From NCBI GenBank assembly GCA_016235865.1, contig JACRIK010000003.1:496001-560000 (forward strand): a stretch of DNA of 64,000 bases, in the 5' to 3' direction. Shown piece after piece: positions 1-64,000 of the stretch; position 1 is the stretch's first letter; each line of letters opens with the position of its first letter. Position numbers and translations under genes: made by a program. The notes beneath the pieces were generated by a model. That model did no database searches. It worked only from the letters and a program-made list of their open reading frames with translations, and was not told the DNA's origin. The DNA is from Planctomycetota bacterium. Its GTDB lineage: Bacteria > Planctomycetota > MHYJ01 > JACQXL01.

Positions 1-706
1 ACTGGGGCGTGGCCATGGCATCCCGGGCCTTGGCGCGCAGGAACGCCTCCTTGAATTCCGGATGCGCCTGGCATTCCGGCGACATGACGAACCGGGTGCC
101 CATCTGGATGCCGGATGCGCCCATCAACAGCAGGTGGGCCATCATTTGGCCGGTGGCAATGCCGCCGGCCGCGAAGATAGGCAGCTGGTCCTTGAACTTG
201 AAGAGCACCTCCTGCAAGAGGACAATCAGCGAGACCGGGCCGATATGGCCGCCGGATTCGCTGCCTTCGAGCATCAGGCCGTCCGTGCCGTATTTTATCA
301 TCCGTTCGGCGATGGAATCGGTCGAGGCAAAGCAGATGACCTTGGCGCCGGAGTCCTTGGCCTGCTGGATTTCCTCGGTGCGCGGGAAACTACCGGCAAA
401 GATGATAAAGGGCGCCTTCTTGCGGCAGGCCAGCTCCAGGTGCGCCGGGTAGTTCGGGGCAATGGTGATGAGATTGACTCCAAATGGTTTCTTAGTTAGG
501 GTGCGGGTGTCGTCAATATCCTTAGCCAGCAGTTCCGTGGGCATATTGCCGCCGGCCAGGACGCCGAAGGCGCCGGCATTGCAGACCGTGGCCACCAGGT
601 GCGGGGTCGAGACCCAGGTCATGGCCCCGCAGATGATCGGATAGTCCACGCCCAGGAATTCCCGGCCCTTGCGCCATAATTGATTAATCCGCTTGGTATC
701 TGTCAT
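1..706 (-). CDS. FMN-dependent enoyl-ACP reductase II / nitronate monooxygenase family protein (3' end outside window)
   Basis: Reading the minus strand from the ATG at 706 gives 235 codons with no stop before the window edge, so the C-terminus is missing. Visible signatures are an N-terminal GVDYPIICGAMTWVS stretch (about residues 19-33), AGAFGVLAGGNMP (44-56) and the flavin-site motif SGGHIGP (151-157), followed by FAAGGIATG and MGTRFV. These are typical of the TIM-barrel FMN family that contains FabK and 2-nitropropane dioxygenase. The ESGGHIG form of the motif is closer to FabK than to classical nitronate monooxygenases, so a role in fatty-acid elongation or in detoxifying nitronates are both possible. 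It stands apart from the next gene by about 210 bp. Confidence 0.85.
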   Translation of the reverse strand, partial: MTDTKRINQLWRKGREFLGVDYPIICGAMTWVSTPHLVATVCNAGAFGVLAGGNMPTELLAKDIDDTRTLTKKPFGVNLITIAPNYPAHLELACRKKAPFIIFAGSFPRTEEIQQAKDSGAKVICFASTDSIAERMIKYGTDGLMLEGSESGGHIGPVSLIVLLQEVLFKFKDQLPIFAAGGIATGQMMAHLLLMGASGIQMGTRFVMSPECQAHPEFKEAFLRAKARDAMATPQ

Positions 707-780
707 ATGAACGGCATGATAGATTATTCGGCTGACGGATTCAAGAGAATTAACATTAAATTGTCAATACCATCTTTTAT

Positions 781-852
781 TGTCATTTCCGCGTAGGCGG
801 GAATCCAGGTACGTGCGGATAATCTTGGATTCCTGCTTTCGCAGGAATGACA
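781..852. repeat. Imperfect inverted repeat (REP/MITE-like)
   Basis: The intergenic stretch 707-916 holds no gene. Within it TGTCATTTCC at 781 pairs with GGAATGACA ending at 852, and GAATCCA (801-807) pairs with TGGATTC (826-832), with a further small hairpin TGC-TTTC-GCA inside the right half. It lies between the 5' end of the upstream minus-strand gene and the 3' end of the diacylglycerol-kinase-like gene. It resembles dispersed TGTCATTCC-type palindromes common in many bacterial genomes. Confidence 0.7.
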
Positions 853-916
853 CACGCGGGGCGGGAACGAAAAACAGGTAAGCGGGGTTCACCCCCACAC
901 CAATGTATTTCTCACA

Positions 917-1849
917 TTAAGGCATTGGTGTGGGGGTAAACATCCGTACGGCCTGGGGAACGATTTCTATCTCAGCCGGCAGGTAGCCGCAGAAGTCGCC
1001 GTCCACCTGGAGGGCCACGGTTTCTTGGGAGGTGACAACTACTTTGTTTACCCGCTGATGCCCGGCTGAGGCGAGCGAACCATTGCCCAGAAAGGCCAGG
1101 GTGTAATAGAGCAGGATGCTCAAGGACGATTTACCGGTGAACCAGCAGGCGTCCAGCGCGCCGTCATTATGGATGGCTTGGTTGACCAGAACAAACGGCC
1201 CGCCGTAACTGCGGACATTGGCAACCTGGACAAACGAGGCGTTTTCTGCGAGCGGTTTGCCGTCTGCAAGGATGTTTATCCGGGGCGCCTGATAGGAAAA
1301 GAGATGCCGAAGGGCAATCGGGAAATAACTGAACAGGTGCGCCTGCAATCTGGAGCCATCCTTACGCGACAGGTGGTATTTTTGGGCTACCTGGGCGTCA
1401 AAGCCGATGCCGGTCATGGAGATAAAATAGCGTCTCAGGTTTTCCTTTGGCAGAGTGACACAACCCAGGTCCAGTTGGCGTGATAAGTTATTCCGAAACA
1501 GGTGGATGAATTGCCTGATATTTCGTTTTAACCCGAGTTCCTTGGCAATGACGTTCCCGGAACCGAAGGGAATAAATCCCAGGGTCGGTCTAGTATCCGT
1601 ATTAAATTTGGTGTTTGATAAGAGCCCGTTGATGACCTCGTTAAGCGTGCCGTCCCCGCCCAGGCACAGGATGGACGTATTATCCTGATGTTCGGCGGCT
1701 ATTCGTGTAGCGTCTCCGGCCTTTTGGGTGGGCGCTACCTGGCAGTCTATCTGCTCTTTAACCAGGGCGTCTTTGAGGCGTTCTAGGAAGCGCATGGACC
1801 GGCCGCTGCCGGAAATCGGGTTGACGATAATCTTGAGTCTCATAACCAT
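917..1849 (-). CDS. Diacylglycerol/lipid kinase family protein (YegS/DagK-like)
   Basis: 310 residues, the usual length of the family. The N-terminus has the KIIVNPISGSGRS nucleotide-loop region (about 6-18), the hallmark GGDGTLNEVINGL (64-76) and the second conserved block FIPFGSGNVIAKELGL (about 92-107). The family transfers the ATP gamma-phosphate to diacylglycerol, sphingoid or related lipids on the inner face of the membrane. The exact lipid cannot be told from the sequence. Two in-frame ATGs lie at 1849 and 1843; the second (MRLKIIVNP) matches relatives better. It is divergent from the kor operon and shares a 15-bp palindrome with it. Confidence 0.9.
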   Translation of the reverse strand: MVMRLKIIVNPISGSGRSMRFLERLKDALVKEQIDCQVAPTQKAGDATRIAAEHQDNTSILCLGGDGTLNEVINGLLSNTKFNTDTRPTLGFIPFGSGNVIAKELGLKRNIRQFIHLFRNNLSRQLDLGCVTLPKENLRRYFISMTGIGFDAQVAQKYHLSRKDGSRLQAHLFSYFPIALRHLFSYQAPRINILADGKPLAENASFVQVANVRSYGGPFVLVNQAIHNDGALDACWFTGKSSLSILLYYTLAFLGNGSLASAGHQRVNKVVVTSQETVALQVDGDFCGYLPAEIEIVPQAVRMFTPTPMP

Positions 1850-1850
1850 G

Positions 1851-1865
1851 CTGATAATTTATCAG
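1851..1865. promoter_or_regulatory. 15-bp perfect palindrome between divergent genes
   Basis: CTGATAATTTATCAG is a perfect dyad with a single central T, placed immediately before the diacylglycerol-kinase-like start and about 30 bp before korD. The position between two divergent starts fits an operator. The binding protein is unknown. Confidence 0.4.
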
Positions 1866-1896
1866 AAATATCTGGATTTGCAATAAATTGTATGTT

Positions 1897-2217
1897 ATGA
1901 GTGGCGATATGAAGAAGTTGCGGGGCAAACAATCAGGCGAAAAGGATAAACCGGCGGCTGAAGCCGGCCAGCCGGTTATTATAGATGTGCCTAAGGGCAA
2001 CCTGGTCTTGATTAAAGACCGCTGTAAGAGTTGCGGGTTCTGTATTGAATTCTGCCCCAAGAAGGTGCTGGAGTTTTCATCCGAAGCTAATGCCAAGGGA
2101 TACCGGATACCCAGGGCCAAAGACCCGGACGCCTGCATCCTGTGCGGTTTTTGTTCGATGTATTGCCCGGACTTTGCGATTTACCAGACGAAGAACGATA
2201 AGACAGGGAAAAAGTAA
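1897..2217 (+). CDS. korD: 2-oxoacid:ferredoxin oxidoreductase, delta (ferredoxin) subunit
   Basis: 106 residues from the ATG at 1897; a TTG three codons upstream (1888) is also in frame. After a charged, low-complexity N-terminus of about 35 residues come two [4Fe-4S] motifs: C43-x2-C46-x2-C49-x3-C53P and C80-x2-C83-x2-C86-x3-C90P. This is the bacterial-type dicluster ferredoxin subunit that accepts electrons from the thiamine-bearing core. It is first in a delta-alpha-beta-gamma operon, 9 bp ahead of the alpha gene. The substrate class (2-oxoglutarate versus another 2-oxoacid) is inferred from the sister subunits and the fumarase gene in the operon. Confidence 0.9.
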
Positions 2218-2226
2218 TAATATATT

Positions 2227-3384
2227 ATGGGCGCACCAAACGAAACCGTTTTAGAAGGCAAGCATTTCATCAACGGCGCGACAGCCTGCGCCGAGGGCGC
2301 GATTGTGGCCGGCTGCCGGTTCTTTGCCGGATACCCAATTACCCCGGCCACCGAAGTGGCCGAGCGGATGTCCGAACGCCTGCCCCATCTGGGCGGTATT
2401 TATATCCAGATGGAGGACGAGATTGCCTCGATGGCCGCGATACTCGGAGCATCCTGGGGCGGGAAAAAGTCCATGACCGCCACCTCAGGTCCAGGCTTTT
2501 CGCTGATGATGGAAAATCTCGGGCTGGGCATTATGACCGAGACACCTTGTGTTGTAGTGAATATGCAGCGGGCCGGGCCGTCCACCGGACTGCCCACCTA
2601 TGTCGGACAAGGGGATATGATGCAGGCGCGCTGGGGCTCGCACGGGGTTTATGAAATCATTGCCCTGGCGCCGTCTTCGCCCCAGGAAGCCCTGGACCTG
2701 ACCATCATGGCTTTTAACCTGTCCGAGGAATTCCGGTTGCCGGTCCTGATAATGGGTGATGAGATAATCTCGCATATGGCCGAGCGGGTAATTATTCCGT
2801 CGCCTGATAAGGTCAGGATATATCCGCGCCGCGCGCCCAAGTCGCCGCCTGATGAATACCTGCCTTACCAGCCAAATAGCGATCTGGTGCCGGATATGGC
2901 CACGGCCGGCCAGGGTTATCATATCCAGACCACCGGCCTGACCCATAACGAGAAGGGCTATCCGGTCATGACCACCGAGGCGCACCAGAAACTGGTAAAA
3001 CGGCTGGTTGATAAAATAATCCTTAACAAGGATAAAATCATCCGGGTGGAAGAAGAGAACACCGCCAATGCGGATGTAGTGGTTTGCAGTTACGGCAGTT
3101 CGGCCCGGATTGCCGAGTGGGCAATACGAGAAGCGCGCGCCAAGGGAATCAAGGTCGGCAAGTTGCGCCTGATTACGGTCTGGCCGTTCCCGGACGAGCA
3201 GGTCAGGGCCATGGCCAAGAAGATAAAGGCCTTTGTGGTGCCCGAGATAAACAACGGGCAGATTAGTTTAGAGGTGGAGCGCTGCGCCGGCGGCCAGGCC
3301 CGGGTCATCAGCGTGCCGCATATGGGCGGCGCCGCGCATAACCCGCAGGATATTCTTGACGCGATTATGAAGGCAGTGAAATAG
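2227..3384 (+). CDS. korA: 2-oxoacid:ferredoxin oxidoreductase, alpha subunit
   Basis: 385 residues. The pyrimidine-binding domain begins with GKHFINGATACAEGAIVAGC and FAGYPITPATEVAE (about 11-46), followed by QMEDEIASMAAILGASWGGKKSMTATSGPGFSLMMEN (about 58-95), diagnostic of the alpha chain of the 2-oxoglutarate/2-oxoacid:ferredoxin oxidoreductase family. The C-terminal domain (VVVCSYGSSARIAEWAI, KLRLITVWPFPDEQV) binds CoA in relatives. The separate four-gene order and lack of a fused gamma domain fit the KorABCD type, which links succinyl-CoA and 2-oxoglutarate with ferredoxin. With a class I fumarase next door, an oxidative or reductive TCA role is plausible. Confidence 0.92.
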   Translation: MGAPNETVLEGKHFINGATACAEGAIVAGCRFFAGYPITPATEVAERMSERLPHLGGIYIQMEDEIASMAAILGASWGGKKSMTATSGPGFSLMMENLGLGIMTETPCVVVNMQRAGPSTGLPTYVGQGDMMQARWGSHGVYEIIALAPSSPQEALDLTIMAFNLSEEFRLPVLIMGDEIISHMAERVIIPSPDKVRIYPRRAPKSPPDEYLPYQPNSDLVPDMATAGQGYHIQTTGLTHNEKGYPVMTTEAHQKLVKRLVDKIILNKDKIIRVEEENTANADVVVCSYGSSARIAEWAIREARAKGIKVGKLRLITVWPFPDEQVRAMAKKIKAFVVPEINNGQISLEVERCAGGQARVISVPHMGGAAHNPQDILDAIMKAVK

Positions 3385-3388
3385 AAAT

Positions 3389-4375
3389 ATGGTAAACCCC
3401 ATTAGAAAGAACACGAATAGAGATAAAGACATGAATTGTCCGTTAAAATCTAATACAGAACTTTCTAACGGGGCAAGCGAGATTAATAAGCATCCGCTGG
3501 ATAAATTTATCCGCCAGGACCGGATGCCCCATATCTGGTGTCCGGGTTGCGGGCTGGGCACGGTCTTCAACGGACTGCTCAATGCGATAATAAAATCCTC
3601 CGCCTCTGGCGAGACCTCGCCTGCGGGCGGGGGGATTGATCTGGATAAAATAGCCATTGTCTCCGGCATCGGCTGCACCGGCCGGATTGCCGGCTATGTC
3701 AAGTTCGACGGATTCCATACCACGCACGGCCGGGCCATCCCGTTTGCCACCGGACTAAAATTAGCCCGGCCGGACCTGAAGGTAATTGTGGTTTCCGGCG
3801 AGGGTGATCTGTTCTCGATCGGCGGCAATCATTTCATTCACGCCGGCCGGCGCAACGTGGACCTGACCGTAATCTGCGTCAATAACTCCAATTACGGCAT
3901 GACCGGCGGCCAGTGCAGCGCCACCACGCCGGTCAAGGCCATTACCGCCACCACGCCTTTCGGTAATTTCGAGGCGCCATTTAGTTTGCCCCATATTGCC
4001 GCGGCCGTCGGCGCGGTCTATGTGGCCCGCTGGACCGCCTTCCACGTCCAGAAAATGCAGGCATCCATGGTCCGGGCCATCCGGAAAAAGGGATTCAGTT
4101 TCGTGGAAATAATGTCGCCCTGCCCGACCTATTACGCCCGGATGAATAAACTCGGCTCCGGCCTGGATATGATGAAATTTTACAAGGAAAATACCGTCAT
4201 TCAAAAGGAGGTTCAGCTCAAGGATATCAGCATTGTCCGGGGCGGCAAGATCGTCATCGGGGATTTCGTGGACAGCGACCGGCCGACCTTTAACGACTTG
4301 GTAGATGAATTAACCTGCCGGTTTACCGGAGCCACGATGCATAAAGAAGAAAAACAAAAGCTCACGCATGAATAA
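3389..4375 (+). CDS. korB: 2-oxoacid:ferredoxin oxidoreductase, beta (TPP-binding) subunit with repeat-derived N-terminus
   Basis: Conserved sequence begins only at about residue 35 (HPLDKFIRQDRMPHIWCPGCG, with the CPGCG cluster-type motif at 51-55). The thiamine-diphosphate motif follows as GEGD (137-140) and NNSNYGMTGGQ (165-174). The first 34 codons overlap an inverted repeat (3397-3409 with 3461-3473), so they look added rather than ancestral. An ATG at 3431 lies inside the loop and could be the true start. A second small palindrome (GGCGAG-AC-CTCGCC, 3608-3621) sits in a loop about ten residues longer than expected. The gene starts 4 bp after korA and overlaps korC by 8 bp, so the four subunits are translationally coupled. 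Confidence 0.9.
   Translation: MVNPIRKNTNRDKDMNCPLKSNTELSNGASEINKHPLDKFIRQDRMPHIWCPGCGLGTVFNGLLNAIIKSSASGETSPAGGGIDLDKIAIVSGIGCTGRIAGYVKFDGFHTTHGRAIPFATGLKLARPDLKVIVVSGEGDLFSIGGNHFIHAGRRNVDLTVICVNNSNYGMTGGQCSATTPVKAITATTPFGNFEAPFSLPHIAAAVGAVYVARWTAFHVQKMQASMVRAIRKKGFSFVEIMSPCPTYYARMNKLGSGLDMMKFYKENTVIQKEVQLKDISIVRGGKIVIGDFVDSDRPTFNDLVDELTCRFTGATMHKEEKQKLTHE
3397..3473. repeat. Inverted repeat, CCCC(A/G)TTAGAA family, copy 1 (inside korB start)
   Basis: Arms CCCCATTAGAAAG (3397-3409) and CTTTCTAACGGGG (3461-3473) are complementary apart from one position, with a 51-bp loop. The same arm sequence occurs at 44596-44716. It lies wholly within the predicted korB reading frame, before the first conserved residue. 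Confidence 0.75.
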
Positions 4376-4898
4376 AGAGTTGAGATTTACCGGTTTCGGC
4401 GGCCAGGGCATCATCCTGGCCGGTTACATTACCGGAAAGGCCGCGGCGATTTACGCCGACCTGCACGCCACACTGACCCAGAATTACGGGCCGGAATCGC
4501 GGGGCGGCGCATCCAGCGCCCAATTGATTATTTCGGATGAGCCGATTTTCTATCCCCATATTACCCGGCCGGATATCCTGGTGGCCATGTCGCAGGAGGG
4601 TTATGCCAAATACAAGGACGAGGTGAAGCCGGGCGGGATTATCCTCATTGACGAAGACCTGGTCAAGGATGCCAAACCGAGGACAGATGTTAAAACAGCC
4701 CAAGTACCGGCTACGCGCCTGGCCGAGCAATTAGGCAAGAAGATGGCGGCTAATATCGTGATGCTCGGCTTTGCAACCGGACAGACTAATATGTTGACCA
4801 GGAAGGTTATGGAAGAGGCCATCAAGACCTCGGTTCCGCCGGCCAGCAGCGAACTCAATATACAGGCCTTTGATGCAGGATTTAAGTATAAAGGTTAA
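4368..4898 (+). CDS. korC: 2-oxoacid:ferredoxin oxidoreductase, gamma subunit
   Basis: 176 residues. The signature ELRFTGFGGQGIILAGYITGKAA (about 4-26) and YGPESRGGASSAQLIIS (about 42-58) define the gamma domain of 2-oxoacid:acceptor oxidoreductases. It forms the interface that helps pass electrons between the thiamine site and the ferredoxin subunit. Its start overlaps the end of korB, and the fumarase alpha gene starts 3 bp after its stop, placing all five genes in one transcript. Confidence 0.92.
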   Translation: MNKELRFTGFGGQGIILAGYITGKAAAIYADLHATLTQNYGPESRGGASSAQLIISDEPIFYPHITRPDILVAMSQEGYAKYKDEVKPGGIILIDEDLVKDAKPRTDVKTAQVPATRLAEQLGKKMAANIVMLGFATGQTNMLTRKVMEEAIKTSVPPASSELNIQAFDAGFKYKG

Positions 4899-4901
4899 TA
4901 T

Positions 4902-5744
4902 ATGAGAGAAATCAAGACCGAAAGCATCGTGGCGGCCCTTAAGAAAATGTGCCTGGAAGCCAACTGCATCATATCGGACGAGGTGCTCGGGCTGCTCAGG
5001 AAATCCATGCAACTGGAGGAATCCCCGACCGGAAAGGAGATTATCCAGCAGATACTGGAAAATGACAAGATTGCCAAAGACAAGATGGTGCCTATCTGCC
5101 AGGATACCGGCACAGCCGTGGTCTTTGTGGAAATCGGACAGGATGCCCATGTTACCGGCGGGTATCTTTATGACGCCATCAACGAAGGTGTGCGCCAGGG
5201 ATACAAGGAGGGTTATTTGCGCAAGTCCATCGTATCCGATCCGCTGAACCGCAAGAATACCAACGACAATACACCGGCTGTAATTCATCCGGATATCGTG
5301 CCCGGAGACAAACTCAAGATATGGCTTCTGCCCAAAGGCGGCGGCAGTGAGAATATGAGCGCGCTTAAGATGTTGCCGCCTTCAGCGGGTTTAGACGGCG
5401 TGAAGAAATTCATCCTGGAAGCCGTGAAGAATGCCGGGGCCAATCCCTGTCCGCCCATTATTGTCGGGGTGGGCATCGGCGGCAACTTTGACGGCGTGGC
5501 AGTCCTGGCCAAGCGGGCGCACTTAAGGCCGGCCGGTACGCCCAACCCTAATCCGTTTTATGCAAAGTTAGAGCAGAACCTGCTCAGTGAAATAAATGAT
5601 TTGGGTATCGGTCCGCAGGGCTTAGGCGGCCGATGCACAGCCCTGGCCGTGCACATTGAATACGGGCCGGCGCATATCACGGCCCTGCCCGTGGCGGTCA
5701 ATATCAATTGCCACGCAGCCCGGTTGCGCGAGGTAATTCTGTAA
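4902..5744 (+). CDS. Class I (Fe-S) fumarate hydratase / L(+)-tartrate dehydratase-type alpha subunit
   Basis: 280 residues, the full length of the stand-alone alpha chain. The three probable [4Fe-4S] ligands by motif and spacing are C66 (PICQDTGTA), C183 (NPCPP) and C270 (NCHAAR). NRKNTNDNTPAVIH and GGRCTALAVHIEYGPAHITALPVAVN are further family blocks. Two-subunit class I fumarases need a separate beta chain. No beta gene follows; the next gene is a DUF2284 protein. It is co-directional with and 3 bp from korC, so the context says TCA-type carbon flow (fumarate to malate). A tartrate dehydratase-like activity cannot be excluded. Confidence 0.88.
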   Translation: MREIKTESIVAALKKMCLEANCIISDEVLGLLRKSMQLEESPTGKEIIQQILENDKIAKDKMVPICQDTGTAVVFVEIGQDAHVTGGYLYDAINEGVRQGYKEGYLRKSIVSDPLNRKNTNDNTPAVIHPDIVPGDKLKIWLLPKGGGSENMSALKMLPPSAGLDGVKKFILEAVKNAGANPCPPIIVGVGIGGNFDGVAVLAKRAHLRPAGTPNPNPFYAKLEQNLLSEINDLGIGPQGLGGRCTALAVHIEYGPAHITALPVAVNINCHAARLREVIL

Positions 5745-5757
5745 TTGTCCGATTAAG

Positions 5758-6264
5758 ATGAAACTAAACCTGAAAAAATACGTTACTGATGCGTTGGCCA
5801 AAGGAGCCCGGGATGCCATTATTATCAACGCCAGGGACATCGTGCTTGACCCGCGTACCATGTTAAAGTGCCGGTTCGGCTGCACCGGCTGGGGCCATAA
5901 CTGGACCTGTCCTTCAGCGCCCGGCGCGGTGACGGTCTGGGAATTCACCCAGATTATCAAGCATTATAAAAAGGCGCTGCTTATTCACACCAGCGACAAA
6001 CGCCTGGCCCAGGATATATCCTTTGCCACAGAACAGAAGGCCTATGCGGACGGTGCCTATTTCGCCTTCAGCTTGTCCGATTGCGCGGTATGTTCGGAAT
6101 GCCGGTATCCCAAGCCCTGCCGGGCAGCCAAAAAAGCCCGGCCGGCCATGCAGGCCTTAGGCATTGACGTGTTCTCAACCGTCCGCAAGCAAGGGCTGGT
6201 TCTGAAAACGCTCAAGAATAAAGACGAACAGCAGAACTGGTATAGCTTGGTGCTGATAGATTAA
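5758..6264 (+). CDS. DUF2284 cysteine-rich metal-binding protein
   Basis: 168 residues with the Cys pattern of the DUF2284 family: CRFGCTGWGHNWTCPS near residues 38-53 and CAVCSECRYPKPCRAAKKARPAM near 102-124. The family is predicted to bind a metal or Fe-S cluster. Its biochemical role is not established. It begins 13 bp after the fumarase alpha gene and probably ends the kor operon. In the place where the fumarase beta gene would be expected, this protein may help cluster handling, but that is speculation. Confidence 0.8.
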   Translation: MKLNLKKYVTDALAKGARDAIIINARDIVLDPRTMLKCRFGCTGWGHNWTCPSAPGAVTVWEFTQIIKHYKKALLIHTSDKRLAQDISFATEQKAYADGAYFAFSLSDCAVCSECRYPKPCRAAKKARPAMQALGIDVFSTVRKQGLVLKTLKNKDEQQNWYSLVLID

Positions 6265-6317
6265 TACCGCCGGCCGGGTTCGTTAATGAATCTATTTTTC
6301 TTCCCTTAAGTATTTTC

Positions 6318-6346
6318 TTGACCCCATTCGGCGGGTTTGGTATTAT
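6318..6346 (+). promoter_or_regulatory. Sigma-70-type promoter for the glycogen cluster
   Basis: TTGACC (6318-6323), a 17-bp spacer and TATTAT (6341-6346), one mismatch from consensus in each box. The predicted start lies about 50 bp before the GH57 ATG in a 140-bp intergenic stretch. Confidence 0.6.
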
Positions 6347-6404
6347 CTGCCAATAATTTGTTAAGTAAGCGGTTTTAATCCTCGCCTCTAATCGCGTCAA
6401 TCTA

Positions 6405-8687
6405 ATGAGTAAAAAGATATATCTGGCCTTTTTGTGGCACCACCACCAGCCCTACTATCGCATCGCCAGCGGCAGTTCGGCATTCCAGATGCCCTGGGTG
6501 CGCCTGCACGGCATCAAGGATTATTACGGCATGGCCGCGCTGATTGAACAGTTCCCCAAAATCAAATCCAACATTAATCTGGTGCCCTCGCTTTTAAAAC
6601 AGATAAAGGAATACTTAGCCGGCGATACGGACCGGTTGCTGTCCTTAAGCCAGAAGCCGGCCGCGGAGTTGAATCCGGAAGACAGACAGTATATCCTGGA
6701 GAACATATTCCTAGCCCATCCGCAGAATATGATCGGCGCCTGCCCGCGCTATAAAGAATTATACACACTCTACCAAACGGCGCGCCAGAAGTCCGTGGCT
6801 GAAAAACAGCCGGCGACCGGAACCATCGACAATCTTTTAACCGGCAGCCCGCAAAACGGACAGGCCGTCAAGAAACTCATCAAGAACCTGACAGACCAGG
6901 ATTTTACGGACCTGCTGGTCTGCAGTTCGTTGGTCTGGTTTCACCCGCTGATAATGGAGCGCGACAAGGAATTGCAGGCCCTCCGGGCCAAAGGGCGCAA
7001 TTATACCGAGGATGACAAGAAGCTAATGGTCCAAAAACAGATGCACTATTTATCCGAGATTATCCCGCTACATAAAAAACTGCAGGACGGCGGGCAGATA
7101 GAAATCACTACCACGCCGTTTTACCATCCGATTCTGCCGTTATTGTGCAACATGAATTCGGCCCTGCAGGCCATGCCCAATGCGGCCCTGCCGGCCGTGG
7201 ACCAGCAGGCGCTGTTGGTGGACGGGTACTGGCAGGTGGCCGAGGCTATGAGATTCTACCGGGAACATTTCGGCACCGAGGCCGGGGGCATCTGGCCGGC
7301 CGAAGGTTCGGTGGCGCCGTCCATGATGCCGCTGCTGGCGGAACAGGGCGTCCGGTATTTCGCCAGCGATGAGGAAATCCTGGCCCATACCCTGGGCAAG
7401 TCATCGGACCATTTCTCGGGCTTCCTGAACGATTTATACCAGCCGTATAAAACCCGGAATATGGCGGTGATATTCCGGGACCAGTATCTTTCCAACCTGA
7501 TCGGATTTCAATACCAGCGCTGGAAGGCGTCTGATGCGGTGGACCACCTGATAAACGAGATAAAAGCCGGAGCCAGCCGGGTGCACCAGGAAGCGCCGCT
7601 GGTCAGCATCATCCTGGATGGTGAAAATCCCTGGGAATATTATCCCAATAATGGCATCGAGTTCCTGAAACTCCTGTACGAGCGGCTGAGCAACGATACC
7701 GAGATAGAAACCGTGCGCATCAGCGATTATCTTGAGAAACATCCGCCGGTCCGGGAACTGGATACCATCTACGCCGGCTCGTGGATAAACCATAATTTTT
7801 CCATCTGGGTCGGCCATAACGAGGACCGTCAGGCCTGGGAATACCTGGCCAAGACCAGACAGGCGGTTAAGGAACAGGCCGCCAAGGGCGTGGAACAGGC
7901 GGTGATTGACCGGGCCATGGAGAGTATTTATATTGCCGAGGGCAGCGATTGGTTCTGGTGGTTCGGGCACGAGCATTCCTCGGCCCTGGATGACCAGTTT
8001 GACTTATTATTCCGGAAACACCTGATGAATGTCTACCAGATTCTGGGTTTGAACGTGCCGGAATACCTGCACCACCAAATAAAGGAACGCCGGCAGAAGG
8101 AGTTGCACACCCTGCCCTGGGGATTGCTTGATATCAAGCTGGACGGCAAGCGGAGCGATTATTTCGAGTGGCTGGCGGCCGGGCAGTTTGATATGACCAG
8201 CGAAGTCAGCGCGGCTATGGACCATTCAGCCGATGCCGGACGGATAATCTCGCGCATCTATTTCGGGTTTGACAGGCATAATCTTTGTTTGCGGATAGAC
8301 CCCCCGGCCAATGGCTCGAAAACATTCCCGGACGGAATATATTTTGTGCTAAACTTCTTGAAGCCGATCAAGCGAAAAGTTATCATCCGTGATATCAAGA
8401 CTAATCCGCGATTCAATATTCTGGACGAGAATAATACCGTAATAAAAGAATCGCTGGATACGGTGGCCATCAGCGAAATAGCCGAGATTCTCTGTCCGCT
8501 CGACGCGCTGGGATTCAAGCCGGGCGAGGCGGTGGAATTCTTTGTGGAGGCGTATGCTGTTTTGGGCGGAGGAAACAAGCCCTGTGATTGCTCGCTGGAC
8601 CGCCTGATAGTCCGGCATCCGGACAGCCTGCCGATAAAACTGGCCGCGCCGGCTGATGACCTGGCCCATATTGACTGGATTGCGTAA
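6405..8687 (+). CDS. Glycoside hydrolase family 57 protein (alpha-glucan-active)
   Basis: 760 residues. The N-terminal GH57 barrel starts with KIYLAFLWHHHQPYYR (HQP motif near residue 14) and contains GIWPAEGSVAPSM near 294-306, whose Glu is the likely nucleophile. DGENPWEYYP near 405-414 carries the likely acid/base Asp. GSDWFWWFGHEHSS near 514-527 is another family block. The C-terminal 200 residues look like an all-beta domain. GH57 enzymes cleave or transfer alpha-1,4/1,6-glucans without the GH13 fold. With GalT and glycogen synthase downstream, a glycogen-modifying role (amylase, transferase or debranching) is likely, but the precise activity is not readable. Confidence 0.88.
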   Translation: MSKKIYLAFLWHHHQPYYRIASGSSAFQMPWVRLHGIKDYYGMAALIEQFPKIKSNINLVPSLLKQIKEYLAGDTDRLLSLSQKPAAELNPEDRQYILENIFLAHPQNMIGACPRYKELYTLYQTARQKSVAEKQPATGTIDNLLTGSPQNGQAVKKLIKNLTDQDFTDLLVCSSLVWFHPLIMERDKELQALRAKGRNYTEDDKKLMVQKQMHYLSEIIPLHKKLQDGGQIEITTTPFYHPILPLLCNMNSALQAMPNAALPAVDQQALLVDGYWQVAEAMRFYREHFGTEAGGIWPAEGSVAPSMMPLLAEQGVRYFASDEEILAHTLGKSSDHFSGFLNDLYQPYKTRNMAVIFRDQYLSNLIGFQYQRWKASDAVDHLINEIKAGASRVHQEAPLVSIILDGENPWEYYPNNGIEFLKLLYERLSNDTEIETVRISDYLEKHPPVRELDTIYAGSWINHNFSIWVGHNEDRQAWEYLAKTRQAVKEQAAKGVEQAVIDRAMESIYIAEGSDWFWWFGHEHSSALDDQFDLLFRKHLMNVYQILGLNVPEYLHHQIKERRQKELHTLPWGLLDIKLDGKRSDYFEWLAAGQFDMTSEVSAAMDHSADAGRIISRIYFGFDRHNLCLRIDPPANGSKTFPDGIYFVLNFLKPIKRKVIIRDIKTNPRFNILDENNTVIKESLDTVAISEIAEILCPLDALGFKPGEAVEFFVEAYAVLGGGNKPCDCSLDRLIVRHPDSLPIKLAAPADDLAHIDWIA

Positions 8688-8754
8688 TTAAGCATAGCGC
8701 TGAGAGCATAATATTTATGGTTTGTTCGATGCGATATGTCCTGAGCTGAAATAT

Positions 8755-9759
8755 ATGTCAGAATTAAGAAAAGACCCGATATTAGGCCGCTGGGTGATTG
8801 TGGCCTCGGAGCGGGCCAAGCGACCGGTTGATTTCAAGCCGGACCCGGTTGGGCCGCCCAAGCCCGCGGCTTCCTGCCCGTTCTGCGAGGGCAACGAGAA
8901 AATAACCCCGCCCGAGATATACGCCATCCGGAAACCATTTTCCGCGCCGAATGGCAAGGACTGGCTGGTCCGGGTGGTGCCCAATAAATTCCCGGCTCTG
9001 GCCATTGAGGGCAATATCGACAAGCGGGGCAAGGGCCTGTACGATTATATGCGCGGCATCGGGGCGCACGAGGTGATTATCGAAACCCCCCAGCACGCGG
9101 CCTCGTTTACGCCGCTGCCCGAGGAGCAAATTCAGCATATTTTCCAGACCTACCAGGCCCGGATGTCGGATTTAAAAAAGGACGATCGTTTTGCCTACGG
9201 ACTGATTTTCAAGAATGTCGGCGACCGGGCCGGCGCGTCCCTGGAACATACCCATTCGCAGCTGGTGGTGACGCCGATTATTCCGATTCGCATCCAGCAG
9301 GAGATGAAGGGCTCGGAAAACTTTTACCACTACCGGGGCCGCTGTATCTTCTGCGACATCATCCACCAGGAGATAGAGGATGACGAGCGGGTGGTGATTA
9401 ATGACGAGCATTTTATCGCGGTGGAGCCCTTTGCCTCGCGCTTCCCGTTCGAGACCTGGATACTGCCCAAACAGCATCTGACCCATTACGAGATGATACC
9501 GCCGCACCTGATACCATCACTGGCCTCCATCGCTAAGAGGGTATTTCAGAAACTGGAAAAGGCGTTGAATAATCCGGCCTACAATATGCTGGTGCACACC
9601 ACGCCGTTCACCATGGATGAGACCGAATACTACCACTGGCACATCGAAATCATTCCCCGGATAACCCGGGTGGCCGGCTTTGAATGGGGCACGGGATTCT
9701 ATATCAATTCGGTTCCGCCTGAAGACGCCACGAAATACCTCAAGGAGATCAGTATTTAA
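8755..9759 (+). CDS. galT: Galactose-1-phosphate uridylyltransferase family (HIT-like)
   Basis: 334 residues from the ATG at 8755 (MSELRKDPILGRWVIVASER). An in-frame ATG at 8722 adds 11 residues with no family match, so the later start is preferred. A zinc-type CPFC is at 41-44, the catalytic H-x-H-x-Q appears as HTHSQ (about 165-169), a second CIFC lies near 200, and YHWHIEIIPR lies near the C-terminus. The family exchanges sugar-1-phosphates on UDP. The SLEHTHSQL variant occurs in bacterial enzymes that may act on glucose-1-phosphate or ADP-sugars. Its stop codon overlaps the glycogen synthase start (TAATG), so the two are coupled. Confidence 0.85.
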   Translation: MSELRKDPILGRWVIVASERAKRPVDFKPDPVGPPKPAASCPFCEGNEKITPPEIYAIRKPFSAPNGKDWLVRVVPNKFPALAIEGNIDKRGKGLYDYMRGIGAHEVIIETPQHAASFTPLPEEQIQHIFQTYQARMSDLKKDDRFAYGLIFKNVGDRAGASLEHTHSQLVVTPIIPIRIQQEMKGSENFYHYRGRCIFCDIIHQEIEDDERVVINDEHFIAVEPFASRFPFETWILPKQHLTHYEMIPPHLIPSLASIAKRVFQKLEKALNNPAYNMLVHTTPFTMDETEYYHWHIEIIPRITRVAGFEWGTGFYINSVPPEDATKYLKEISI

Positions 9760-11216
9760 TGACTAAAATGAATGTCTGCCAGGTGGCTTCAGAGATGGTG
9801 CCGTTTGCCAAAACCGGCGGACTGGCTGACGTGCTGGGCGCCCTGACGCCCCAGCTGAAGAAATCCAAGGTCAACGTTACGGCCTTCCTGCCCCTCTATA
9901 AACAGGTCAAGACGAACACTCCGAATCTTATTTCCACCGGGTTAACGGTCAAGGTTAAGGTGGGCGAGAATCTGGAGTCCGGGGCGATATGGAAGACGCA
10001 ATTACAGGGCGTGGATGTCTATTTCATCCAGCGCGACGAGTATTACCGGCGCGAGTATCTCTACGGCACGCCGGACGGCGACTATAAGGATAACGCCGAG
10101 CGATTCATATTCTTCTCCCGAGCCGTGCTCGAGGCGATAAAACTGCTTAATCTCCGGCCCGATGTCATCCACTGCCACGACTGGCAGAGCGCGCTGATTC
10201 CGGTTTACCTTAAAACGATTTACAGGAAAGACCCGCAGCTGGCCGGCGTAAAAACCCTGCTCACGGTTCACAATCTGGCTTATCAGGGATTATTCTGGCA
10301 TTGGGATATGAAACTGATCGGGCTGGGTTGGGAATATTTTAACTATAAACAGCTGGAATTCTACGGCCAGGTAAATTTCCTGAAGGGCGGCCTGGTCTTT
10401 GCGGATATGCTGTCCACGGTCAGCCCGCGTTATGCCAGAGAAATTCAGACACCGGTGTTCGGCGAGCGCCTGGACGGGGTGTTGCGCGAACGGGCCGGCG
10501 ACCTGCACGGCATCATCAATGGTGTGGATTATGACCAGTGGAGCCCAGCCAAGGATAAATTCATCCCGGTAAAATACACCGAGAAGAAACTGGCCGATAA
10601 GATTAAGAACAAGCAGGCGCTCCGGAAAAAGTGCCACCTGCCGGTAACCGACGCGCCGATAATCGGAATGATCGGACGCCTGGCCTCCCAAAAAGGGTTT
10701 GATCTGGTGTCTGAGGCGTTTGAAGATATAATAAAGGCCGGCGCTCAGGTTATTTTGCTGGGCACCGGCGAGGAGAAATACCACCAGCTGTTCCGGGATA
10801 CAGCCAAGAAATACTCGACACAGGTATCAGCCCATATCGCCTTTGACAATTCACTGGCGCACCTGATAACGGCCGGAGCGGATATGTTTCTGATGCCGTC
10901 CAGATACGAGCCCTGCGGCCTGAACCAGTTATACGCCCTGAAATACGGCACGATTCCAATTGTCCACGAAACCGGCGGCCTGGCCGACAGCATCCATAAC
11001 TATACGCCGGCAGGCCTGAAAGCCGGAACCGCCACCGGATTTTCATTCAAGAACTATTCCGCCCAAGAAATGCTGGTCTGCATAAAATCAGCCCTGGCGC
11101 TTTACGGAGACGGCCCGGCCTGGAAGCAGCTGATGAAAAACGCCATGCAGCAGGATTTTTCATGGGAACACAGCGGTCGGGAATATATTGCGCTGTATAA
11201 GAAATTGATTAAATAA
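9759..11216 (+). CDS. glgA: Glycogen synthase (GT5, ADP-glucose type)
   Basis: 485 residues, normal for bacterial GlgA. The nucleotide-sugar loop K18-T-G-G-L opens the protein, and the N-terminal Rossmann domain includes VIHCHDWQSALIPVYLK. The C-terminal domain has IGMIGRLASQKGFDLV and the acceptor-site block MPSRYEPCGLNQLYALKYGTIPIVHETGGLADS. It extends alpha-1,4-glucan from a nucleotide glucose. It is the last gene of the GH57-galT-glgA operon; ADP-glucose pyrophosphorylase and branching-enzyme genes are not in the window. A palindromic repeat starts 4 bp after the stop. Confidence 0.93.
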   Translation: MTKMNVCQVASEMVPFAKTGGLADVLGALTPQLKKSKVNVTAFLPLYKQVKTNTPNLISTGLTVKVKVGENLESGAIWKTQLQGVDVYFIQRDEYYRREYLYGTPDGDYKDNAERFIFFSRAVLEAIKLLNLRPDVIHCHDWQSALIPVYLKTIYRKDPQLAGVKTLLTVHNLAYQGLFWHWDMKLIGLGWEYFNYKQLEFYGQVNFLKGGLVFADMLSTVSPRYAREIQTPVFGERLDGVLRERAGDLHGIINGVDYDQWSPAKDKFIPVKYTEKKLADKIKNKQALRKKCHLPVTDAPIIGMIGRLASQKGFDLVSEAFEDIIKAGAQVILLGTGEEKYHQLFRDTAKKYSTQVSAHIAFDNSLAHLITAGADMFLMPSRYEPCGLNQLYALKYGTIPIVHETGGLADSIHNYTPAGLKAGTATGFSFKNYSAQEMLVCIKSALALYGDGPAWKQLMKNAMQQDFSWEHSGREYIALYKKLIK

Positions 11217-11219
11217 ATA

Positions 11220-11270
11220 CCCCCTCACCATCCCCCCTCCCCTTGGGGGGAGAGGATAGGAGAGGGGGGT
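11220..11270. repeat. Nested palindrome family A, copy 1 (before purD)
   Basis: Outer arm CCCCCTCACC at 11220-11229, an inner CCTCCCC / GGGGGGAGAGG hairpin, and a G-rich right arm ending at 11270. It fills the gap between glgA and purD. Its right arm falls 11 bp before the purD ATG, where a Shine-Dalgarno is expected. Confidence 0.8.
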
Positions 11271-11281
11271 ATTGCATCCGT

Positions 11282-12544
11282 ATGAAGATATTAGTAGTGG
11301 GCTCAGGCGGCCGGGAACATGCCCTGGCCTGGAAAATCAGCCAGTCGCCGTTAGTCAAGAAAATCTATGCCGCTCCGGGCAATCCGGGCATGGCGAAGCT
11401 GGCCGAATGCCTGCCCATCGCCGCTACCGAAATAGATAAGCTCAAGGAATTTGTCCGGACCGAAAAGATAGACCTGACCGTAGTCGGCCCGGAAATGCCT
11501 TTAGTAAATGGCATAGTGAATGAATTCCGCAAGGACAAACTCAAGATATTTGGCCCGACCAAGCTGGCCGCGGAACTGGAAGGCAGCAAGGTTTTCACCC
11601 GGGAATTGCTTAAGCGGCACGGGATTCCGTCTCCTTCTTTCAAGGTGGCCGGTTCGCTGGATGAAGCGATGCACTATCTGGCCAAGGTGTCGATGCCCAT
11701 TGTGATTAAGGCAGACGGGCTGGCCTCCGGCAAGGGCGTGACGGTCTGCGAACACAAGGATATGGCCCAGGACACGGTTACCCGAATGATGAAAGATAAG
11801 GTCTTCGGCGACTCGGGCAATAAGGTGGTCATCGAGGAGTTCCTGGTGGGACAGGAGGTTTCAATCCTGGCCTTGACGGACGGTAAGACCATTGCGGTTT
11901 TGGAGCCGGCCCAGGATTACAAACGCCTGATGGATGACAACAAGGGGCCTAATACCGGCGGCATGGGCGCATATTCACCGGTTAAGTTTGTCACCTCCAA
12001 GATGATGGATAAAATCGTCGGCGAAATAATCGTGCCGACGGTGCACGCCATGTATTCATCCGGCCGGCCTTATCAGGGGGTGCTTTATGCCGGATTGATG
12101 GTCTCGCCGGCCGGCATAAAGGTCCTGGAATACAATGTCCGGTTCGGCGACCCGGAAACCCAGCCGCTGATGATGCGCCTGAAAAGCGACCTGGTGCCGC
12201 TCCTGATGGCCGTGGTGGAACAGAAACTGGATAAAATCAAGCCCATCGAATGGTATGACGAGCCGGCCGTTTGCGTGGTCATGACCAGCAAAGGTTATCC
12301 GTCTAGCCCCAGGACCGGCGACGAGATAAAATTCAGCGGTCTATCAGGTAATAAAAATCTCCAGGCATTCCACGCCGGAACGGCGCTTCAGAATAATAAA
12401 GTGGTAACCGCCGGCGGGCGGGTGCTGGGCATTACCGCCCGGGCCCAGAATTTCTCCGTTGCGCGCCAAAAGGCCTACGATGCCGTAAAACAGATATCCT
12501 TTGACGGAGCATTCTACCGAACCGATATCGCGAAAGGAGTATAA
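11282..12544 (+). CDS. purD: Phosphoribosylamine-glycine ligase
   Basis: 420 residues from the ATG at 11282; the 13 codons upstream are encoded by the palindromic repeat and are not part of the family. The ATP-grasp enzyme starts MKILVVGSGGREHALAWKI, with the central DGLASGKGVTVCEH (about 142-155), NKGPNTGGMGAYSP and the metal-binding EYNVRFGDPETQPLMMRL. It makes GAR from phosphoribosylamine, glycine and ATP, the second step of purine synthesis. It follows the glycogen genes but is separated from them by a repeat, so co-transcription is uncertain. Other pur genes are absent here. Confidence 0.95.
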   Translation: MKILVVGSGGREHALAWKISQSPLVKKIYAAPGNPGMAKLAECLPIAATEIDKLKEFVRTEKIDLTVVGPEMPLVNGIVNEFRKDKLKIFGPTKLAAELEGSKVFTRELLKRHGIPSPSFKVAGSLDEAMHYLAKVSMPIVIKADGLASGKGVTVCEHKDMAQDTVTRMMKDKVFGDSGNKVVIEEFLVGQEVSILALTDGKTIAVLEPAQDYKRLMDDNKGPNTGGMGAYSPVKFVTSKMMDKIVGEIIVPTVHAMYSSGRPYQGVLYAGLMVSPAGIKVLEYNVRFGDPETQPLMMRLKSDLVPLLMAVVEQKLDKIKPIEWYDEPAVCVVMTSKGYPSSPRTGDEIKFSGLSGNKNLQAFHAGTALQNNKVVTAGGRVLGITARAQNFSVARQKAYDAVKQISFDGAFYRTDIAKGV

Positions 12545-12568
12545 TAGTTTTTGATAGTGCACTTCGTT

Positions 12569-12603
12569 CCCTCTCCCCATCGAGGAGAGGTTAGGTGAGG
12601 GGG
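12569..12603. repeat. Nested palindrome family A, copy 2 (before the DUF559 gene)
   Basis: CCCTCTCCCC (12569-12578) pairs with GAGGAGAGG (12582-12590) and is followed by the arm GGTGAGGGGG ending at 12603. Only the right-hand outer arm is present. It ends 10 bp before the GTG start of the DUF559 gene. Confidence 0.8.
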
Positions 12604-12613
12604 TGAGAAGTAA

Positions 12614-13027
12614 GTGAAAAGAAGAAATGTTGGAATAAGCAGATGTCTTAGAAGAAATCAAACAGATGCGGAAAGGAAGCTCTGGATAATCCTGCGAAAT
12701 CGTCAATTATGCAATATAAAGTTCAGAAGGCAATTTCCGGTTGACAAATACATTTTAGATTTTTATGCTCCGGAATGTCGGCTTGGGGTTGAGGCCGACG
12801 GCGGACAGCATTATGAGGATAAAGGCAGGAAGAAAGACGAAATAAGGACTAAAAGGTTGCTGTTGCTGGGAATTAAAGTATTAAGGTTCAGCGACAGGGA
12901 TATATTAACTAATGTTAAAGGTGTGGTGGCGGTGATACAGAATACAGTAGAAGCGCAGATAAAAAATCCCCCTCACCTTAGTCCTCTCCCCCGAAGGGAG
13001 AGGAAATGGGTGGGAAATAATAAATGA
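12614..13027 (+). CDS. DUF559 (Vsr-like) endonuclease-domain protein with repeat-encoded tail
   Basis: 137 residues starting at a GTG. The core matches DUF559, a PD-(D/E)XK-fold family related to very-short-patch-repair endonucleases: RRNQTDAERKLWIILRN near residues 14-30, then KFRRQFPVDKYILDFYAPECRLGVEADGGQHYE near 36-68 with the conserved Asp, Glu-x-Asp-Gly and His. The last roughly 20 residues (NPPHLSPLPRRERKWVGNNK) are encoded by a palindromic repeat at 12968-13014, so the domain itself ends near 117. A copy of the same repeat lies just upstream and another just downstream. No methyltransferase or mismatch-repair gene is adjacent. Substrate and biological role are unknown. Confidence 0.8.
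   Translation: MKRRNVGISRCLRRNQTDAERKLWIILRNRQLCNIKFRRQFPVDKYILDFYAPECRLGVEADGGQHYEDKGRKKDEIRTKRLLLLGIKVLRFSDRDILTNVKGVVAVIQNTVEAQIKNPPHLSPLPRRERKWVGNNK
12968..13014. repeat. Nested palindrome family A, copy 3 (inside the DUF559 3' end)
   Basis: Left outer arm CCCCCTCACC (12968-12977), then the inner CCTCTCCCCC / GGGAGAGG hairpin; the right outer arm is degenerate (GGGTGGG). It is read as the C-terminal tail of the DUF559 protein. Confidence 0.8.
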
Positions 13028-13035
13028 TGAGTTTT

Positions 13036-13071
13036 CTCCTCTCCCCCGAGGGGAGAGGTTTGGTGAGGGGG
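13036..13071. repeat. Nested palindrome family A, copy 4 (before cdsA)
   Basis: Inner arms CCTCTCCCC and GGGGAGAGG around a tiny loop, followed by GGTGAGGGGG (13062-13071), 11 bp before the cdsA ATG. It is oriented opposite to copy 3, which lies 21 bp to its left. Confidence 0.8.
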
Positions 13072-13082
13072 TAATTTAATAA

Positions 13083-13967
13083 ATGTTCAACACATTAAAA
13101 AAGCGCCTGATAATCAGTTTCAACCTGATTTCGGCCATTGCCTTTCTGCTGGTTTTTGACCATTACCTGGGCGGCCGGCAGACCGGGTTTTACCTTATCC
13201 TGGCCGGGTTTTCCTCGCTCTGCTTCTATGAATTCGCCAAACTCTACTGGAACATCAATATCAAACTGCCCTGGCATTTCCCGGTCATGACCGGCCTGTG
13301 CGGGATAGTCATCCTCTGGATATTCTGGACCTTCCCCAAACTCATCGGGTTCTCAAAGGCCGCCGACTATCTGATATTCATAATGTGGGATATGCCGCTG
13401 CTGCTGACCTTTACCGTGTTCATTGTCATCGCTATTTTATACTATCTTAAGCGGATAGATGATTTCCACCAGATTCTTATCCTGTTTGTCGGGTTTGTCT
13501 ACGTCTACCTGCCCATCTGGTCCATCGCCCGGATGAGGGCCAAGGGCATAATCCTGGTGCTCTATTTCATCGCCATGGTCAAGGCCGGCGACAGCATCGC
13601 CTATTTTTGGGGCACCCGCTTCGGCCGGCACAAGCTGGCCGAAAAGGTCAGCCCGAATAAGACCGTGGAGGGTTTTATCGCCGGGCTGCTGGGCGCCGCC
13701 GTCATCGGCATGGTTATTTTCTACCTCCTGCCGCCCCGGATGTTCAGCATGGATGTCCTGCCGCCTTTCTGGCTGATATTTATCGTCAACCTGGTGATTG
13801 TCTTCGTGGCCCAGCTGGGCGATTTGTTCGAGTCGTATATCAAGCGGACCTGTAACGTCAAGGATTCGGGCAACGTGCTCGGTCCGATGGGCGGGATTCT
13901 GGATTTGAGCGACAGCTTATTGCTGGCCGCTCCGGTCGCGGCGTTCCTATTGTTAAAATTGTATTGA
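13083..13967 (+). CDS. cdsA: Phosphatidate cytidylyltransferase
   Basis: 294 residues with about eight hydrophobic spans. The family block SPNKTVEGFIAGLLGA lies near 197-212, and the CDP-diglyceride synthetase signature follows as GDLFESYIKRTCNVKDSGNVLGPMGGILDLSDSLLLAAP near 245-283. The usual PGHGG-x-x-DR core reads GPMGG-x-LDL here, so the signature is degenerate although the preceding KDSG is kept. The enzyme makes CDP-diacylglycerol from phosphatidate and CTP for phospholipid synthesis. The palindrome arm GGTGAGGGGG sits in the ribosome-binding position. Confidence 0.88.
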   Translation: MFNTLKKRLIISFNLISAIAFLLVFDHYLGGRQTGFYLILAGFSSLCFYEFAKLYWNINIKLPWHFPVMTGLCGIVILWIFWTFPKLIGFSKAADYLIFIMWDMPLLLTFTVFIVIAILYYLKRIDDFHQILILFVGFVYVYLPIWSIARMRAKGIILVLYFIAMVKAGDSIAYFWGTRFGRHKLAEKVSPNKTVEGFIAGLLGAAVIGMVIFYLLPPRMFSMDVLPPFWLIFIVNLVIVFVAQLGDLFESYIKRTCNVKDSGNVLGPMGGILDLSDSLLLAAPVAAFLLLKLY

Positions 13968-14010
13968 CCGGCTAAACTGGCCAGACCGGCCAACCGGCTT
14001 AACTGACTAT

Positions 14011-14988
14011 ATGAAATTCCGGCGTAAAATTAGATTGCCCGACAATATGGATTTCGTCCAGTCATTCGGCCCGTATGACTCATATCTGAAACTCATCCGC
14101 AATAAACTGGGCGTCAAGATAACCATGCAATCCTCCCGGGGCGGCTGCCGGGAGCTGGTCATTACCGGCCAGAAACAGCCGGTGGAAACCGCCTTTAATG
14201 CCCTTTCCCGGATGGCCACTTCCCGGACGAACAATGAAGAAACGGTGCTGAATCTGATAAACAACAAGCCAAACAATAACAGCTGCGCTCCGGATGCGCT
14301 GAACGCCCAGCCGCATTCCGCGCTGGCCCAGGACGTCTTTGCCGTCAAGGCGCGCACCGATGGTCAGGAGGGCTATCTCAAATCCCTGTGTGAAAACGAC
14401 ATCGTGATTGCCATCGGCCCGGCCGGCACCGGCAAGACCTATCTGGCCGTGGCCCGGGCGCTGGTATCATTCAAAAAAGGCGAGGTGCGCAAGATAATCC
14501 TGTGTCGCCCGGCGGTCGAGGCCGGCGAGCGGCTGGGATTCCTGCCCGGCGACTACCAGGAAAAGGTCAATCCCTACCTTCGGCCGCTCTATGACGCCCT
14601 GAACAGCTTCCTGGAATTTCAGCAATTGCGGCGTCTGATGGAGACTGAGATTGTCGAGGTGGTGCCGCTGGCCTATATGCGCGGGCGCAACCTGGATAAC
14701 GCCTTCATGATTCTGGACGAGGCCCAGAACTCCACCTCGGAGCAGATGAAGATGTTCCTGACCCGGATGGGCCGGAATTCCAAGATAGTGGTTACTGGCG
14801 ACATCACCCAGATCGACCTGCCGGTCGGCAAGGCCTCCGGGCTGGTCGAGGCCCAGTCCATCATCGCCAATATTCCGGGTATTGCCTTTTGCTACCTGAC
14901 CCGGGCCGATATTGTCCGGCACCCGCTGGTCCAATCCGTGGTTGACGCCTACGAGGTCAAACGGCACCAGAAGGGTAAGCAAAAATAA
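14011..14988 (+). CDS. PhoH-like ATPase
   Basis: 325 residues. The N-terminal 110 residues contain a KH-like segment seen in PhoH proteins. The ATPase domain has Walker A GPAGTGKTY (136-144), the family block RPAVEAGERLGFLPGD (about 168-183), Walker B FMILDEAQN (about 232-240) and VVTGDITQIDLP. PhoH-like proteins are cytoplasmic ATPases often tied to RNA metabolism or ribosome maturation, commonly next to ybeY. No ybeY is seen here, and downstream is a gene-free repeat region. Confidence 0.9.
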   Translation: MKFRRKIRLPDNMDFVQSFGPYDSYLKLIRNKLGVKITMQSSRGGCRELVITGQKQPVETAFNALSRMATSRTNNEETVLNLINNKPNNNSCAPDALNAQPHSALAQDVFAVKARTDGQEGYLKSLCENDIVIAIGPAGTGKTYLAVARALVSFKKGEVRKIILCRPAVEAGERLGFLPGDYQEKVNPYLRPLYDALNSFLEFQQLRRLMETEIVEVVPLAYMRGRNLDNAFMILDEAQNSTSEQMKMFLTRMGRNSKIVVTGDITQIDLPVGKASGLVEAQSIIANIPGIAFCYLTRADIVRHPLVQSVVDAYEVKRHQKGKQK

Positions 14989-15221
14989 GCCTTCACCACG
15001 GAGACACGGAGGTTTCTCTGTGCCTTCCGCGCCTCTTATACGCTCTACACTCCACGTTTCACGCTATACGACGTAACCAACCACATACGGATTAAACGTC
15101 ACGCGTACCCGATGCGCTTCAGCCACTGGCTAAATGCTCCCGACCAGTGCTTCGCACAGGGTTCAGTATTTACGCGGCTTGTCGGGGTATTTAACCACGG
15201 AGACACTGAGGCACAAAGCCG
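14989..15221. other. Gene-free spacer with repeat fragments
   Basis: No coding region seen. It contains two CACGGAGACAC fragments (near 15000 and 15190) of a common dispersed repeat and a copy of the GCTCCCGACCAG family at 15135-15161 (GCTCCCGACCAG, hairpin GTGCTTCGCAC, then AGGG). Confidence 0.6.
15135..15161. repeat. Family B repeat (GCTCCCGACCAG-hairpin), copy 1
   Basis: TGCTCCCGACCAG is followed by the hairpin GTGC-TTC-GCAC and AGGG. It is nearly identical to the copy inside arsM (39876-39904) and shares its flanks with the copy inside the flavoprotein gene (37953-37990). Confidence 0.75.
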
Positions 15222-15834
15222 TTATTTCACCTCCGGCCGGGGGGCTTCCAGCCTTTTGACCTTATCCCCCCATTTTATATATTCCTTTTCTGTAAGTTCG
15301 GGTCCGGTGTATTCCTCTTCTTCATATAAATCTTCTACATCTTCCGGAAAACGATACCGCTTGGAAAACACGACCCCGATATCCGCTTTATTGCAGATAT
15401 TTATTACGGTGACTATATCCTGCCAGGGGACATTGGGCGCGGGATTGATAACAATCGGAACGATATTGTAACAAGAAAATTCCCAGCCATCTAGCACTGT
15501 AATTGGATAAGCATTAGTTTGCACCCCCGCTTCTTTTAGAATACGGACATCTTCACGGATAATCGATTCCGGTTTGTCAAAACTTTTCACTGTATTTGAC
15601 CCTATTCTTAGTTTGGTCTTGCCTGCGCCGGTATCCCATTCCATATAATACCCTAATCTCGTCCAGTATCGGGTCAACAACAGATGTAGGTTGCATACCC
15701 TCATCCTTTGGCAATGGGATTTCCAGTGTGCCCATGGTATTTTTGGGTGTCGTGAATGACAGGGAGTATATCCAGATGCCGAGCATAACGGTTATCACGG
15801 TGCAAACGATGATATAATTAAAGCGGTAAAACAT
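15222..15834 (-). pseudogene. ExbD/TolR-like biopolymer transport protein, split by a frameshift
   Basis: The first frame (start 15834) has a single N-terminal membrane span (about residues 5-27) and a periplasmic stretch (TMGTLEIPLPKDEG, SVVDPILDEIRV) and then runs into unrelated residues. The second frame picks up at about 15650 (YYMEWDTGAGKTKLRIGS) and continues through VPWQDIVTVINICNKADIGVVFSK to 15222. Joined, the product of about 200 residues has the one-span topology and the C-terminal block of ExbD/TolR, which couples ion flow to outer-membrane work. No ExbB/TolQ partner is adjacent. A one-base assembly or sequencing error and true decay are both possible. Confidence 0.65.
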
Positions 15835-15994
15835 ATAAAACCCCTTTATAATTAGGCTTCCCAGCCCACCTATCTAAACGATAAAACACCCTTGGCGGAC
15901 TAATTTATCTGGGAATTTTGGTCAGATACAGACAACAGGAGTAAACGGATTTAACTGATGGATAATCAGGCCCGGGGCGTCCGGATTATTTCTA

Positions 15995-18868
15995 TCAACC
16001 GGAGATGACTCCGATGCATCGGCCACACAGGGTCGGGTGCGCTGTAGTTTTACCTACGTCCGCAGTGGAATTCCAGCAGCGGGCGCATTTCTGGTTTCCT
16101 GATTTGGCTATGGCTACGCCCATTTGCATCTGGTCAGCCGCCTTTTGGGCCGGTTTCTTGATGACCTTGACGGACGAGACCTTGTGGATGGTTGCCAATT
16201 CCTTTTCGTATATCATCAGGAATTCCAACAAGTCCGCCCCGTCGGTATATAATGTTACGTCGGCCTCGATGGATGAACCGATCTGGCCGGCCTTGCGCAG
16301 AGTTTCTATCTCCTTGGTCACCTCGGAGCGGATCAGGAATATCTTTTTCCAGTTCTCGTCCAGCTTGTTGTCAATCTTGGTCGGGTCCACCTTGGGCCAG
16401 TCGAGTAAGTGGACGCTGCGTGGGAGTTTTGCGTCCGGCGTTTTGCGCCCTGCGTTGACAAACAGGATATTGTCCCAGATTTCCTCGGCTGAGTAGGAGA
16501 GAATCGGGGCAACGAGTTTGACCAGCGACTGGAGTATCTCGTTTAAGGAGGTCTGGGCCGAGCGGCGCTCGATTGACTTGGCGCCGAAGGTATAGAGCCG
16601 GTCTTTCAATATGTCAAAGTAGAACGAGCTCATCTCGACCACGCAGAATTCATAGACCTCGCGGAAGACCTTGTAGAACTCAAAGTTGGCGTAGGATTGG
16701 GTGGTCATGTCAATCAGGCGATGGAGCTTGTTCAATGCCCAGCGGTCGATTTCCAGCATCTGGGCGTATTTTACCGCGTCGGTGTCCGGATTGTAATCAT
16801 AGAGATTGCCCAGCATATACCGGAAGGTATTGCGGACCTTGCGGTAGGGGTCGGCCTTTTCCTGCAGGATTTCCAGCGATATCGGGATGTCCTCGGTGAA
16901 GTTGATGGATGAAATCCAGAGCCGGAGGATATCAGCCCCGACCTTGGCGACCATCTCGTCCGAGGTCATAGCGCCCTTGGACTTGGAGAGCTTTTCGCCT
17001 TCCGGCCGCTTGACAAATCCGTGGATGAGCACGTTCTTAAACGGCGCCACACCCCGGGTCATGACCGAGGGTAACAATGATAACTGGAACCACCGGGCCG
17101 GTTGGTCCGAGCCCTCGAGATATAAATCAGCCGGGAATTGCAGGTCTTTGTTTTCTATGACGACCGAACGGAAAGACGAGCCGGATTCAAACCAGACGTC
17201 AAAAATGTCGTTTTCTTTATTGAATTCGGTAGAGCCGCATTTGCATTTGACGCCGGCCGGCATGAGTTCGGCGGCCGACTTGATGAACCAGGCATTGGCG
17301 CCCTCTTTGGCGAATATGCCGCGGACGTGGTCAATGACCTTGACGTCGAGCAGGGACTGGTTGCATTTGGCGCAGTAGAAGATGGGTATGGGCACGCCCC
17401 AGTTGCGCTGGCGCGAGACGCACCAGTCGGGCCGCGATTCCAGCATTGAAACAGTCCGGTTTTTGCCCCATTCCGGAACCCACCGGGCCTTCTTGACTTC
17501 TTCAATGGCTTTTTGCCGGGCCGAGTGATTGTCCACCGAGATGAACCACTGTTCGGTGGCCCGGAATATGAGCGGTTTCTTGCAGCGCCAGCAGTGCGGA
17601 TAGGAGTGGACCACATCCACTTTATTCAACAGCAATTTCTGGTCGGTGAGCATCTGGCAGATTTTCGGGTCGGCGTCGAACACCCGCTCGCCCAGGAATA
17701 CCCCGGCCTCAGGCGTAAATCGTCCGGCCTTGTCCACCGGGCTGATGACCGGGAGTTTGTATTTCAGGCCGCTTTCGTAGTCCTCGATGCCATGGCCCGG
17801 CGCGATGTGCACGATGCCGGTGCCGTCCTCCAAGCTGACATAGTCGGCCAGGATGACCTGGCAGGTGCGCTGAACAAAGGGATGATTATAGGCCAGGCCT
17901 TCCAGGGTCGCGCCCTTGACCTTGCCCAGAATCTTATAGTCAGTCACGCCAATCAGGGCCATGACCTTTTCCACCAGTCCGGCTGCCATAATCAGGACAT
18001 CGCTACCTGTTTGCACTAAGGCGTATTCAAATGCCGGATTCAGCGCCACGGCCACATTGGCCGGCAGGGTCCAGGGTGTCGTCGTCCAGATGAAGAAGGA
18101 CACGATCGAATGACTAATGTCTAATGACGAACTCGAAGAGACCGCGCCCAACGAATGACTAACCTTGGATGTTAATTCCTTTGTCTGAGCGTCGGTCAGC
18201 GGGAATTTGACGTAGATGGACGGGCTGGTTTCGTTGGAGTATTCCAGTTCGGCCTCGGCTAAGACGGTCTCGCAGTGCATGCACCAGTGGATGGGCCGGA
18301 GCTTGCGGTAGATATAGCCGCTCTTGACCAGGTCGCGGAATACTTCAATCACGCCGGCCTCGTAAGACGGATTCAGGGTCAGGTAGGGATTATCCCAATC
18401 GCCGAAGATGCCCAAGGCCCGGAATTGTTTGCGCTGGATGTCGATGAACTTGCGGGCGTAGGTCTCGCATTCCTGGCGGATTTGTGATTGCGATACGGTC
18501 TTGGCCTTGGGCCCGAGTTCGTTTAAGACCTTGTGCTCAATGGGCAGTCCGTGGCAGTCCCAGCCCGGGATATAGGGCGAGTAAAAGCCCTGCATGGTCT
18601 TGAACTTGACCACGATGTCCTTGAGGATTTTATTCAGGGCCGTGCCGATATGGACGTTGCCATTGGCGTAAGGCGGCCCGTCATGCAGGATGTACTTGGG
18701 CCGGCCGTGGTTCTTCTTCAATATTTCGTGATAGAGGTCGAGTTTGGCCCACTGGCCGCGGATAATCGGCTCTTTCTTGGTCAGGTCGGCCTTCATCGAG
18801 AAGTCGGTCTGGGGCAGGTTCAGGGTCTTTTGGTAATCGGTCTTTTCGGTTTGGGACGCTTCATTCAT
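15995..18868 (-). CDS. ileS: Isoleucyl-tRNA synthetase
   Basis: 957 residues. Class I signatures are PPYANGNVHIGTALNK near 66-81 and the KMSKS loop as EKLSKSKG in the second half. The editing domain carries WTTTPWTLPANVAVALN, and the C-terminal zinc ribbon CARCWNSTADVG...CGRCIG is typical of bacterial-type IleRS. Just before WTTTPWTLP about 25 residues rich in Ser (SHSLGAVSSSSSLDISHSIVS) replace the short linker usually found. The DNA there (about 18100-18165) has two copies of CGAATGACTAA, so this looks like an in-frame repeat insertion. The gene stands alone on the minus strand with no visible T-box. Confidence 0.95.
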   Translation of the reverse strand: MNEASQTEKTDYQKTLNLPQTDFSMKADLTKKEPIIRGQWAKLDLYHEILKKNHGRPKYILHDGPPYANGNVHIGTALNKILKDIVVKFKTMQGFYSPYIPGWDCHGLPIEHKVLNELGPKAKTVSQSQIRQECETYARKFIDIQRKQFRALGIFGDWDNPYLTLNPSYEAGVIEVFRDLVKSGYIYRKLRPIHWCMHCETVLAEAELEYSNETSPSIYVKFPLTDAQTKELTSKVSHSLGAVSSSSSLDISHSIVSFFIWTTTPWTLPANVAVALNPAFEYALVQTGSDVLIMAAGLVEKVMALIGVTDYKILGKVKGATLEGLAYNHPFVQRTCQVILADYVSLEDGTGIVHIAPGHGIEDYESGLKYKLPVISPVDKAGRFTPEAGVFLGERVFDADPKICQMLTDQKLLLNKVDVVHSYPHCWRCKKPLIFRATEQWFISVDNHSARQKAIEEVKKARWVPEWGKNRTVSMLESRPDWCVSRQRNWGVPIPIFYCAKCNQSLLDVKVIDHVRGIFAKEGANAWFIKSAAELMPAGVKCKCGSTEFNKENDIFDVWFESGSSFRSVVIENKDLQFPADLYLEGSDQPARWFQLSLLPSVMTRGVAPFKNVLIHGFVKRPEGEKLSKSKGAMTSDEMVAKVGADILRLWISSINFTEDIPISLEILQEKADPYRKVRNTFRYMLGNLYDYNPDTDAVKYAQMLEIDRWALNKLHRLIDMTTQSYANFEFYKVFREVYEFCVVEMSSFYFDILKDRLYTFGAKSIERRSAQTSLNEILQSLVKLVAPILSYSAEEIWDNILFVNAGRKTPDAKLPRSVHLLDWPKVDPTKIDNKLDENWKKIFLIRSEVTKEIETLRKAGQIGSSIEADVTLYTDGADLLEFLMIYEKELATIHKVSSVKVIKKPAQKAADQMQMGVAIAKSGNQKCARCWNSTADVGKTTAHPTLCGRCIGVISG

Positions 18869-19067
18869 AAAATACGCTCACTTTAATAAATATTTTTCGG
18901 ATAACGAAAGAGTTATTATATACCAAACAGGGTGAGCGTGGTCAATATTTATAACCACAGATCCTTACAGGACAAGTTTGCACAGATTACTCAGACGAAC
19001 AAGAATCTGTTCATCTTAATGGGTTGACAACCAGCGGTTTCTGAATCTGGTCAATACCTGAGCCGGG
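18869..19067. other. Gene-free spacer with CACAGATT repeat fragment
   Basis: No gene seen. AACCACAGAT near 18953 and GCACAGATTA near 18979 belong to the AACCACAGATT repeat type also present at 42659-42734. Confidence 0.5.
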
Positions 19068-19757
19068 TTAATCAATCCGCCGGCAGATGCTCTGCATAAT
19101 CTGACGGCCGTCTATCTCCACTATGCTGGTGCTGACCGAGACGTGAGCCAGTGTGCCGTCGGCCCGGTATAAATAATTGCTTTTTACCTGGCTTTTGAGC
19201 TCTTTAATATTTTTTCTGATGAAGTCCCGGTAAATGCGTCTTTTATCGGGCGGGATGAGGATGGAGTAATGCGCGCCGATGATGTCGTGCTTGGACCGGC
19301 CGGCCAGGCGTTCGGCCTGGTGGTTGCAGTCGATGAACACGTTCTTTTCCGCGTCCACCAGGAAGATGGCGTCGTTGGCATTTTCGAACAGGTTGCGGAA
19401 TAGTTTTTCTGATTTGGCCAGTTTTTGGTGCGCCTGGTCCAGCTGGTTGGATAACAGCCGGATTTGGCCGGACAGGTCATTTTTCTTTATCAGGCTGAAG
19501 ACTTTCTGGGCCGGCGTGCCGCTGGCTACCTGAAAGACCAGATGTTTATCCACGCCCAGAACTGAAGCCAGCTCGTCCAGCTTGCCGATGCGGGGCACCG
19601 GATATTTGCCAATCCTAAACTCGTGGAAATTCTTCTCGTCCATTTTCCAGCGCTGGGCAATCTGGCGACTGGAGATGTCCGGGCCGAGCACCAGGCGGAT
19701 GAATTTGTAGAGATTGAGGGATTTGGCCTGGAGCGGACTTCTTGTTTTAGGCGGCAT
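19068..19757 (-). CDS. HTH-PAS domain protein
   Basis: 229 residues. The N-terminal 80 residues look like an XRE/Cro-type helix-turn-helix (ISSRQIAQRWKMDEKNFHEFRIGKYPVPRIGKLDELASVLGV, about 29-70). A short coiled segment follows (about 96-118), then a PAS domain (LFRNLFENANDAIFLVDAEKNVFIDCNHQAERLAG...RADGTLAHVSVSTSIVEIDGR, about 119-225). There is no kinase, GGDEF or other output domain, so the HTH may itself be the output. The ligand is unknown. The 27-bp gap to mntP suggests possible co-transcription. Confidence 0.7.
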   Translation of the reverse strand: MPPKTRSPLQAKSLNLYKFIRLVLGPDISSRQIAQRWKMDEKNFHEFRIGKYPVPRIGKLDELASVLGVDKHLVFQVASGTPAQKVFSLIKKNDLSGQIRLLSNQLDQAHQKLAKSEKLFRNLFENANDAIFLVDAEKNVFIDCNHQAERLAGRSKHDIIGAHYSILIPPDKRRIYRDFIRKNIKELKSQVKSNYLYRADGTLAHVSVSTSIVEIDGRQIMQSICRRID

Positions 19758-19784
19758 AATTCAACTCCTGTCTGGTTACCGATA

Positions 19785-20339
19785 TTATAGGTGGTTAACG
19801 AGTATTTTTACGCCGATGGCGATGAGCACCAATCCACCGACGGCTTCTATCTTACTGCCGAAGATGTGTCCAAACTGGTTGCCGGCATAAATACCGATAA
19901 ATGAGACGATAAAGGTAATCGCGCCGATGATGATGACCGGCAAGATAATAACCGTATCCAGAAACGCCAGGGTGACGCCGATGGCCAGGGCGTCGATGCT
20001 GGTGGCGATAGAGAGCGTCAGCAGGACGTAGATATTGAGCGGGTCGCTTTCCTTTTTTTCGCCCTCTATCTTGAACGATTCGTAAATCATTTTGCCGCCC
20101 ACCAGGACCAGCAGGCCAAAGGCAATCCAGTGGTCGAAGCCGGTGATGAGGTTTTTCATGCCCACCCCGGCCAGCCAGCCGACGCAGGGCATGACCGCCT
20201 GGAACAGGCCGAAGAACAGGGAAATCTTAACGGCGTGGCGCACCTTAAGATTGCGGATGATGATGCCGCTGGTGATGGAAACGGTGAAGCAGTCCGTGGC
20301 CAGGCCCAGGGCGATGATTAGCGTGGTTAAGATGTCCAT
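19785..20339 (-). CDS. mntP: Manganese efflux pump MntP family
   Basis: 184 residues, six predicted membrane spans in two repeats. The acidic-residue motifs are GLATDCFTVSITSG (about 13-26) and SIATSIDALAIGVTLAF (about 109-125), in the spots where the family carries the Asp residues needed for Mn2+ transport. The first motif has Cys where many homologues have Ala. MntP exports Mn2+ from the cytoplasm. No yybP-ykoY riboswitch fits in the 35-bp gap to the upstream phosphorylase gene. Confidence 0.88.
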   Translation of the reverse strand: MDILTTLIIALGLATDCFTVSITSGIIIRNLKVRHAVKISLFFGLFQAVMPCVGWLAGVGMKNLITGFDHWIAFGLLVLVGGKMIYESFKIEGEKKESDPLNIYVLLTLSIATSIDALAIGVTLAFLDTVIILPVIIIGAITFIVSFIGIYAGNQFGHIFGSKIEAVGGLVLIAIGVKILVNHL

Positions 20340-20374
20340 ATCCTTAAATTGATAAGCGGGTTTAAATGTTTTGG

Positions 20375-21211
20375 TTAGAGCCGTTTGATAACGCCATTGA
20401 TCAGGGCGCTCAGGTGCGGTTCGGCGCCGTTGGCAATGTGGATGATTTCTTCGATATTCACCGGCTTGATAGCCTCGGGCGTGGCTAAATCAGTCACCAC
20501 CGCCAGGGCCAGGACGCGCAGGCCGGAATGGACCGCCACAATCACCTCCGGTACGGTGGACATGCCGACCACGTCAGCCCCGATGATGCGAAGCATCCTG
20601 TATTCAGCCGGGGTTTCCAGGGACGGGCCGGTCATCGCGGCATAGACCGCGCGATAGGTCTTGATATTATTTTCCTCGGCCACCTGGGAAACGATTTCAA
20701 GCAGGACCTTGTCATAGGTGTTATACATATCCGGGAAGCGCGGGCCGAGCTGCTCGTCATTGGGGCCGATAAGCGGATTGGTGCCCAGGAGATTGATATG
20801 GTCCTTGACCAGGACGACCATTCCGGACGGGCAATCGGCATTGACGCTGCCCACCGCGGCCGAGACAATCAGGGTGTTTACGCCCAGCGCTTTCATGACC
20901 CGGACCGGGAAGGTGGTCTGTTGTAGGTTGTAACCCTCGTAATAATGGAATCGGCCGGCCATGGCCATGACCGGTTTGCCGTGGATTTTGCCGAAGACTA
21001 GCTCGCCCTTGTGGGTCATGACGGTCGAGACCGGGAATCCGGGAATCTCGGTATAGGGCACGATGGTTTTGTCGGCGACTTCATCGGCGAAATTGCCCAG
21101 GCCGGTGCCCAGGATGATGCCGATTTCGGGTGAGAACCCTTTTATTTTGGAGCGGATGAATTCGGCGGCCTGGTTGACTTCTGCGCTGATGTTATTCTTT
21201 AATTCTGTCAT
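20375..21211 (-). CDS. Purine nucleoside phosphorylase (trimeric type)
   Basis: 278 residues. Family blocks are IGIILGTGLGNFADEV (about 30-45, phosphate site), MAMAGRFHYYEGYN (about 82-95, containing the catalytic-site His), MTGPSLETPAEYRMLRIIGADVVGMSTVPEVI (about 193-224) and ALAVVTDLATPE. The latter carries Asp where human PNP has the purine-contacting Asn, a variant common in bacterial class I PNPs. It splits purine (deoxy)nucleosides to base and ribose-1-phosphate. It is 9 bp downstream of the FHA kinase gene, on the same strand. Confidence 0.92.
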   Translation of the reverse strand: MTELKNNISAEVNQAAEFIRSKIKGFSPEIGIILGTGLGNFADEVADKTIVPYTEIPGFPVSTVMTHKGELVFGKIHGKPVMAMAGRFHYYEGYNLQQTTFPVRVMKALGVNTLIVSAAVGSVNADCPSGMVVLVKDHINLLGTNPLIGPNDEQLGPRFPDMYNTYDKVLLEIVSQVAEENNIKTYRAVYAAMTGPSLETPAEYRMLRIIGADVVGMSTVPEVIVAVHSGLRVLALAVVTDLATPEAIKPVNIEEIIHIANGAEPHLSALINGVIKRL

Positions 21212-21220
21212 TATTTTCAG

Positions 21221-24142
21221 TTATTTTCCTCCTAATAATTTAATCTTGGTGTCGATGGCGGTCTTGTTGTTGGTATAGACCAGGGTATTGACGAAGCGGT
21301 AGCGCAGGAGCTGGAAGGCGTCCAGGGCCTGGGGCTGCTGCTTGTTGTCATATAGTTTTTCGGCCAGCTGCCGGACCAGTTCCGCGTCGTCCTCGCGGCC
21401 TTTCTTTAATTCCTCAAGTTTATCCCTGGGCCGGTATTGCTTGAGCAGGTCCTGCAGTTCCCGGTTCGGCCTTTTTTGCAGCGCTTTATTAAAAGATTCC
21501 TCAGCCTTGAGTATATTGCCGCCCCGGTAGATGCAGAGCATGCCTAAATCGAAGAAATCCCGGGCGTCCAAATCCCAGGAATTGGTCAGGCAGATTTCCC
21601 AGTCGCGGATGGAGATTTCCTGGAACTTTAATGGCGGGCTGTCCTTAAGGGTAAAATAAATAAGGCCGCTTTTGGCGTCTATCGAGGATATTTCCTTGCC
21701 CTGGAGCACGGGCCGGTCAAGCTTACGCTTTTCGAACCGGTCAATAAAACGGTCAATCAGGCCCTTTTCCATTTTCATCAGGGACAAGTATTGGGCGAAT
21801 TTTTCCTGGTATTCCCTGGTCTGGAACGTGCTTTTCGCCTGGCTTTCCGCTTTGGCCCATTCGTCAAACTGGCCGCTTTGCAGGAACCAGAAGAGGGGTG
21901 TCAGGTATTGCGGGAAGATGGCGGTTTCCTTCTGCAGTTCCTGCTTGTGTATTTCACCTTTCTGGCCGTCAAACCAGTCCAGGTAATCCTTTATCCGGTT
22001 CTCTATTTCTTCCACGCCGTAGGTGCTCCGGGCCGCGGACAATAATTTCTGGGCCTCGGTTAACTGTCCCTTGTCCTTGAGGTCTTCCACCCTGAGCAGC
22101 AGGCCGGAGAATGATTTTTTGGCCTGGGATTCCACCTGGCGGTAATAATTCCTGGCGATATTATCATAGACGGTATTCTGATAAGCGGGATTGTCGGCAA
22201 AGGCGGTAATGGATTTAAGCGCCTGGGCAAACCTCTCGCTCTTAACGGAGATTTCCGACTGTTCTTTGAGCGACTGGTATTTTTCGCCTGTGGCCCTGAT
22301 CGAATCAAGCCATTTGATAAGGACGGTTTTTTTGGTTTCCACCCGTTCCTTCACCGATGTAAACCGCGGGTATTGGCTGCTGAATTTATCTAATTCAGCC
22401 GACGAGTTCTTTACGAATTCCTGGGCCAGGTTTAAGGCATCGCCTTCCCCGGCAGATTCGAGAATTACTTTGAGGCTGGCATTAATCCGGCTTTCCAGCT
22501 GGCCTAAAGAAGCCAGGACTTCGTCGGCCAGCAGGCGTTGCTTTTCTTTTTCCTCCAGGGCCTTGATAAGCTGGTTCAGGCGGCCGACGCCTTCCCGGGC
22601 ATTCTTTACCAGTTTGGAGCGGGCGCATTCGGTGATGATGCGTTCGTATAACGGGATTCCTTTGTTAATCGCATCCCTGGTGCTATCGGGCGTAAGCCCG
22701 GCTTCGTAAGCGCGGGCCTTGCTCAGATATTCCTGGGCCAGCTTTTCTTCGTAGTCGCTTGACCCGGTGGCTGTTATCGCCGTTGACGTGCCGGTTATTC
22801 CGCCCGTTGAATCACCGGTGTTTGCGGGCGTCTTTTTTATGTCAGAATAATAATGGCCCAGTAGGAATATTACGCCGATGGTCATTACCAAAAGAATAGC
22901 CGGTAAGCCCAGCCGGACAAAAGGCGATTTACGCAATGCCTTTTCCGCTTCGGGCAATTCCGGCCCGGCCGGGACAAGTGGAATGTCGGCTATCGGCTTG
23001 GGCCGGTCCGGGTCAAGCTCGTCTTTTAAAACCTTAAGGTCTTTTATCAGTTCGGCCGAGTTGGCATAACGCTCATCTATCTTTCGCTTCATCATCCGGC
23101 TGATAACTTTAACCACCGAGTCAGGGGCCGAAGGCAGGATTTCTTTCAACGGCCTGGGGTCTTCCCTTAATTTCTTGACGATAATATCCTTCACCGAGGA
23201 GGCGCTGTAGGGCGTTGAACCCGAGATGATGCGGTAGAAACTGGCACCTAGCGAATAGATATCGGACCGGTGGTCAACGGCCTTTCCCTGGGCTTGTTCG
23301 GGAGCCAGGTAATGGGGCGTGCCCATCAGGGTGTTGGACTGTTTTTCCTGCTGCGAGGAAGAAACGCTTTTGGCCAATCCTAAATCGCCGATTTTTACGA
23401 TATCGTCTTCGCTGATCATCAGGTTGTCCGGCTTGATGTCGCGGTGGACAATGCCCTTCTTTTCGGCATACGAAAGACCGGCCGCCGCATCCAGCATCAT
23501 TTTGACCGACTGGAACAGGGGTAGGCGGGTCCGCTTTATCAGCAGTTCCTGGATGCTTCCGCCGGACATATACTCCATGGAGAAATAATAGATGTCTTCC
23601 GGGGTACGCCCGACATCATAGACCTGGACGATATTATTATGGTTTAACTGGCCGGCTGAACGCGCTTCCTGCAGGAACATCTCGATAAAGGTCTTGTCCT
23701 TGAGCATGTCCTCGGAAAGTATTTTCAGGGCCACGGTCCGTTTGAGGGAAATCTGGAGCGCCTTATAAACCGTGCCCATGCCGCCCCGGCCGATTCTTTC
23801 TATGATGGAATAGCCGCCGACGATCTTGCCGACCAGCGATTTCTGCTGGGCGGCCGGGTCGTCCGAGACGAACGAAAAAATGGTGTCGCCCACCTGGATC
23901 ATATCGCCGGGTTTAAGCAGCCGCTCCCTGACCCGGGCCCGGTTGACAAAGGTGCCGTTGAGCGAATCCAGGTCGGAAAGATAATAACCGTCCGGCCGAT
24001 GCTCTATCTTGAAATGGAGCCGGGAGACCATCGGTTCGGTGAGCATGATATGGGCCGAAGTATCCCGTCCGGCAAAAACGGTCTTGCCGACGGTTATCTC
24101 TAAATCCTTATTCGGACCTTTTTCTACAAGTAATTTAGGCAT
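21221..24142 (-). CDS. FHA-domain Ser/Thr protein kinase with a large extracytoplasmic coiled region
   Basis: 973 residues. An FHA phosphopeptide-binding domain is at about 20-90 (GRDTSAHIML, SRLHFKIE, LSDLDSLNGTFV). A Hanks-type kinase spans about 110-375 with IGRGGMGTVYKA (117-128), VALK140, HRDIKPDN (233-240), DLG in place of DFG (253-255), GTPHYLAPEQ (274-283). A single membrane span lies at about 411-430. The remaining roughly 540 residues are helical, charged and Lys/Glu/Gln-rich, with TPR- or coiled-coil-like character; they would lie outside the cytoplasm if the kinase is inside. No PASTA domains are seen. The extracytoplasmic part may sense or scaffold, and FHA probably binds autophosphorylated sites; both are inference. 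Confidence 0.9.
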   Translation of the reverse strand: MPKLLVEKGPNKDLEITVGKTVFAGRDTSAHIMLTEPMVSRLHFKIEHRPDGYYLSDLDSLNGTFVNRARVRERLLKPGDMIQVGDTIFSFVSDDPAAQQKSLVGKIVGGYSIIERIGRGGMGTVYKALQISLKRTVALKILSEDMLKDKTFIEMFLQEARSAGQLNHNNIVQVYDVGRTPEDIYYFSMEYMSGGSIQELLIKRTRLPLFQSVKMMLDAAAGLSYAEKKGIVHRDIKPDNLMISEDDIVKIGDLGLAKSVSSSQQEKQSNTLMGTPHYLAPEQAQGKAVDHRSDIYSLGASFYRIISGSTPYSASSVKDIIVKKLREDPRPLKEILPSAPDSVVKVISRMMKRKIDERYANSAELIKDLKVLKDELDPDRPKPIADIPLVPAGPELPEAEKALRKSPFVRLGLPAILLVMTIGVIFLLGHYYSDIKKTPANTGDSTGGITGTSTAITATGSSDYEEKLAQEYLSKARAYEAGLTPDSTRDAINKGIPLYERIITECARSKLVKNAREGVGRLNQLIKALEEKEKQRLLADEVLASLGQLESRINASLKVILESAGEGDALNLAQEFVKNSSAELDKFSSQYPRFTSVKERVETKKTVLIKWLDSIRATGEKYQSLKEQSEISVKSERFAQALKSITAFADNPAYQNTVYDNIARNYYRQVESQAKKSFSGLLLRVEDLKDKGQLTEAQKLLSAARSTYGVEEIENRIKDYLDWFDGQKGEIHKQELQKETAIFPQYLTPLFWFLQSGQFDEWAKAESQAKSTFQTREYQEKFAQYLSLMKMEKGLIDRFIDRFEKRKLDRPVLQGKEISSIDAKSGLIYFTLKDSPPLKFQEISIRDWEICLTNSWDLDARDFFDLGMLCIYRGGNILKAEESFNKALQKRPNRELQDLLKQYRPRDKLEELKKGREDDAELVRQLAEKLYDNKQQPQALDAFQLLRYRFVNTLVYTNNKTAIDTKIKLLGGK

Positions 24143-24163
24143 GGATTCTAATTATAAATCTGG

Positions 24164-24877
24164 TTAACCAAAAATCGCCGTGCCGATTCTGAGCATATTG
24201 GCGCCTTCTTCAATCGCCACCTCAAAATCCTGGCTCATTCCCATTGAAAGGTATTTTAATTCTTCGGAGGCGGCATCGTCAACAAAATCGCTCTTTAATT
24301 TATCCCGCAACTCACGCAGTTGCCTGAAGTAAGGCCGGACGGCTTCGGGGTTGTCAGTTATGGGCGCCATAGTCATCAACCCACTGATTATTAACCCGGT
24401 ATTTTGTGTGGGCGAAATAATTTCTTTTACTTTCTGGTAAAAGTCTGCTGATTCCGCCGGTTTGATGCCGCCCTTGGTTGCTTCACCGCTGACATTTACC
24501 TGGATTAACACCCGAACGGATTTGTTTATTTTCAGCGCCTCTGCCTGGAGTTCTTCAGCCAAAGTGATGCTGTCCAGGGAATGGATATAATCAAAAATCC
24601 CGACCGCCTTTTTCGCCTTGTTACCCTGGAGGTGGCCAATCATATGCCAGGTAAATTTAGTGTTGGGTAAACCTTTAGCTTTGTCAAAAGCAGCGGTAAC
24701 CCGGTTTTCGCCGATATCTTTCCAGCCCAGGGTAGCCAGGGATTTTAACGTCTCAATCCCGACTGTTTTGGTGACCGCTACGACCACGATTTCATCAGGA
24801 TTCCTTCCCGCGCGTTCGGCGGCCGATTTAATACGGAGCCGGATTTTATCCAGCGATTTTCTTAATGCGTCTGACAT
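24164..24877 (-). CDS. Pyridoxal-phosphate homeostasis protein YggS/PROSC
   Basis: 237 residues, family length. The PLP-binding lysine is in VVAVTKTVG (about 32-40). Other blocks are GENRV (about 56-60), WHMIGHLQGNKAKKAV, IQVNVSGEATKGGI, ISGLMTMAP and LSMGMSQDFEVAIEEGANMLRIGTAIFG. The protein is a single-domain, fold-type III PLP carrier that keeps free PLP low. It starts 22 bp before the kinase gene on the same strand and is divergent from the PP-loop gene. Confidence 0.93.
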   Translation of the reverse strand: MSDALRKSLDKIRLRIKSAAERAGRNPDEIVVVAVTKTVGIETLKSLATLGWKDIGENRVTAAFDKAKGLPNTKFTWHMIGHLQGNKAKKAVGIFDYIHSLDSITLAEELQAEALKINKSVRVLIQVNVSGEATKGGIKPAESADFYQKVKEIISPTQNTGLIISGLMTMAPITDNPEAVRPYFRQLRELRDKLKSDFVDDAASEELKYLSMGMSQDFEVAIEEGANMLRIGTAIFG

Positions 24878-24904
24878 CTAAAAACATCCATCGAGAATTA
24901 AACA

Positions 24905-24934
24905 TTGACCAGAGTTGCTATAATAATATATAAT
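24905..24934 (+). promoter_or_regulatory. Sigma-70-type promoter for the PP-loop gene
   Basis: TTGACC (24905-24910), an 18-bp spacer and a perfect TATAAT (24929-24934). AAGGAG at 24949-24954 stands 8 bp before the GTG start. Confidence 0.65.
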
Positions 24935-24962
24935 ATCTGTCTGTAGTCAAGGAGTTAATATT

Positions 24963-25967
24963 GTGAAAGCATTGGCATTATTATCAGGCGGGTTGGATTC
25001 AACATTAGCCATCAAGGTGGTACAGGAATCAGCCGTAGTTCCGCTTGAAATAGAAGCGCTGCATTTTACCACGGTTTTCTGCCGGTGCGACGGAAAAGAC
25101 GGCGCCTGCGGCTCCAAAGCCAGGGGCATAGCTGAGAAATTTCATATTCAGGTTAGAAATATCAACAACACCAATTTGCTTCTGGAAGCGGTGCGTAAAC
25201 CGCGGCACGGCTACGGCAGTAATGTTAATCCCTGCATAGACTGCCGAATAAATATGATACATTCAGCCCGGGAGGTTATGAGGCAGGCCGGAGCTTCTTT
25301 CGTTATAACGGGCGAAGTTTTGGGGCAGCGGCCGATGTCACAGCATCTGCGGGCTCTGAAACTTATTGAAAAAGAAACCAAACTGGAAGGGCTTATTCTT
25401 AGACCGCTTTCAGCAAAATTGCTTGAGCCGACTATTCCGGAGAAGAGTAAATGGGTTGACCGGGAAAAACTGCTGGCTATTTCAGGCCGGTCCCGCAAAG
25501 AGCAGATGTCGCTGGCTAATATATTTGAAATCAAGGATTATCCCTGTCCGGCTGGCGGGTGCCTTTTGACCGACCCGGCATTTGCAATGAGGGTAAAAGA
25601 CCTCTTGCTTCACAATCCGAATTTTGTTTTAAACGATATTTTATTATTGCAGATTGGTCGGCACTTTCGGCTGAACAAGAATCTTAAGCTGGTGGTCGGG
25701 CGCAACGAAGCGGAAAACAAAACTGTAGCCAATCTGGCCAGAGAAGACGATATTCTTATGGAAACGGCCGATTATATGGGGCCGGTGGCGCTGCTTAGGG
25801 GCGGCTTTAATGAGGCTGACATCAAATTAGCAGCTGGCATTACCGGACGCTATGCTGATATTAATGACGTTAAAGAGATTAAAACAAATCTGTTAAACGA
25901 AGGCAAGATTATTGACCACATTCTGATCCCGGTCGACTCCGAGGTAGATAGATACAGGATAAACTGA
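24963..25967 (+). CDS. PP-loop ATPase, tRNA-thiolation type (ThiI/MnmA-related)
   Basis: 334 residues starting at GTG, supported by AAGGAG 8 bp upstream. The ATP pyrophosphatase loop SGGLDS is at 8-13. CRCDGKDGACGSKA (about 38-51), NPCIDC (about 84-89) and CPAGGCLL (about 198-205) give a Cys-rich set resembling the sulfur-transfer and substrate-binding motifs of 2- and 4-thiouridine synthases. The C-terminal third resembles the accessory domain seen with stand-alone ThiI-like thiolases. The base modified is not known. It is upstream of rex on the same strand, but rex has its own promoter. Confidence 0.75.
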   Translation: MKALALLSGGLDSTLAIKVVQESAVVPLEIEALHFTTVFCRCDGKDGACGSKARGIAEKFHIQVRNINNTNLLLEAVRKPRHGYGSNVNPCIDCRINMIHSAREVMRQAGASFVITGEVLGQRPMSQHLRALKLIEKETKLEGLILRPLSAKLLEPTIPEKSKWVDREKLLAISGRSRKEQMSLANIFEIKDYPCPAGGCLLTDPAFAMRVKDLLLHNPNFVLNDILLLQIGRHFRLNKNLKLVVGRNEAENKTVANLAREDDILMETADYMGPVALLRGGFNEADIKLAAGITGRYADINDVKEIKTNLLNEGKIIDHILIPVDSEVDRYRIN

Positions 25968-25970
25968 ATC

Positions 25971-25991
25971 CAGTCCATAAATTATGGACTG
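25971..25991. promoter_or_regulatory. 21-bp perfect palindrome upstream of rex
   Basis: Arms CAGTCCATAA and TTATGGACTG flank one central A. It is 3 bp after the PP-loop gene stop and 23 bp upstream of the rex -35 box, with no T-run. It could be a hairpin ending the upstream transcript or an operator. It does not match the known Rex operator. Confidence 0.5.
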
Positions 25992-26014
25992 ATATGAATT
26001 GAGGGTGTTATTGT

Positions 26015-26043
26015 TTGACATATAAATGTAATATTGAAATAAT
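26015..26043 (+). promoter_or_regulatory. rex promoter, implying a leaderless transcript
   Basis: TTGACA (26015-26020), a 17-bp spacer and AATAAT (26038-26043). The rex ATG is at 26050, exactly where transcription would start, and no Shine-Dalgarno is visible. Confidence 0.55.
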
Positions 26044-26049
26044 AATATC

Positions 26050-26685
26050 ATGCCATTAGGAATACCGAAAGAGACCATCAAGCGGTTATTTATTTATTAC
26101 CGGGCTTTGCTGGAGTCCCGCGAGACAGAGGTTATTTCCTCCGAAGAGCTTTCCCAGCTTACCGGCTTTACCGCAGCGCAAATCAGGAAGGACCTGACTT
26201 ATTTCGGGCAATTCGGCACCCCGGGACGGGGGTATACCATCAAGGATTTAACCCGCCAGTTAAAAGGCATCCTGGGAATAGACCGTGAATGGGAGGTGGC
26301 CTTGGTCGGCGTAGGTAACATGGGCCGGGCTCTGGTGGCTTACGAAGGCCTGAAGATTCAGGGGTTTAAGGTTACCCAGCTTTTTGACAGCGATCCAAAT
26401 AAAACCGGGATGTTCTGCGCCGGCCTGAAGATAAAAGACATCAAGACCATCAAAGAAGAAATTCAGAACAATGCTGTTAAAATCGCTGTCTTAACTGTTC
26501 CGTCCAACGCAGCCCAGGAAGTAACCAATTTACTTTTAGAGGCGGGTGTTAAGGCGATTCTTAATTTTGCACCAACCAGAATAGTTGTGCCGGACGGAGT
26601 TAACGTCCTGAATATTGATATTACCAACGAATTGACAAGACTGTCGTATTACTTGGTCCAGCCTGATTCGGGGAAAAGCATTTAA
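26050..26685 (+). CDS. rex: Redox-sensing transcriptional repressor Rex
   Basis: 211 residues. The N-terminal winged helix is recognisable as RLFIYYRALLE, SSEELSQLTGFTAAQIRKDLTYFGQFGTPGRGY (about 29-61). The NAD(H)-binding Rossmann domain has VALVGVGNMGRALVAYEGL (about 80-98), FDSDPNKTG and AVLTVPSNAAQEV. Rex senses the NADH/NAD+ ratio and represses fermentative or respiratory genes in anaerobic states. It is mostly a Gram-positive and deep-branching regulator, so its presence here fits an anaerobe. No canonical Rex box was seen in the window. Confidence 0.92.
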   Translation: MPLGIPKETIKRLFIYYRALLESRETEVISSEELSQLTGFTAAQIRKDLTYFGQFGTPGRGYTIKDLTRQLKGILGIDREWEVALVGVGNMGRALVAYEGLKIQGFKVTQLFDSDPNKTGMFCAGLKIKDIKTIKEEIQNNAVKIAVLTVPSNAAQEVTNLLLEAGVKAILNFAPTRIVVPDGVNVLNIDITNELTRLSYYLVQPDSGKSI

Positions 26686-26723
26686 CGAAAAACCTTTCGG
26701 TGGGGCAGAAACCACCCGATTAT

Positions 26724-27707
26724 TTATTTAGATTTTTCAACTTCGTGCTTGGTGAATGCTATATTAACCGGATTGGGTTCGTTACGGCGCACCAAGGCCT
26801 TGCCATCGCTATCCATGCGGGTTATCTGAAGATTTGAAATGACCATTACTTTATCGACAGGATTAGTATAAGCGAACACCACCTTGGTTCGGTCCTTGAA
26901 AATAAAAGATGGTGGCGGAACGGACTCGCCCGAATCTTCTTTTTCAGATCTGGTAATTTTGTAGGTGGTGACGTCCAGCTGGCCGATGTTCCACAGCTTG
27001 TTGTATTTGACCGGCGTTAAAACCCCGACGGTTTTTTCCCTGTACCCGATGATTTCAAGGCGGGTTATCTGATAGTCGGTATTTAGCCAAAGGATAATGT
27101 TATCAGGAGTTTTCTCTTCCTTCGGGAGTTCCTCTTCCTTGGAGCGGTCAGTTTTTCGATGGCGTCTTTTGGGTTTTTCGGTATCCTTGACGGTTAGTTC
27201 TATCTTATGCAACTTACCGTCAGGTGAGGATTTGAGTTCATAGCGTTCCGTTTTCTGCAAGGCAGTTAGCTGTTTAATTATTTCGCTCACCGGGTTGGTA
27301 ATCTTGGAAATCTCCTGGAGTTGGGCGGCCATAACCTTAGCGTATAATTCAGCTTCAGCCTTGGCTTCCCAGCCGAAATAAGGCGGAATGTCCCTGGGTT
27401 TTACGGAGAGAGGATTATCCTGATCCCAAATCATTTCGTAATCCACTTTTTCCAGGATGTACCTGGAACGGTATGCCTGTGACTTGAATATTTCAGGTGC
27501 CAGGACGAAGCAGGCAATCCGGGTGACCTTGGCTTTCTCCTGGGTATAAAAAGCATCCGCGCATTTATTAAGTTGTTCCAGGGCAACCTCGGCGGGAGAT
27601 GGCGGTTTATCTTCATCTTCGCTGTAGAGACGGTAAAATCCTCCGACGAGTAAAATAATACCTGTGAAAACCGACGTTAGTATTTTGAGGCTCATAACGA
27701 TAAGCAT
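26724..27707 (-). CDS. Exported or membrane-anchored protein of unknown function
   Basis: 327 residues (ATG at 27707 or 27695). One N-terminal hydrophobic segment (about 5-23) ends at GGFYRLYSEDEDK, so it is likely anchored with the body outside the cytoplasm. A central stretch is strongly charged (KPKRRHRKTDRSKEEELPKEEK, about 180-201, shown here only in outline). Two-part beta-rich segments such as YQITRLEIIGYREKTVGVLTPVKYNKLWNIGQLDVTTYKI hint at a LolA/LolB-like or other lipid-carrier type fold, but I do not recognise a family. It is divergent from the next two exported-protein genes. Confidence 0.55.
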   Translation of the reverse strand: MLIVMSLKILTSVFTGIILLVGGFYRLYSEDEDKPPSPAEVALEQLNKCADAFYTQEKAKVTRIACFVLAPEIFKSQAYRSRYILEKVDYEMIWDQDNPLSVKPRDIPPYFGWEAKAEAELYAKVMAAQLQEISKITNPVSEIIKQLTALQKTERYELKSSPDGKLHKIELTVKDTEKPKRRHRKTDRSKEEELPKEEKTPDNIILWLNTDYQITRLEIIGYREKTVGVLTPVKYNKLWNIGQLDVTTYKITRSEKEDSGESVPPPSFIFKDRTKVVFAYTNPVDKVMVISNLQITRMDSDGKALVRRNEPNPVNIAFTKHEVEKSK

Positions 27708-27761
27708 ACTAAAAAAGCATTACGAGTCAAATAAATATATGGAATAGTTTTACGACAATGG

Positions 27762-27767
27762 TATAAT
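27762..27767 (+). promoter_or_regulatory. Candidate -10 box before the exported-protein operon
   Basis: A perfect TATAAT lies 14 bp before the ATG at 27782. No convincing -35 box is seen at 16-18 bp, and no Shine-Dalgarno is seen. The 5' leader would be only a few bases. Confidence 0.35.
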
Positions 27768-27781
27768 ACCCTAACGGGCAT

Positions 27782-28654
27782 ATGAGTTTTTATAGAATAT
27801 TGTTTGTTCTGGTTTTCCTCCCGCTTGCTATTCTCGCGTTGGTGGGCGAACCCCTAAAGGATAGCGAGAAGCCACGCGCGAATAAAGCGGATACGACACC
27901 CGGCTCAGGCATTTCGGAAAATAATGCGAAGCATAGCAAATTAGCCTTAGGCCAGTGGGTTAAATACCAGGTTAAGCGTTATCGCAAAGGTGTTACCGAA
28001 GACACGGTTAACACTCTTTCAGAGACTGATATTAAAATTAGCATTATAGCTAAAGAGACCGTGATAGAAAACGAGTATCTCTGGGTGGAATTCGCCATTA
28101 ACGAGGGTAAGGAAGAACAGCGGATTGTAAAGTTAATGGTGGATAAAGACGGGAATCCCCAGGCCGAGAGGTTAATTTTGAAATACGGAAAACTGCCGGC
28201 CGTGGAGCTGCACCTTAGAATTTGGGAGGTCAAGACGCGAATTACCCGCGAAATGCTCTTTGACGAGATGACCTCGGAACTTAATATTATTCCTTTTACC
28301 CGGATGCTGGTTCCGGAGATCTTTGATCAGAGTTCGGTTACTTATGAAACCTTGCCTATCAAGATAGGCGGCAAGGAAAGTACGCTTAACTGCACTAGGG
28401 TATTGCTAAAACAAGAAGCGGCAAAAGAACCGGGAATTTTCAGTTCCCCTGCCACAACCGGATATGTTTGGTATTCCGACAAGGTGCCGTTAGCCGGGCT
28501 GGTGAAATTGATGGTCGTAGAAGATAAATACCGGACAATGATACTCATCTCGGACTATGGCCATGCCAATGCGCGGTCTCTTATAAAGGAGACCCCGACC
28601 AAATTAGATTTTAGGGAAAAAGAAATTGAACCGAATCCTGACACAAATAAATAA
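27782..28654 (+). CDS. Secreted or periplasmic protein of unknown function
   Basis: 290 residues. A signal-type N-terminus (ILFVLVFLPLAILALVGEP, about 6-24) is followed by a Lys/Asp-rich linker and a body with alternating short strands (LGQWVKYQVKRYRKG, IIAKETVIENEYLWVEFAIN, YVWYSDKVPLAGLVKLMV). I do not recognise the family. The TTGYVWYSDKVPLAGLVK ending resembles periplasmic beta-sheet carriers in which a final WYSxxVP strand reports on substrate, but that is weak. Its stop is 2 bp before the start of the 1827-residue protein, so the two are one operon and probably work together at the cell surface. Confidence 0.6.
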   Translation: MSFYRILFVLVFLPLAILALVGEPLKDSEKPRANKADTTPGSGISENNAKHSKLALGQWVKYQVKRYRKGVTEDTVNTLSETDIKISIIAKETVIENEYLWVEFAINEGKEEQRIVKLMVDKDGNPQAERLILKYGKLPAVELHLRIWEVKTRITREMLFDEMTSELNIIPFTRMLVPEIFDQSSVTYETLPIKIGGKESTLNCTRVLLKQEAAKEPGIFSSPATTGYVWYSDKVPLAGLVKLMVVEDKYRTMILISDYGHANARSLIKETPTKLDFREKEIEPNPDTNK

Positions 28655-28656
28655 TA

Positions 28657-31600
28657 ATGAACTATAAATATATTATATCGAATGTTTTGTTGGGTCTGTG
28701 TATTATTGGCGCACAACCCTGCTTTTTGAATAGCCAGGTAGAACCTGAAGATGAACCTATAGATATAGTGTCGTCAAACCCAGAAATTATATTTGAAGAA
28801 GAACTCCCAGCTGACGTAGGAAAGCTTGTCGAAGTAGTCTATCGCTGGAAAGAACCGCAGAGCAGCGTTGACGAAATTGTCTATAAACGTTTGATCAAAG
28901 TTCAGCGGGAGCGCCTGGGTTGTTATTACTACTCGATGTATGCCCGATGCAAGGATAATATTCTGACGGGAAAGACGTCTTTATCTGATGCTTGGACGCC
29001 TGAACGAGTCCTGATAGGCGGCAAGAATGCTTCTGTCGCCGCATATAAGGGGGTGATAGAGCGGGGCGAAAGCCAGAACTTCCGGATTATTTATTACCAG
29101 CAGACGCCTTTCGGCTTATTACGCTTGGGTGAAACGAGAAGATTAAGCGATGAGTTCGTTGCGGATATTAAGTTTGTCAGGTGTATCGCCTCTGAGGTTG
29201 GTAAAGACACTCCGCCAACCTTATGGCATATCGGCGCCTTGGTGTCCGGGTCCTTGGCGCTGTTTGATTATTTCAATCCCAAAAAGGAAGAGAAAAATCA
29301 TTCCCCCGTTGCTGATTTCAGGGCTATTCCAATGACCGGAACCATCAATACTAATTTCTATTTTGATGCTTCGATTTCAACCGATGCGGACGAGCCGGAT
29401 TCAACCGGGCTATTGGTCCGCTGGGATTTGGACGGCGACAGTAACTGGGATAACGCATTTACCTTTGACAAGATTACTACCACTTCATTTGCCGGAGTGG
29501 GGTCTCATACCATAGGTGTCCAGGTGCGCGACCGGGCCGGCGCTTTTTCGACCGTTACCAAGACCGTTACGACTATTGCGGTCGGGCCGGGTTTGGGTGC
29601 GACGCCCCATCCGATGTTCCGCAATACCATCACGCACACCGGCGTTTCGGTTTATAACGGGCCGGTGGTTACTACCACAAAATGGACTTATACCACCGGA
29701 GAAATAATAGAGGCGTCGCCTTCCGTCGCTTCAGACGGCACAATCTATGTCGGCTCTTATGACGGTGTATTATATGCCTTAAGCCCGACTAGTGGGAGCA
29801 CGCTCTGGACCAGCCCGCTGGGCCCCGGCGTGGTGCATTCATCGGTTGCTATTGCCTCGGACGGCACGATTTACGCCGGCGCGGGTAATAATCTTTACGC
29901 GATTAATCCGGCTAACGGCAACCAATACTGGTCTTATAATACCGGCGGCTTGGTCCGTTCGTCGCCGGTGATTGATTCGGATGGCACGGTTTATATCGGT
30001 TCTATGAACGGCAGTCTTTACGCGGTTAATCCGGACGGCAGTTTCAAGTGGTCGTTCACGACCGGCGGGCAAATCTGGTCATCACCGGCTATCGGTCCCG
30101 ACGGCACTGTTTACGTCGGGTCTCTGGATAATAAGCTCTATGCCGTCAACCAGAACAGCACGCTTAAATGGAGTTACACCACAGGGGGCGGGATTTATTC
30201 ATCTCCGGCAGTGGATAATTCCGGCGTGGTTTATGTGGGCAGCTGGGACGGCTCGTTCTATGCGATAAATTCCAACGGCACCCTGAAATGGAGCGTGCCC
30301 ACCGGCGGGCAGGTCTGGTCGTCACCGGCATTGGACAGCGCCAAGGTTCTGTTCGGCTCGGATGACGACAAGTTGTATTGCCGCAACGCCTCGGACGGCA
30401 CGCCTCTGTGGATTTACACAGCCGGTAATAATATTCGCTCTTCGCCGACTGTTGACGCTTCGGGCCGGGTTTATTTCGGGGCCGATGACGGCAAGCTCTA
30501 CGGCCTAACTTCCGCAGGCGCTGATTTGTCCGCGGATTGGCCGATTGACCTATCGGGAGCAACCGCAACGATTCGTTCTTCGGTGGCGATTGCTGCCAAT
30601 GCCGTGACGCCGACCCTATATGTCGGTTCCAACGACCGGAAGATATATGCCATCGGCGCGGCCACACTTGACCCGGCTGACCTGACCATTCAGAAATATG
30701 CCAACAAGGCGCAGGTGTCTATCGGCGAGGTGGTGACCTATAAGGTTGTGATTACCAACCGGGGCGTGGACCCGACCTCGGCAACAGCCACCACGGTCAT
30801 AGACAGCATTCCGGCTGGATTCAAGTATCTCAAGGGTTCCAGCCGATTGTCCGGCGCGGTTCAAGCCGACCCGATTGGCAGCGATACCCTGACGTTTGAT
30901 GTCGGGCATTTTACGCCCGGGCTTTCCAAGACGCTTACCTACCAGCTGATTGTCGGAAGCGGCCTGGCACCCGGAAAATATACCAATCGTGCCTATGCCA
31001 GATATTATTATGATAAACCGCCGATAACCGAAGGCGTGACGGCCATTGCCAAAAGCGAGGTTTGGGTGGTGCCGGACCCGCTGTTTGACCTGGGCACGAT
31101 TATCGGCAAGGTTTTTTGGGATAAGAACGCCAACGGAATACAGGACCAGGATGAGGGCGGATACGGCGTAGCGCAAATTATAATGGAGGACGGCACGATA
31201 ATTACCACGGATAAAAACGGAGGTTATCACATCCCGGGCGTAAAACCGGGCACGCACCTTCTTCATCTTAAGGATGTATCCGAATACTGGATAACCACGG
31301 ATAGCCCGTGTTTGGCGCGGGTCACTCCGGGATTACTGGTCAAGGCTAATTTCGGGATAAAGCCGGCAGACAAACCGATGTCATCGTTTGTTCCGCCGCT
31401 TAACGATTTGACCTTTGTCTTATTGGGCGAGGCGCAAGTGGACAGCGTGTCCACCAACGGTCGCGACGCCAGCAAACAGGATAAAAACGTCAAGGACGGT
31501 AACCGCCTGAACGGCCGGCTGGCTTATTATCTGTCCGGCAAAATAGAGAACAAGTTTGAGATTGCCTCCTCCCTGGACACCAAGCGCTCAACGCTCAACG

Positions 31601-34140
31601 CCCCGCAGGCCACATTCTTCCGCCACATTGACCCGGATAAATATTATACCGAATACGGCGATAATTCCGCCGTGTCATTCGATGCGGCAAACACCGCCGG
31701 GCCGTTTTACCTGAGAATTGACTCCCTGCCTGAAGCGAATCTGGGTAAATCCAGCTTACTGTATGGTTCGTATAACTCGGGTATCAATAAAACTGAACCC
31801 GAAGGGACCGCGTCCAGCGAACTGGCAACTTATCACAGAACGCTGGCCGGCGTGAAATTAGACGCCGCGCAGGTGCCGGTCTACAAGAATGACCGTCTGG
31901 CCATAAAGGCATCGGGCACGGTTTTCGCCTCTTCCCAGGATGCGCAAACCGAGCAGGTTCCGGCCCACAACGAATTTCGGGCCACCGGCGGCTCGGTTTA
32001 CTATCTCAAAAACAAGGATATTCTGCATGGTTCGGAGCGTATCGCCCTTGAGACGCGGGACCAGCTCACTAATCTGGCGCTGGTTGCCAGGCAGCTGGCG
32101 CGGGACAGCGATTATGAAATAGATTATTCCAACGGACGGATTATTTTCCGGCAGCCGCCGGCCATGGTTGACAGCTCAACGCACATCACTTCGAATAACA
32201 TCCTGGGCGGCAATCCGGTTTATGTCGTAGTGGATTACGAGTATGCCCCGGCCGGGTCCAGGGGATTTAATGACGGACCCTACGGCGGCAGGTTATCCGG
32301 CGAACTATCCGACAACCGCAATAACCGGATGCAACTGGGCGGAACGTATATTGCCGAAGCGGATGACAGCGACTATGAATTAAAAGGCGTTGACTTCTCG
32401 TTGGACGAGGCAGCCACGTTTATCATACCGATGAGGCTGTCCCTGTCCGCGGAATACGCCGAGTCAACCTCCCGGAGCATGGATGGTTATATCTCCGCCA
32501 ACGGCGGACTGGGGTTTAACACCGTGGCCGGGACCAATAACAGCCAGGGGGTGGCCAATAAAATCAAGGTTGGGATAAAACCGGCCGAATGGCTCAACTT
32601 CGATTCGTATTACCAGAAAGTGGAGCCCGGTTTTATCTCTTCCTCGTCATATAATTATCAGGGCTCGATGCGCTACGGCTATCTAATTAAATATTCTGCC
32701 ACGGAAAACTTGAAGATAAACCTCCGTTATGACAACCAGGAATTATTAAAGAATGCTAATATCGTTTCGCAAGGCAATATCGGCGCGGACCGGACCGAGA
32801 CCGGCGCCCTGCAGGGTGTTTACCGCAAGGACCAGTGGACCATTACCAACGAATACCGTTACCAGGAATCAACCAATCTGGTTGGTGGCGTTGCGGCAGA
32901 GACCAACCAGGACCTGACGCTGGGCGCGCTTAAGGTTGATTATGCATTCAGTCAAAAGAGTAATCTTTATGCGATTCAGCAGTCCACCCTCAAGGGCGAT
33001 ACCAACTCCCAGACTACGCTCGGCGCCGCCTTCCCGTTTAGCGAGAAGACAGCGGTCAACCTCCAGGCCACTAACGGCACCAAAGGCCAGGCGTACCTAA
33101 TCGGCGTTAATAATAAAGTATCCGACAAGACCGAGACGTTTTCCAATGTCAGTATCAGTGATGACGGAGCATCCGACACCCTGCAGACCTCTAACGGCGC
33201 GACACACCAGCTGACCCCGGACACCCGCCTGAACGCCCAGCAGGATTATGCCACCAAGAATACCCGGGCTACTGACGCTACCCAGCGTTCCACCGCTACT
33301 GTTCTCGGACAGGAGACCAGACTTTCGGATAAATGGCAATTCTGGGCCAGCGCCCAGCAAGGAACCGTCAACGACTACAACGGGACGACAAATATCGAAA
33401 CTATCAGGGAATCCGGCTCGCTCCGGTTCAGGTATGCGGACAGGGATAAGACCGCCTTTGATACCAAACTTGAAGCCCGGTTTGACGAAGGCGACGTTGA
33501 TAAACACCAGTATCTTACCGCCAACAGTTTCAGGCATCAGCTAACGCCGGACATAACCGTCTCTCTCAGGGAGAATTATTCCTGGACCGAGAACCGGACT
33601 ACAGACAAAACCGAGGCGCTCTTTAAAGAAACCGGCCTGGGCCTGGCCTTGCGTCCAATCAAATGGGATAAGTGGCATTTGTTGGCCAAATACACTTATC
33701 TTAAGGATATCTATCCGGCCGCCCAGGCCGGCGTGGCTGATATTGCACCAACCAGGACCAGGTCTGATATTTACGCCCTGGAAACCGCCTATGACCTGTC
33801 GAAAACCCTGCAGCTGGTGGAAAAATACGCCTTCAAAGACATGAAAGAAACAATCAGCGGGTATGATGAAACCGATAACCAGGTGGCGCTCTGGATAAAC
33901 CGGATTAACTATAATGTGTTTAAGCAGTGGTATGCCGGCGTGGAACACCGCATCCTCAGGCAGACCCTGGGCCAGGACAAAAAGAGCGGATTCCTGGCGG
34001 AGGTGATGCACAAGGCCAACCGGAACGTCCATCTGGGCGTGGGTTATAATTTCACGGACTTCTCCGACGACCTCAGGCGCAATAACGATTACTCCGCCAA
34101 CGGATTCTTTTTCAGGATTAATGCGATAATTGAATATTAG
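28657..34140 (+). CDS. Giant exported protein: PKD-like, PQQ beta-propeller, DUF11, SdrB-like and C-terminal barrel
   Basis: 1827 residues. A signal peptide (about 1-25) is followed by a region of about 180 residues with no recognised domain. A PKD-like domain follows (SPVADFRAIPMTG...WDLDGDSNWDNA, about 214-305). A seven- or eight-bladed PQQ-type propeller covers about 320-665, with repeated SSPxxxxDGTVYVGSxDxxLYAxN blades. A DUF11 domain is at about 673-790 and an SdrD_B-like collagen-binding-type domain at about 811-890 (GKVFWDKNANGIQDQDEGG). The last 900 residues are amphipathic strands with no Cys, and the protein ends FFFRINAIIEY with a terminal aromatic, as in outer-membrane beta-barrels. 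I infer a large surface protein, barrel in the outer membrane and propeller outside or in the periplasm. Its substrate is unknown. Confidence 0.8.
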   Translation: MNYKYIISNVLLGLCIIGAQPCFLNSQVEPEDEPIDIVSSNPEIIFEEELPADVGKLVEVVYRWKEPQSSVDEIVYKRLIKVQRERLGCYYYSMYARCKDNILTGKTSLSDAWTPERVLIGGKNASVAAYKGVIERGESQNFRIIYYQQTPFGLLRLGETRRLSDEFVADIKFVRCIASEVGKDTPPTLWHIGALVSGSLALFDYFNPKKEEKNHSPVADFRAIPMTGTINTNFYFDASISTDADEPDSTGLLVRWDLDGDSNWDNAFTFDKITTTSFAGVGSHTIGVQVRDRAGAFSTVTKTVTTIAVGPGLGATPHPMFRNTITHTGVSVYNGPVVTTTKWTYTTGEIIEASPSVASDGTIYVGSYDGVLYALSPTSGSTLWTSPLGPGVVHSSVAIASDGTIYAGAGNNLYAINPANGNQYWSYNTGGLVRSSPVIDSDGTVYIGSMNGSLYAVNPDGSFKWSFTTGGQIWSSPAIGPDGTVYVGSLDNKLYAVNQNSTLKWSYTTGGGIYSSPAVDNSGVVYVGSWDGSFYAINSNGTLKWSVPTGGQVWSSPALDSAKVLFGSDDDKLYCRNASDGTPLWIYTAGNNIRSSPTVDASGRVYFGADDGKLYGLTSAGADLSADWPIDLSGATATIRSSVAIAANAVTPTLYVGSNDRKIYAIGAATLDPADLTIQKYANKAQVSIGEVVTYKVVITNRGVDPTSATATTVIDSIPAGFKYLKGSSRLSGAVQADPIGSDTLTFDVGHFTPGLSKTLTYQLIVGSGLAPGKYTNRAYARYYYDKPPITEGVTAIAKSEVWVVPDPLFDLGTIIGKVFWDKNANGIQDQDEGGYGVAQIIMEDGTIITTDKNGGYHIPGVKPGTHLLHLKDVSEYWITTDSPCLARVTPGLLVKANFGIKPADKPMSSFVPPLNDLTFVLLGEAQVDSVSTNGRDASKQDKNVKDGNRLNGRLAYYLSGKIENKFEIASSLDTKRSTLNAPQATFFRHIDPDKYYTEYGDNSAVSFDAANTAGPFYLRIDSLPEANLGKSSLLYGSYNSGINKTEPEGTASSELATYHRTLAGVKLDAAQVPVYKNDRLAIKASGTVFASSQDAQTEQVPAHNEFRATGGSVYYLKNKDILHGSERIALETRDQLTNLALVARQLARDSDYEIDYSNGRIIFRQPPAMVDSSTHITSNNILGGNPVYVVVDYEYAPAGSRGFNDGPYGGRLSGELSDNRNNRMQLGGTYIAEADDSDYELKGVDFSLDEAATFIIPMRLSLSAEYAESTSRSMDGYISANGGLGFNTVAGTNNSQGVANKIKVGIKPAEWLNFDSYYQKVEPGFISSSSYNYQGSMRYGYLIKYSATENLKINLRYDNQELLKNANIVSQGNIGADRTETGALQGVYRKDQWTITNEYRYQESTNLVGGVAAETNQDLTLGALKVDYAFSQKSNLYAIQQSTLKGDTNSQTTLGAAFPFSEKTAVNLQATNGTKGQAYLIGVNNKVSDKTETFSNVSISDDGASDTLQTSNGATHQLTPDTRLNAQQDYATKNTRATDATQRSTATVLGQETRLSDKWQFWASAQQGTVNDYNGTTNIETIRESGSLRFRYADRDKTAFDTKLEARFDEGDVDKHQYLTANSFRHQLTPDITVSLRENYSWTENRTTDKTEALFKETGLGLALRPIKWDKWHLLAKYTYLKDIYPAAQAGVADIAPTRTRSDIYALETAYDLSKTLQLVEKYAFKDMKETISGYDETDNQVALWINRINYNVFKQWYAGVEHRILRQTLGQDKKSGFLAEVMHKANRNVHLGVGYNFTDFSDDLRRNNDYSANGFFFRINAIIEY

Positions 34141-34320
34141 AGCCGGTTAGGAACGCAGTGACTTACTGGCTCTTATCCCGGCAGTTTTTGTCGGGATTAG
34201 AAGCCGTTACGAATGAAATGAATTACGGCCTCTTATCCCGTAGCGCAAGCAGAGGGATTAGAACCGACCACAGTGATAGCGTATCTTATCCCGCAGCGAA
34301 GCAGAGGGGTTAGAGTTTTA
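34136..34320. repeat. Three tandem 53-61 bp hairpin units at the end of the giant gene
   Basis: Units begin ATTAGA at 34136, 34196 and 34257. Each carries CTTATCCCG followed by a small hairpin and GGG. A partial fourth start (TTAGAG) is at 34310. The first unit supplies the TAG stop of the 1827-residue protein. The rest fills the gap before the DUF2007 gene; no coding sequence is seen there. A diverged inverted copy lies at 63780-63828. Confidence 0.75.
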
Positions 34321-34334
34321 GTGAAGCGAAGGGG

Positions 34335-34562
34335 CTAATCTTTTCTTATTTCTTTGATTATCTGAAGTGCCTTATCTGCATCAGATTCCCGGACCTGTAA
34401 TTCGATTGAGAAACCACCTACGGTACCAGTGAAGTGTTTCCATATAGCAATATTTTCATTTTGGATAAAACACTCTATTCCTTCTTCTTCAAGCCGTATT
34501 CTAGCCATATGGGCTTCTATGGGAAAGCCGAATTCCGCTACAGTCACCAATTTTTCCGACAT
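34335..34562 (-). CDS. DUF2007 small protein
   Basis: 75 residues. VTVAEFGFPIEAHMARIRLEEEGIECFIQNENI and FSIELQVRESDADKALQII match DUF2007, a ferredoxin-like fold annotated as a putative signal-transducing protein whose function is unproven. It starts 6 bp after tsaD on the same strand. Confidence 0.8.
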   Translation of the reverse strand: MSEKLVTVAEFGFPIEAHMARIRLEEEGIECFIQNENIAIWKHFTGTVGGFSIELQVRESDADKALQIIKEIRKD

Positions 34563-34568
34563 ATGTTT

Positions 34569-35663
34569 TTACTGCGCCGTGGAATAGGCGTCAAGTTTAA
34601 GTTGTTTCTCGGATATCCTGCGCCATTCGGGTGAGGCCCGATACTTCTCGTAGGCCATTGATGCCACCATGACCGCATTATCCGTGCAAAGCTTCTTGGC
34701 CGGCAAATACACCTTGACGCCTTCCCGGATTGATAGTTCCTGGAATCTATTACGGAGCCGGTCATTGCAGGCCACGCCGCCGCCCAGGACAATCGTCTGG
34801 GCCCGCTTAAGCCGTGCGGCCTGGAATGCTTTTTGGGTCAGGGTATCAACCACCGCCGCTTGGAATGAGGCGCAGATATCCGGGATATTCAAGCCCTTCT
34901 TGGTAGGCGTTTTAGCCGAGGCGTTCTGGCCCTTGCAATAATACAGCACCGCGGTCTTAATCCCGCTGAAACTGAAATCCAGCGACCCTTCTGATGCAAT
35001 GCCTCTGGGGAATTTAATTGCCTTGGGATTGCCCTGGCGGCCAATCTTTTCTATAAGCGGCCCGCCCGGATATCCCAGTCCCAGCATCTTGGCCACCTTG
35101 TCAAACGATTCACCGGCCGCATCGTCCCGGGTCCGGCCCAGCGCCTTATAACTGGTCGGTGACTTGACATAAAACAAAGAAGTATGCCCGCCTGAAACCA
35201 CCAGGCCAATGTAAGGATATACCAATCGACTGTTTCCCCTCACCCCGACCCTCTCCCCATGGGGGAGAGGAGAAGGTGAGGGGGATAATTCATTCACATA
35301 AAGATGCGCCTCGATATGATTGACTGGAATCAGCGGTTTATCCAGAACCCAGGCCAATGTCTTGGCAACCGATACGCCCACCAATAAAGCCCCGATTAAA
35401 CCGGGCCGGTTGGTTACTGCCACGGCCGAGATATCCTTTAACTCAATGCGGGCATCCTTCAAGGACTTCTTTAGAATCGGCAGAATGGACTCAATATGCG
35501 CCCGGCAGGCAATCTCCGGCACCACGCCGCCATAGGCGCTGTGGATATCAATCTGGGATAGCACCACATCAGTCAGAACCTCTTTCCCATTCCGGACGAT
35601 GCTTACGGCCGTCTCGTCGCATGAGGTCTCTATGCCCAGGCAGATAAATGATTGCTTTCGCAT
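34569..35663 (-). CDS. tsaD: tRNA N6-threonylcarbamoyladenosine synthase subunit TsaD with a repeat insertion
   Basis: 364 residues. ATPase signatures are LGIETSCDETAVSIV (9-23), the metal-binding HIEAH (116-120) and LVVSGGHT (154-161), then DDAAGESFDKVAK and SFSGIKTA. TsaD transfers threonylcarbamoyl from TsaC product to A37 of ANN-decoding tRNAs. Between LYVNE and LVYPYIGL, relatives have a short loop. Here about 20 extra residues (SPSPSPLPHGERVGVRGNS, about 127-145) are encoded by palindrome family A, in frame. The insertion falls on an exposed loop just after the HxxxH metal site, so function is probably kept. DUF2007 follows 6 bp downstream. Confidence 0.95.
   Translation of the reverse strand: MRKQSFICLGIETSCDETAVSIVRNGKEVLTDVVLSQIDIHSAYGGVVPEIACRAHIESILPILKKSLKDARIELKDISAVAVTNRPGLIGALLVGVSVAKTLAWVLDKPLIPVNHIEAHLYVNELSPSPSPLPHGERVGVRGNSRLVYPYIGLVVSGGHTSLFYVKSPTSYKALGRTRDDAAGESFDKVAKMLGLGYPGGPLIEKIGRQGNPKAIKFPRGIASEGSLDFSFSGIKTAVLYYCKGQNASAKTPTKKGLNIPDICASFQAAVVDTLTQKAFQAARLKRAQTIVLGGGVACNDRLRNRFQELSIREGVKVYLPAKKLCTDNAVMVASMAYEKYRASPEWRRISEKQLKLDAYSTAQ
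35236..35284. repeat. Nested palindrome family A, copy 5 (inside tsaD)
   Basis: Outer arms CCCCTCACC (35236-35244) and GGTGAGGGG (35275-35283) enclose inner arms CCTCTCCCC (35250-35258) and GGGGAGAGG (35262-35270). It is the cleanest, fully nested copy in the window. Confidence 0.85.
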
Positions 35664-35745
35664 CTAGTATAAATACGTCATATATGGTCAAGAATAGACA
35701 AGTATTGTAATGTCGCCATACTTGACGATATTTGACAATCCTTGA

Positions 35746-37068
35746 CTATTTTGCATCCGTTTTTGACAGAAATTCAATGGCCCGCTCCAGCTGGACATCG
35801 GCAAAATTATCCGTGTCTTCATCCGGGTCATCAGCCGCCTTGGAGGCCGGATTCAGTCTGGTCTTGAGCAGTTTGGCTTCTTCCCGGGACGACATCTCGA
35901 CCAGGATATCCGGCTCGATGCCGAAATCCTTAACGCCTTTATCGCGCTCCAGGCACCGGCCGGACGGCGTATAATACCGGGCTGTGGTCAGTTTCACCGC
36001 GCCGGTCACGTTCTTCTTGGCGTCCCGGATGGTAAAGACGGACTGGACCGAGCCCTTGCCGTAGGTATGCGAGCCGAGCAGCGTGGCCCGGTGATGGTCG
36101 TGTAATGCGCCGGCAAAAATCTCCGAGGCGCTGGCCGAACTGCCGTTGACCAGAATCACAATCGCGGTTTCGGTAATGGCCTGGTCGCCCGAGTCCGCCT
36201 TGATTTCCTCGTTCAGGGTCTTGCCCTTGAGTGAAATCAGGATTCCGGACGGAATGAACCGGTTGGCCATCTTGAGCGCGGCATCCATCAGCCCGCCGCC
36301 GTTAAAGCGCAAGTCAATAATCAGCGACCTCATCTGTTTGTCCTGGAGCGTCTTTAATGCCGCGTCAAATAAATCAGCCGTATCCTCCTGGAAGGCGGTG
36401 ACCCGGAGATAACCGATGCGCGCCTTGCGGTCCACCATCCGGACATCCTTGACGCTCTTCATGTTGATTATTTCCCGCACCAGCGTGATATCCACCGCCG
36501 CCTCGGCATCCTTGTGGAAGATTTTCAGGGTCACGGTCGTGCCGGGCTTGCCCCGGACCTTTTTGGAACAGTCCGAGACGGTTAGGCCTTCGGTGGACTC
36601 GCCGTTGATTTCCAGTATCTTATCCCCGGGCAGGAGTCCAGCCCGGAAGGCCGGGGTATCCTCGAATGGAGCTATCACCGTGATAATCCCGTCTTCCAGC
36701 GAGATTTCCACTCCGATGCCGCCGTATTCGCCCTTGGTTTCCGAAATAAAAGAGTTGTATTCATCCGCATCCATATACTGGCTGTAAGGGTCCAGCCCGC
36801 TGACCATGCCCTTGAGGGCGTTTTCGAACACCTCATCCTTATTCGGTTCCCTGAAGAAATTGTCCTTGATGAGCTGATAGATGTTCTCGATATCCTGGGT
36901 GGTTTTCTGGCTGGGCTGGGATACGCTGGAGTTTGGCGCGGCCCGGAGGTAAAAACTCTTGCCGTCAAAGATGGTCTTGCCAACCAGTAATGTCATGGCC
37001 AGCAGAACAATCAAAAAGACAACATTAATACCCTTCTGATAGCGACTATTCTGTGTAGTTGGAATCAT
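35746..37068 (-). CDS. ctpA: S41-family C-terminal processing protease
   Basis: 440 residues. An N-terminal membrane anchor (about 14-30) precedes a PDZ domain (GGIGVEISLEDGIITVIAPFEDTPAFRAGLLPGDKILEINGESTEG, about 116-160). The S41 core follows with LRFNGGGLMDAALKMAN, the catalytic-Ser block VNGSSASASEIFAGALHDH near 305-325 and the Lys block GSHTYGKGSVQ near 333-343. These proteases trim or degrade exported proteins. The C-terminal tail (SKAADDPDEDTDNF) is acidic. It is 82 bp from tsaD on the same strand. Confidence 0.93.
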   Translation of the reverse strand: MIPTTQNSRYQKGINVVFLIVLLAMTLLVGKTIFDGKSFYLRAAPNSSVSQPSQKTTQDIENIYQLIKDNFFREPNKDEVFENALKGMVSGLDPYSQYMDADEYNSFISETKGEYGGIGVEISLEDGIITVIAPFEDTPAFRAGLLPGDKILEINGESTEGLTVSDCSKKVRGKPGTTVTLKIFHKDAEAAVDITLVREIINMKSVKDVRMVDRKARIGYLRVTAFQEDTADLFDAALKTLQDKQMRSLIIDLRFNGGGLMDAALKMANRFIPSGILISLKGKTLNEEIKADSGDQAITETAIVILVNGSSASASEIFAGALHDHHRATLLGSHTYGKGSVQSVFTIRDAKKNVTGAVKLTTARYYTPSGRCLERDKGVKDFGIEPDILVEMSSREEAKLLKTRLNPASKAADDPDEDTDNFADVQLERAIEFLSKTDAK

Positions 37069-37114
37069 ACTGGCTTCTCCTTTAAATTGGGAATTCGGAA
37101 TGCGGATTGCGGAA

Positions 37115-37474
37115 TTATTTATTCTTGTTCCTCCGCGCAGTTTTGATAGAGGTTACGACAATTGCGGTAATTTCAGACGCTTCTTTCTGCAGATGTTTAA
37201 TCTGGTTTGAGTCGCCCAGTTTAGCATCCGAAATTAATTCTAACCAATATAACGTTTCGTCAACCTCTTCTTCAACGATACCCAATTTAGAAATGAAATC
37301 GGCCCTGGAGCGGGCCCGGCAGGCCGCGCGATAATTAGCGCCTACTGAGGTGCCGGACCTCAGAATCTGCCTCCCTAATACATCCCCGGTTTTATTCCTG
37401 GGCAGTGTTTCAGCCAGCTGCATTATATCAAGGGCAAATTTCTTAGTTCTAATCTTTAAATCCTCGTATGCCAT
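37115..37474 (-). CDS. Four-helix bundle protein (23S rRNA intervening-sequence type)
   Basis: 119 residues of helical sequence with YEDLKIRTKKFALDIMQLAETLP, SGTSVGANYRAACRARSRADFISKLGIVEEEVDETLYWLELI, typical of the small four-helix-bundle family first described from intervening sequences in 23S rRNA genes. Here it is free-standing between ctpA and the flavoprotein gene. Its function is unknown; relatives are linked to mobility and to retroelement accessory proteins. Confidence 0.85.
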   Translation of the reverse strand: MAYEDLKIRTKKFALDIMQLAETLPRNKTGDVLGRQILRSGTSVGANYRAACRARSRADFISKLGIVEEEVDETLYWLELISDAKLGDSNQIKHLQKEASEITAIVVTSIKTARRNKNK

Positions 37475-37491
37475 ATCTATTCCTTATTTTT

Positions 37492-37526
37492 CATTCCGCA
37501 CTCGCCACTCCACATTCCGCATTTCC
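37492..37526. repeat. ATTCCGCACTCGCCA repeat, intergenic copy
   Basis: CATTCCGCACTCGCCACTCC at 37492 onward recurs as GCATTCCGCACTCGCCATTCC at about 37829-37849 inside the flavoprotein gene, where it encodes GMASAECG. Related ATTCGGAATGCGG fragments are at 37091-37113. Confidence 0.55.
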
Positions 37527-38899
37527 TATGGTCTACTTAATTTGGCCGCTACGCCCTGGGCCGCAATCATTACCGGTTCCCAGACATCAGTCACCGGCGG
37601 CGAGTAACAGAAATCGCTCTTTAAGATATCGGCTATTGTCATCTTGTTCTGAATAGCCAATGATATCATGTTCACACGCAGGGCCGCGCCGGATGAGCAC
37701 ATGACCTGGCCGCCGATAATCCGTTTGGTCGCCTTGTCAGCGATGAGTTTGACGTGAACGTCCGTGCCGCCCGGATAATAATGAGGCAGGGACGGGAATT
37801 TTATCAGCGCGCTAATTGGATTAAATCCGCATTCCGCACTCGCCATTCCGAATTCCGTCATCCCCACACTCCCAATTTCCATATCTAATAACTTCAGAAC
37901 CGAGGCGTTCAGTATGGCCGGCCCGGTTTCGTGTTCCCGGTGCGCTCCAGTAGGTGCTCCCGACCAGTCCCGATGTTCATCGGGACAGGGCTTGCCGGCT
38001 GCGTTGGCCCCGGCCACTACGCCCTGCCGGGCCGCAATCGTGCCCAATCCTATAACTATCGGCTGGCCGGTCAGGTCCGAAACCGCCTCAGCGCAATCGC
38101 CCACCGCATAAACATCAGGCAGGTTAGTCCGGAGGGTCTTGTCCACCTTGATGCCGCCGGTGGTGCCGATGGTTACGCCCATGTCCTTGGCTAGTTTTAC
38201 TGACGGCCTGACCCCGGTGGAAATAATCACCAGCGAATCCTTGTATTCATTTAAATCAGAAATGCTCTTGTCTTCTATTAACTTAATGCCGTGGTCAGTT
38301 AGTTTCTGTCTGGCCATCTGGCTGATTTCCTTGTCCAGCATCCGCCAGAGTAGGTATCTCTGTTCTATCACCGTCACATCTAAACCCAGATGTTTTAATG
38401 CCTCGGCAACTTCGAGACCTATGAAACTGGCGCCAATAACGACCACAGATTGCACAGATTTCGCCGATGAGATGATGTTTTTGGCATCATCAATCGTGCG
38501 CAGGACCCGTACGTTTGGTCCATCTATGCCCCCAATGGGCGGTTTGGAAGGCGTGGAGCCCGTGGCAAATATCAGGGCATCGTAATTCACCTTACCGGCC
38601 TCGCCGGTAGTAATGCTTTTATAGGTTACCTCTCGTGTCTGATGATTTATCCCGGTTACCTCTGTGGCCAGTTTCTGGGTTATCTTTTGGCTGGCAAATA
38701 TCTTGGGCGCGAACACCACCAGGTTTTCTATCGGATTAATCACGCCCTTGATGGCAAAGGGCAGTCCGCATCTGGAATAGGTGGAATGTGACTCCCGGTC
38801 AATGATGGTGACTTCGGCCGTTCGGTCATGCTTGCGGGCTGAGAATGCGGCCGAGGCACCGGATGTCCCGCCACCGATTATCACGATTCTCTTTGGCAT
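37526..38899 (-). CDS. FAD-dependent pyridine nucleotide-disulfide oxidoreductase, CoA-disulfide reductase/NADH oxidase type, with a repeat insertion
   Basis: 457 residues from the ATG at 38899 (MPKRIVIIGGGTSG). The FAD-binding loop is at 5-14, the single redox Cys is C44 in STYSRCGLPFAI, the NAD-binding loop is VVVIGASFIGLEVAEAL (152-168), and DVYAVGDCAE (262-271) is the second FAD motif. The set is typical of CoADR/NADH oxidase or persulfide reductases, but no rhodanese domain follows. About 23 residues (304-326, PCPDEHRDWSGAPTGAHREHET) are extra and are encoded by family B repeat DNA (37953-37990). This lies between the FAD motif and the dimerisation domain. NADPH versus NADH use cannot be told. 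Confidence 0.85.
   Translation of the reverse strand: MPKRIVIIGGGTSGASAAFSARKHDRTAEVTIIDRESHSTYSRCGLPFAIKGVINPIENLVVFAPKIFASQKITQKLATEVTGINHQTREVTYKSITTGEAGKVNYDALIFATGSTPSKPPIGGIDGPNVRVLRTIDDAKNIISSAKSVQSVVVIGASFIGLEVAEALKHLGLDVTVIEQRYLLWRMLDKEISQMARQKLTDHGIKLIEDKSISDLNEYKDSLVIISTGVRPSVKLAKDMGVTIGTTGGIKVDKTLRTNLPDVYAVGDCAEAVSDLTGQPIVIGLGTIAARQGVVAGANAAGKPCPDEHRDWSGAPTGAHREHETGPAILNASVLKLLDMEIGSVGMTEFGMASAECGFNPISALIKFPSLPHYYPGGTDVHVKLIADKATKRIIGGQVMCSSGAALRVNMISLAIQNKMTIADILKSDFCYSPPVTDVWEPVMIAAQGVAAKLSRP
37953..37990. repeat. Family B repeat, copy 2 (inside the flavoprotein gene)
   Basis: GGTGCTCCCGACCAG is followed by the hairpin TCCCGAT-GTTC-ATCGGGA and CAGGG. The flanks match the copies at 15135 and 39876, but the internal hairpin is different. 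Confidence 0.75.
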
Positions 38900-39047
38900 A
38901 TATAAACATATACTTCGGAATGCGGCGACAATCAATAAATATTTCCTTTATTCCAATCTATAAGAAAGCTTTAACAACGGGATTTACCGGATTGAACAGA
39001 TTAAACAATCAGATAAATCCTGCTTAATCCTGTTGTCGAAAATTGTA

Positions 39048-39076
39048 TTGACTTTGCCGGCCTGATATGGTATTAG
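39048..39076 (+). promoter_or_regulatory. Promoter of the HEAT-repeat gene, implying a leaderless transcript
   Basis: TTGACT (39048-39053), a 17-bp spacer and TATTAG (39071-39076). The ATG is at 39083, where transcription would begin, and no ribosome-binding site is visible. Confidence 0.5.
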
Positions 39077-39082
39077 AACTTT

Positions 39083-39760
39083 ATGAATCGCACTATTCTC
39101 GTCATCATCGGCATCGCCTGCGCCGTGATTACCATGGCCGGAATAATGGAATTTGGTCAACGATATCATCATATTGCCGTTGCCCGTCGGCAGCTTCATG
39201 ACAAAAAATACTGGATACGTGAAGATGCTCTTTCAACGCTTGTCATGCATAACGATAGAGCATCCATTCCTGAGATTATCAAATTATTAGATGGTAATGA
39301 TTTAAATACTCGGGTGGATGCTATTGGTGCATTAGGTAACCTTAAAGCCAAAGAAGCAATCCCTAAAATTACTATATTATTACAGGATCCTGAATTCGAA
39401 ATTCGCTGGTTTGCTGTTTGGGCGTTAGGGAGACTCGATGTTAAAGAAGCCGTCCCTGAGATAACCAAGTTATTACAAGACAATGATTATCATGTTCGCG
39501 AGACGGCAGTTAAGACCCTGATGGAACTCAATGCCAGGGAAGCCATCCCGGAAATTGTCAAATTATTACAGGATGATGACATGTTTGTCTTAACTGCGGT
39601 AATAGATGCAGTCGTGATGTTCCGTAGTAAAGAAGCCATTCCGGAGCTAAAAAAATTACTTAATGATGAGAACAAAGAACGCTCTTCTCTAGCAAAATGG
39701 CTTCTGGAATATCTCGGCGTGCCGGATAGTGAAATTGAAAAAGCCAAGGAAGGAAAGTGA
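39083..39760 (+). CDS. Membrane-anchored HEAT-repeat protein
   Basis: 225 residues. An N-terminal membrane segment ([21 protein letters not shown], about 5-25) is followed by five HEAT/PBS-lyase-type repeats of about 31 residues, each with an (A/S)IPEIxKLLxDxDxxxR core (for example near 65, 96, 127, 158, 189). Such repeats bind other proteins. It could scaffold a membrane complex, but the partner is not apparent. The downstream arsM start overlaps the stop by a few bases. Confidence 0.8.
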
Positions 39761-39765
39761 TTGAT

Positions 39766-40692
39766 ATGAAGAAATCAGATATTAAAAAGATAGTGCGACA
39801 GGGTTATGCCAAGGTGGCTACCACTAACACTTCCTGCTGCCCTACCACTTCAAGTGCCTCCCGGTGCGCTCCTTCGGTGCTCCCGACCAGTGCTTCGCAC
39901 AGGGGTGGATGTAATACCAAGGCATCAAGCGCCCCGCTAAGGCGGGGTGGGAAAGGTAGTGTATTGCTTGGACCCAAATCCCTGAGCAAGGCCATGGGTT
40001 ATTCGGATAAGGAAATGGCGTCCGTGCCCAAGGAGGCCAATCTCGGACTGGGTTGCGGTAACCCCATTGCCCTGGCGTCCCTGAAACCGGGCGAGACCGT
40101 GCTGGACCTGGGTTCGGGTCCGGGACTGGACTGCTTCCTGGCCGCCAATAAGGTCGGGCCATCCGGCAAGGTCATCGGCATAGATATGACCCCGGAGATG
40201 ATTGCCAAGGCACGCAATAATGCCAAAGGCAAATACCCAACAGTCGAATTCCGCTTAGGCGAGATAGAAAAACTCCCGGTTCAGGACAATTCGGTCGATG
40301 TCATCATCTCCAACTGCGTCATAAACCTCTCGCCGGACAAACCGGCCGTATTCAAGGAGGCGTTCCGGGTCTTGAAGCCGGGCGGCCGGCTGATGGTCTC
40401 GGACGTGGTCACCACCAACCAACTACCGGATGACTTGAAGGAATCCATCGGCGCCTATGTCGGTTGCTTAAGCGGCGCGATAATGAAGGGCCAGTATCTC
40501 GGCACCATCAAGCAGACGGGATTTAAGGACGTCCGGATATTGGACGAAGCCAAATTCCCCATCAAGTTTATGTTAAATGACCCGACAGCCCAGGCCCTGG
40601 CGCAAACCATTAATCTATCCGGCAAATCACTGGACGGCATCGGCGACTCGGTTGAAAGCATCAAGGTGGCGGCCATTAAACCCAAGAAATAG
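39766..40692 (+). CDS. arsM: Arsenite methyltransferase with a repeat insertion
   Basis: 308 residues from the ATG at 39766 (a GTG at 39757 is also in frame). The N-terminus [20 protein letters not shown] has the CC pair of bacterial ArsM. The SAM motif is [20 protein letters not shown] (about 112-131), and the Cys residues NLGLGCGNP and [36 protein letters not shown] complete the arsenic-binding set. It methylates As(III) using SAM. Between the CC pair and GYSDKEM there are about 33 extra residues ([17 protein letters not shown]...RRGGKG), encoded by family B DNA and a CCCCGC/GCGGGG palindrome. Confidence 0.88.
39876..39904. repeat. Family B repeat, copy 3 (inside arsM)
   Basis: GGTGCTCCCGACCAG, the hairpin GTGC-TTC-GCAC and AGGG. 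A second palindrome, CCCCGC-TAAG-GCGGGG, lies close by near 39933-39949. Together they account for most of the extra N-terminal residues of ArsM. Confidence 0.75.
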
Positions 40693-40771
40693 GATACAGA
40701 TGCGTCGCCTTTTCCAATAATTCAACAAATACTTGGTTTTTTGCCCCCCTATAGGTATGGTGAGCATACAC

Positions 40772-41052
40772 CGATGAGAGTGCCGGTGACGTGCCTCCGT
40801 AGCGCCGGAAGCATACCTCCGTAGCGCCAGAAGCATACCTCTGTAGCGCCGGGAGCATACCTTTGTAAGGCCTGGAGCATACCTCTGTAGCGCCTGGAGC
40901 ATACCTTTGTAGCGCCTGGAATATACCTTCGTAATGATTGGAATATACCTCGGTAACGCTTGGAATATACCTTTGTAGCGCCCAGAATGCACCCTCGTAG
41001 GGCCGGTGACGTACCGCCGTAGCGCCGATAACGTACCCCCGTAGCGCCAAGG
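40772..41052. repeat. Tandem array of 22-bp units (about 13 copies)
   Basis: The stretch 40693-41152 between the convergent arsM and gcvPB genes has no supported gene. It holds units of exactly 22 bp, starting at 40794 and then every 22 bp to 41036, plus degenerate ends. Each has the form CCTNNGTAGCGCC then NNGGAGCATA or variants. The first three and last three units drift in sequence; the middle ones are close. Units abut directly, so this is not CRISPR. The array is free of stop codons in all minus-strand frames, which makes long but doubtful open frames. At its right end is a degenerate CCCCCTCCCCC palindrome (41060-41095). Confidence 0.9.
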
Positions 41053-41152
41053 GTCCTACCCCCCACCATACCCCCTCCCCCTGTTTTCAGGGGATAATTT
41101 ATGAGAAGAATGGGATAAGTTAATGTAAATAAAGGGGTAATAAGAAACTTGG

Positions 41153-42658
41153 CTATTTGGTATACCTTACCCGTAGTTCCCTGGCCGCCTTGACCTCGTC
41201 CAGCCGGCCCACCGGGGTTGATGTCGGGGCGGTCTTGACTACATCGGGCGTGGTTTCGGCCTCTTTGGCGATAGCTATCATGACCGAGATAAATTCGTCT
41301 AAGGTCTCTTTGCTTTCGGTCTCGGTGGGTTCTATCATCAGCGCTTCGTGGACTATAAGCGGGAAATATATCGTGGGCGGATGGTATCCGTAATCCAACA
41401 GCCGCTTGGCGATGTCCAGTGTCCTGACCCCGAATTTCTTCAACTGAATCGTGGCGTCCAGGACACATTCGTGCATACAGTGCCGGTCATACTGTAAATG
41501 GTAGTGTTGTTTGAGTTGCGCCATGACGTAATTGGCGTTCAGGACGGCCATCTGGCTGGCCTTTTTCAGGCCGGCCGGGCCCATCATCCGGATATAGACA
41601 TAGGCCCGAATCAGGACCGCGATGTTACCGAAGAATCCCTTGATTTGGCCGATGGAGTCGGGTCTGTCATAATTTAATGAATAGCCGTTCTCATCCTTGG
41701 TAACAATCGCACCCAGCCCATCGGAGATGGGCTGGTTCAGCCCCCAGCGGGGGCTGGACACGGTCGGCACAGGCAGATAAGGCGTCAGTTTGGCCGTGAC
41801 CGCAATCGGGCCTGAACCCGGGCCGCCGCAGCCGTGCGGCGTGGAAAAGGTCTTGTGCAGATTAAAGTGCAACACGTCAACGCATACCATAGACGGTTTG
41901 GTGATGCCCATAATGGAGTTGAAATTAGCGCCGTCCATATAGATAAATCCGCCGCCATCGTGGACTATCTGGCAAATTTCAGCGATGTGCTCGTCAAACA
42001 GGCCCAGGGTATTGGGGATGGTCAGCATCAGCGCCGCCACTTCGTTATTCATCTTGGCCTTCAGGTCCGCGATGTCCACATTGCCGTGCGGGTCGGACTT
42101 GACCTCGACGGCATGGAATCCGCACAGGGCGCCGGAGGCCGGGTTGGTGCCGTGCGCCGAGTCCGGAATCAAGACCTTGGTGCGCTTATCGTTATGTTTC
42201 TTAAAATACTGGTGGATGACTTTTAGGCCGGTGAATTCGCCGTGCGCCCCGGCCGCCGGGGTGAGCGACACGCCGTCTAATCCCGAAATTTCCTTGAGAT
42301 ACTCGCCCAGTTCATACATTATCCGCAGGATGCCCTGGACCGTTGAGGCCGGCTGGTAGGGATGGAGCTGGGCAAAGCCGGTCAGGCCGCACAGGGTTTC
42401 GTTGACCTTGGGATTGTATTTCATGGTGCAGGAACCGAGCGGATAGAAGCCGCTGTCCACGCCGAAGTTCTTGCGCGAGAGATTAGTATAATGGCGCACC
42501 AGGGTGAGTTCGTCCACCTCAGGCAGGTCGGCCGGAGTTTGCCTCAAGACCGTCGGGGGCAACAGTTTATTTATATCCTGGGCCGGGACGTCTAAGGCCG
42601 GCAAGGCGCAGGCGCTTCGGCCCGGACTGGATTCTTCAAATATCAGTTTGTCGTTCAT
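41153..42658 (-). CDS. gcvPB: Glycine dehydrogenase (decarboxylating) subunit 2
   Basis: 501 residues from the ATG at 42658. Eight codons upstream (MESVESVV) are encoded by an AACCACAGATT repeat and are not expected in the protein. [43 protein letters not shown] and the PLP-lysine region [21 protein letters not shown] (near residue 267) are diagnostic. It forms the P-protein with subunit 1, decarboxylating glycine and loading aminomethyl on lipoyl-GcvH. gcvPA and gcvH are upstream on the same strand; gcvT and the dihydrolipoyl dehydrogenase gene are not in the window. Confidence 0.95.
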
Positions 42659-42734
42659 AACCACAGATTCCACAGATTCCACAGATAAACACAGAAGATT
42701 CGTATTCAGTATTTATCCGCGTTAATCTGCGGTT
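42659..42734. repeat. AACCACAGATT / AATCTGCGGTT inverted repeat
   Basis: Arms at 42659-42669 and 42724-42734, with a CACAGATTC direct repeat within the left half. It fills the gcvPA-gcvPB gap and, on the minus strand, brings the gcvPB start close to its right arm. Confidence 0.7.
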
Positions 42735-42735
42735 T

Positions 42736-44067
42736 CTAATCTAACATTGCTGCTAATTTATCAATCTCTTCTTTCGTGTTCATTTCAGTTACACAGAAGA
42801 GCATAGAGTCCTTAAGTTCTGGATAAAATCTACCTAAAGCCAAACCACCGATAATATTTTTCTTAAGCAGATATTTATTAATTCCTTCAGGTTTCTTACA
42901 ACGGATAACAAATTCATTAAAGAATGCGCCGCTAAAAGTGAGTTTAAATCCTGGAATGGCCGATAGTTTTTCAGCCGCGTAGTGCGCCTTTTGTAGATTG
43001 AGTTCAGCCACCTGTTTCAGACCGGTCTTGCCCACGGCGGACAGGTAGATGGCGGTCCGGATGGCGCAGAGGGCCTGGTTGGAACAGATATTGGAGGTGG
43101 CCTTTTCCCGGCGGATATGCTGTTCCCGGGTGGACAGGGTCAGGACAAACCCGCGCCGGCCCTTGGCATCCGTGGTCTCGCCGACAATCCGGCCCGGCAT
43201 CTTGCGGATATGGGCCATCTTGGTGGCCATAAAACCCAGATGCGGACCGCCGAATGACATCCGGTTGCCCAATGGTTGGGCGTCGCCGACAACTATATCC
43301 ACGCCGTAATCGCCCGGAGTTTTTAGCAGGCCTAAAGCCATCGGGTTGACCACGCTGATGAGCATGGTGCCTTCATATTTACGGACCAGCTTGACTATTT
43401 CGTCCACCGGTTCGATGATGCCGAAGAAGTTGGGCGACTGATACGCCACGCAGGCCGTGTTGTTATTCAGTTTTTTCTCTAATGCTTCCAATGAAGTCAT
43501 GCCGTTGGTGAAATCCAGTTCGATGATATTGATATCCAAGTCCTCCAGCCAGGCCCGGACTGTAGCCCGGTATTCCGGATGGATGGTCTTGGAGATAATG
43601 ACCTTCTTTTTGTTGGTAATATGGAGCGCCATAAGGATGGCCTCGGCCAGGGCCGTGGCGCCGTCGTAAAGCGAGGCGTTGGACACCTCCATGCCGGTCA
43701 GCTGGCACATCATGGTCTGGTATTCAAAGGCAGTGGTCAGCGCGCCCTGGCTGGTCTCGGGCTGGTAGGGCGTGTAGGCCGTATAGAATTCGCTCCGGCT
43801 GGCCAGATGGTCCACCACAGCCGGGACAAAATGGTTGTAACAACCCGCGCCCAGGAAAGACGGGGTCCGGGCTGCATTGGTATTCTGGTCGGCCAGTTCA
43901 CAGAGTAGCTTGGTGGCTTCTATCTCGCTCAACGGGGCCGGCAGCGCCAGGGGCTTGGCCAGGCGGAGTTCCTTGGGGATGCTGGAAAACAGGTCGTCCA
44001 GGTTGGCCACATTAGCCGCGGCCAGCATTTCCCGGATGTTAGTATCAGTATGCGGAATATAAGGCAT
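42736..44067 (-). CDS. gcvPA: Glycine dehydrogenase (decarboxylating) subunit 1
   Basis: 443 residues with YIPHTDTNIREMLA at the start, SFLGAGCYNHFVPAVVDHLASRSEFYTAYTPYQPETSQGALTTAFEYQTMMCQLTGMEVSNASLYDGATALAEAILMA (near 71-148) and MSFGGPHLGFMATK. This is the N-terminal half of P-protein in organisms where it is split. It has no PLP lysine of its own; the catalytic lysine is in subunit 2. It lies 37 bp downstream of gcvH. Confidence 0.95.
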   Translation of the reverse strand: MPYIPHTDTNIREMLAAANVANLDDLFSSIPKELRLAKPLALPAPLSEIEATKLLCELADQNTNAARTPSFLGAGCYNHFVPAVVDHLASRSEFYTAYTPYQPETSQGALTTAFEYQTMMCQLTGMEVSNASLYDGATALAEAILMALHITNKKKVIISKTIHPEYRATVRAWLEDLDINIIELDFTNGMTSLEALEKKLNNNTACVAYQSPNFFGIIEPVDEIVKLVRKYEGTMLISVVNPMALGLLKTPGDYGVDIVVGDAQPLGNRMSFGGPHLGFMATKMAHIRKMPGRIVGETTDAKGRRGFVLTLSTREQHIRREKATSNICSNQALCAIRTAIYLSAVGKTGLKQVAELNLQKAHYAAEKLSAIPGFKLTFSGAFFNEFVIRCKKPEGINKYLLKKNIIGGLALGRFYPELKDSMLFCVTEMNTKEEIDKLAAMLD

Positions 44068-44104
44068 AGCATTCAGCGTATCAGGTTATCAGGGAATCTG
44101 GAGA

Positions 44105-44491
44105 TTAGTGGCTCGCGGATTCCGTTTCACAGAGTTTCTGATATGCCTCTTTGGTCAGGAGATTCTTGAGTTCTCCGGTATCGGATAATTTAATCTTAAC
44201 CAGCCAGCCGGCGTTGAAGGAATCGGTGCTGATCAGGTTAAGGTTGGAGACGACCGGTTCGTTGACCTCAATAACCTCTCCGCTCAAAGGGCTGTTGATA
44301 TCCACCACGGTCTTGACTGATTCCACCTCGCCCATGGGCTCGGCTTGTTTTACCGCCTGTTTAAGCTTGGGCAGGTTGATGAAAATCAGGTCGCTCAGCT
44401 GCTGGGCCGCGAAATCGGTTATGCCGATCGTAGCCGTCGCGCCATCCACCTTGGCCCATTCGTGCGTCTGCGAATAATATAACTCTGCCAT
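44105..44491 (-). CDS. gcvH: Glycine cleavage system H protein
   Basis: 128 residues from the ATG at 44491; a GTG two codons upstream is also in frame. The lipoyl-lysine region GEVESVKTVVDINSPLSGEV places the modified Lys at K60. HEWAKVDGATATIGITDFAAQQLSDLIFINLP is the conserved start. It shuttles the aminomethyl group from P- to T-protein. It is first in the gcvH-gcvPA-gcvPB operon. Confidence 0.95.
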   Translation of the reverse strand: MAELYYSQTHEWAKVDGATATIGITDFAAQQLSDLIFINLPKLKQAVKQAEPMGEVESVKTVVDINSPLSGEVIEVNEPVVSNLNLISTDSFNAGWLVKIKLSDTGELKNLLTKEAYQKLCETESASH

Positions 44492-44536
44492 ACACACTCT
44501 TCTTTCTATGACTATAAGACAAAATAATTATGCCGG

Positions 44537-44565
44537 ATTATATCAGCGCGGTATAAAAAAGGCAA
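44537..44565 (-). promoter_or_regulatory. gcvH operon promoter
   Basis: Read on the minus strand: TTGCCT (44565-44560), a 17-bp spacer and a perfect TATAAT (44542-44537). A start near 44530 would leave a leader of about 40 bases before gcvH, too short for a glycine riboswitch. Confidence 0.6.
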
Positions 44566-44595
44566 ATAAATTCGGATAAAATACAAATATGGTTG

Positions 44596-44716
44596 ACCCC
44601 GTTAGAAGTATTTTGTTTAATATTTTGCAGAAAAGTGTATATTAATAATTGACACAGCAACGGGGGTGTGGTTTTAATAATACGCGGCGCTAAAACGACG
44701 CTACTTCTAACGGGGT
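44596..44716. repeat. Inverted repeat, CCCCGTTAGAA family, copy 2 (before the HtrA gene)
   Basis: Arms ACCCCGTTAGAAGTA (44596-44610) and TACTTCTAACGGGGT (44702-44716) are perfect complements over 15 bp with a 91-bp loop. The element occupies the gap between gcvH and the HtrA gene. The right arm runs into TTGACA (44716-44721), a possible -35 box for that gene. Confidence 0.8.
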
Positions 44717-44764
44717 TGACACAATCATTTGGATTTATTATCTAAATTACGGAGGTATAACCAT

Positions 44765-45901
44765 ATGAGAAAAAGCATTTTAATGGCCGGACTATGCCTG
44801 GCGGCCATGTTGTTCCTGTCCGGTAATATCTATCCCCAGGCATCCAAGCCGCCGGCCAGCGGGGGTGACCAACCGATAACCAAAAATACGTTTATTCAGA
44901 TTGCCCAGAAGGTAACCCCGGCAGTCGTTAACGTTTGGAATATGCAAGAGGGCGGTATTTTTGGCGGGCAGGTTAAAAGCGGCGGCGGAACGGGTTTTAT
45001 TATTGATGCTAAAAAGGGAGTACTTCTTACCAATCATCACGTTGTAGCGAACGCGAAAGCATTGGTGATAACATTAAATGACAAGCGTACCCTTAAGGCA
45101 AAATTAATCGGCAGCGATCCGATTTATGATGTAGCTGTGGTGCAAATAGAAAGTCCGCCGGCAGACCTTAAACAGGTTACTTTAGGCAATTCAGATAAGG
45201 TGATGCCCGGTGAATGGATTATTGCCATCGGCCAGCCGCTGTTTATGGATTATACGGTCACGGCCGGTATTGTCTGCGCCTTAGGCAGGGAAACACAACT
45301 TGGGAAAGCCCAGCTCTCAACCATAGAATATGTCGGTTCTTATATAATGATTGATGCAATTATTAACCCGGGTAACAGCGGCGGCCCTTTATTTAACGCC
45401 AATGGAGAGGTTGTTGGCATTAATACAATTAAACTTTATGCGGGTTACGGCTATTCAATCCCTATCAACCGGGCATTGGATACTAAAGATAAAATTATGA
45501 CCAATAAAGACGGCAAGGTTATCAGGGCTTATTTAGGGTTGAGAGGCCGAGATATTGATGACTATCTGGCAATGGAATATAACACGAACATGGACGATTT
45601 AATAAAAGATCTGGGTTTAAAAGAGCCCAAGGGGGTTTTTATCCAGGGGGCGGCTGATAATTCTCCGGCCGCATCGGTCGGTTTTGAGGAAAGCGATATT
45701 ATGGTGGAGTTTGATGGTAAAAAAGTGGATAACCTCAAGGATTTTAGGGCGATAATAGAAAAGTTAAAGCCGGAGCAAGAGGTCAAATTAAAATACCTCC
45801 ATAAGAAAGAAGAGAAAACGGTTACGGTAAAGCTTTTGGAACTTGGCGGCGACAAGAAACCGGATGAAAAACAACCAGCCGGGGAGGATGAGGACGAATA
45901 A
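44765..45901 (+). CDS. HtrA/DegP-type serine protease with one PDZ domain
   Basis: 378 residues from the ATG at 44765, chosen because GGAGG at 44751-44755 stands 9 bp upstream; the 12 codons before it lack support. An N-terminal signal peptide (about 1-25) is followed by a trypsin-like domain with the catalytic triad H92 (TNHHVVANA), D122 (YDVAVVQ) and S205 (NPGNSGGPLF). A PDZ domain lies at about 275-360, and the tail is acidic. It would degrade or refold damaged exported proteins. Its stop is 18 bp before the next gene. Confidence 0.93.
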   Translation: MRKSILMAGLCLAAMLFLSGNIYPQASKPPASGGDQPITKNTFIQIAQKVTPAVVNVWNMQEGGIFGGQVKSGGGTGFIIDAKKGVLLTNHHVVANAKALVITLNDKRTLKAKLIGSDPIYDVAVVQIESPPADLKQVTLGNSDKVMPGEWIIAIGQPLFMDYTVTAGIVCALGRETQLGKAQLSTIEYVGSYIMIDAIINPGNSGGPLFNANGEVVGINTIKLYAGYGYSIPINRALDTKDKIMTNKDGKVIRAYLGLRGRDIDDYLAMEYNTNMDDLIKDLGLKEPKGVFIQGAADNSPAASVGFEESDIMVEFDGKKVDNLKDFRAIIEKLKPEQEVKLKYLHKKEEKTVTVKLLELGGDKKPDEKQPAGEDEDE

Positions 45902-45919
45902 CGCGGGGGGTGTTTAATT

Positions 45920-47767
45920 ATGGAAAATATCATATTTTGCGGGGGATGCGGGACGTTTATATCAGCCACTGAGATTTCAGCCGGCAAGGCGTCCAAGATA
46001 AACAATATCTATTATTGCCAGAAGTGTTCGACCGGGACGCAACCGGCTCCGGCCCGGCCGGCGGCCGGACCAGGCAGCAAGATTATACCACCCCGGCCAG
46101 CCGCGCCCCGGCCGGTCGGTCCTGCGCCGGCGGCACCGGCCAGACCCGTAGCCGGACCGGCGCCGATAAAACGGCCGGCGCCACAGCCGACAGTGGCCAT
46201 GCCGGTAAAACAACCGGCACCCGGAGCGGTTCCGGCTCGTCCGGCCGGGCCGGTTCAGGCTCAAAAGCCGTTGGCGGCCAGGCCTGTGGTTCCGCAGCCG
46301 CCAAAAGGAGCAATCCCCAGAACGCCGGCGCCGGTTTCTTCAGCACACCTGGATGAGACGGTGCCGATTAATCCTCAGCCGGCCGGCCGGGTCGGACCCG
46401 CGGCAAAACCGGCGCCACAGAAGATCCAGAAAACAGTACCGCCCCAACCACCGGTAAAGACATCACAAACATCACGCCTCAGGCCGGTTCCGGTCCGGGA
46501 ATCCCCGGAAGACATGAATGATGAAGGGCTGGAAGAAGCCTCGCGCCGGTTCGGCAAGGCAAAATCCGGCAAGGGCGGGATAAAGAAAATATATCTTATT
46601 GCCGGAGCGGCGGTGGTCGTTCTCATCGTGGTGATAGCGATAATAGTCAGTATGTCAAACGCGGCCAAACAGAAGGCCAAGGAGGAACACGAAGCGAAAC
46701 TTAACAAATATTACAAAGAGGTGGTAGAAACGGAAAAGGATTTTGCCGACAATCCCCAGAAGGTCATTGACAAGATAAAAGAACACCGGGCAGCCCTTAA
46801 GGGCACCGATTATGAAAAGAAACTGGATGCCATGGAGCAAAACGCCAAGGCGCTGGTAGAAATAATCGATAAGATAAAAGAACTGGAAAAACCGGTGGAT
46901 ACATTAGAGGATGTCGAAAAGAGACTGAAGGATATCAGCGCGGCGCGGAGTAATCCGGCGGTATCGGAAAATAAGACGGTGGACGGCAAACTCAAAGGGC
47001 TGCTAACCGACTTTACGAAACAGAAAAAGAAATTAGCCGAGGAGGAAAGGAAAGCTAAAGAGGCGCAGGAAGCGGCTGAGAAGAAGGCCTACGAGGATTT
47101 TAAGGCGAAAATAGATAAGTTGAGGGAACAAAAGGACTGGAAAACAATGCTCCGGGAATGCGATATCCTGCTGGGACGGCCCAACGGACTGCAATACCAG
47201 GAGGAGGCGGATAAAATCAAGGAGGAAGCCAAGGCCGAGATGGAAGATCAGCAGGAAAAGGCCAAAAAACGCAAGGAGTGGCAGGTGCTCAATGATGATA
47301 TTACCAAGTGGGAAAGGTCGGGTGATTCCAAATCGGAGATTTATGTCGATGACGACAAAATAATGCTGAAGAACACCAGTTCATCCAGCAATCGCGGAGC
47401 CGTGACCATTATCAGCAATGATAATGAAAAAGAGGGGTGGAAGGACTTTACCATGACCCTGGAGTTCAAGGTTTTGGGCGGTTCTTTAAAAATGTTCCTG
47501 CGGGGCGGGTACCAGGCTTACAACATCCCCGGACTGGGAACGATTAACCTGTTCGGGGGAATCCAAATCCCTTTCCCACGGAAATTTAAGGACGAATGGC
47601 AGAAATATACCATAGAGTTAAAGGGTAAAAAATTGACCATCAGCGGGACCGGCCTGGCAGAGCCGAAAACCACCGATGTCCAGGAGGGAACGGGTGGAAT
47701 CGGAATTAATTTAGAAGGCGGAGATAATATTATCATTAAAGAACTGAAAGTAAAGGTGACAGAATAG
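45920..47767 (+). CDS. Zinc-ribbon / Pro-Ala linker / membrane / coiled-coil / jelly-roll protein of unknown function
   Basis: 615 residues. A possible zinc ribbon (CGGC near 7-10 and CQKC near 34-37) is followed by about 150 residues of Pro/Ala-rich linker and a basic stretch. A single membrane span is near 220-242 (IYLIAGAAVVVLIVVIAIIV). Then comes a long charged coiled region (about 245-460), and the C-terminal about 140 residues have strands like DUF1080/concanavalin-type sugar-binding modules (GWKDFTMTLEFKVLGGSLKMFLRGG). The arrangement would place the zinc ribbon in the cytoplasm and the C-terminal module outside. I do not recognise the whole protein. The HtrA gene upstream is 18 bp away, suggesting a shared operon. 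Confidence 0.65.
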   Translation: MENIIFCGGCGTFISATEISAGKASKINNIYYCQKCSTGTQPAPARPAAGPGSKIIPPRPAAPRPVGPAPAAPARPVAGPAPIKRPAPQPTVAMPVKQPAPGAVPARPAGPVQAQKPLAARPVVPQPPKGAIPRTPAPVSSAHLDETVPINPQPAGRVGPAAKPAPQKIQKTVPPQPPVKTSQTSRLRPVPVRESPEDMNDEGLEEASRRFGKAKSGKGGIKKIYLIAGAAVVVLIVVIAIIVSMSNAAKQKAKEEHEAKLNKYYKEVVETEKDFADNPQKVIDKIKEHRAALKGTDYEKKLDAMEQNAKALVEIIDKIKELEKPVDTLEDVEKRLKDISAARSNPAVSENKTVDGKLKGLLTDFTKQKKKLAEEERKAKEAQEAAEKKAYEDFKAKIDKLREQKDWKTMLRECDILLGRPNGLQYQEEADKIKEEAKAEMEDQQEKAKKRKEWQVLNDDITKWERSGDSKSEIYVDDDKIMLKNTSSSSNRGAVTIISNDNEKEGWKDFTMTLEFKVLGGSLKMFLRGGYQAYNIPGLGTINLFGGIQIPFPRKFKDEWQKYTIELKGKKLTISGTGLAEPKTTDVQEGTGGIGINLEGGDNIIIKELKVKVTE

Positions 47768-47770
47768 TTT

Positions 47771-48094
47771 ATGAGCGATATAAAAGAAGTAACTGACCAG
47801 ACCTTTGGGGATGAGGTGTTGAAATCGAGCAGCCCGGTATTGGTGGATTTTTGGGCGCCCTGGTGCGGGCCCTGCCGAATGCTGACCCCGATTTTAACCA
47901 AACTGGCGGCCCAATACCAGGGAAAACTGAAGGTGGTGAAGTTGAACACCGACGATAACCCGGATACAGCTACCACCTACAATATTTCGGCCATTCCCAC
48001 CCTGCTGTTTTTTAAGGGCGGGCAACTGGCCAACCAGGTTATCGGGGTGAAATCGCCCGATGAGTTGAAAAAGATGATTGACGAGGTGATATGA
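47771..48094 (+). CDS. trxA: Thioredoxin
   Basis: 107 residues, the standard length. The active site is W31-C32-G-P-C35 in FWAPWCGPC, and cis-Pro is in ISAIPTLLFF. No signal peptide, so it is cytoplasmic. It is 3 bp after the previous gene, and its end overlaps the epimerase start by 4 bp (ATGA). Confidence 0.95.
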   Translation: MSDIKEVTDQTFGDEVLKSSSPVLVDFWAPWCGPCRMLTPILTKLAAQYQGKLKVVKLNTDDNPDTATTYNISAIPTLLFFKGGQLANQVIGVKSPDELKKMIDEVI

Positions 48095-49056
48095 AATATT
48101 TGATTACGGGCGGGGCCGGATTCATCGGCTCGCATTTAGCCGAGGCTATCCTGAAGCAGGGCGATGAGGCCTGGATTATTGATAACCTGTCCACCGGCAG
48201 CATCAATAATATAGAACACCTTAAAGCTAATCCCAAGTTTCATTATACCATTGATACTATTTTTAATGAGCCGCTTCTGGCTGAAATGATAGACAATTCC
48301 GATATCGTGTTCCACATGGCCGCGGCCGTGGGAGTCCGGCTGATCGTGGAAAGCCCGGTGAACACCATTGAAACCAATATCGCCGGGACCGAAAGCGTGC
48401 TCAAGCTGGCGAATAAGAAGAATAAGATAGTTCTGATTGCCTCAAGCTCAGAGGTTTATGGCAAGAATAACAAGATTCCGTTCAGCGAAGATGACGATAT
48501 GCTCTTGGGGCCGACTGTCAAATCGCGCTGGAGCTACGCCTGTTCCAAGGCCATAGATGAATTCCTGGCGCTGGCCTACTGGCGGGAAAAGAAACTGCCC
48601 ACTATCGTAGTCCGGCTGTTTAATACGGTCGGGCCGAGACAATCAGGCCGGTATGGAATGGTGATTCCCCGGTTTGTCCAGCAGGCGCTGGCTAAAGAGC
48701 CGTTTACGGTTTACGGAACCGGCAAGCAATCACGCTGTTTTACGGATGTCAGCGACGTGGTCGGCGCATTAATAAAACTGGTCAATCACCCCAAGGCCAT
48801 CGGCCAGGTCTTTAATATCGGCAGTGACCAGGAGATTACCATTGAGGCGCTGGCCTCCAGGATAAAAGAGAAGACCAAAAGTTTATCGCAGATAAAGTAT
48901 ATTCCCTACGACGAGGCGTACGAGAGCGGGTTTGAGGATATGCTCCGGCGCGTGCCGAATCTCGCCAAGATAGGAAACCTTATTGGTTATAAGCCGACCC
49001 AGAGCATTGACCAGATATTGGATAAAATAATCCGGTATTTCAGGGAGCAGAAATAG
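48091..49056 (+). CDS. NAD-dependent nucleotide-sugar epimerase/dehydratase (extended SDR)
   Basis: 321 residues. The dinucleotide fold opens YLITGGAGFIGSHLAEAI (about 3-20), and the catalytic Ser-Tyr-Lys set is in IASSSEVYG and SYACSKAIDE (Y about 149, K about 153). NTVGPRQSGRYGMVIPRFVQQAL and VFNIGSDQEITIEALA support an UDP-glucose/GDP-mannose-type epimerase or dehydratase. The specific sugar cannot be told. The RmlC-like gene follows at once, so both may serve one glycan. Confidence 0.85.
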   Translation: MKYLITGGAGFIGSHLAEAILKQGDEAWIIDNLSTGSINNIEHLKANPKFHYTIDTIFNEPLLAEMIDNSDIVFHMAAAVGVRLIVESPVNTIETNIAGTESVLKLANKKNKIVLIASSSEVYGKNNKIPFSEDDDMLLGPTVKSRWSYACSKAIDEFLALAYWREKKLPTIVVRLFNTVGPRQSGRYGMVIPRFVQQALAKEPFTVYGTGKQSRCFTDVSDVVGALIKLVNHPKAIGQVFNIGSDQEITIEALASRIKEKTKSLSQIKYIPYDEAYESGFEDMLRRVPNLAKIGNLIGYKPTQSIDQILDKIIRYFREQK

Positions 49057-49078
49057 GCATTAACAGGAGGTTGAAAAG

Positions 49079-49534
49079 ATGATAAATGGCGTTAAAATAA
49101 AGAAGCTAAACCCGATATCCGATGAAAGAGGCCGGGTGATGGAAATCCTGAGATGCGACGATGATATGTTCAGGAAATTCGGGCAGGTCTATGTGACCAC
49201 GGCCTATCCGGGCGTAGTTAAGGCCTGGCATTACCATAAAAAACAGACCGATTCCTTTACTGTATTGCACGGAATGGTTAAGATGGTGCTTTATGATGAC
49301 CGGAAGAAATCCCCGACCAAGGGAGAAGTCAGCGAGTTTTTCATCGGGGTGCATAATCCTGTCCTGCTCCAGATTCCGCCTGAGGTCTATCACGGATTTA
49401 AATGCATCAGCGAATACGAGGCGATAATGCTTAATTGCCCCAGCGAGGCGTATAACCGCAAGCAACCCGATGAATACCGGATTCCGGCGCATACCAAAAA
49501 GATACCGTATAACTGGGCGCGCAAAGACGGTTAA
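49079..49534 (+). CDS. dTDP-4-dehydrorhamnose 3,5-epimerase-like cupin
   Basis: 151 residues. VKIKKLNPISDERGRVMEILRCDD, GVVKAWHYHKKQTDSFTVLHGMVKMVLYD and IPPEVYHGFKCISE are the RmlC cupin blocks (His near 50 and 103 in the family's catalytic and substrate positions). A GGAGG at 49066 lies before the ATG. RmlC epimerises C3 and C5 of a 4-keto dTDP-sugar; this shorter variant may act on another sugar. Confidence 0.8.
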   Translation: MINGVKIKKLNPISDERGRVMEILRCDDDMFRKFGQVYVTTAYPGVVKAWHYHKKQTDSFTVLHGMVKMVLYDDRKKSPTKGEVSEFFIGVHNPVLLQIPPEVYHGFKCISEYEAIMLNCPSEAYNRKQPDEYRIPAHTKKIPYNWARKDG

Positions 49535-49561
49535 GCCGCAATTCGCATAAAGCAGCGCGTT

Positions 49562-50398
49562 ATGAAGATAAATAGCATCGATGTTCACCCGGTCAGTGAT
49601 GGATATTTCCGGCTGGACGGCGGGGCGATGTTCGGCGTGGTGCCGCGCGTGCTTTGGGAAAAACGCGCTTTGCCGGACGGCAAGAACCGTATCAAGATGG
49701 GGCTGTGGTGCCTGCTTATTAAGGCCGCCGGGAAAAATATCCTTGTCAATACCGGCATCGGCGATAAATATAACCGGCGTTATCAGGATATCTACGAAAT
49801 CCAGCATCCCCCGGCCCTTATTTCCTCTTTGGCTGAGCATAATGTTCAGCCGGCAGACATTGATATGGTTATTCTGACACATCTGCATTTTGACCACTGC
49901 GGCGGCAATACGATTTCCCAAAACAATAAGATTATGCCGGCTTTTCCCAAAGCCAAATACATTGTCCAAAAAGCTGAGTGGGAAAAGGCTGTTAGCCCTA
50001 CTGAACGCACCAGGGCGAGCTATATAAAGGAAAACCTTATTCCTATCAAAGAGGCGGGGTTACTGGAATTGATTGATGGCGATAAGAAACTCCTGTCCGG
50101 CATTTCCGTCAGGGTTACCGGCGGGCATACCCGCGGACACCAGATTGTTTTTATTGAATCGGGCAATAAAAAGGCGGTTTACTGGAGTGATTTGATTCCC
50201 ACCACCGCGCATATTGATCTGCCCTATATAATGAGTTATGATTTGTATCCCGAGGAGACGCTGGAAGAGAAAAGACGTTTGGTGGAACAGGCGATAAAAG
50301 AAGACTGGATTTGTTTCTGGGAGCACGACCCGGCGATAAATTGTGGCTATATCCGTAAGGACATCGAGGGAAAATTAACGGTTGAACCGTTAGCATAA
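49562..50398 (+). CDS. Metallo-beta-lactamase-fold hydrolase
   Basis: 278 residues. The metal motif THLHFDHCGG is near 101-110, the second His is in GGHTRGHQ near 187-194, and YWSDLIPTTAHIDLPY carries the third Asp. ILVNTGIGDK near 60-69 resembles the quorum-quenching lactonase/N-acyl-homoserine-lactonase-like subgroup, but the substrate is not defined. It follows the RmlC-like gene by 27 bp. Confidence 0.85.
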   Translation: MKINSIDVHPVSDGYFRLDGGAMFGVVPRVLWEKRALPDGKNRIKMGLWCLLIKAAGKNILVNTGIGDKYNRRYQDIYEIQHPPALISSLAEHNVQPADIDMVILTHLHFDHCGGNTISQNNKIMPAFPKAKYIVQKAEWEKAVSPTERTRASYIKENLIPIKEAGLLELIDGDKKLLSGISVRVTGGHTRGHQIVFIESGNKKAVYWSDLIPTTAHIDLPYIMSYDLYPEETLEEKRRLVEQAIKEDWICFWEHDPAINCGYIRKDIEGKLTVEPLA

Positions 50399-50403
50399 AA
50401 TAC

Positions 50404-50431
50404 TTGACATACCGGCAAATCGGGGTATAAT
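50404..50431 (+). promoter_or_regulatory. Strong sigma-70 promoter for the CsgG-like operon
   Basis: A perfect TTGACA (50404-50409), a 16-bp spacer and a perfect TATAAT (50426-50431), immediately after the MBL-fold gene. The lipoprotein ATG at 50489 has AAGGGAG 5 bp upstream. Confidence 0.75.
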
Positions 50432-50488
50432 CTAATGTATTAATATCAAGAATAGGCGCTCACACGCGCCATGCTGAAGGGAGTTTTT

Positions 50489-51193
50489 ATGGTAAAAACG
50501 CTATTTGTCGGAGCCGTGGCAGGAATAGTTCTTGCCTTGGCGGGTTGCGGGATGAGCCGGGTATCTTCAACCTATACGGTTGATAACACGCCGGTAAAAA
50601 CATATGCGCCGCCTCCGATGACAATTAAGGTGAAAACCATCGCGGTCCTGCCTTTTAAGGATAAGACTACGAACAGCCCGCTTAAAGGCGATGTTGGCAG
50701 CATGGCAGTTGACCAGCTGACCACGCTTCTGGTTAATACGGAACGTTTCTCGGTAATTGAGCGCGAGCGTTTGGATGCGGTTTTGGCCGAACAGGGATTA
50801 GCCGGCAAGGGGATTGTAGATTCCGCAACCGCTGCCCAGGTGGGGAAGATTCTGGGTGTTGATCTGATATTTACCGGGGCGGTAACTAACTGGGAGGTCA
50901 AAGAGGCCAAATCGGGCACCTTTGTGCTGGTGGGCGGCGGGTCAGAAAAAACCCTTGATATTGACATGGCCGTGGATGGCCGGATTATTGACACGACCAC
51001 CGGGCAGATTTTCTTTGCCGATTCCGGTGAGGTAAAGCGCCAGGAAAGCGTATCCAAATCGGCTATCTTGAGTTTCGCTCCGGATGGATATATCAAACTT
51101 GACCAGTCAGTGGCTGGCAAGCAATTGCGCCTAGTGCTGGATAATATGCTGTCCAAGATAATCCCAAAGGTGGACGCTAAATTCAGCAGATAG
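50489..51193 (+). CDS. CsgG-like outer-membrane lipoprotein, first copy
   Basis: 234 residues from the ATG at 50489, preceded by AAGGGAG; the ATG at 50471 is less likely. The lipobox LALAGC sets Cys20 as the lipidated residue. VKTIAVLPFKDKTTNSPL and SMAVDQLTTLLVNTERFSVIERERLDAVLAEQGLAG then IDSATAAQVGKILGVDLIFTGAVTNWE are typical of CsgG/FlgP-type lipoproteins that form secretion pores or membrane foci. The curli pore itself has further motifs not checked here. The second copy is 1 bp away. Confidence 0.85.
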   Translation: MVKTLFVGAVAGIVLALAGCGMSRVSSTYTVDNTPVKTYAPPPMTIKVKTIAVLPFKDKTTNSPLKGDVGSMAVDQLTTLLVNTERFSVIERERLDAVLAEQGLAGKGIVDSATAAQVGKILGVDLIFTGAVTNWEVKEAKSGTFVLVGGGSEKTLDIDMAVDGRIIDTTTGQIFFADSGEVKRQESVSKSAILSFAPDGYIKLDQSVAGKQLRLVLDNMLSKIIPKVDAKFSR

Positions 51194-51194
51194 T

Positions 51195-52004
51195 ATGCAG
51201 TATATGGTATACAAAATAAAAAGAGGCGGATTGTCGTTTTTCGCCGTTTGCTTTTTACTCGCTGCTTTACTGATGGGTTGCGCGACCGCAGGAGGCAAGA
51301 CGACTTATCAGGATGATGACAGCAAGTGCGGGATTTATCCGCCGCCGCCGGCTAATTTTGTCAGGAAGCGGATAGCCATAATTCCCCTTAAAGACAAAAC
51401 CAATCAGCAATATACCAAGACTGACTTGGGTTCCCAGGCCGTGGATATCGGCATAACCTTATTGCTGAATGCCGAGCGGTTTGACGTGGTGGAGCGGGAA
51501 CGGCTGGATGCGCTTTTAGCCGAGCAGAAATTGGTCGGGATAGTTGACCCGGAAACTGCAGCCAAGGCCGGCAAGATTTTGGGCGTTGATTTGATATTTA
51601 CCGGAGCCATAACCAATTTTGAGATAGAACATTCCAAGACCGGCGGGAGTTTTGGATTGCCCCGCATCGGCAAGATTCCGGCTTTTGACATTGAAAAGAA
51701 GACCACCGTTATGGCGATTTCATTGGCTATAGACGGACGGGTAATTGAGGTGGAAACCGGACGGGTTATCTTTGCCGGCTCGGGCGAGATTAAACGGGAG
51801 GAGCGGGCGGATAACTGGGGCGTCTGGCTGGAAAGCGGAGCTCACGTTTCATCCAAAGAGAAAATCAGGATAGACCAGAATGCAGCTGGCAAGCAACTGC
51901 GTTTTGCGCTGGATGCCCTGATTAAGAAGATTATTCCTAAAATTGATGTAACTTACGGCACAATAACGCCGTTACCTGTGACGGGAACAGAGAATAAACC
52001 CTGA
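51195..52004 (+). CDS. CsgG-like outer-membrane lipoprotein, second copy
   Basis: 269 residues. The lipobox LLMGC puts the lipidated Cys at residue 29. RKRIAIIPLKDKTNQQYTKTDLGSQAVDIGITLLLNAERFDVVERERLDALLAEQKLVG and KILGVDLIFTGAITNFE repeat the pattern of the first copy with an insert near the middle (GGSFGLPRIGKIPAF). The two share clear sequence and likely arose by duplication, perhaps forming one hetero-oligomeric ring. The only spacing between them is 1 bp. Confidence 0.85.
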   Translation: MQYMVYKIKRGGLSFFAVCFLLAALLMGCATAGGKTTYQDDDSKCGIYPPPPANFVRKRIAIIPLKDKTNQQYTKTDLGSQAVDIGITLLLNAERFDVVERERLDALLAEQKLVGIVDPETAAKAGKILGVDLIFTGAITNFEIEHSKTGGSFGLPRIGKIPAFDIEKKTTVMAISLAIDGRVIEVETGRVIFAGSGEIKREERADNWGVWLESGAHVSSKEKIRIDQNAAGKQLRFALDALIKKIIPKIDVTYGTITPLPVTGTENKP

Positions 52005-52013
52005 CTCTGGCTG

Positions 52014-52039
52014 TCCCCTTGAACGTATGTTCAAGGGGA
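52014..52039. terminator. 11-bp perfect hairpin after the lipoprotein genes
   Basis: TCCCCTTGAAC (52014-52024), loop GTAT, GTTCAAGGGGA (52029-52039). No T-run follows (TGGCAACTTAG), so it is a stable hairpin but not a classical terminator. Confidence 0.5.
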
Positions 52040-52086
52040 TGGCAACTTAGATGAACAAAGAGGGTTAAATAGAATAGGACAGATAT

Positions 52087-52563
52087 ATGGAAAAGACACT
52101 GGTGATTATAAAACCCGACGGGGTCCAGAGGAAATTAATCGGCGAGATTATCAACCGCTTTGAAAGTAAGGGGTTGAAGATTGCGGCCTTAAAGATGCTT
52201 AAAGTCTCGCCCAAACAGGCCGAAACGCTCTACGCGGTCCATAAAAAGAAGCAGTTCTATCAGGGTTTGCTTAAGTTCATTACGGCCGGGCCGGTGGTGA
52301 CGATGGTGATAGAGGCCATCGGTGCGGTGAATATTTGCCGAAAACTGCTGGGCGCTACCTTCGGGCCTGATGCCGAGGCCGGCACCATCCGCGGCGATTT
52401 TGGGGCCAGCATAAGTTACAATCTGATTCACGCCTCTGATTCGCCGGAAGCCGCCGGTAATGAAATTGCCATCTTTTTTAAGGATACGGAAATCCTGTCT
52501 TATACGCTGGATAACTGGAAATGGGTTTATCATCCGGCTGAAGAAAAAGAGATAGAGAACTAA
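52087..52563 (+). CDS. ndk: Nucleoside diphosphate kinase
   Basis: 158 residues. KTLVIIKPDGVQRKLIGEII at the start and the phosphorylated His in NLIHASDS (H115) are diagnostic; the ATP-site R and N residues are in VICRKLLGATFGPDAEAGTIRGDFG. It equilibrates nucleoside di- and triphosphates. The C-terminus is a little longer than the usual roughly 140 residues (WVYHPAEEKEIEN). Confidence 0.95.
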   Translation: MEKTLVIIKPDGVQRKLIGEIINRFESKGLKIAALKMLKVSPKQAETLYAVHKKKQFYQGLLKFITAGPVVTMVIEAIGAVNICRKLLGATFGPDAEAGTIRGDFGASISYNLIHASDSPEAAGNEIAIFFKDTEILSYTLDNWKWVYHPAEEKEIEN

Positions 52564-52609
52564 AAGGTTACCAGAGGCACAGCAAATAATTTAACGTAGG
52601 AGGTTTTTT

Positions 52610-53035
52610 ATGAACAATAAAAACAACCGCGGTTTTACGCTGATTGAATTGATGATGGTGGTTATTATCATCGGCATATTGGCGGCCATTGTCGTTCCAA
52701 AGTTTACCGGCCAGACCGAAAAGGCGCGAAGAGCCGCGGCAAAGATGGAAATCAGAAATATCAGTATGGCATTGGATAGGTACGAAATGGAGAACGGAGC
52801 ATTCCCGACCACAGAGCAGGGACTTAAAGCCCTGATGGAAAAACCAACCTCTTCACCGATGCCCCGGGATTGGAGCGGTCCTTATCTAAAGGACGAGCCC
52901 AAAGACCCCTGGCAGAAACCTTATCAGTACCGCCGTCCTTCGCAGAATGGTCTTGATTACGACCTTTGGTCTTGGGGACCGGACGAAAGAGATGGAACTG
53001 CAGATGATATCCCAAATTGGAAGAAAGATAACTAG
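52610..53035 (+). CDS. gspG: Type II secretion major pseudopilin GspG
   Basis: 141 residues with AGGAGG just upstream. The type IV prepilin site is G8/F9-TLIE, with the +5 Glu, then LMMVVIIIGILAAIVVPKF. EMENGAFPTTEQGLKAL, WSGPYLKDEPKDPWQKPYQY and DYDLWSWGPDERDGTADDIPNW are GspG-specific; the last holds the calcium-site Asp residues. It is the major pilin of the secretion pseudopilus. It overlaps the start of the next gene. Confidence 0.95.
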   Translation: MNNKNNRGFTLIELMMVVIIIGILAAIVVPKFTGQTEKARRAAAKMEIRNISMALDRYEMENGAFPTTEQGLKALMEKPTSSPMPRDWSGPYLKDEPKDPWQKPYQYRRPSQNGLDYDLWSWGPDERDGTADDIPNWKKDN

Positions 53036-53420
53036 ATCTTCTGCCAAAAATACCGCCTCGCTATCAGCCGGGATAACCCTGCTTGAAGTCTTGGTGGCTA
53101 TCTCCATCATGGCAATCTGTATTATAGCCATCTTTGATGCTTTTATCAGCTGTTTTGATGCCCAGTTAAGGTCGGAAAACCACGCCAAAACCGCGATGAT
53201 TTCTATGGATGCCCTGGAATACGCCGAGGAATTTCCGATTTCCTTAAGCCCGGAAGAATTGAACGAGGATATTCGTAAATTCACCTGGCAATTTACTCAG
53301 AATGACATTGAAGAGTATCCCAAGTTGAAAGAAATAGTTATTGATACCACCTGGGAACAGGGTAAAAGAAGCGGAAGGCTTTCCTTAACGACGTATTGTT
53401 GGAACCCCCAGAAAGAGTAA
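53004..53420 (+). CDS. gspI: Type II secretion minor pseudopilin GspI-like
   Basis: 138 residues from an ATG at 53004 inside the end of gspG. The prepilin motif is G/ITLLEVLVAISIMAI with the +5 Glu, as in GspI. The rest (FISCFDAQLRSENHAKTAMISMDALEYAEEF) is weakly conserved, so the I assignment rests on order and motif. The next gene starts shortly after. Confidence 0.75.
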   Translation: MISQIGRKITRSSAKNTASLSAGITLLEVLVAISIMAICIIAIFDAFISCFDAQLRSENHAKTAMISMDALEYAEEFPISLSPEELNEDIRKFTWQFTQNDIEEYPKLKEIVIDTTWEQGKRSGRLSLTTYCWNPQKE

Positions 53421-53449
53421 TCCCGCCCCATAGGATTATAATTGCGGAT

Positions 53450-54136
53450 ATGATATCAAATATGATAAAAACCAGGTGGTCGGGATTTACCCTGATAGAA
53501 CTGATGATTGCCAGCGTATTGACCGCCCTGGCTGCTCTGGCCGCATACCACACTTATAACCAGGGGATTCTGATATGGAAAAAGGGACAGGAGAACTCCA
53601 ATCAGGATAAAGCAATTATAACAATGGAAAGAATCAGCCGCGACCTAAAAAATATCTTTTCATTTGAGCCGGTTGGTTTCAGCGGCGAGGAGGCGAAAAT
53701 TGCATTTCCCCGTATTGCTTACAGATACGATTGGCTTACTGTAAATGAGGATGCGGTAATAGAGCCGGATTCATCTGCCGCAGAATCGCCAGCGCCTCTG
53801 CCGCTTATTACCAAGATGACCTACGAGTATGACAAAAACGAAGGGAAGCTGTCGCGCTTGGAAGAGGTGTATGCTTATCCGGACCTGGAGGAGTTAAAGG
53901 TTGATCCCGACGGAATGAAGAAGGAATCGTCCCGCGTTATCCTGGAAGACATAGAAATACTGACATTTTCCTATGCCGTTACCAAAACACCGGAGCTCAG
54001 TTTCACCAATAACGCACTCAACTCCGGTGTTCCTTATGCAATAAAGATAGAGTTAAAGCTCAAAAGCATGAAAGATGCCCTGACGCGCACGATAATTATT
54101 CCGGTTATTAAACCGCCGAGAAATGAAGACAGATAA
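53450..54136 (+). CDS. gspJ: Type II secretion minor pseudopilin GspJ-like
   Basis: 228 residues from the ATG at 53450. Prepilin motif SGFTLIELMIASVLTALAALAAYHTY with the +5 Glu. The long body with GQENSNQDKAIITMERISRDLKNIFSF fits GspJ, the largest of the cleaved minor pilins after K. It overlaps the gspK start by 14 bp. Confidence 0.75.
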   Translation: MISNMIKTRWSGFTLIELMIASVLTALAALAAYHTYNQGILIWKKGQENSNQDKAIITMERISRDLKNIFSFEPVGFSGEEAKIAFPRIAYRYDWLTVNEDAVIEPDSSAAESPAPLPLITKMTYEYDKNEGKLSRLEEVYAYPDLEELKVDPDGMKKESSRVILEDIEILTFSYAVTKTPELSFTNNALNSGVPYAIKIELKLKSMKDALTRTIIIPVIKPPRNEDR

Positions 54137-55196
54137 TCGAATTATGTTTTTATCATTAAGAAACGGCAGCATCCTGATAATCGTTCTCTGGATAATAATC
54201 ATTCTGACTATCCTGGCGGTAAGTATCAGTGCGGTTGCGTCCGCCCAGGTATTTTTTACCCGGCAATACCGCAGGCAGGCAGCAGAGTATTTCATTGCCC
54301 GAGCCGGCATTGCTCAATGCGTTGCCGAATTAAATCGTGACAAGGAAGCCAACACCTATGACGCCCTAAATGAAGGCTGGAGCAATAATCCGGAGTTATT
54401 TAATGAGAAACAAGTGGGTAACGGATTTCTGACCGTATCTTATGAATACTCCAATTACTTAACAACCCTTTCCAGTGAAGGCGAATCAGTGCTAACCAGT
54501 ACCGTTTGCGGGATGGTCGACGAGGAGCGAAAGATAAATATCAATACCGCCAGCGTCACGGTTCTGCAGGCGTTATTCCAGGACAGGGCGGCTCTTTCCT
54601 CTGTCCAGGCAAAGGAGATCGCCGACAGCATTATTGATTGGCGCGATACCGACGAGAACAGAAGGGAAAACGGCGCTGAAAGCAGTTATTACCAGGGTTT
54701 GTCTTCGCCGTATTCCTGCAAGAATAATAAGTTTGACATACCCGAGGAATTGATGCTGATAAAAGGAGTGCGACCGGAGGCCTTTCAGTCCGTAAAGGAG
54801 TTCGTAACCGTTTACGGCGACGGCAAGGTCAATATTAATACGGCTTCATCTCCGGTTTTGAAAGCCCTTGGCGTAGACCTTTCATTGGCGGAAAAAATCA
54901 TTCGCTGCCGGAGCGGTTCTGATGAAATCGAAGGCACCGAAGACGACGAGGTTTTTACTCAACCCGCTGCTATTATCAGCACCCTGAACAAAAAGCAGAC
55001 TATTACCCAGGGGGAAACCAACCAGATAAACAACTTGATTACCACCAATGCCATAAGCGTAAAATCAACCTATTTTCAGATTATCTCTTACGGCTATCTT
55101 GCCGATATAAACACCGGGGAGGTCGACCGTAAGAATAGTAAGAAAATTACTTGTATTATCAACCGAAATGGTAAGATAGTCTACTGGCGGGAATAA
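54123..55196 (+). CDS. gspK: Type II secretion minor pseudopilin GspK
   Basis: 357 residues. The N-terminus NGSILIIVLWIIIILTILAVSI is a prepilin-type helix lacking the +5 Glu, which is the GspK hallmark. VDEERKININTASVTVLQALFQ and DGKVNINTASSPVLKALGVDLSLAEKII are the repeated saposin-like GspK blocks. It caps the pseudopilus. Confidence 0.9.
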   Translation: MKTDNRIMFLSLRNGSILIIVLWIIIILTILAVSISAVASAQVFFTRQYRRQAAEYFIARAGIAQCVAELNRDKEANTYDALNEGWSNNPELFNEKQVGNGFLTVSYEYSNYLTTLSSEGESVLTSTVCGMVDEERKININTASVTVLQALFQDRAALSSVQAKEIADSIIDWRDTDENRRENGAESSYYQGLSSPYSCKNNKFDIPEELMLIKGVRPEAFQSVKEFVTVYGDGKVNINTASSPVLKALGVDLSLAEKIIRCRSGSDEIEGTEDDEVFTQPAAIISTLNKKQTITQGETNQINNLITTNAISVKSTYFQIISYGYLADINTGEVDRKNSKKITCIINRNGKIVYWRE

Positions 55197-55241
55197 TTAA
55201 ATAGCGCATAACTCGTAAACTAAAATCCATAATTATAAATA

Positions 55242-56702
55242 ATGTTTGGCTCTAAAGATTTGCTGGGTATTGAAATAGGCGGGCAGTATCTTAAAATCAT
55301 CCAATTTAACAAGAAGCAGGAGATACTGAATTGGGTTTCAACCGACATCAGAACGCTAAACGACGACGGCATCGTCGAATTTATCCGAAACTATATTCAG
55401 GAAAAGGGGATAAAAGCCTCTGATGTAATTAACCCCGTCTCGGCGCGGTACACTATCACTAAAAATATTGAATTGCCTTCCACCAATCCGGCGGAAATCA
55501 AGCAGATTATCAAACTTCAGGCCGGGCATCATTCGCCTTATTCTCCCGAAGAAATTATCATCGATTATATCCCCATCGGCGTCTTCAGGGGTGGCTATAC
55601 CAGGATATTCCTGGTGATCGTCAATCGCGATAATATCAAACGTAATTTTGATATCATAGAACGCTCCGGGTTAAGACTGAAAAAGATGGTTTTATCCCTG
55701 GAAACCATGGCTTTGTGGTATAAAGACCGCTCTCCTTCTAATTCCCTGGGAATACTCCACTTAGACGCCGATAACACGGATTTTCTGGTGATTAAGGAGC
55801 AAAAACCCATCTTCCTGCGCAATATTCCGGTCGGGGTGGAGCAAATATTATATGATCGCGATAAATACGGACCTCAATTACAGGAGGAAATCAATCATTC
55901 CCTGGAGGCCTACCAGACCGAACAACTGGAATCGCTTTCAAGGATAGTCGCCTGCGGCGCCACCTCAAAAGTCGCAGAATTCCTGCGCTCGATTCCGGAG
56001 CAGAGCAATCTTATCGTTGACGTTGAAGACAATCTTGAGGGGCTAAAGCTTGCTTCAACCGCGCCGGATGTTAAGGGCGTGGCTTCAGACCTTTCGGTCA
56101 TCAGCCTGGCAGCCGGCGTGGCTAAATATAATAAGACCCATCTCGATATAACGCCCGAGGAAGTAAGAGTGCGTGAGACCGTGGCTGAAAAAAGCCGTGA
56201 TATCATCTGGCTGGGCACTCTTTTATTCTTTATTCTGATATTGTTCCTGGCTATCTTCGCCCAGAAAATATGGATGAAAAATAAAATGGTAAATATGCTC
56301 AGCGAGGAAAACCAAAAATACCAGAAAGAGGCGGGTCAGTTAAAGGATACCAAAAAACGCATTGATCAGGTGAAAAATCATTTCCAGCGCCGGAATTTCG
56401 CCCTAGGCGCCCTGGACGAAATTCATAAATGCATGACCTCGGATATTTACCTAACCAGCCTGCAGATTGACGACCAGCAAATCAGTGGCCGGGAACAGCA
56501 GAATTCCACCAAAGTTGTCCTACGCGGGGTGGCCAATGCTACCGCAGATGTTCACCAGATGGTGGATCGGCTGGAAAAATCAAGGTATTTCAAGGAGGTT
56601 AAGGCGCCGGCCACCACCCCACGTACCGAAATAAATCGGGCCAACAATCAAAGAAGAGATGTGGTGGATTTTGAAATAAGCGGGAAACTGGAGTTGGAAT
56701 AA
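55242..56702 (+). CDS. gspL: Type II secretion GspL-like (PilM-PilN-like) protein
   Basis: 486 residues. The first about 320 are an actin-like PilM/GspL domain (LLGIEIGGQYLKIIQF, RYTITKNIELPSTNPAEIKQIIKLQAGHHSPYSPEEIIIDY). A membrane span is near 328-347 (DIIWLGTLLFFILILFLAIFAQKI), followed by a PilN-like coiled and periplasmic part. This is the fused arrangement of GspL, the inner-membrane anchor of the secretion ATPase. The ATPase itself (GspE) is not in the window. Confidence 0.85.
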   Translation: MFGSKDLLGIEIGGQYLKIIQFNKKQEILNWVSTDIRTLNDDGIVEFIRNYIQEKGIKASDVINPVSARYTITKNIELPSTNPAEIKQIIKLQAGHHSPYSPEEIIIDYIPIGVFRGGYTRIFLVIVNRDNIKRNFDIIERSGLRLKKMVLSLETMALWYKDRSPSNSLGILHLDADNTDFLVIKEQKPIFLRNIPVGVEQILYDRDKYGPQLQEEINHSLEAYQTEQLESLSRIVACGATSKVAEFLRSIPEQSNLIVDVEDNLEGLKLASTAPDVKGVASDLSVISLAAGVAKYNKTHLDITPEEVRVRETVAEKSRDIIWLGTLLFFILILFLAIFAQKIWMKNKMVNMLSEENQKYQKEAGQLKDTKKRIDQVKNHFQRRNFALGALDEIHKCMTSDIYLTSLQIDDQQISGREQQNSTKVVLRGVANATADVHQMVDRLEKSRYFKEVKAPATTPRTEINRANNQRRDVVDFEISGKLELE

Positions 56703-56704
56703 CT

Positions 56705-57229
56705 ATGAGATTTTTTTCTAAACTGGCGCAGCGAGAACGGATGTTCTTTTATATTGCGACGGTAATCATTATCTTATTCCTGGTAGACAGCTTTATCTTT
56801 AGCGGAATGATTGCCCGGATTAGCGAATTGGACAATAAGATGCGGTCTTTGAAGGACGAAGTGTCCGAAAACAAAATGATCCTTTCTTATAAGGATAAGA
56901 TTAATAAGGCAGGCGAAATCTACGGGAAATATCTGGTAAAAGAATCAAGGCCTGATTTAGAACTGCCCAAAATCGTGAATACGCTGGCAATACAATCGGA
57001 ATTAATCAACCCCGAACTTAAGCCGATGCAGTCAAAGGATAAGGATTCCGGCAAGTATTTCATAGAGATAAACGCCGAGGGGACAATGAAGAAAGTGGTT
57101 AACTTTATGTATAACCTTAATATGGGAAACTCCTTGCTCAGGGTGGAAAGAATAGACCTTTCGCCCAAGGCGGCAAAATCAGAGACATTGAAAATAACCA
57201 TTTTAATCTCCAAAACCGTGGTGCAATAA
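56705..57229 (+). CDS. gspM: Type II secretion GspM-like (PilO-like) protein
   Basis: 174 residues with one N-terminal span (about 14-36, IATVIIILFLVDSFIFSGMIA), a coiled segment and a ferredoxin-like periplasmic end. It stands 2 bp after the gspL-like gene, the position of GspM, its partner in the inner-membrane platform. Sequence similarity alone is weak. Confidence 0.75.
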   Translation: MRFFSKLAQRERMFFYIATVIIILFLVDSFIFSGMIARISELDNKMRSLKDEVSENKMILSYKDKINKAGEIYGKYLVKESRPDLELPKIVNTLAIQSELINPELKPMQSKDKDSGKYFIEINAEGTMKKVVNFMYNLNMGNSLLRVERIDLSPKAAKSETLKITILISKTVVQ

Positions 57230-57257
57230 TTGGCTCTAGTAAGACGGTCTTCCGAAT

Positions 57258-59237
57258 ATGACTCCGCAAGAAAGAGAAATCTACTGGCAAATCCCCCGCA
57301 TTTTGATAGCCGTTCATTACGGCTTGTTTATTATTGCCACGGCCGTCTTTTTATACGGTGTTTTTAAGCATTTTCGCCTTATCAGGACAGGCAAGAAAGA
57401 CAACCGTTTCTCGTCCCTGCCGAAACGCCTGTTCAATCTGGTTTATTACGCCCTGCTTCAGCGCCGTATCCTGGAGCGGCTTTACCAGGGGCTGACCCAC
57501 ACCGGCATCTTCTACGGCCTGGGAATCCTTTATATCGGCACGCTTATCGTCCTAGTTCAGTCCGACCTCGGCATCATTATTCTTAAGGGAACGTTTTATA
57601 AATACTTTTCTTTAACAATGGATCTGGCCGGCGCAGCGCTTTTGATTGCACTCTTATTCGTCATTATCCGGCGCTATATCATCAAGCCGGCTGAACTGGA
57701 TAATCAATGGGATGATTTGCTGGTTATTTTATTCCTGGGCACGCTGGCAGTTACCGGTTTCCTCTTGGAAGGCAGCCGGATGGTTGTTACCGAGATACCC
57801 CAATCAGCCGCCATCCGCTATTTCGCGCCGCTCGGCCTGCTGACCGGGAAATTATTAATCATGCTCGGCATAGGCGAACCTGTCATCCGCGCCTATTACC
57901 CCATCTGCTGGTTCGCCCACTCGACCATTCTGGTAACCCTGATTGCATATCTTCCTTGGTCAAAGCTGATGCACATATTTACCGCACCGTTCAATATATT
58001 CTGCCGCGACCTGGAACACCAGGGCACGCTGGTAAATCTGGACCTGGAAAACTCTGAGGAATTCGGCATTACCAAGATAACCGACTTCACCTGGAAACAT
58101 CTGCTGGACCTGGATGCCTGCACCAGGTGCGGGCGCTGCAACACCGGATGCCCGACCAATCTGAGCAATAAACCATTAAAACCTAAGCAACTGATTCAGA
58201 ATCTCAAGAATCACCTGTTTATTAAAGTGTCCAGGTCAGCCCCGCCGCCCAATCTGGCGCCTGAGACCGTATCATATGACGAAATCTGGGACTGCACCAC
58301 CTGCGGATTCTGCCGGTCCAATTGCCCGGTTTTTATCGAGCATCCGCCCAAGGTCGTGGAATTCAGGCGCCACTTAGTCCTGGCTGAAAGCAATTTCCCG
58401 CCCGAGGTCAAGACCATGTTCAGGAATATGGAAACCAACGGCAATCCCTGGCCGGTCAGCTGGGACAAGCGCAGCGACTGGTGCAAGGAGTCAGGTGTGC
58501 GGATACTGAACGAAGGCGACAAAACCGATATCCTGCTTTGGGTGGGTTGTGCCGGCGCCACGGACGATCGCAATACCAAGGTAGCCCGGACGTTGGTTAC
58601 GGTGCTTCAGAAGGCAAAGGTGGATTTCGCCATACTGGGCAATGCCGAACGCTGTTGCGGCGATCCGGCCCGGCGCATCGGCAACGAATATCTTTACCAG
58701 CAACTGGCTGACGAAAATATCGGAACCCTCAAGAAATACAAATTCTCCCGGATTCTTACTTATTGCCCGCACTGCTACAATACCCTCAGGAATGAATACC
58801 ACCAGCGCGGGGTTGACTTCTCCGTCGCGCACCACAGCGAATTCATCTGGGAATTGATTCAGCGGGGACAGCTGGTTGCTCCGGCGAATAATTCGGCGGT
58901 TACCTACCATGATTCCTGTTATTTAGGCCGATATAACGACATTTATAATGCGCCCCGGCAGATTCTGAAATCAATGCCGGGGATTAAATTCAGGGAAATG
59001 CCCCGTAACCGGAAAAAGAGTTTCTGTTGCGGCGCCGGCGGCGGTCGGATGTGGATGGAGGAAAAGCGGGGCGATCGGATTAATCAGATTCGCATCCAGG
59101 AGGCATTTGATACCGTCACGCAGGGCACGATTGTCACGGCCTGTCCCTATTGCCTGACCATGCTCGGAGACGGCATCAAGGAAAAAGGCGCGACCGACCA
59201 ACTCAAGGCAGTAGACATCGTGGAAATGTTATCTTAG
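57258..59237 (+). CDS. HdrD-like membrane Fe-S oxidoreductase
   Basis: 659 residues. The first about 240 form a NarI-like cytochrome b domain with about six spans. Two [4Fe-4S] motifs follow: CTRCGRCNTGCP near 289-300 and CTTCGFCRSNCP near 344-355. Then come two CCG domains with CCGDPAR near 469, CPHC near 503, DSCYLGRY near 552 and FCCGAGGG near 589. This is the layout of HdrDE/DsrMK-like, electron-bifurcation-linked or quinone-linked heterodisulfide reductase-type proteins in anaerobes. The electron donor and acceptor are not known. It is convergent with a small membrane-protein gene and overlaps it by 9 bp. Confidence 0.88.
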   Translation: MTPQEREIYWQIPRILIAVHYGLFIIATAVFLYGVFKHFRLIRTGKKDNRFSSLPKRLFNLVYYALLQRRILERLYQGLTHTGIFYGLGILYIGTLIVLVQSDLGIIILKGTFYKYFSLTMDLAGAALLIALLFVIIRRYIIKPAELDNQWDDLLVILFLGTLAVTGFLLEGSRMVVTEIPQSAAIRYFAPLGLLTGKLLIMLGIGEPVIRAYYPICWFAHSTILVTLIAYLPWSKLMHIFTAPFNIFCRDLEHQGTLVNLDLENSEEFGITKITDFTWKHLLDLDACTRCGRCNTGCPTNLSNKPLKPKQLIQNLKNHLFIKVSRSAPPPNLAPETVSYDEIWDCTTCGFCRSNCPVFIEHPPKVVEFRRHLVLAESNFPPEVKTMFRNMETNGNPWPVSWDKRSDWCKESGVRILNEGDKTDILLWVGCAGATDDRNTKVARTLVTVLQKAKVDFAILGNAERCCGDPARRIGNEYLYQQLADENIGTLKKYKFSRILTYCPHCYNTLRNEYHQRGVDFSVAHHSEFIWELIQRGQLVAPANNSAVTYHDSCYLGRYNDIYNAPRQILKSMPGIKFREMPRNRKKSFCCGAGGGRMWMEEKRGDRINQIRIQEAFDTVTQGTIVTACPYCLTMLGDGIKEKGATDQLKAVDIVEMLS

Positions 59238-59663
59238 ATAAATCAGCCCGTCCAGGAAGAGCATTCCACCGCCTAAAATCATGAATAGTATCCCCAGGTC
59301 AGGTTTGACATCGGCCAGCTTGAGAAATATATAGAAGTCGCTGGTTTCTATCCGGCCCCAGATATAAAGCCCCAGGGTGGTCGCGATAATGCCGGCCGCA
59401 AGAATCAAAATCCCAAAAATAGATTTGGATGTGGCAAAGAGCGAAAGAAACCCGGCGAAAAAGGCCAAGACAATGATGGTGATGATAATCCCGAACGGCA
59501 GGTAGAGTTTTGGCTCGCTATACCCATAGGCAATTTGGTTAATCAGCCCGAAAGAACCCTGGCCGGAAGCCCAGGGCAGGGATAGCGACCATATCAAAAT
59601 CCCCAGCCCGGCAGCCAGCAGCAAGAAATGCAATGCCCATAACAAGACCGTCGGCTTCTTCAT
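59229..59663 (-). CDS. Small polytopic membrane protein of unknown function
   Basis: 144 residues from the ATG at 59663 (KKPTVLLW); longer upstream starts are not supported. About four hydrophobic spans (near 6-26, 45-66, 75-96, 121-142). No family recognised. It converges on the HdrD-like gene. The gap to the divergent 3D-domain gene contains that gene's promoter. Confidence 0.6.
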   Translation of the reverse strand: MKKPTVLLWALHFLLLAAGLGILIWSLSLPWASGQGSFGLINQIAYGYSEPKLYLPFGIIITIIVLAFFAGFLSLFATSKSIFGILILAAGIIATTLGLYIWGRIETSDFYIFLKLADVKPDLGILFMILGGGMLFLDGLIYLR

Positions 59664-59777
59664 CGGGATAGATACTATTATAGGGCGCCGATAAATACAA
59701 GGTTTATTCCGATTTAATCGGCCGATGCACGCAAGCCCGCTTTTTACGCGGCCGGAGCGGTTTATAAAAAATCCCCC

Positions 59778-59806
59778 TTGACAAAACCGGGTATCTGTGC
59801 TATACT
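59778..59806 (+). promoter_or_regulatory. Near-consensus sigma-70 promoter of the 3D-domain gene
   Basis: A perfect TTGACA (59778-59783), a 17-bp spacer and TATACT (59801-59806). AGGGAGG at 59844-59850 then precedes the ATG at 59859. The TTG in the -35 box could be mistaken for a start. Confidence 0.8.
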
Positions 59807-59858
59807 GACGGCACTGTTGTTCAGCCAAAGGCAAGAGAACATAAGGGAGGTACGAGAG

Positions 59859-60299
59859 ATGAGAGGAATAATCATAACTATCGCGGTACTGACGATTATC
59901 CTGGCGCCGGGTTGGTATCTGCTAAACCTAAATGCGGAACGGAACGACCAGGCCGGGCCAAAATATTTCTGGAAACCGGTCCAGGCCAGGGTCACCCACT
60001 ACAGCTGCAATGAAAAAGCCGAGCGGAGATGGAAAGGCCGGACATCGCTCAATAAATCCGCCCGGAATAATGACGGCGTGGCCGTTGATCCGAAGATAAT
60101 ACCCTACGGCTCGATTATTCACATCCCGGGTATCGGCACCCGGGTGGCTGATGATACCGGCGGTAAATGCCGGCAGTACGGACGCAATAATCAGATCCTG
60201 GTTGACGTACGCTGGAATGACAAGACCAGGAAGGAACTCATGGCTATGGGCGCGGATTGGCAGACCGTTTACATCCTCCAGCCGGTCAACGACGATTAG
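59859..60299 (+). CDS. 3D-domain (double-psi beta-barrel) cell-wall protein
   Basis: 146 residues from the ATG at 59859 with a strong ribosome-binding site. One N-terminal membrane segment (about 4-22). The domain has RVTHYSCNEKAERRWKGRTSLNKSARNNDGVAVDPKIIPYGS and TRVADDTGGKCRQYGRNNQILVDVRW, the Asp-rich 3D motif of MltA/lytic-transglycosylase-related and YabE-type proteins. A role in cell-wall turnover outside the cytoplasm is likely. It converges with and overlaps prmC by 14 bp. Confidence 0.85.
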   Translation: MRGIIITIAVLTIILAPGWYLLNLNAERNDQAGPKYFWKPVQARVTHYSCNEKAERRWKGRTSLNKSARNNDGVAVDPKIIPYGSIIHIPGIGTRVADDTGGKCRQYGRNNQILVDVRWNDKTRKELMAMGADWQTVYILQPVNDD

Positions 60300-61158
60300 C
60301 CAGGAAGACGCGCGGAATGCGGCTGTAGTCGTTTAGGATTCTTATATCCCGGAACTGGCCGGACTGCCCGGCCAGGTTCAGCGTTTCTTTTGCCTGTCCG
60401 ATACCGATTTCCAGCAATAGATATCCGCCGGGTTTGAGATAATCTGGCGCCTGTTTGATTATCTTTTCAATATACGACAGCCCGCGTTTGCCTGCCCAGA
60501 GCGCTGCCGGCGGTTCATGCCTCAGTCCGGACTGCCACTTGGATTTCTCAGCCCGGTCAACATAGGGCGGATTGGAAACGATGATGTCCGCCGTCAGTCC
60601 CTTAAAGGGTTTAAATAAATCTCCGTAACAGAATTTGATATATTTCCCGGCCTGATGCTGCCGGGCATTAAGCCGGGCGATGCGCAGGGCCGGGCGCGAG
60701 ATGTCCGAGGCAAATATTCTAAAGGGCGTAGAACATAGAGTGTTGAGCGTATAGTGCGCCAAAGAGACGGCGATGTTGCCCGAGCCGGTGCCGAGGTCAA
60801 GAATGATTAGAGTCTCGGGCTTAGAATGTAGAGTAATAGGCGCTTTCTCTAAGCTCTTTGCTAGATGCTCTATGCTTCCTAGCGCCTGCTCAACCAGCAG
60901 TTCTGTTTCCGGCCTGGGTATCAGCACCTCCGGCGTGACCTTAAAATCCAGCGACATGAATTCCTTATGCCCGGTCAGGTAGGCCATTGGCCAGCCCTTT
61001 TGGTGTTTCGCAATCAGGTTCCGGAAGCGGGCGTATTGCGCCCGGCTGATTATCCGGCGCGGGTTTTTATACAGCTCTATGGTCTGGCATTTCAGGATGT
61101 GGGCCAGCAGGATTTCTTTATCCGAAGAATGTTGTGACAAGGCCTCTATAATGCGCAT
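60286..61158 (-). CDS. prmC: Peptide chain release factor N5-glutamine methyltransferase
   Basis: 290 residues. The SAM motif is ILDLGTGSGNIAVSLAHY (about 124-141), and the glutamine-binding NPPYV is in IIVSNPPYVDRAEK (about 192-205). The N-terminal domain carries the RF-binding helices. PrmC methylates the GGQ glutamine of release factors. It starts right after the prfA stop (TAA-ATG), the usual order. Confidence 0.95.
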   Translation of the reverse strand: MRIIEALSQHSSDKEILLAHILKCQTIELYKNPRRIISRAQYARFRNLIAKHQKGWPMAYLTGHKEFMSLDFKVTPEVLIPRPETELLVEQALGSIEHLAKSLEKAPITLHSKPETLIILDLGTGSGNIAVSLAHYTLNTLCSTPFRIFASDISRPALRIARLNARQHQAGKYIKFCYGDLFKPFKGLTADIIVSNPPYVDRAEKSKWQSGLRHEPPAALWAGKRGLSYIEKIIKQAPDYLKPGGYLLLEIGIGQAKETLNLAGQSGQFRDIRILNDYSRIPRVFLANRR

Positions 61159-62238
61159 TTACTTCGATGCCGAGATATTCTGGAGTTTAAGCTTGCGGTC
61201 TTCTTCCAGCAGCTTGTTTATCATTTCGTCCAGGTCGCCTTCCAGCACTCCCGGCAGGTTATGGACCGAGAAATTGATGCGGTGGTCGGTGATCCGGCTC
61301 TGGGGAAAGTTGTAGGTGCGGATTTTCTCGCTCCGGTCGCCCGAGCCGATCTGGGTTTTGCGCATCTTGTCCCGCTCCTGCTTGTTCTTGGACGCCATAT
61401 TCTCGTAGATGCGGCTCCGCAGCAGGCGCATGGCCAGGTCCTTGTTGCGGTGCTGGGAGCGCTCCACCATGCAGGCCACGACCGTATTAGTCGGGAGATG
61501 GGTGATGCGCACGGCCGAAGCGGTCTTGTTCACGTGCTGGCCGCCCGGGCCGCCGGCTGAATAGGTGTCGATCTTCAGGTCTTCAGGTCTGATTTCGACC
61601 TCAACGTCTTCGGCTTCGGGCAGGACCGCCACGGTGCAGGCCGAGGTATGTATCCGGCCGCTGGCCTCGGTGTGCGGAACACGCTGGACCCGATGCCCGC
61701 CGCTTTCAAATCTCAGATGCTTATAAACGTCCTCGCCTTCTATAGAAAAGGTCACATCCTTGAACCCGCCCAGGCCGGTCGGGCTGGAATCCATCAACAG
61801 GCATTTCCAGCCCCGCCGGTCCGCGTATTTGGTGTACATCCTGAAAAGTTCGGCGGCGAACAGGGCCGATTCTTCCCCGCCCGTGCCGGCCCGGATTTCC
61901 ATTATCACGTTCCGGTCGCCGTGCTCCTGGTCCGTCAGGAACATCTCTTCCAGTTCGGTCAGGACGGCCTTTTCCTTCTCCGACAGGGTTTTGAGTTCCT
62001 CGTTAGTCATTTCGATGAAATCCTTGTCGGCCTTGTTTTGCTGGATTAGCTCCTCGGCGTCCTTTTTATGCCGGCGGGTGGCCTCCAGCGCCTTGATGCG
62101 CGCCACGAATTTGGACAGCGACCCGCGCTCCTTCATCAGCCCGGCGTAGCGGGCCTGGTTACCGATGACCTCGGGCTGGACGATGAGCTGCTCTATCTCT
62201 TCGTAGCGCTTCAGGATTTCAATCAGTTTGTTTTCCAT
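61159..62238 (-). CDS. prfA: Peptide chain release factor 1
   Basis: 359 residues. The catalytic GGQ is in [25 protein letters not shown] (about 226-250), and the stop-codon-reading and RF1-specific blocks ([21 protein letters not shown]) fit RF1 rather than RF2, which has a frameshift this gene lacks. It reads UAA and UAG. prmC follows in one operon. Confidence 0.95.
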
Positions 62239-62288
62239 ATAATTAAATACCTAACCACAAAGGTCACAAAGAAATATTTGCAATGGCG

Positions 62289-63602
62289 TTACGCCCGGAT
62301 AATGCGGTTGGCCAATCCGGTGACGTTCTTGGTGGCGTTGCGCGTGTCGATGACCAGCCGGCTGTGCTGGACCAGCCATTGGTAGTCATAGGCCGTATGG
62401 TCGGTGGAAATCACCACCGCATCCTGCTTCTTGAGCATCTCGGCCGTCAGCGGGGTGGATTTCATGGCCGGGAATTTATAGTGCCTCAGGCGCGGCAGTT
62501 TCGGGATGAACGGGTCGTTATAAATCACCCGGGCGCCCTGTTCCCGGAACAGCTCGGTCAGCTTCAGGGACGGCGATTCCCTCAAATCGTCCACGTCCTT
62601 TTTGTAGGCCATGCCCAGGATAAGGATGCGCGAATCCTTGAGCGACCGGGAGCGCTTGTTCAGCGCCTCCATGGTCCGGGCCACCACGTAATAGGGCATG
62701 GAGATATTTATCTCGCCGGCCAGCTCGATGAACCGGGTGGTCATCTCGTATTGGCGCGCCTTCCAGGACAGGTAAAACGGGTCGATCGGGATGCAGTGTC
62801 CGCCCAGGCCCGGGCCGGGATAAAAACTCTGGAATCCGAAGGGCTTGGTGGCCGCCGCCGAAATCACTTCCCAGATGTTGATGTCCATCTTGTCGAAGAG
62901 CATCTTGAGCTCGTTGACCAGGGCGATATTGACGCAGCGGTAGATGTTCTCCATCAGCTTGGTGGACTCGGCTACCCGGGCCGATGACACCCGGACCACC
63001 TTGGCCACGGCCTGCGCATAGAGCAGCACCGCGATATCCGTCGCCGTCTTGTCCACGCCGCCCACGACTTTCGGTATCTTCTCGGTCGAATATTTGGGAT
63101 TGCCCGGGTCTTCGCGCTCGGGCGAGAAGGCCAGGTAGAAATCCTTCCCGCACTTCAGGCCGGTCTTTTCCAGGATGGGCCGGACCACCTCGTCGGTCGT
63201 GCCCGGGTAGGTCGTGCTTTCTAGGACGATGAGCTGTCCCTTGCGCAGGTTGGCGGCAATGCTTTGGGCGGTATTCTCGATGTAGGACATATCCGGGTCG
63301 CGCATTACGGTCAGCGGCGTGGGCACGCAGATGATGATGGCGTCCATGGCCTTAAGCTCCTTGAAATTATCCGTGGCGTGGAACCTGTATTTCTGTTTCA
63401 TCTCCCGGATCAGGGTGGACGGGATATGCTTGATGTATGATTTGCCCTGGGCCAGGGATTTTATCTTGAACGGGTCGATATCGAATCCGGTCACCGGGAA
63501 CCCCTTTTGGGAAAATACCTTGGCCAGGGGCAGTCCGACATAGCCCATGCCGATGATGCCGACCTTGGCCCGGTGCGCCTTGATGAGCTCGATTATCTTC
63601 AT
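62289..63602 (-). CDS. UDP-N-acetylhexosamine 6-dehydrogenase (WecC/WbpA type)
   Basis: 437 residues. The NAD loop is VGIIGMGYVGLPLAKVFSQKGFPVTGFDID (about 14-43); the catalytic Cys is in PGPGLGGHCIPIDPFYLSWKAR (near 257-278), whose HCIPxDP form is that of UDP-GlcNAc/ManNAc dehydrogenases rather than UDP-glucose dehydrogenase. It oxidises C6 of the sugar for capsule or O-antigen. It stands alone, with the epimerase genes 13 kb away. Confidence 0.9.
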   Translation of the reverse strand: MKIIELIKAHRAKVGIIGMGYVGLPLAKVFSQKGFPVTGFDIDPFKIKSLAQGKSYIKHIPSTLIREMKQKYRFHATDNFKELKAMDAIIICVPTPLTVMRDPDMSYIENTAQSIAANLRKGQLIVLESTTYPGTTDEVVRPILEKTGLKCGKDFYLAFSPEREDPGNPKYSTEKIPKVVGGVDKTATDIAVLLYAQAVAKVVRVSSARVAESTKLMENIYRCVNIALVNELKMLFDKMDINIWEVISAAATKPFGFQSFYPGPGLGGHCIPIDPFYLSWKARQYEMTTRFIELAGEINISMPYYVVARTMEALNKRSRSLKDSRILILGMAYKKDVDDLRESPSLKLTELFREQGARVIYNDPFIPKLPRLRHYKFPAMKSTPLTAEMLKKQDAVVISTDHTAYDYQWLVQHSRLVIDTRNATKNVTGLANRIIRA

Positions 63603-63844
63603 AATTATACTCGCTCGTCCTTAAGGTTTCTGCTATTGCGATTAGGATAGTTAATTCAGCGGATAAGTCAACAATTCAATAACACCTTTTTCTTGCATTG
63701 CCCGGCAATATTTGATATTTAGTGGCACTGAACAGGATACTTTAGTGGTCCCGCAATTCGCTTCGCGGTCTCTGCGGAGTTCTGCGGGATAAGAGGCTGT
63801 AACATCCTGACGGATTAACAGCCTCTAAAAAGGGGTTTTAGATT
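63603..63844. other. Gene-free leader of rpmH with repeat-derived hairpin
   Basis: No gene seen. AGAGGCTGT (63792-63800) pairs perfectly with ACAGCCTCT (63818-63826), after TCTGCGGGATA. This is a diverged, inverted copy of the 34136-34320 repeat. It lies about 20 bp before the rpmH ATG. Confidence 0.65.
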
Positions 63845-64000
63845 ATGCAAAGCACATATCGGCCATCCAAGACCAAGCGGCGCCGCAAGGGCGGGTTCCG
63901 GGCCCGGATGAAGACCAAGGGCGGGCGCAAGGTGTTATCGCGCCGTCGGGCCCGGGGCTGCTGGAAACTCACCGTCAGCGACGAGCCGACCATCAAGAAC
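63845..64000 (+). CDS. rpmH: Ribosomal protein L34 (3' end outside window)
   Basis: 52 codons without a stop up to the window edge. [35 protein letters not shown] and LTVSD match L34. L34 usually ends within a few residues of this point, but here EPTIKN continues, so a short C-terminal extension is present. It is usually followed by rnpA near the origin; that region is outside the window. Confidence 0.92.

Follow-up and report, generated by a model that had tools for sequence, protein, structure and literature searches.

Pairs of RAYT transposases and REP palindromes were defined in 2010 by their layout, by the co-variation of enzyme and palindrome, and by a copy-number link between the two (PMC2817692). 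In the RAYT (TnpA-REP) and REP/REPIN systems (PMC2817692, PMC3116915), as in the system described here, a single small gene lies between inverted palindromes, several lineages of the enzyme share a genome, and every lineage has a palindrome of its own. Palindrome copy number is correlated with the enzyme in both, and inverted pairs lacking the gene are found. The enzymes are different: an HUH Y1 transposase in the case of RAYT, a predicted nuclease of the Vsr/EDxHD fold (DUF559, PF04480) in the system described here. The palindromes also differ from REPs, being homopyrimidine/homopurine with tails GGTGAGGGG; the GTAG/CGTC-type tags, a REP feature, were absent, and the tails instead repeated the stem in mirror image, as in GGTGAGGGGG. 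With an unrelated enzyme and palindromes free of REP tags, the DUF559 system is not a member of the RAYT/REP family; it appears to work like one.

The palindromes themselves are already known. Holder et al. (2015) described the widely distributed intrastrand triplex motifs TM, TM_ECO and PIT, mentioning BoxC among motifs of the same type; triplex formation in vitro was shown for TM_ECO only, and these authors never found mobility activities near the motifs, nor a common neighbour gene (PMC4666352). Hundreds of bacterial genomes contain triplex-type palindromes, which have been linked to genome instability. The palindromes at DUF559 genes share the sequence type CCCTCTCCC..GGGAGAGGG TTAGGGTGAGGGG and the wide distribution of these motifs, and, like them, are pyrimidine/purine hairpins accompanied by a mirror-image third strand and scattered over many genomes. 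The differences are that DUF559 is the common neighbour, and that T-ended relatives (CCCCTCTT.., CCCCCTTT..) are added to the group. As far as the open-access literature shows, the new element is the link to DUF559: no earlier report of a DUF559-palindrome association was found there, in agreement with the initial annotation, which knew of no description of this nuclease family in a RAYT-like role.

A third comparison is with the EDxHD homing endonucleases, such as I-Bth0305I (3R3P; PMC3943268), whose catalytic domain is homologous to DUF559. In contrast to these, DUF559 units lack both an intron and an additional DNA-binding region, their ends are palindromic, and many dispersed gene-less copies of those ends exist. 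The mismatch endonuclease Vsr (1CW0) shares the general fold, but its genomic setting is wholly different.

The DUF559 locus of the window

The window (the whole stretch of 64,000 nucleotides analysed, from a Planctomycetota bacterium) contained a DUF559 nuclease gene encoding 137 amino acids (12614-13027, plus strand; Pfam E=5e-32, 110.5 bits with respect to a gathering score of 20.6). The gene starts with a GTG codon at 12614 and is flanked by purD and a cdsA-like gene. Pfam detected only DUF559 and a sub-threshold MTES_1575 match in the protein, and no HUH Y1 transposase domain (PF01797).

Five copies of a palindrome, called family A, had been placed in the window by the initial annotation, three around the gene (copies 2 to 4) and two elsewhere (copies 1 and 5), and all were confirmed in the sequence. 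Copy 2 (12569-12603, plus strand) was the left end of the unit according to the orientation rule obtained from 80 loci (see below): a palindrome of the pyrimidine/purine type (12569-12590, CCCTCTCCCCATCGAGGAGAGG) followed by a tail directed towards the gene (12594-12603, GGTGAGGGGG), a mirror-image third strand ending 10 bp before the GTG. Copy 3 (12968-13004, minus strand), the right end, was inverted with respect to the left one, with its tail CCCCCTCACC at 12968-12977 and its palindrome at 12982-13004; it lay within the last codons of the ORF (...NPPHLSPLPRRERKWVGNNK) and was translated as the C-terminal tail of the protein. Copy 4 (13038-13071, plus strand; palindrome 13038-13058, tail 13062-13071) was located just outside the unit, its tail pointing away from the gene. 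Copy 5 (about 35236-35284, plus strand) was a dispersed, gene-less copy with a tail-palindrome-tail structure, and copy 1 (11220-11255, minus strand) was degenerate and lay between a glycogen-synthase-like ORF and purD. The arm CCTCTCCC occurred 8 times versus 2.2 expected (0 of 100 shuffles).

The genome to which the window belongs (2.67 Mb, 38 contigs) harboured three DUF559 genes, each with a different palindrome, and about 34 strict copies of the window palindrome, the reversed control giving no match. The third strand was present in 34 of 35 dispersed copies, most of them with a tail on both sides.

Association of small DUF559 genes with palindromes

Hairpins were scored by shape and composition, with no reference sequence (a perfect stem of 7 bp or more, a loop no longer than 8 and a 5' arm made up of pyrimidines only), in three samples: GTDB contigs from about 20 phyla (80 loci, set A3), further DUF559 genes of the same genomes (37 genes) and genes from the phylum of the window (17 genes). 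The GTDB collection was scanned with a three-sequence alignment, the broad alignment being too diverse. A perfect pyrimidine/purine palindrome lay within 250 bp of 122 small DUF559 genes out of the 134 in the non-redundant collection, which spans about 20 phyla (75/80, 34/37 and 13/17 in the three samples, respectively). This is a lower bound because several genes scored as negative were near misses (L017, L076, L090 and L016, the last with a 6-bp stem on either side).

An excess over other genes had been named beforehand as the test of the association, and equal frequencies as its refutation; the excess was large, and the refuting result was not obtained. In set A3, palindromes were found near 75 of the 80 DUF559 genes and on both sides of 50, versus 18 and 1, respectively, of the 231 control ORFs of the same loci, from which the direct neighbours of the DUF559 genes had been left out (odds ratios of 178 and 383). 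At 2-4 kb from the gene there were 0.17 hairpins per kb, compared with 8.4 per kb at 0-50 bp. Purine-first hairpins, the built-in control, were found near none of the DUF559 genes in the 80 loci. Where a DUF559-like domain was part of a larger protein, the loci contained 1 hairpin in 35.5 kb. The pairing of small DUF559 genes with flanking palindromes is real and general.

The stems differed between nucleases (CCCTCTCCC, CCCCTCCC, CCCTCCCCC, CCTTCCCC, CCCCTCCTT, CCCCTCTT and CCCCCTTT), and their similarity increased with nuclease identity (Mantel r of 0.457 versus a permuted maximum of 0.21 in 2000 permutations). The maximum-likelihood tree of the nucleases required 41 changes of stem class, compared with 72.0 ± 2.4 for shuffled labels, while the host genome was nearly scattered on the same tree (40 changes versus 45.8 ± 1.5), and, at a given level of nuclease identity, stems were no more alike within a genome than between genomes. 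The palindrome sequence tracks the nuclease and not the host, an outcome named as support in the initial annotation, with some co-variation being expected as gene and flanks travel together.

Anatomy and boundaries of the unit

Of the 161 palindromes near DUF559 genes, 144 were followed by the purine arm in mirror image (the third strand, or “tail”), versus 3 of 126 random places. The tails of the nearest palindromes faced the gene both upstream (49:14) and downstream (50:11) in the 80 loci, and the unit therefore has inverted ends. The third strand is not obligatory, because four Xanthomonadaceae loci (L198, L199, L205 and L207) carried a second short palindrome (e.g. GGCCCGAAGGGCC) in its place. 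The downstream palindrome began at a median of 31 bp past the DUF559 domain, and the ORF read through it in 46 of the 59 loci having one just downstream, which accounts for protein ends of the SPLPRGEG/PPLTPPLKGG type; the statement of the initial annotation that DUF559 proteins in other genomes often end in SPLPRGER-type tails was borne out.

Units were found in unrelated contexts, and homology between them stopped no more than a few base pairs from the outer palindrome edges. The L050 and L054 units were 82% identical over 429 bp with non-homologous neighbours, and those of L051 and L055 likewise ended at the palindromes; pairs above 80% identity carry this evidence, because at lower identity neutral flanks are unalignable anyway. 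Insertion between adjacent genes was seen in G194, where a unit lay between trpE and trpG and four relatives had -1, 2, 3 and 6 bp at this place; the extra DNA contained no gene besides the nuclease unit, and the empty site was too diverged to define a target-site duplication. In G125 (5.6 Mb), 3 of the 4 pattern-matching palindromes were located at the (broken) nuclease, which argues that they came with the gene.

One Omnitrophota MAG (G127) contained two 502-bp elements 99.8% identical to each other (L056:3875-4376 and L150:2850-3351). They were MITE-like, ended in GGTAGTGTCAAATAAG, were bordered by 8-9 bp direct repeats and each carried a DUF559 and palindrome cassette; shorter, nuclease-less copies of the MITE were present in the same genome. 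Direct transposition of the unit with target duplications was considered for these elements and rejected, the ends also occurring without the nuclease. In this case, the clearest recent duplication, the nuclease hitchhiked, because the ends that moved are those of a MITE also existing without it. G127 was the only genome in which a target-site duplication was seen at element ends; for the standard unit none could be delimited.

Dispersed copies and nuclease presence

Dispersed C-ended palindromes were present in all 40 DUF559 genomes tested, with the reversed control almost nil except in one genome, and a few DUF559 genomes were nearly devoid of strict palindromes. Palindrome numbers were related to the nuclease in the 119 genomes of the Luteimonas family (mean of 13.2 with DUF559, n=69, versus 1.0 without, n=50, p=6e-7; rho of 0.58 with the number of DUF559 genes) and in the phylum of the window (23.4 versus 1.05, p=5e-6), these links being correlations in which kinship was controlled coarsely.

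T-ended palindromes were commoner where the resident nuclease's own palindrome was T-ended (p=6e-4, matched by broad class). They were also numerous (CCCCYYTT..AARRGGGG) in G152 (173), G127 (67) and G136 (44), in which no sampled DUF559 gene was of the T-ended type; these three genomes may have lost a nuclease or harbour another partner.

The predicted nuclease

Five residues (E20, D49, E60, D62 and H66) were invariant in 40 homologues (alignment A4), as expected of a working nuclease. The AlphaFold model of the window protein (pLDDT of 86.5) matched the Neisseria DUF559 protein 3HRL (Foldseek, TM of 0.88) and the catalytic domain of I-Bth0305I (3R3P; TM of 0.8, E=4e-5), and DUF559 also matched 3R3P by sequence profile (E=8e-5). 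Vsr (1CW0) was far behind, with a weak match (E=0.33). The protein is predicted from the model to be a nuclease of the Vsr/EDxHD fold; it consists of 137 amino acids in one domain with a low-confidence tail, and the model contains no extra tethered DNA-binding region.

Proposed mechanism and alternative explanations

The likeness to RAYT/REP layouts pointed out in the initial annotation extended to all the features used in 2010: inverted flanks, co-variation, copy-number link and a sharp-ended unit. We propose, on evidence that is comparative throughout and with a probability of roughly two in three, that the locus is a self-contained mobile unit (palindrome>tail-DUF559-tail<palindrome; about 420-440 bp) belonging to a very widespread REP-like system run by the nuclease. 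DUF559 probably drives a common bacterial repeat family in many unrelated hosts, because its genes sit between inverted copies of the repeats and more copies are scattered in the same genomes. The nuclease itself would cut its own palindrome and move or multiply the palindromes. It would act, probably as a dimer, by recognising its own inverted palindrome/tail sequence, either in duplex form or, on the single-stranded DNA of the replication fork, as a hairpin/triplex, and nick or cut beside it; repair of the break would then copy the unit, or a gene-less palindrome, to a new place. As in the case of RAYT and REPs, the enzyme would serve both its own unit, in cis, and the scattered palindromes, in trans. 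In place of the HUH tyrosine of RAYT it would use a metal-dependent active site of the PD-(D/E)XK/Vsr type, which is related to that of homing endonucleases.

Among the alternatives, the palindromes might be spread by something else, with DUF559 inserting into pre-existing copies or riding along with them. The cassette carried by an unrelated MITE in G127 is in line with this, as are the homing endonuclease fold, whose known mode is insertion at a cut target, and the genomes rich in palindromes without a matching nuclease. We nevertheless consider it rather unlikely: genomes without DUF559 were nearly palindrome-free, palindrome type tracked nuclease phylogeny across genomes, both ends lay at a fixed distance and faced inward, and in G125 the palindromes were concentrated at a broken nuclease. 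That the palindromes are moved by a RAYT or another transposase of the IS200/IS605 (Y1) type, with DUF559 as a passenger, is very improbable. Y1_Tnp genes were common in the Luteimonas family and their number showed a weak correlation with that of palindromes (rho of 0.30), but the partial rank correlation was 0.15 for Y1 given DUF559 versus 0.53 for DUF559 given Y1, genomes with Y1 and without DUF559 had a mean of 1.4 palindromes, and the tails are not of the REP type.

Selection of the palindromes as local devices (bidirectional terminators, autoregulatory sites or a restriction-like mark for self-recognition) would fit the near universal, conserved association, and hairpins at both ends could shield a small gene of foreign origin; this is also improbable, given that the palindromes were scattered genome-wide in numbers rising with those of the nuclease, that the downstream copy was translated as coding sequence in most loci, and that gene-less inverted pairs exist, for example in E. 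coli. 

Returning to a system run by the nuclease, we lean towards DUF559 being the autonomous, sequence-specific mobiliser of triplex (TM) palindromes and their T-ended relatives in most bacterial phyla. This would be a REP-type mobile system with a homing-endonuclease-like enzyme that arose independently of RAYTs, ycjD being its resident copy in E. coli K-12. If so, REP-like systems would have formed around a second, unrelated type of enzyme, and DUF559, a large family of “domain of unknown function”, would gain a role.

The ycjD locus of E. coli

In E. coli MG1655, TM copy 9 (1351204-1351239) adjoined ycjD, a DUF559 gene (1351407-1351760), and the ycjD stop codon of E. coli K-12 lay inside a degenerate palindrome, suggesting at this one locus that ycjD belongs to the same pairing. 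The first catalogued TM pair of E. coli K-12 (hrpB-mrcB) had the structure palindrome-tail-17 bp-tail-palindrome, that is, a unit without the gene. The near-universal, lineage-specific pairing makes the origin and spread of triplex palindromes testable, down to ycjD of E. coli K-12.

The fabI-sapF interval of E. coli (L036, L210-L212) contained ycjD and palindromes in about 3300 of 5426 genomes. It was rejected as a clean empty site, the sampled strains without ycjD having the eefRABCD efflux operon there.

Other repeats

Several further repeats were observed. The reversed control (purine-first palindromes) gave 22 matches in G129 (L060) and 115 in G037, pointing to another palindromic repeat family in these genomes. 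Two nuclease units of a Spirochaetes MAG (G132; L067 and L081) were 91% identical over about 480 bp and had a further inverted repeat, TAACTCGAGTTAGGCGAA, lying beyond the palindromes at a distance of about 25 bp. In the window, a degenerate tandem array of a 22-bp repeat (consensus about AGCGCCNGGAGCATACCTCTGT) occupied positions 40757-41064, and an identical 27-mer, TGCTCCCGACCAGTGCTTCGCACAGGG, was present twice, at 15135-15161 and 39878-39904, 24.7 kb apart.
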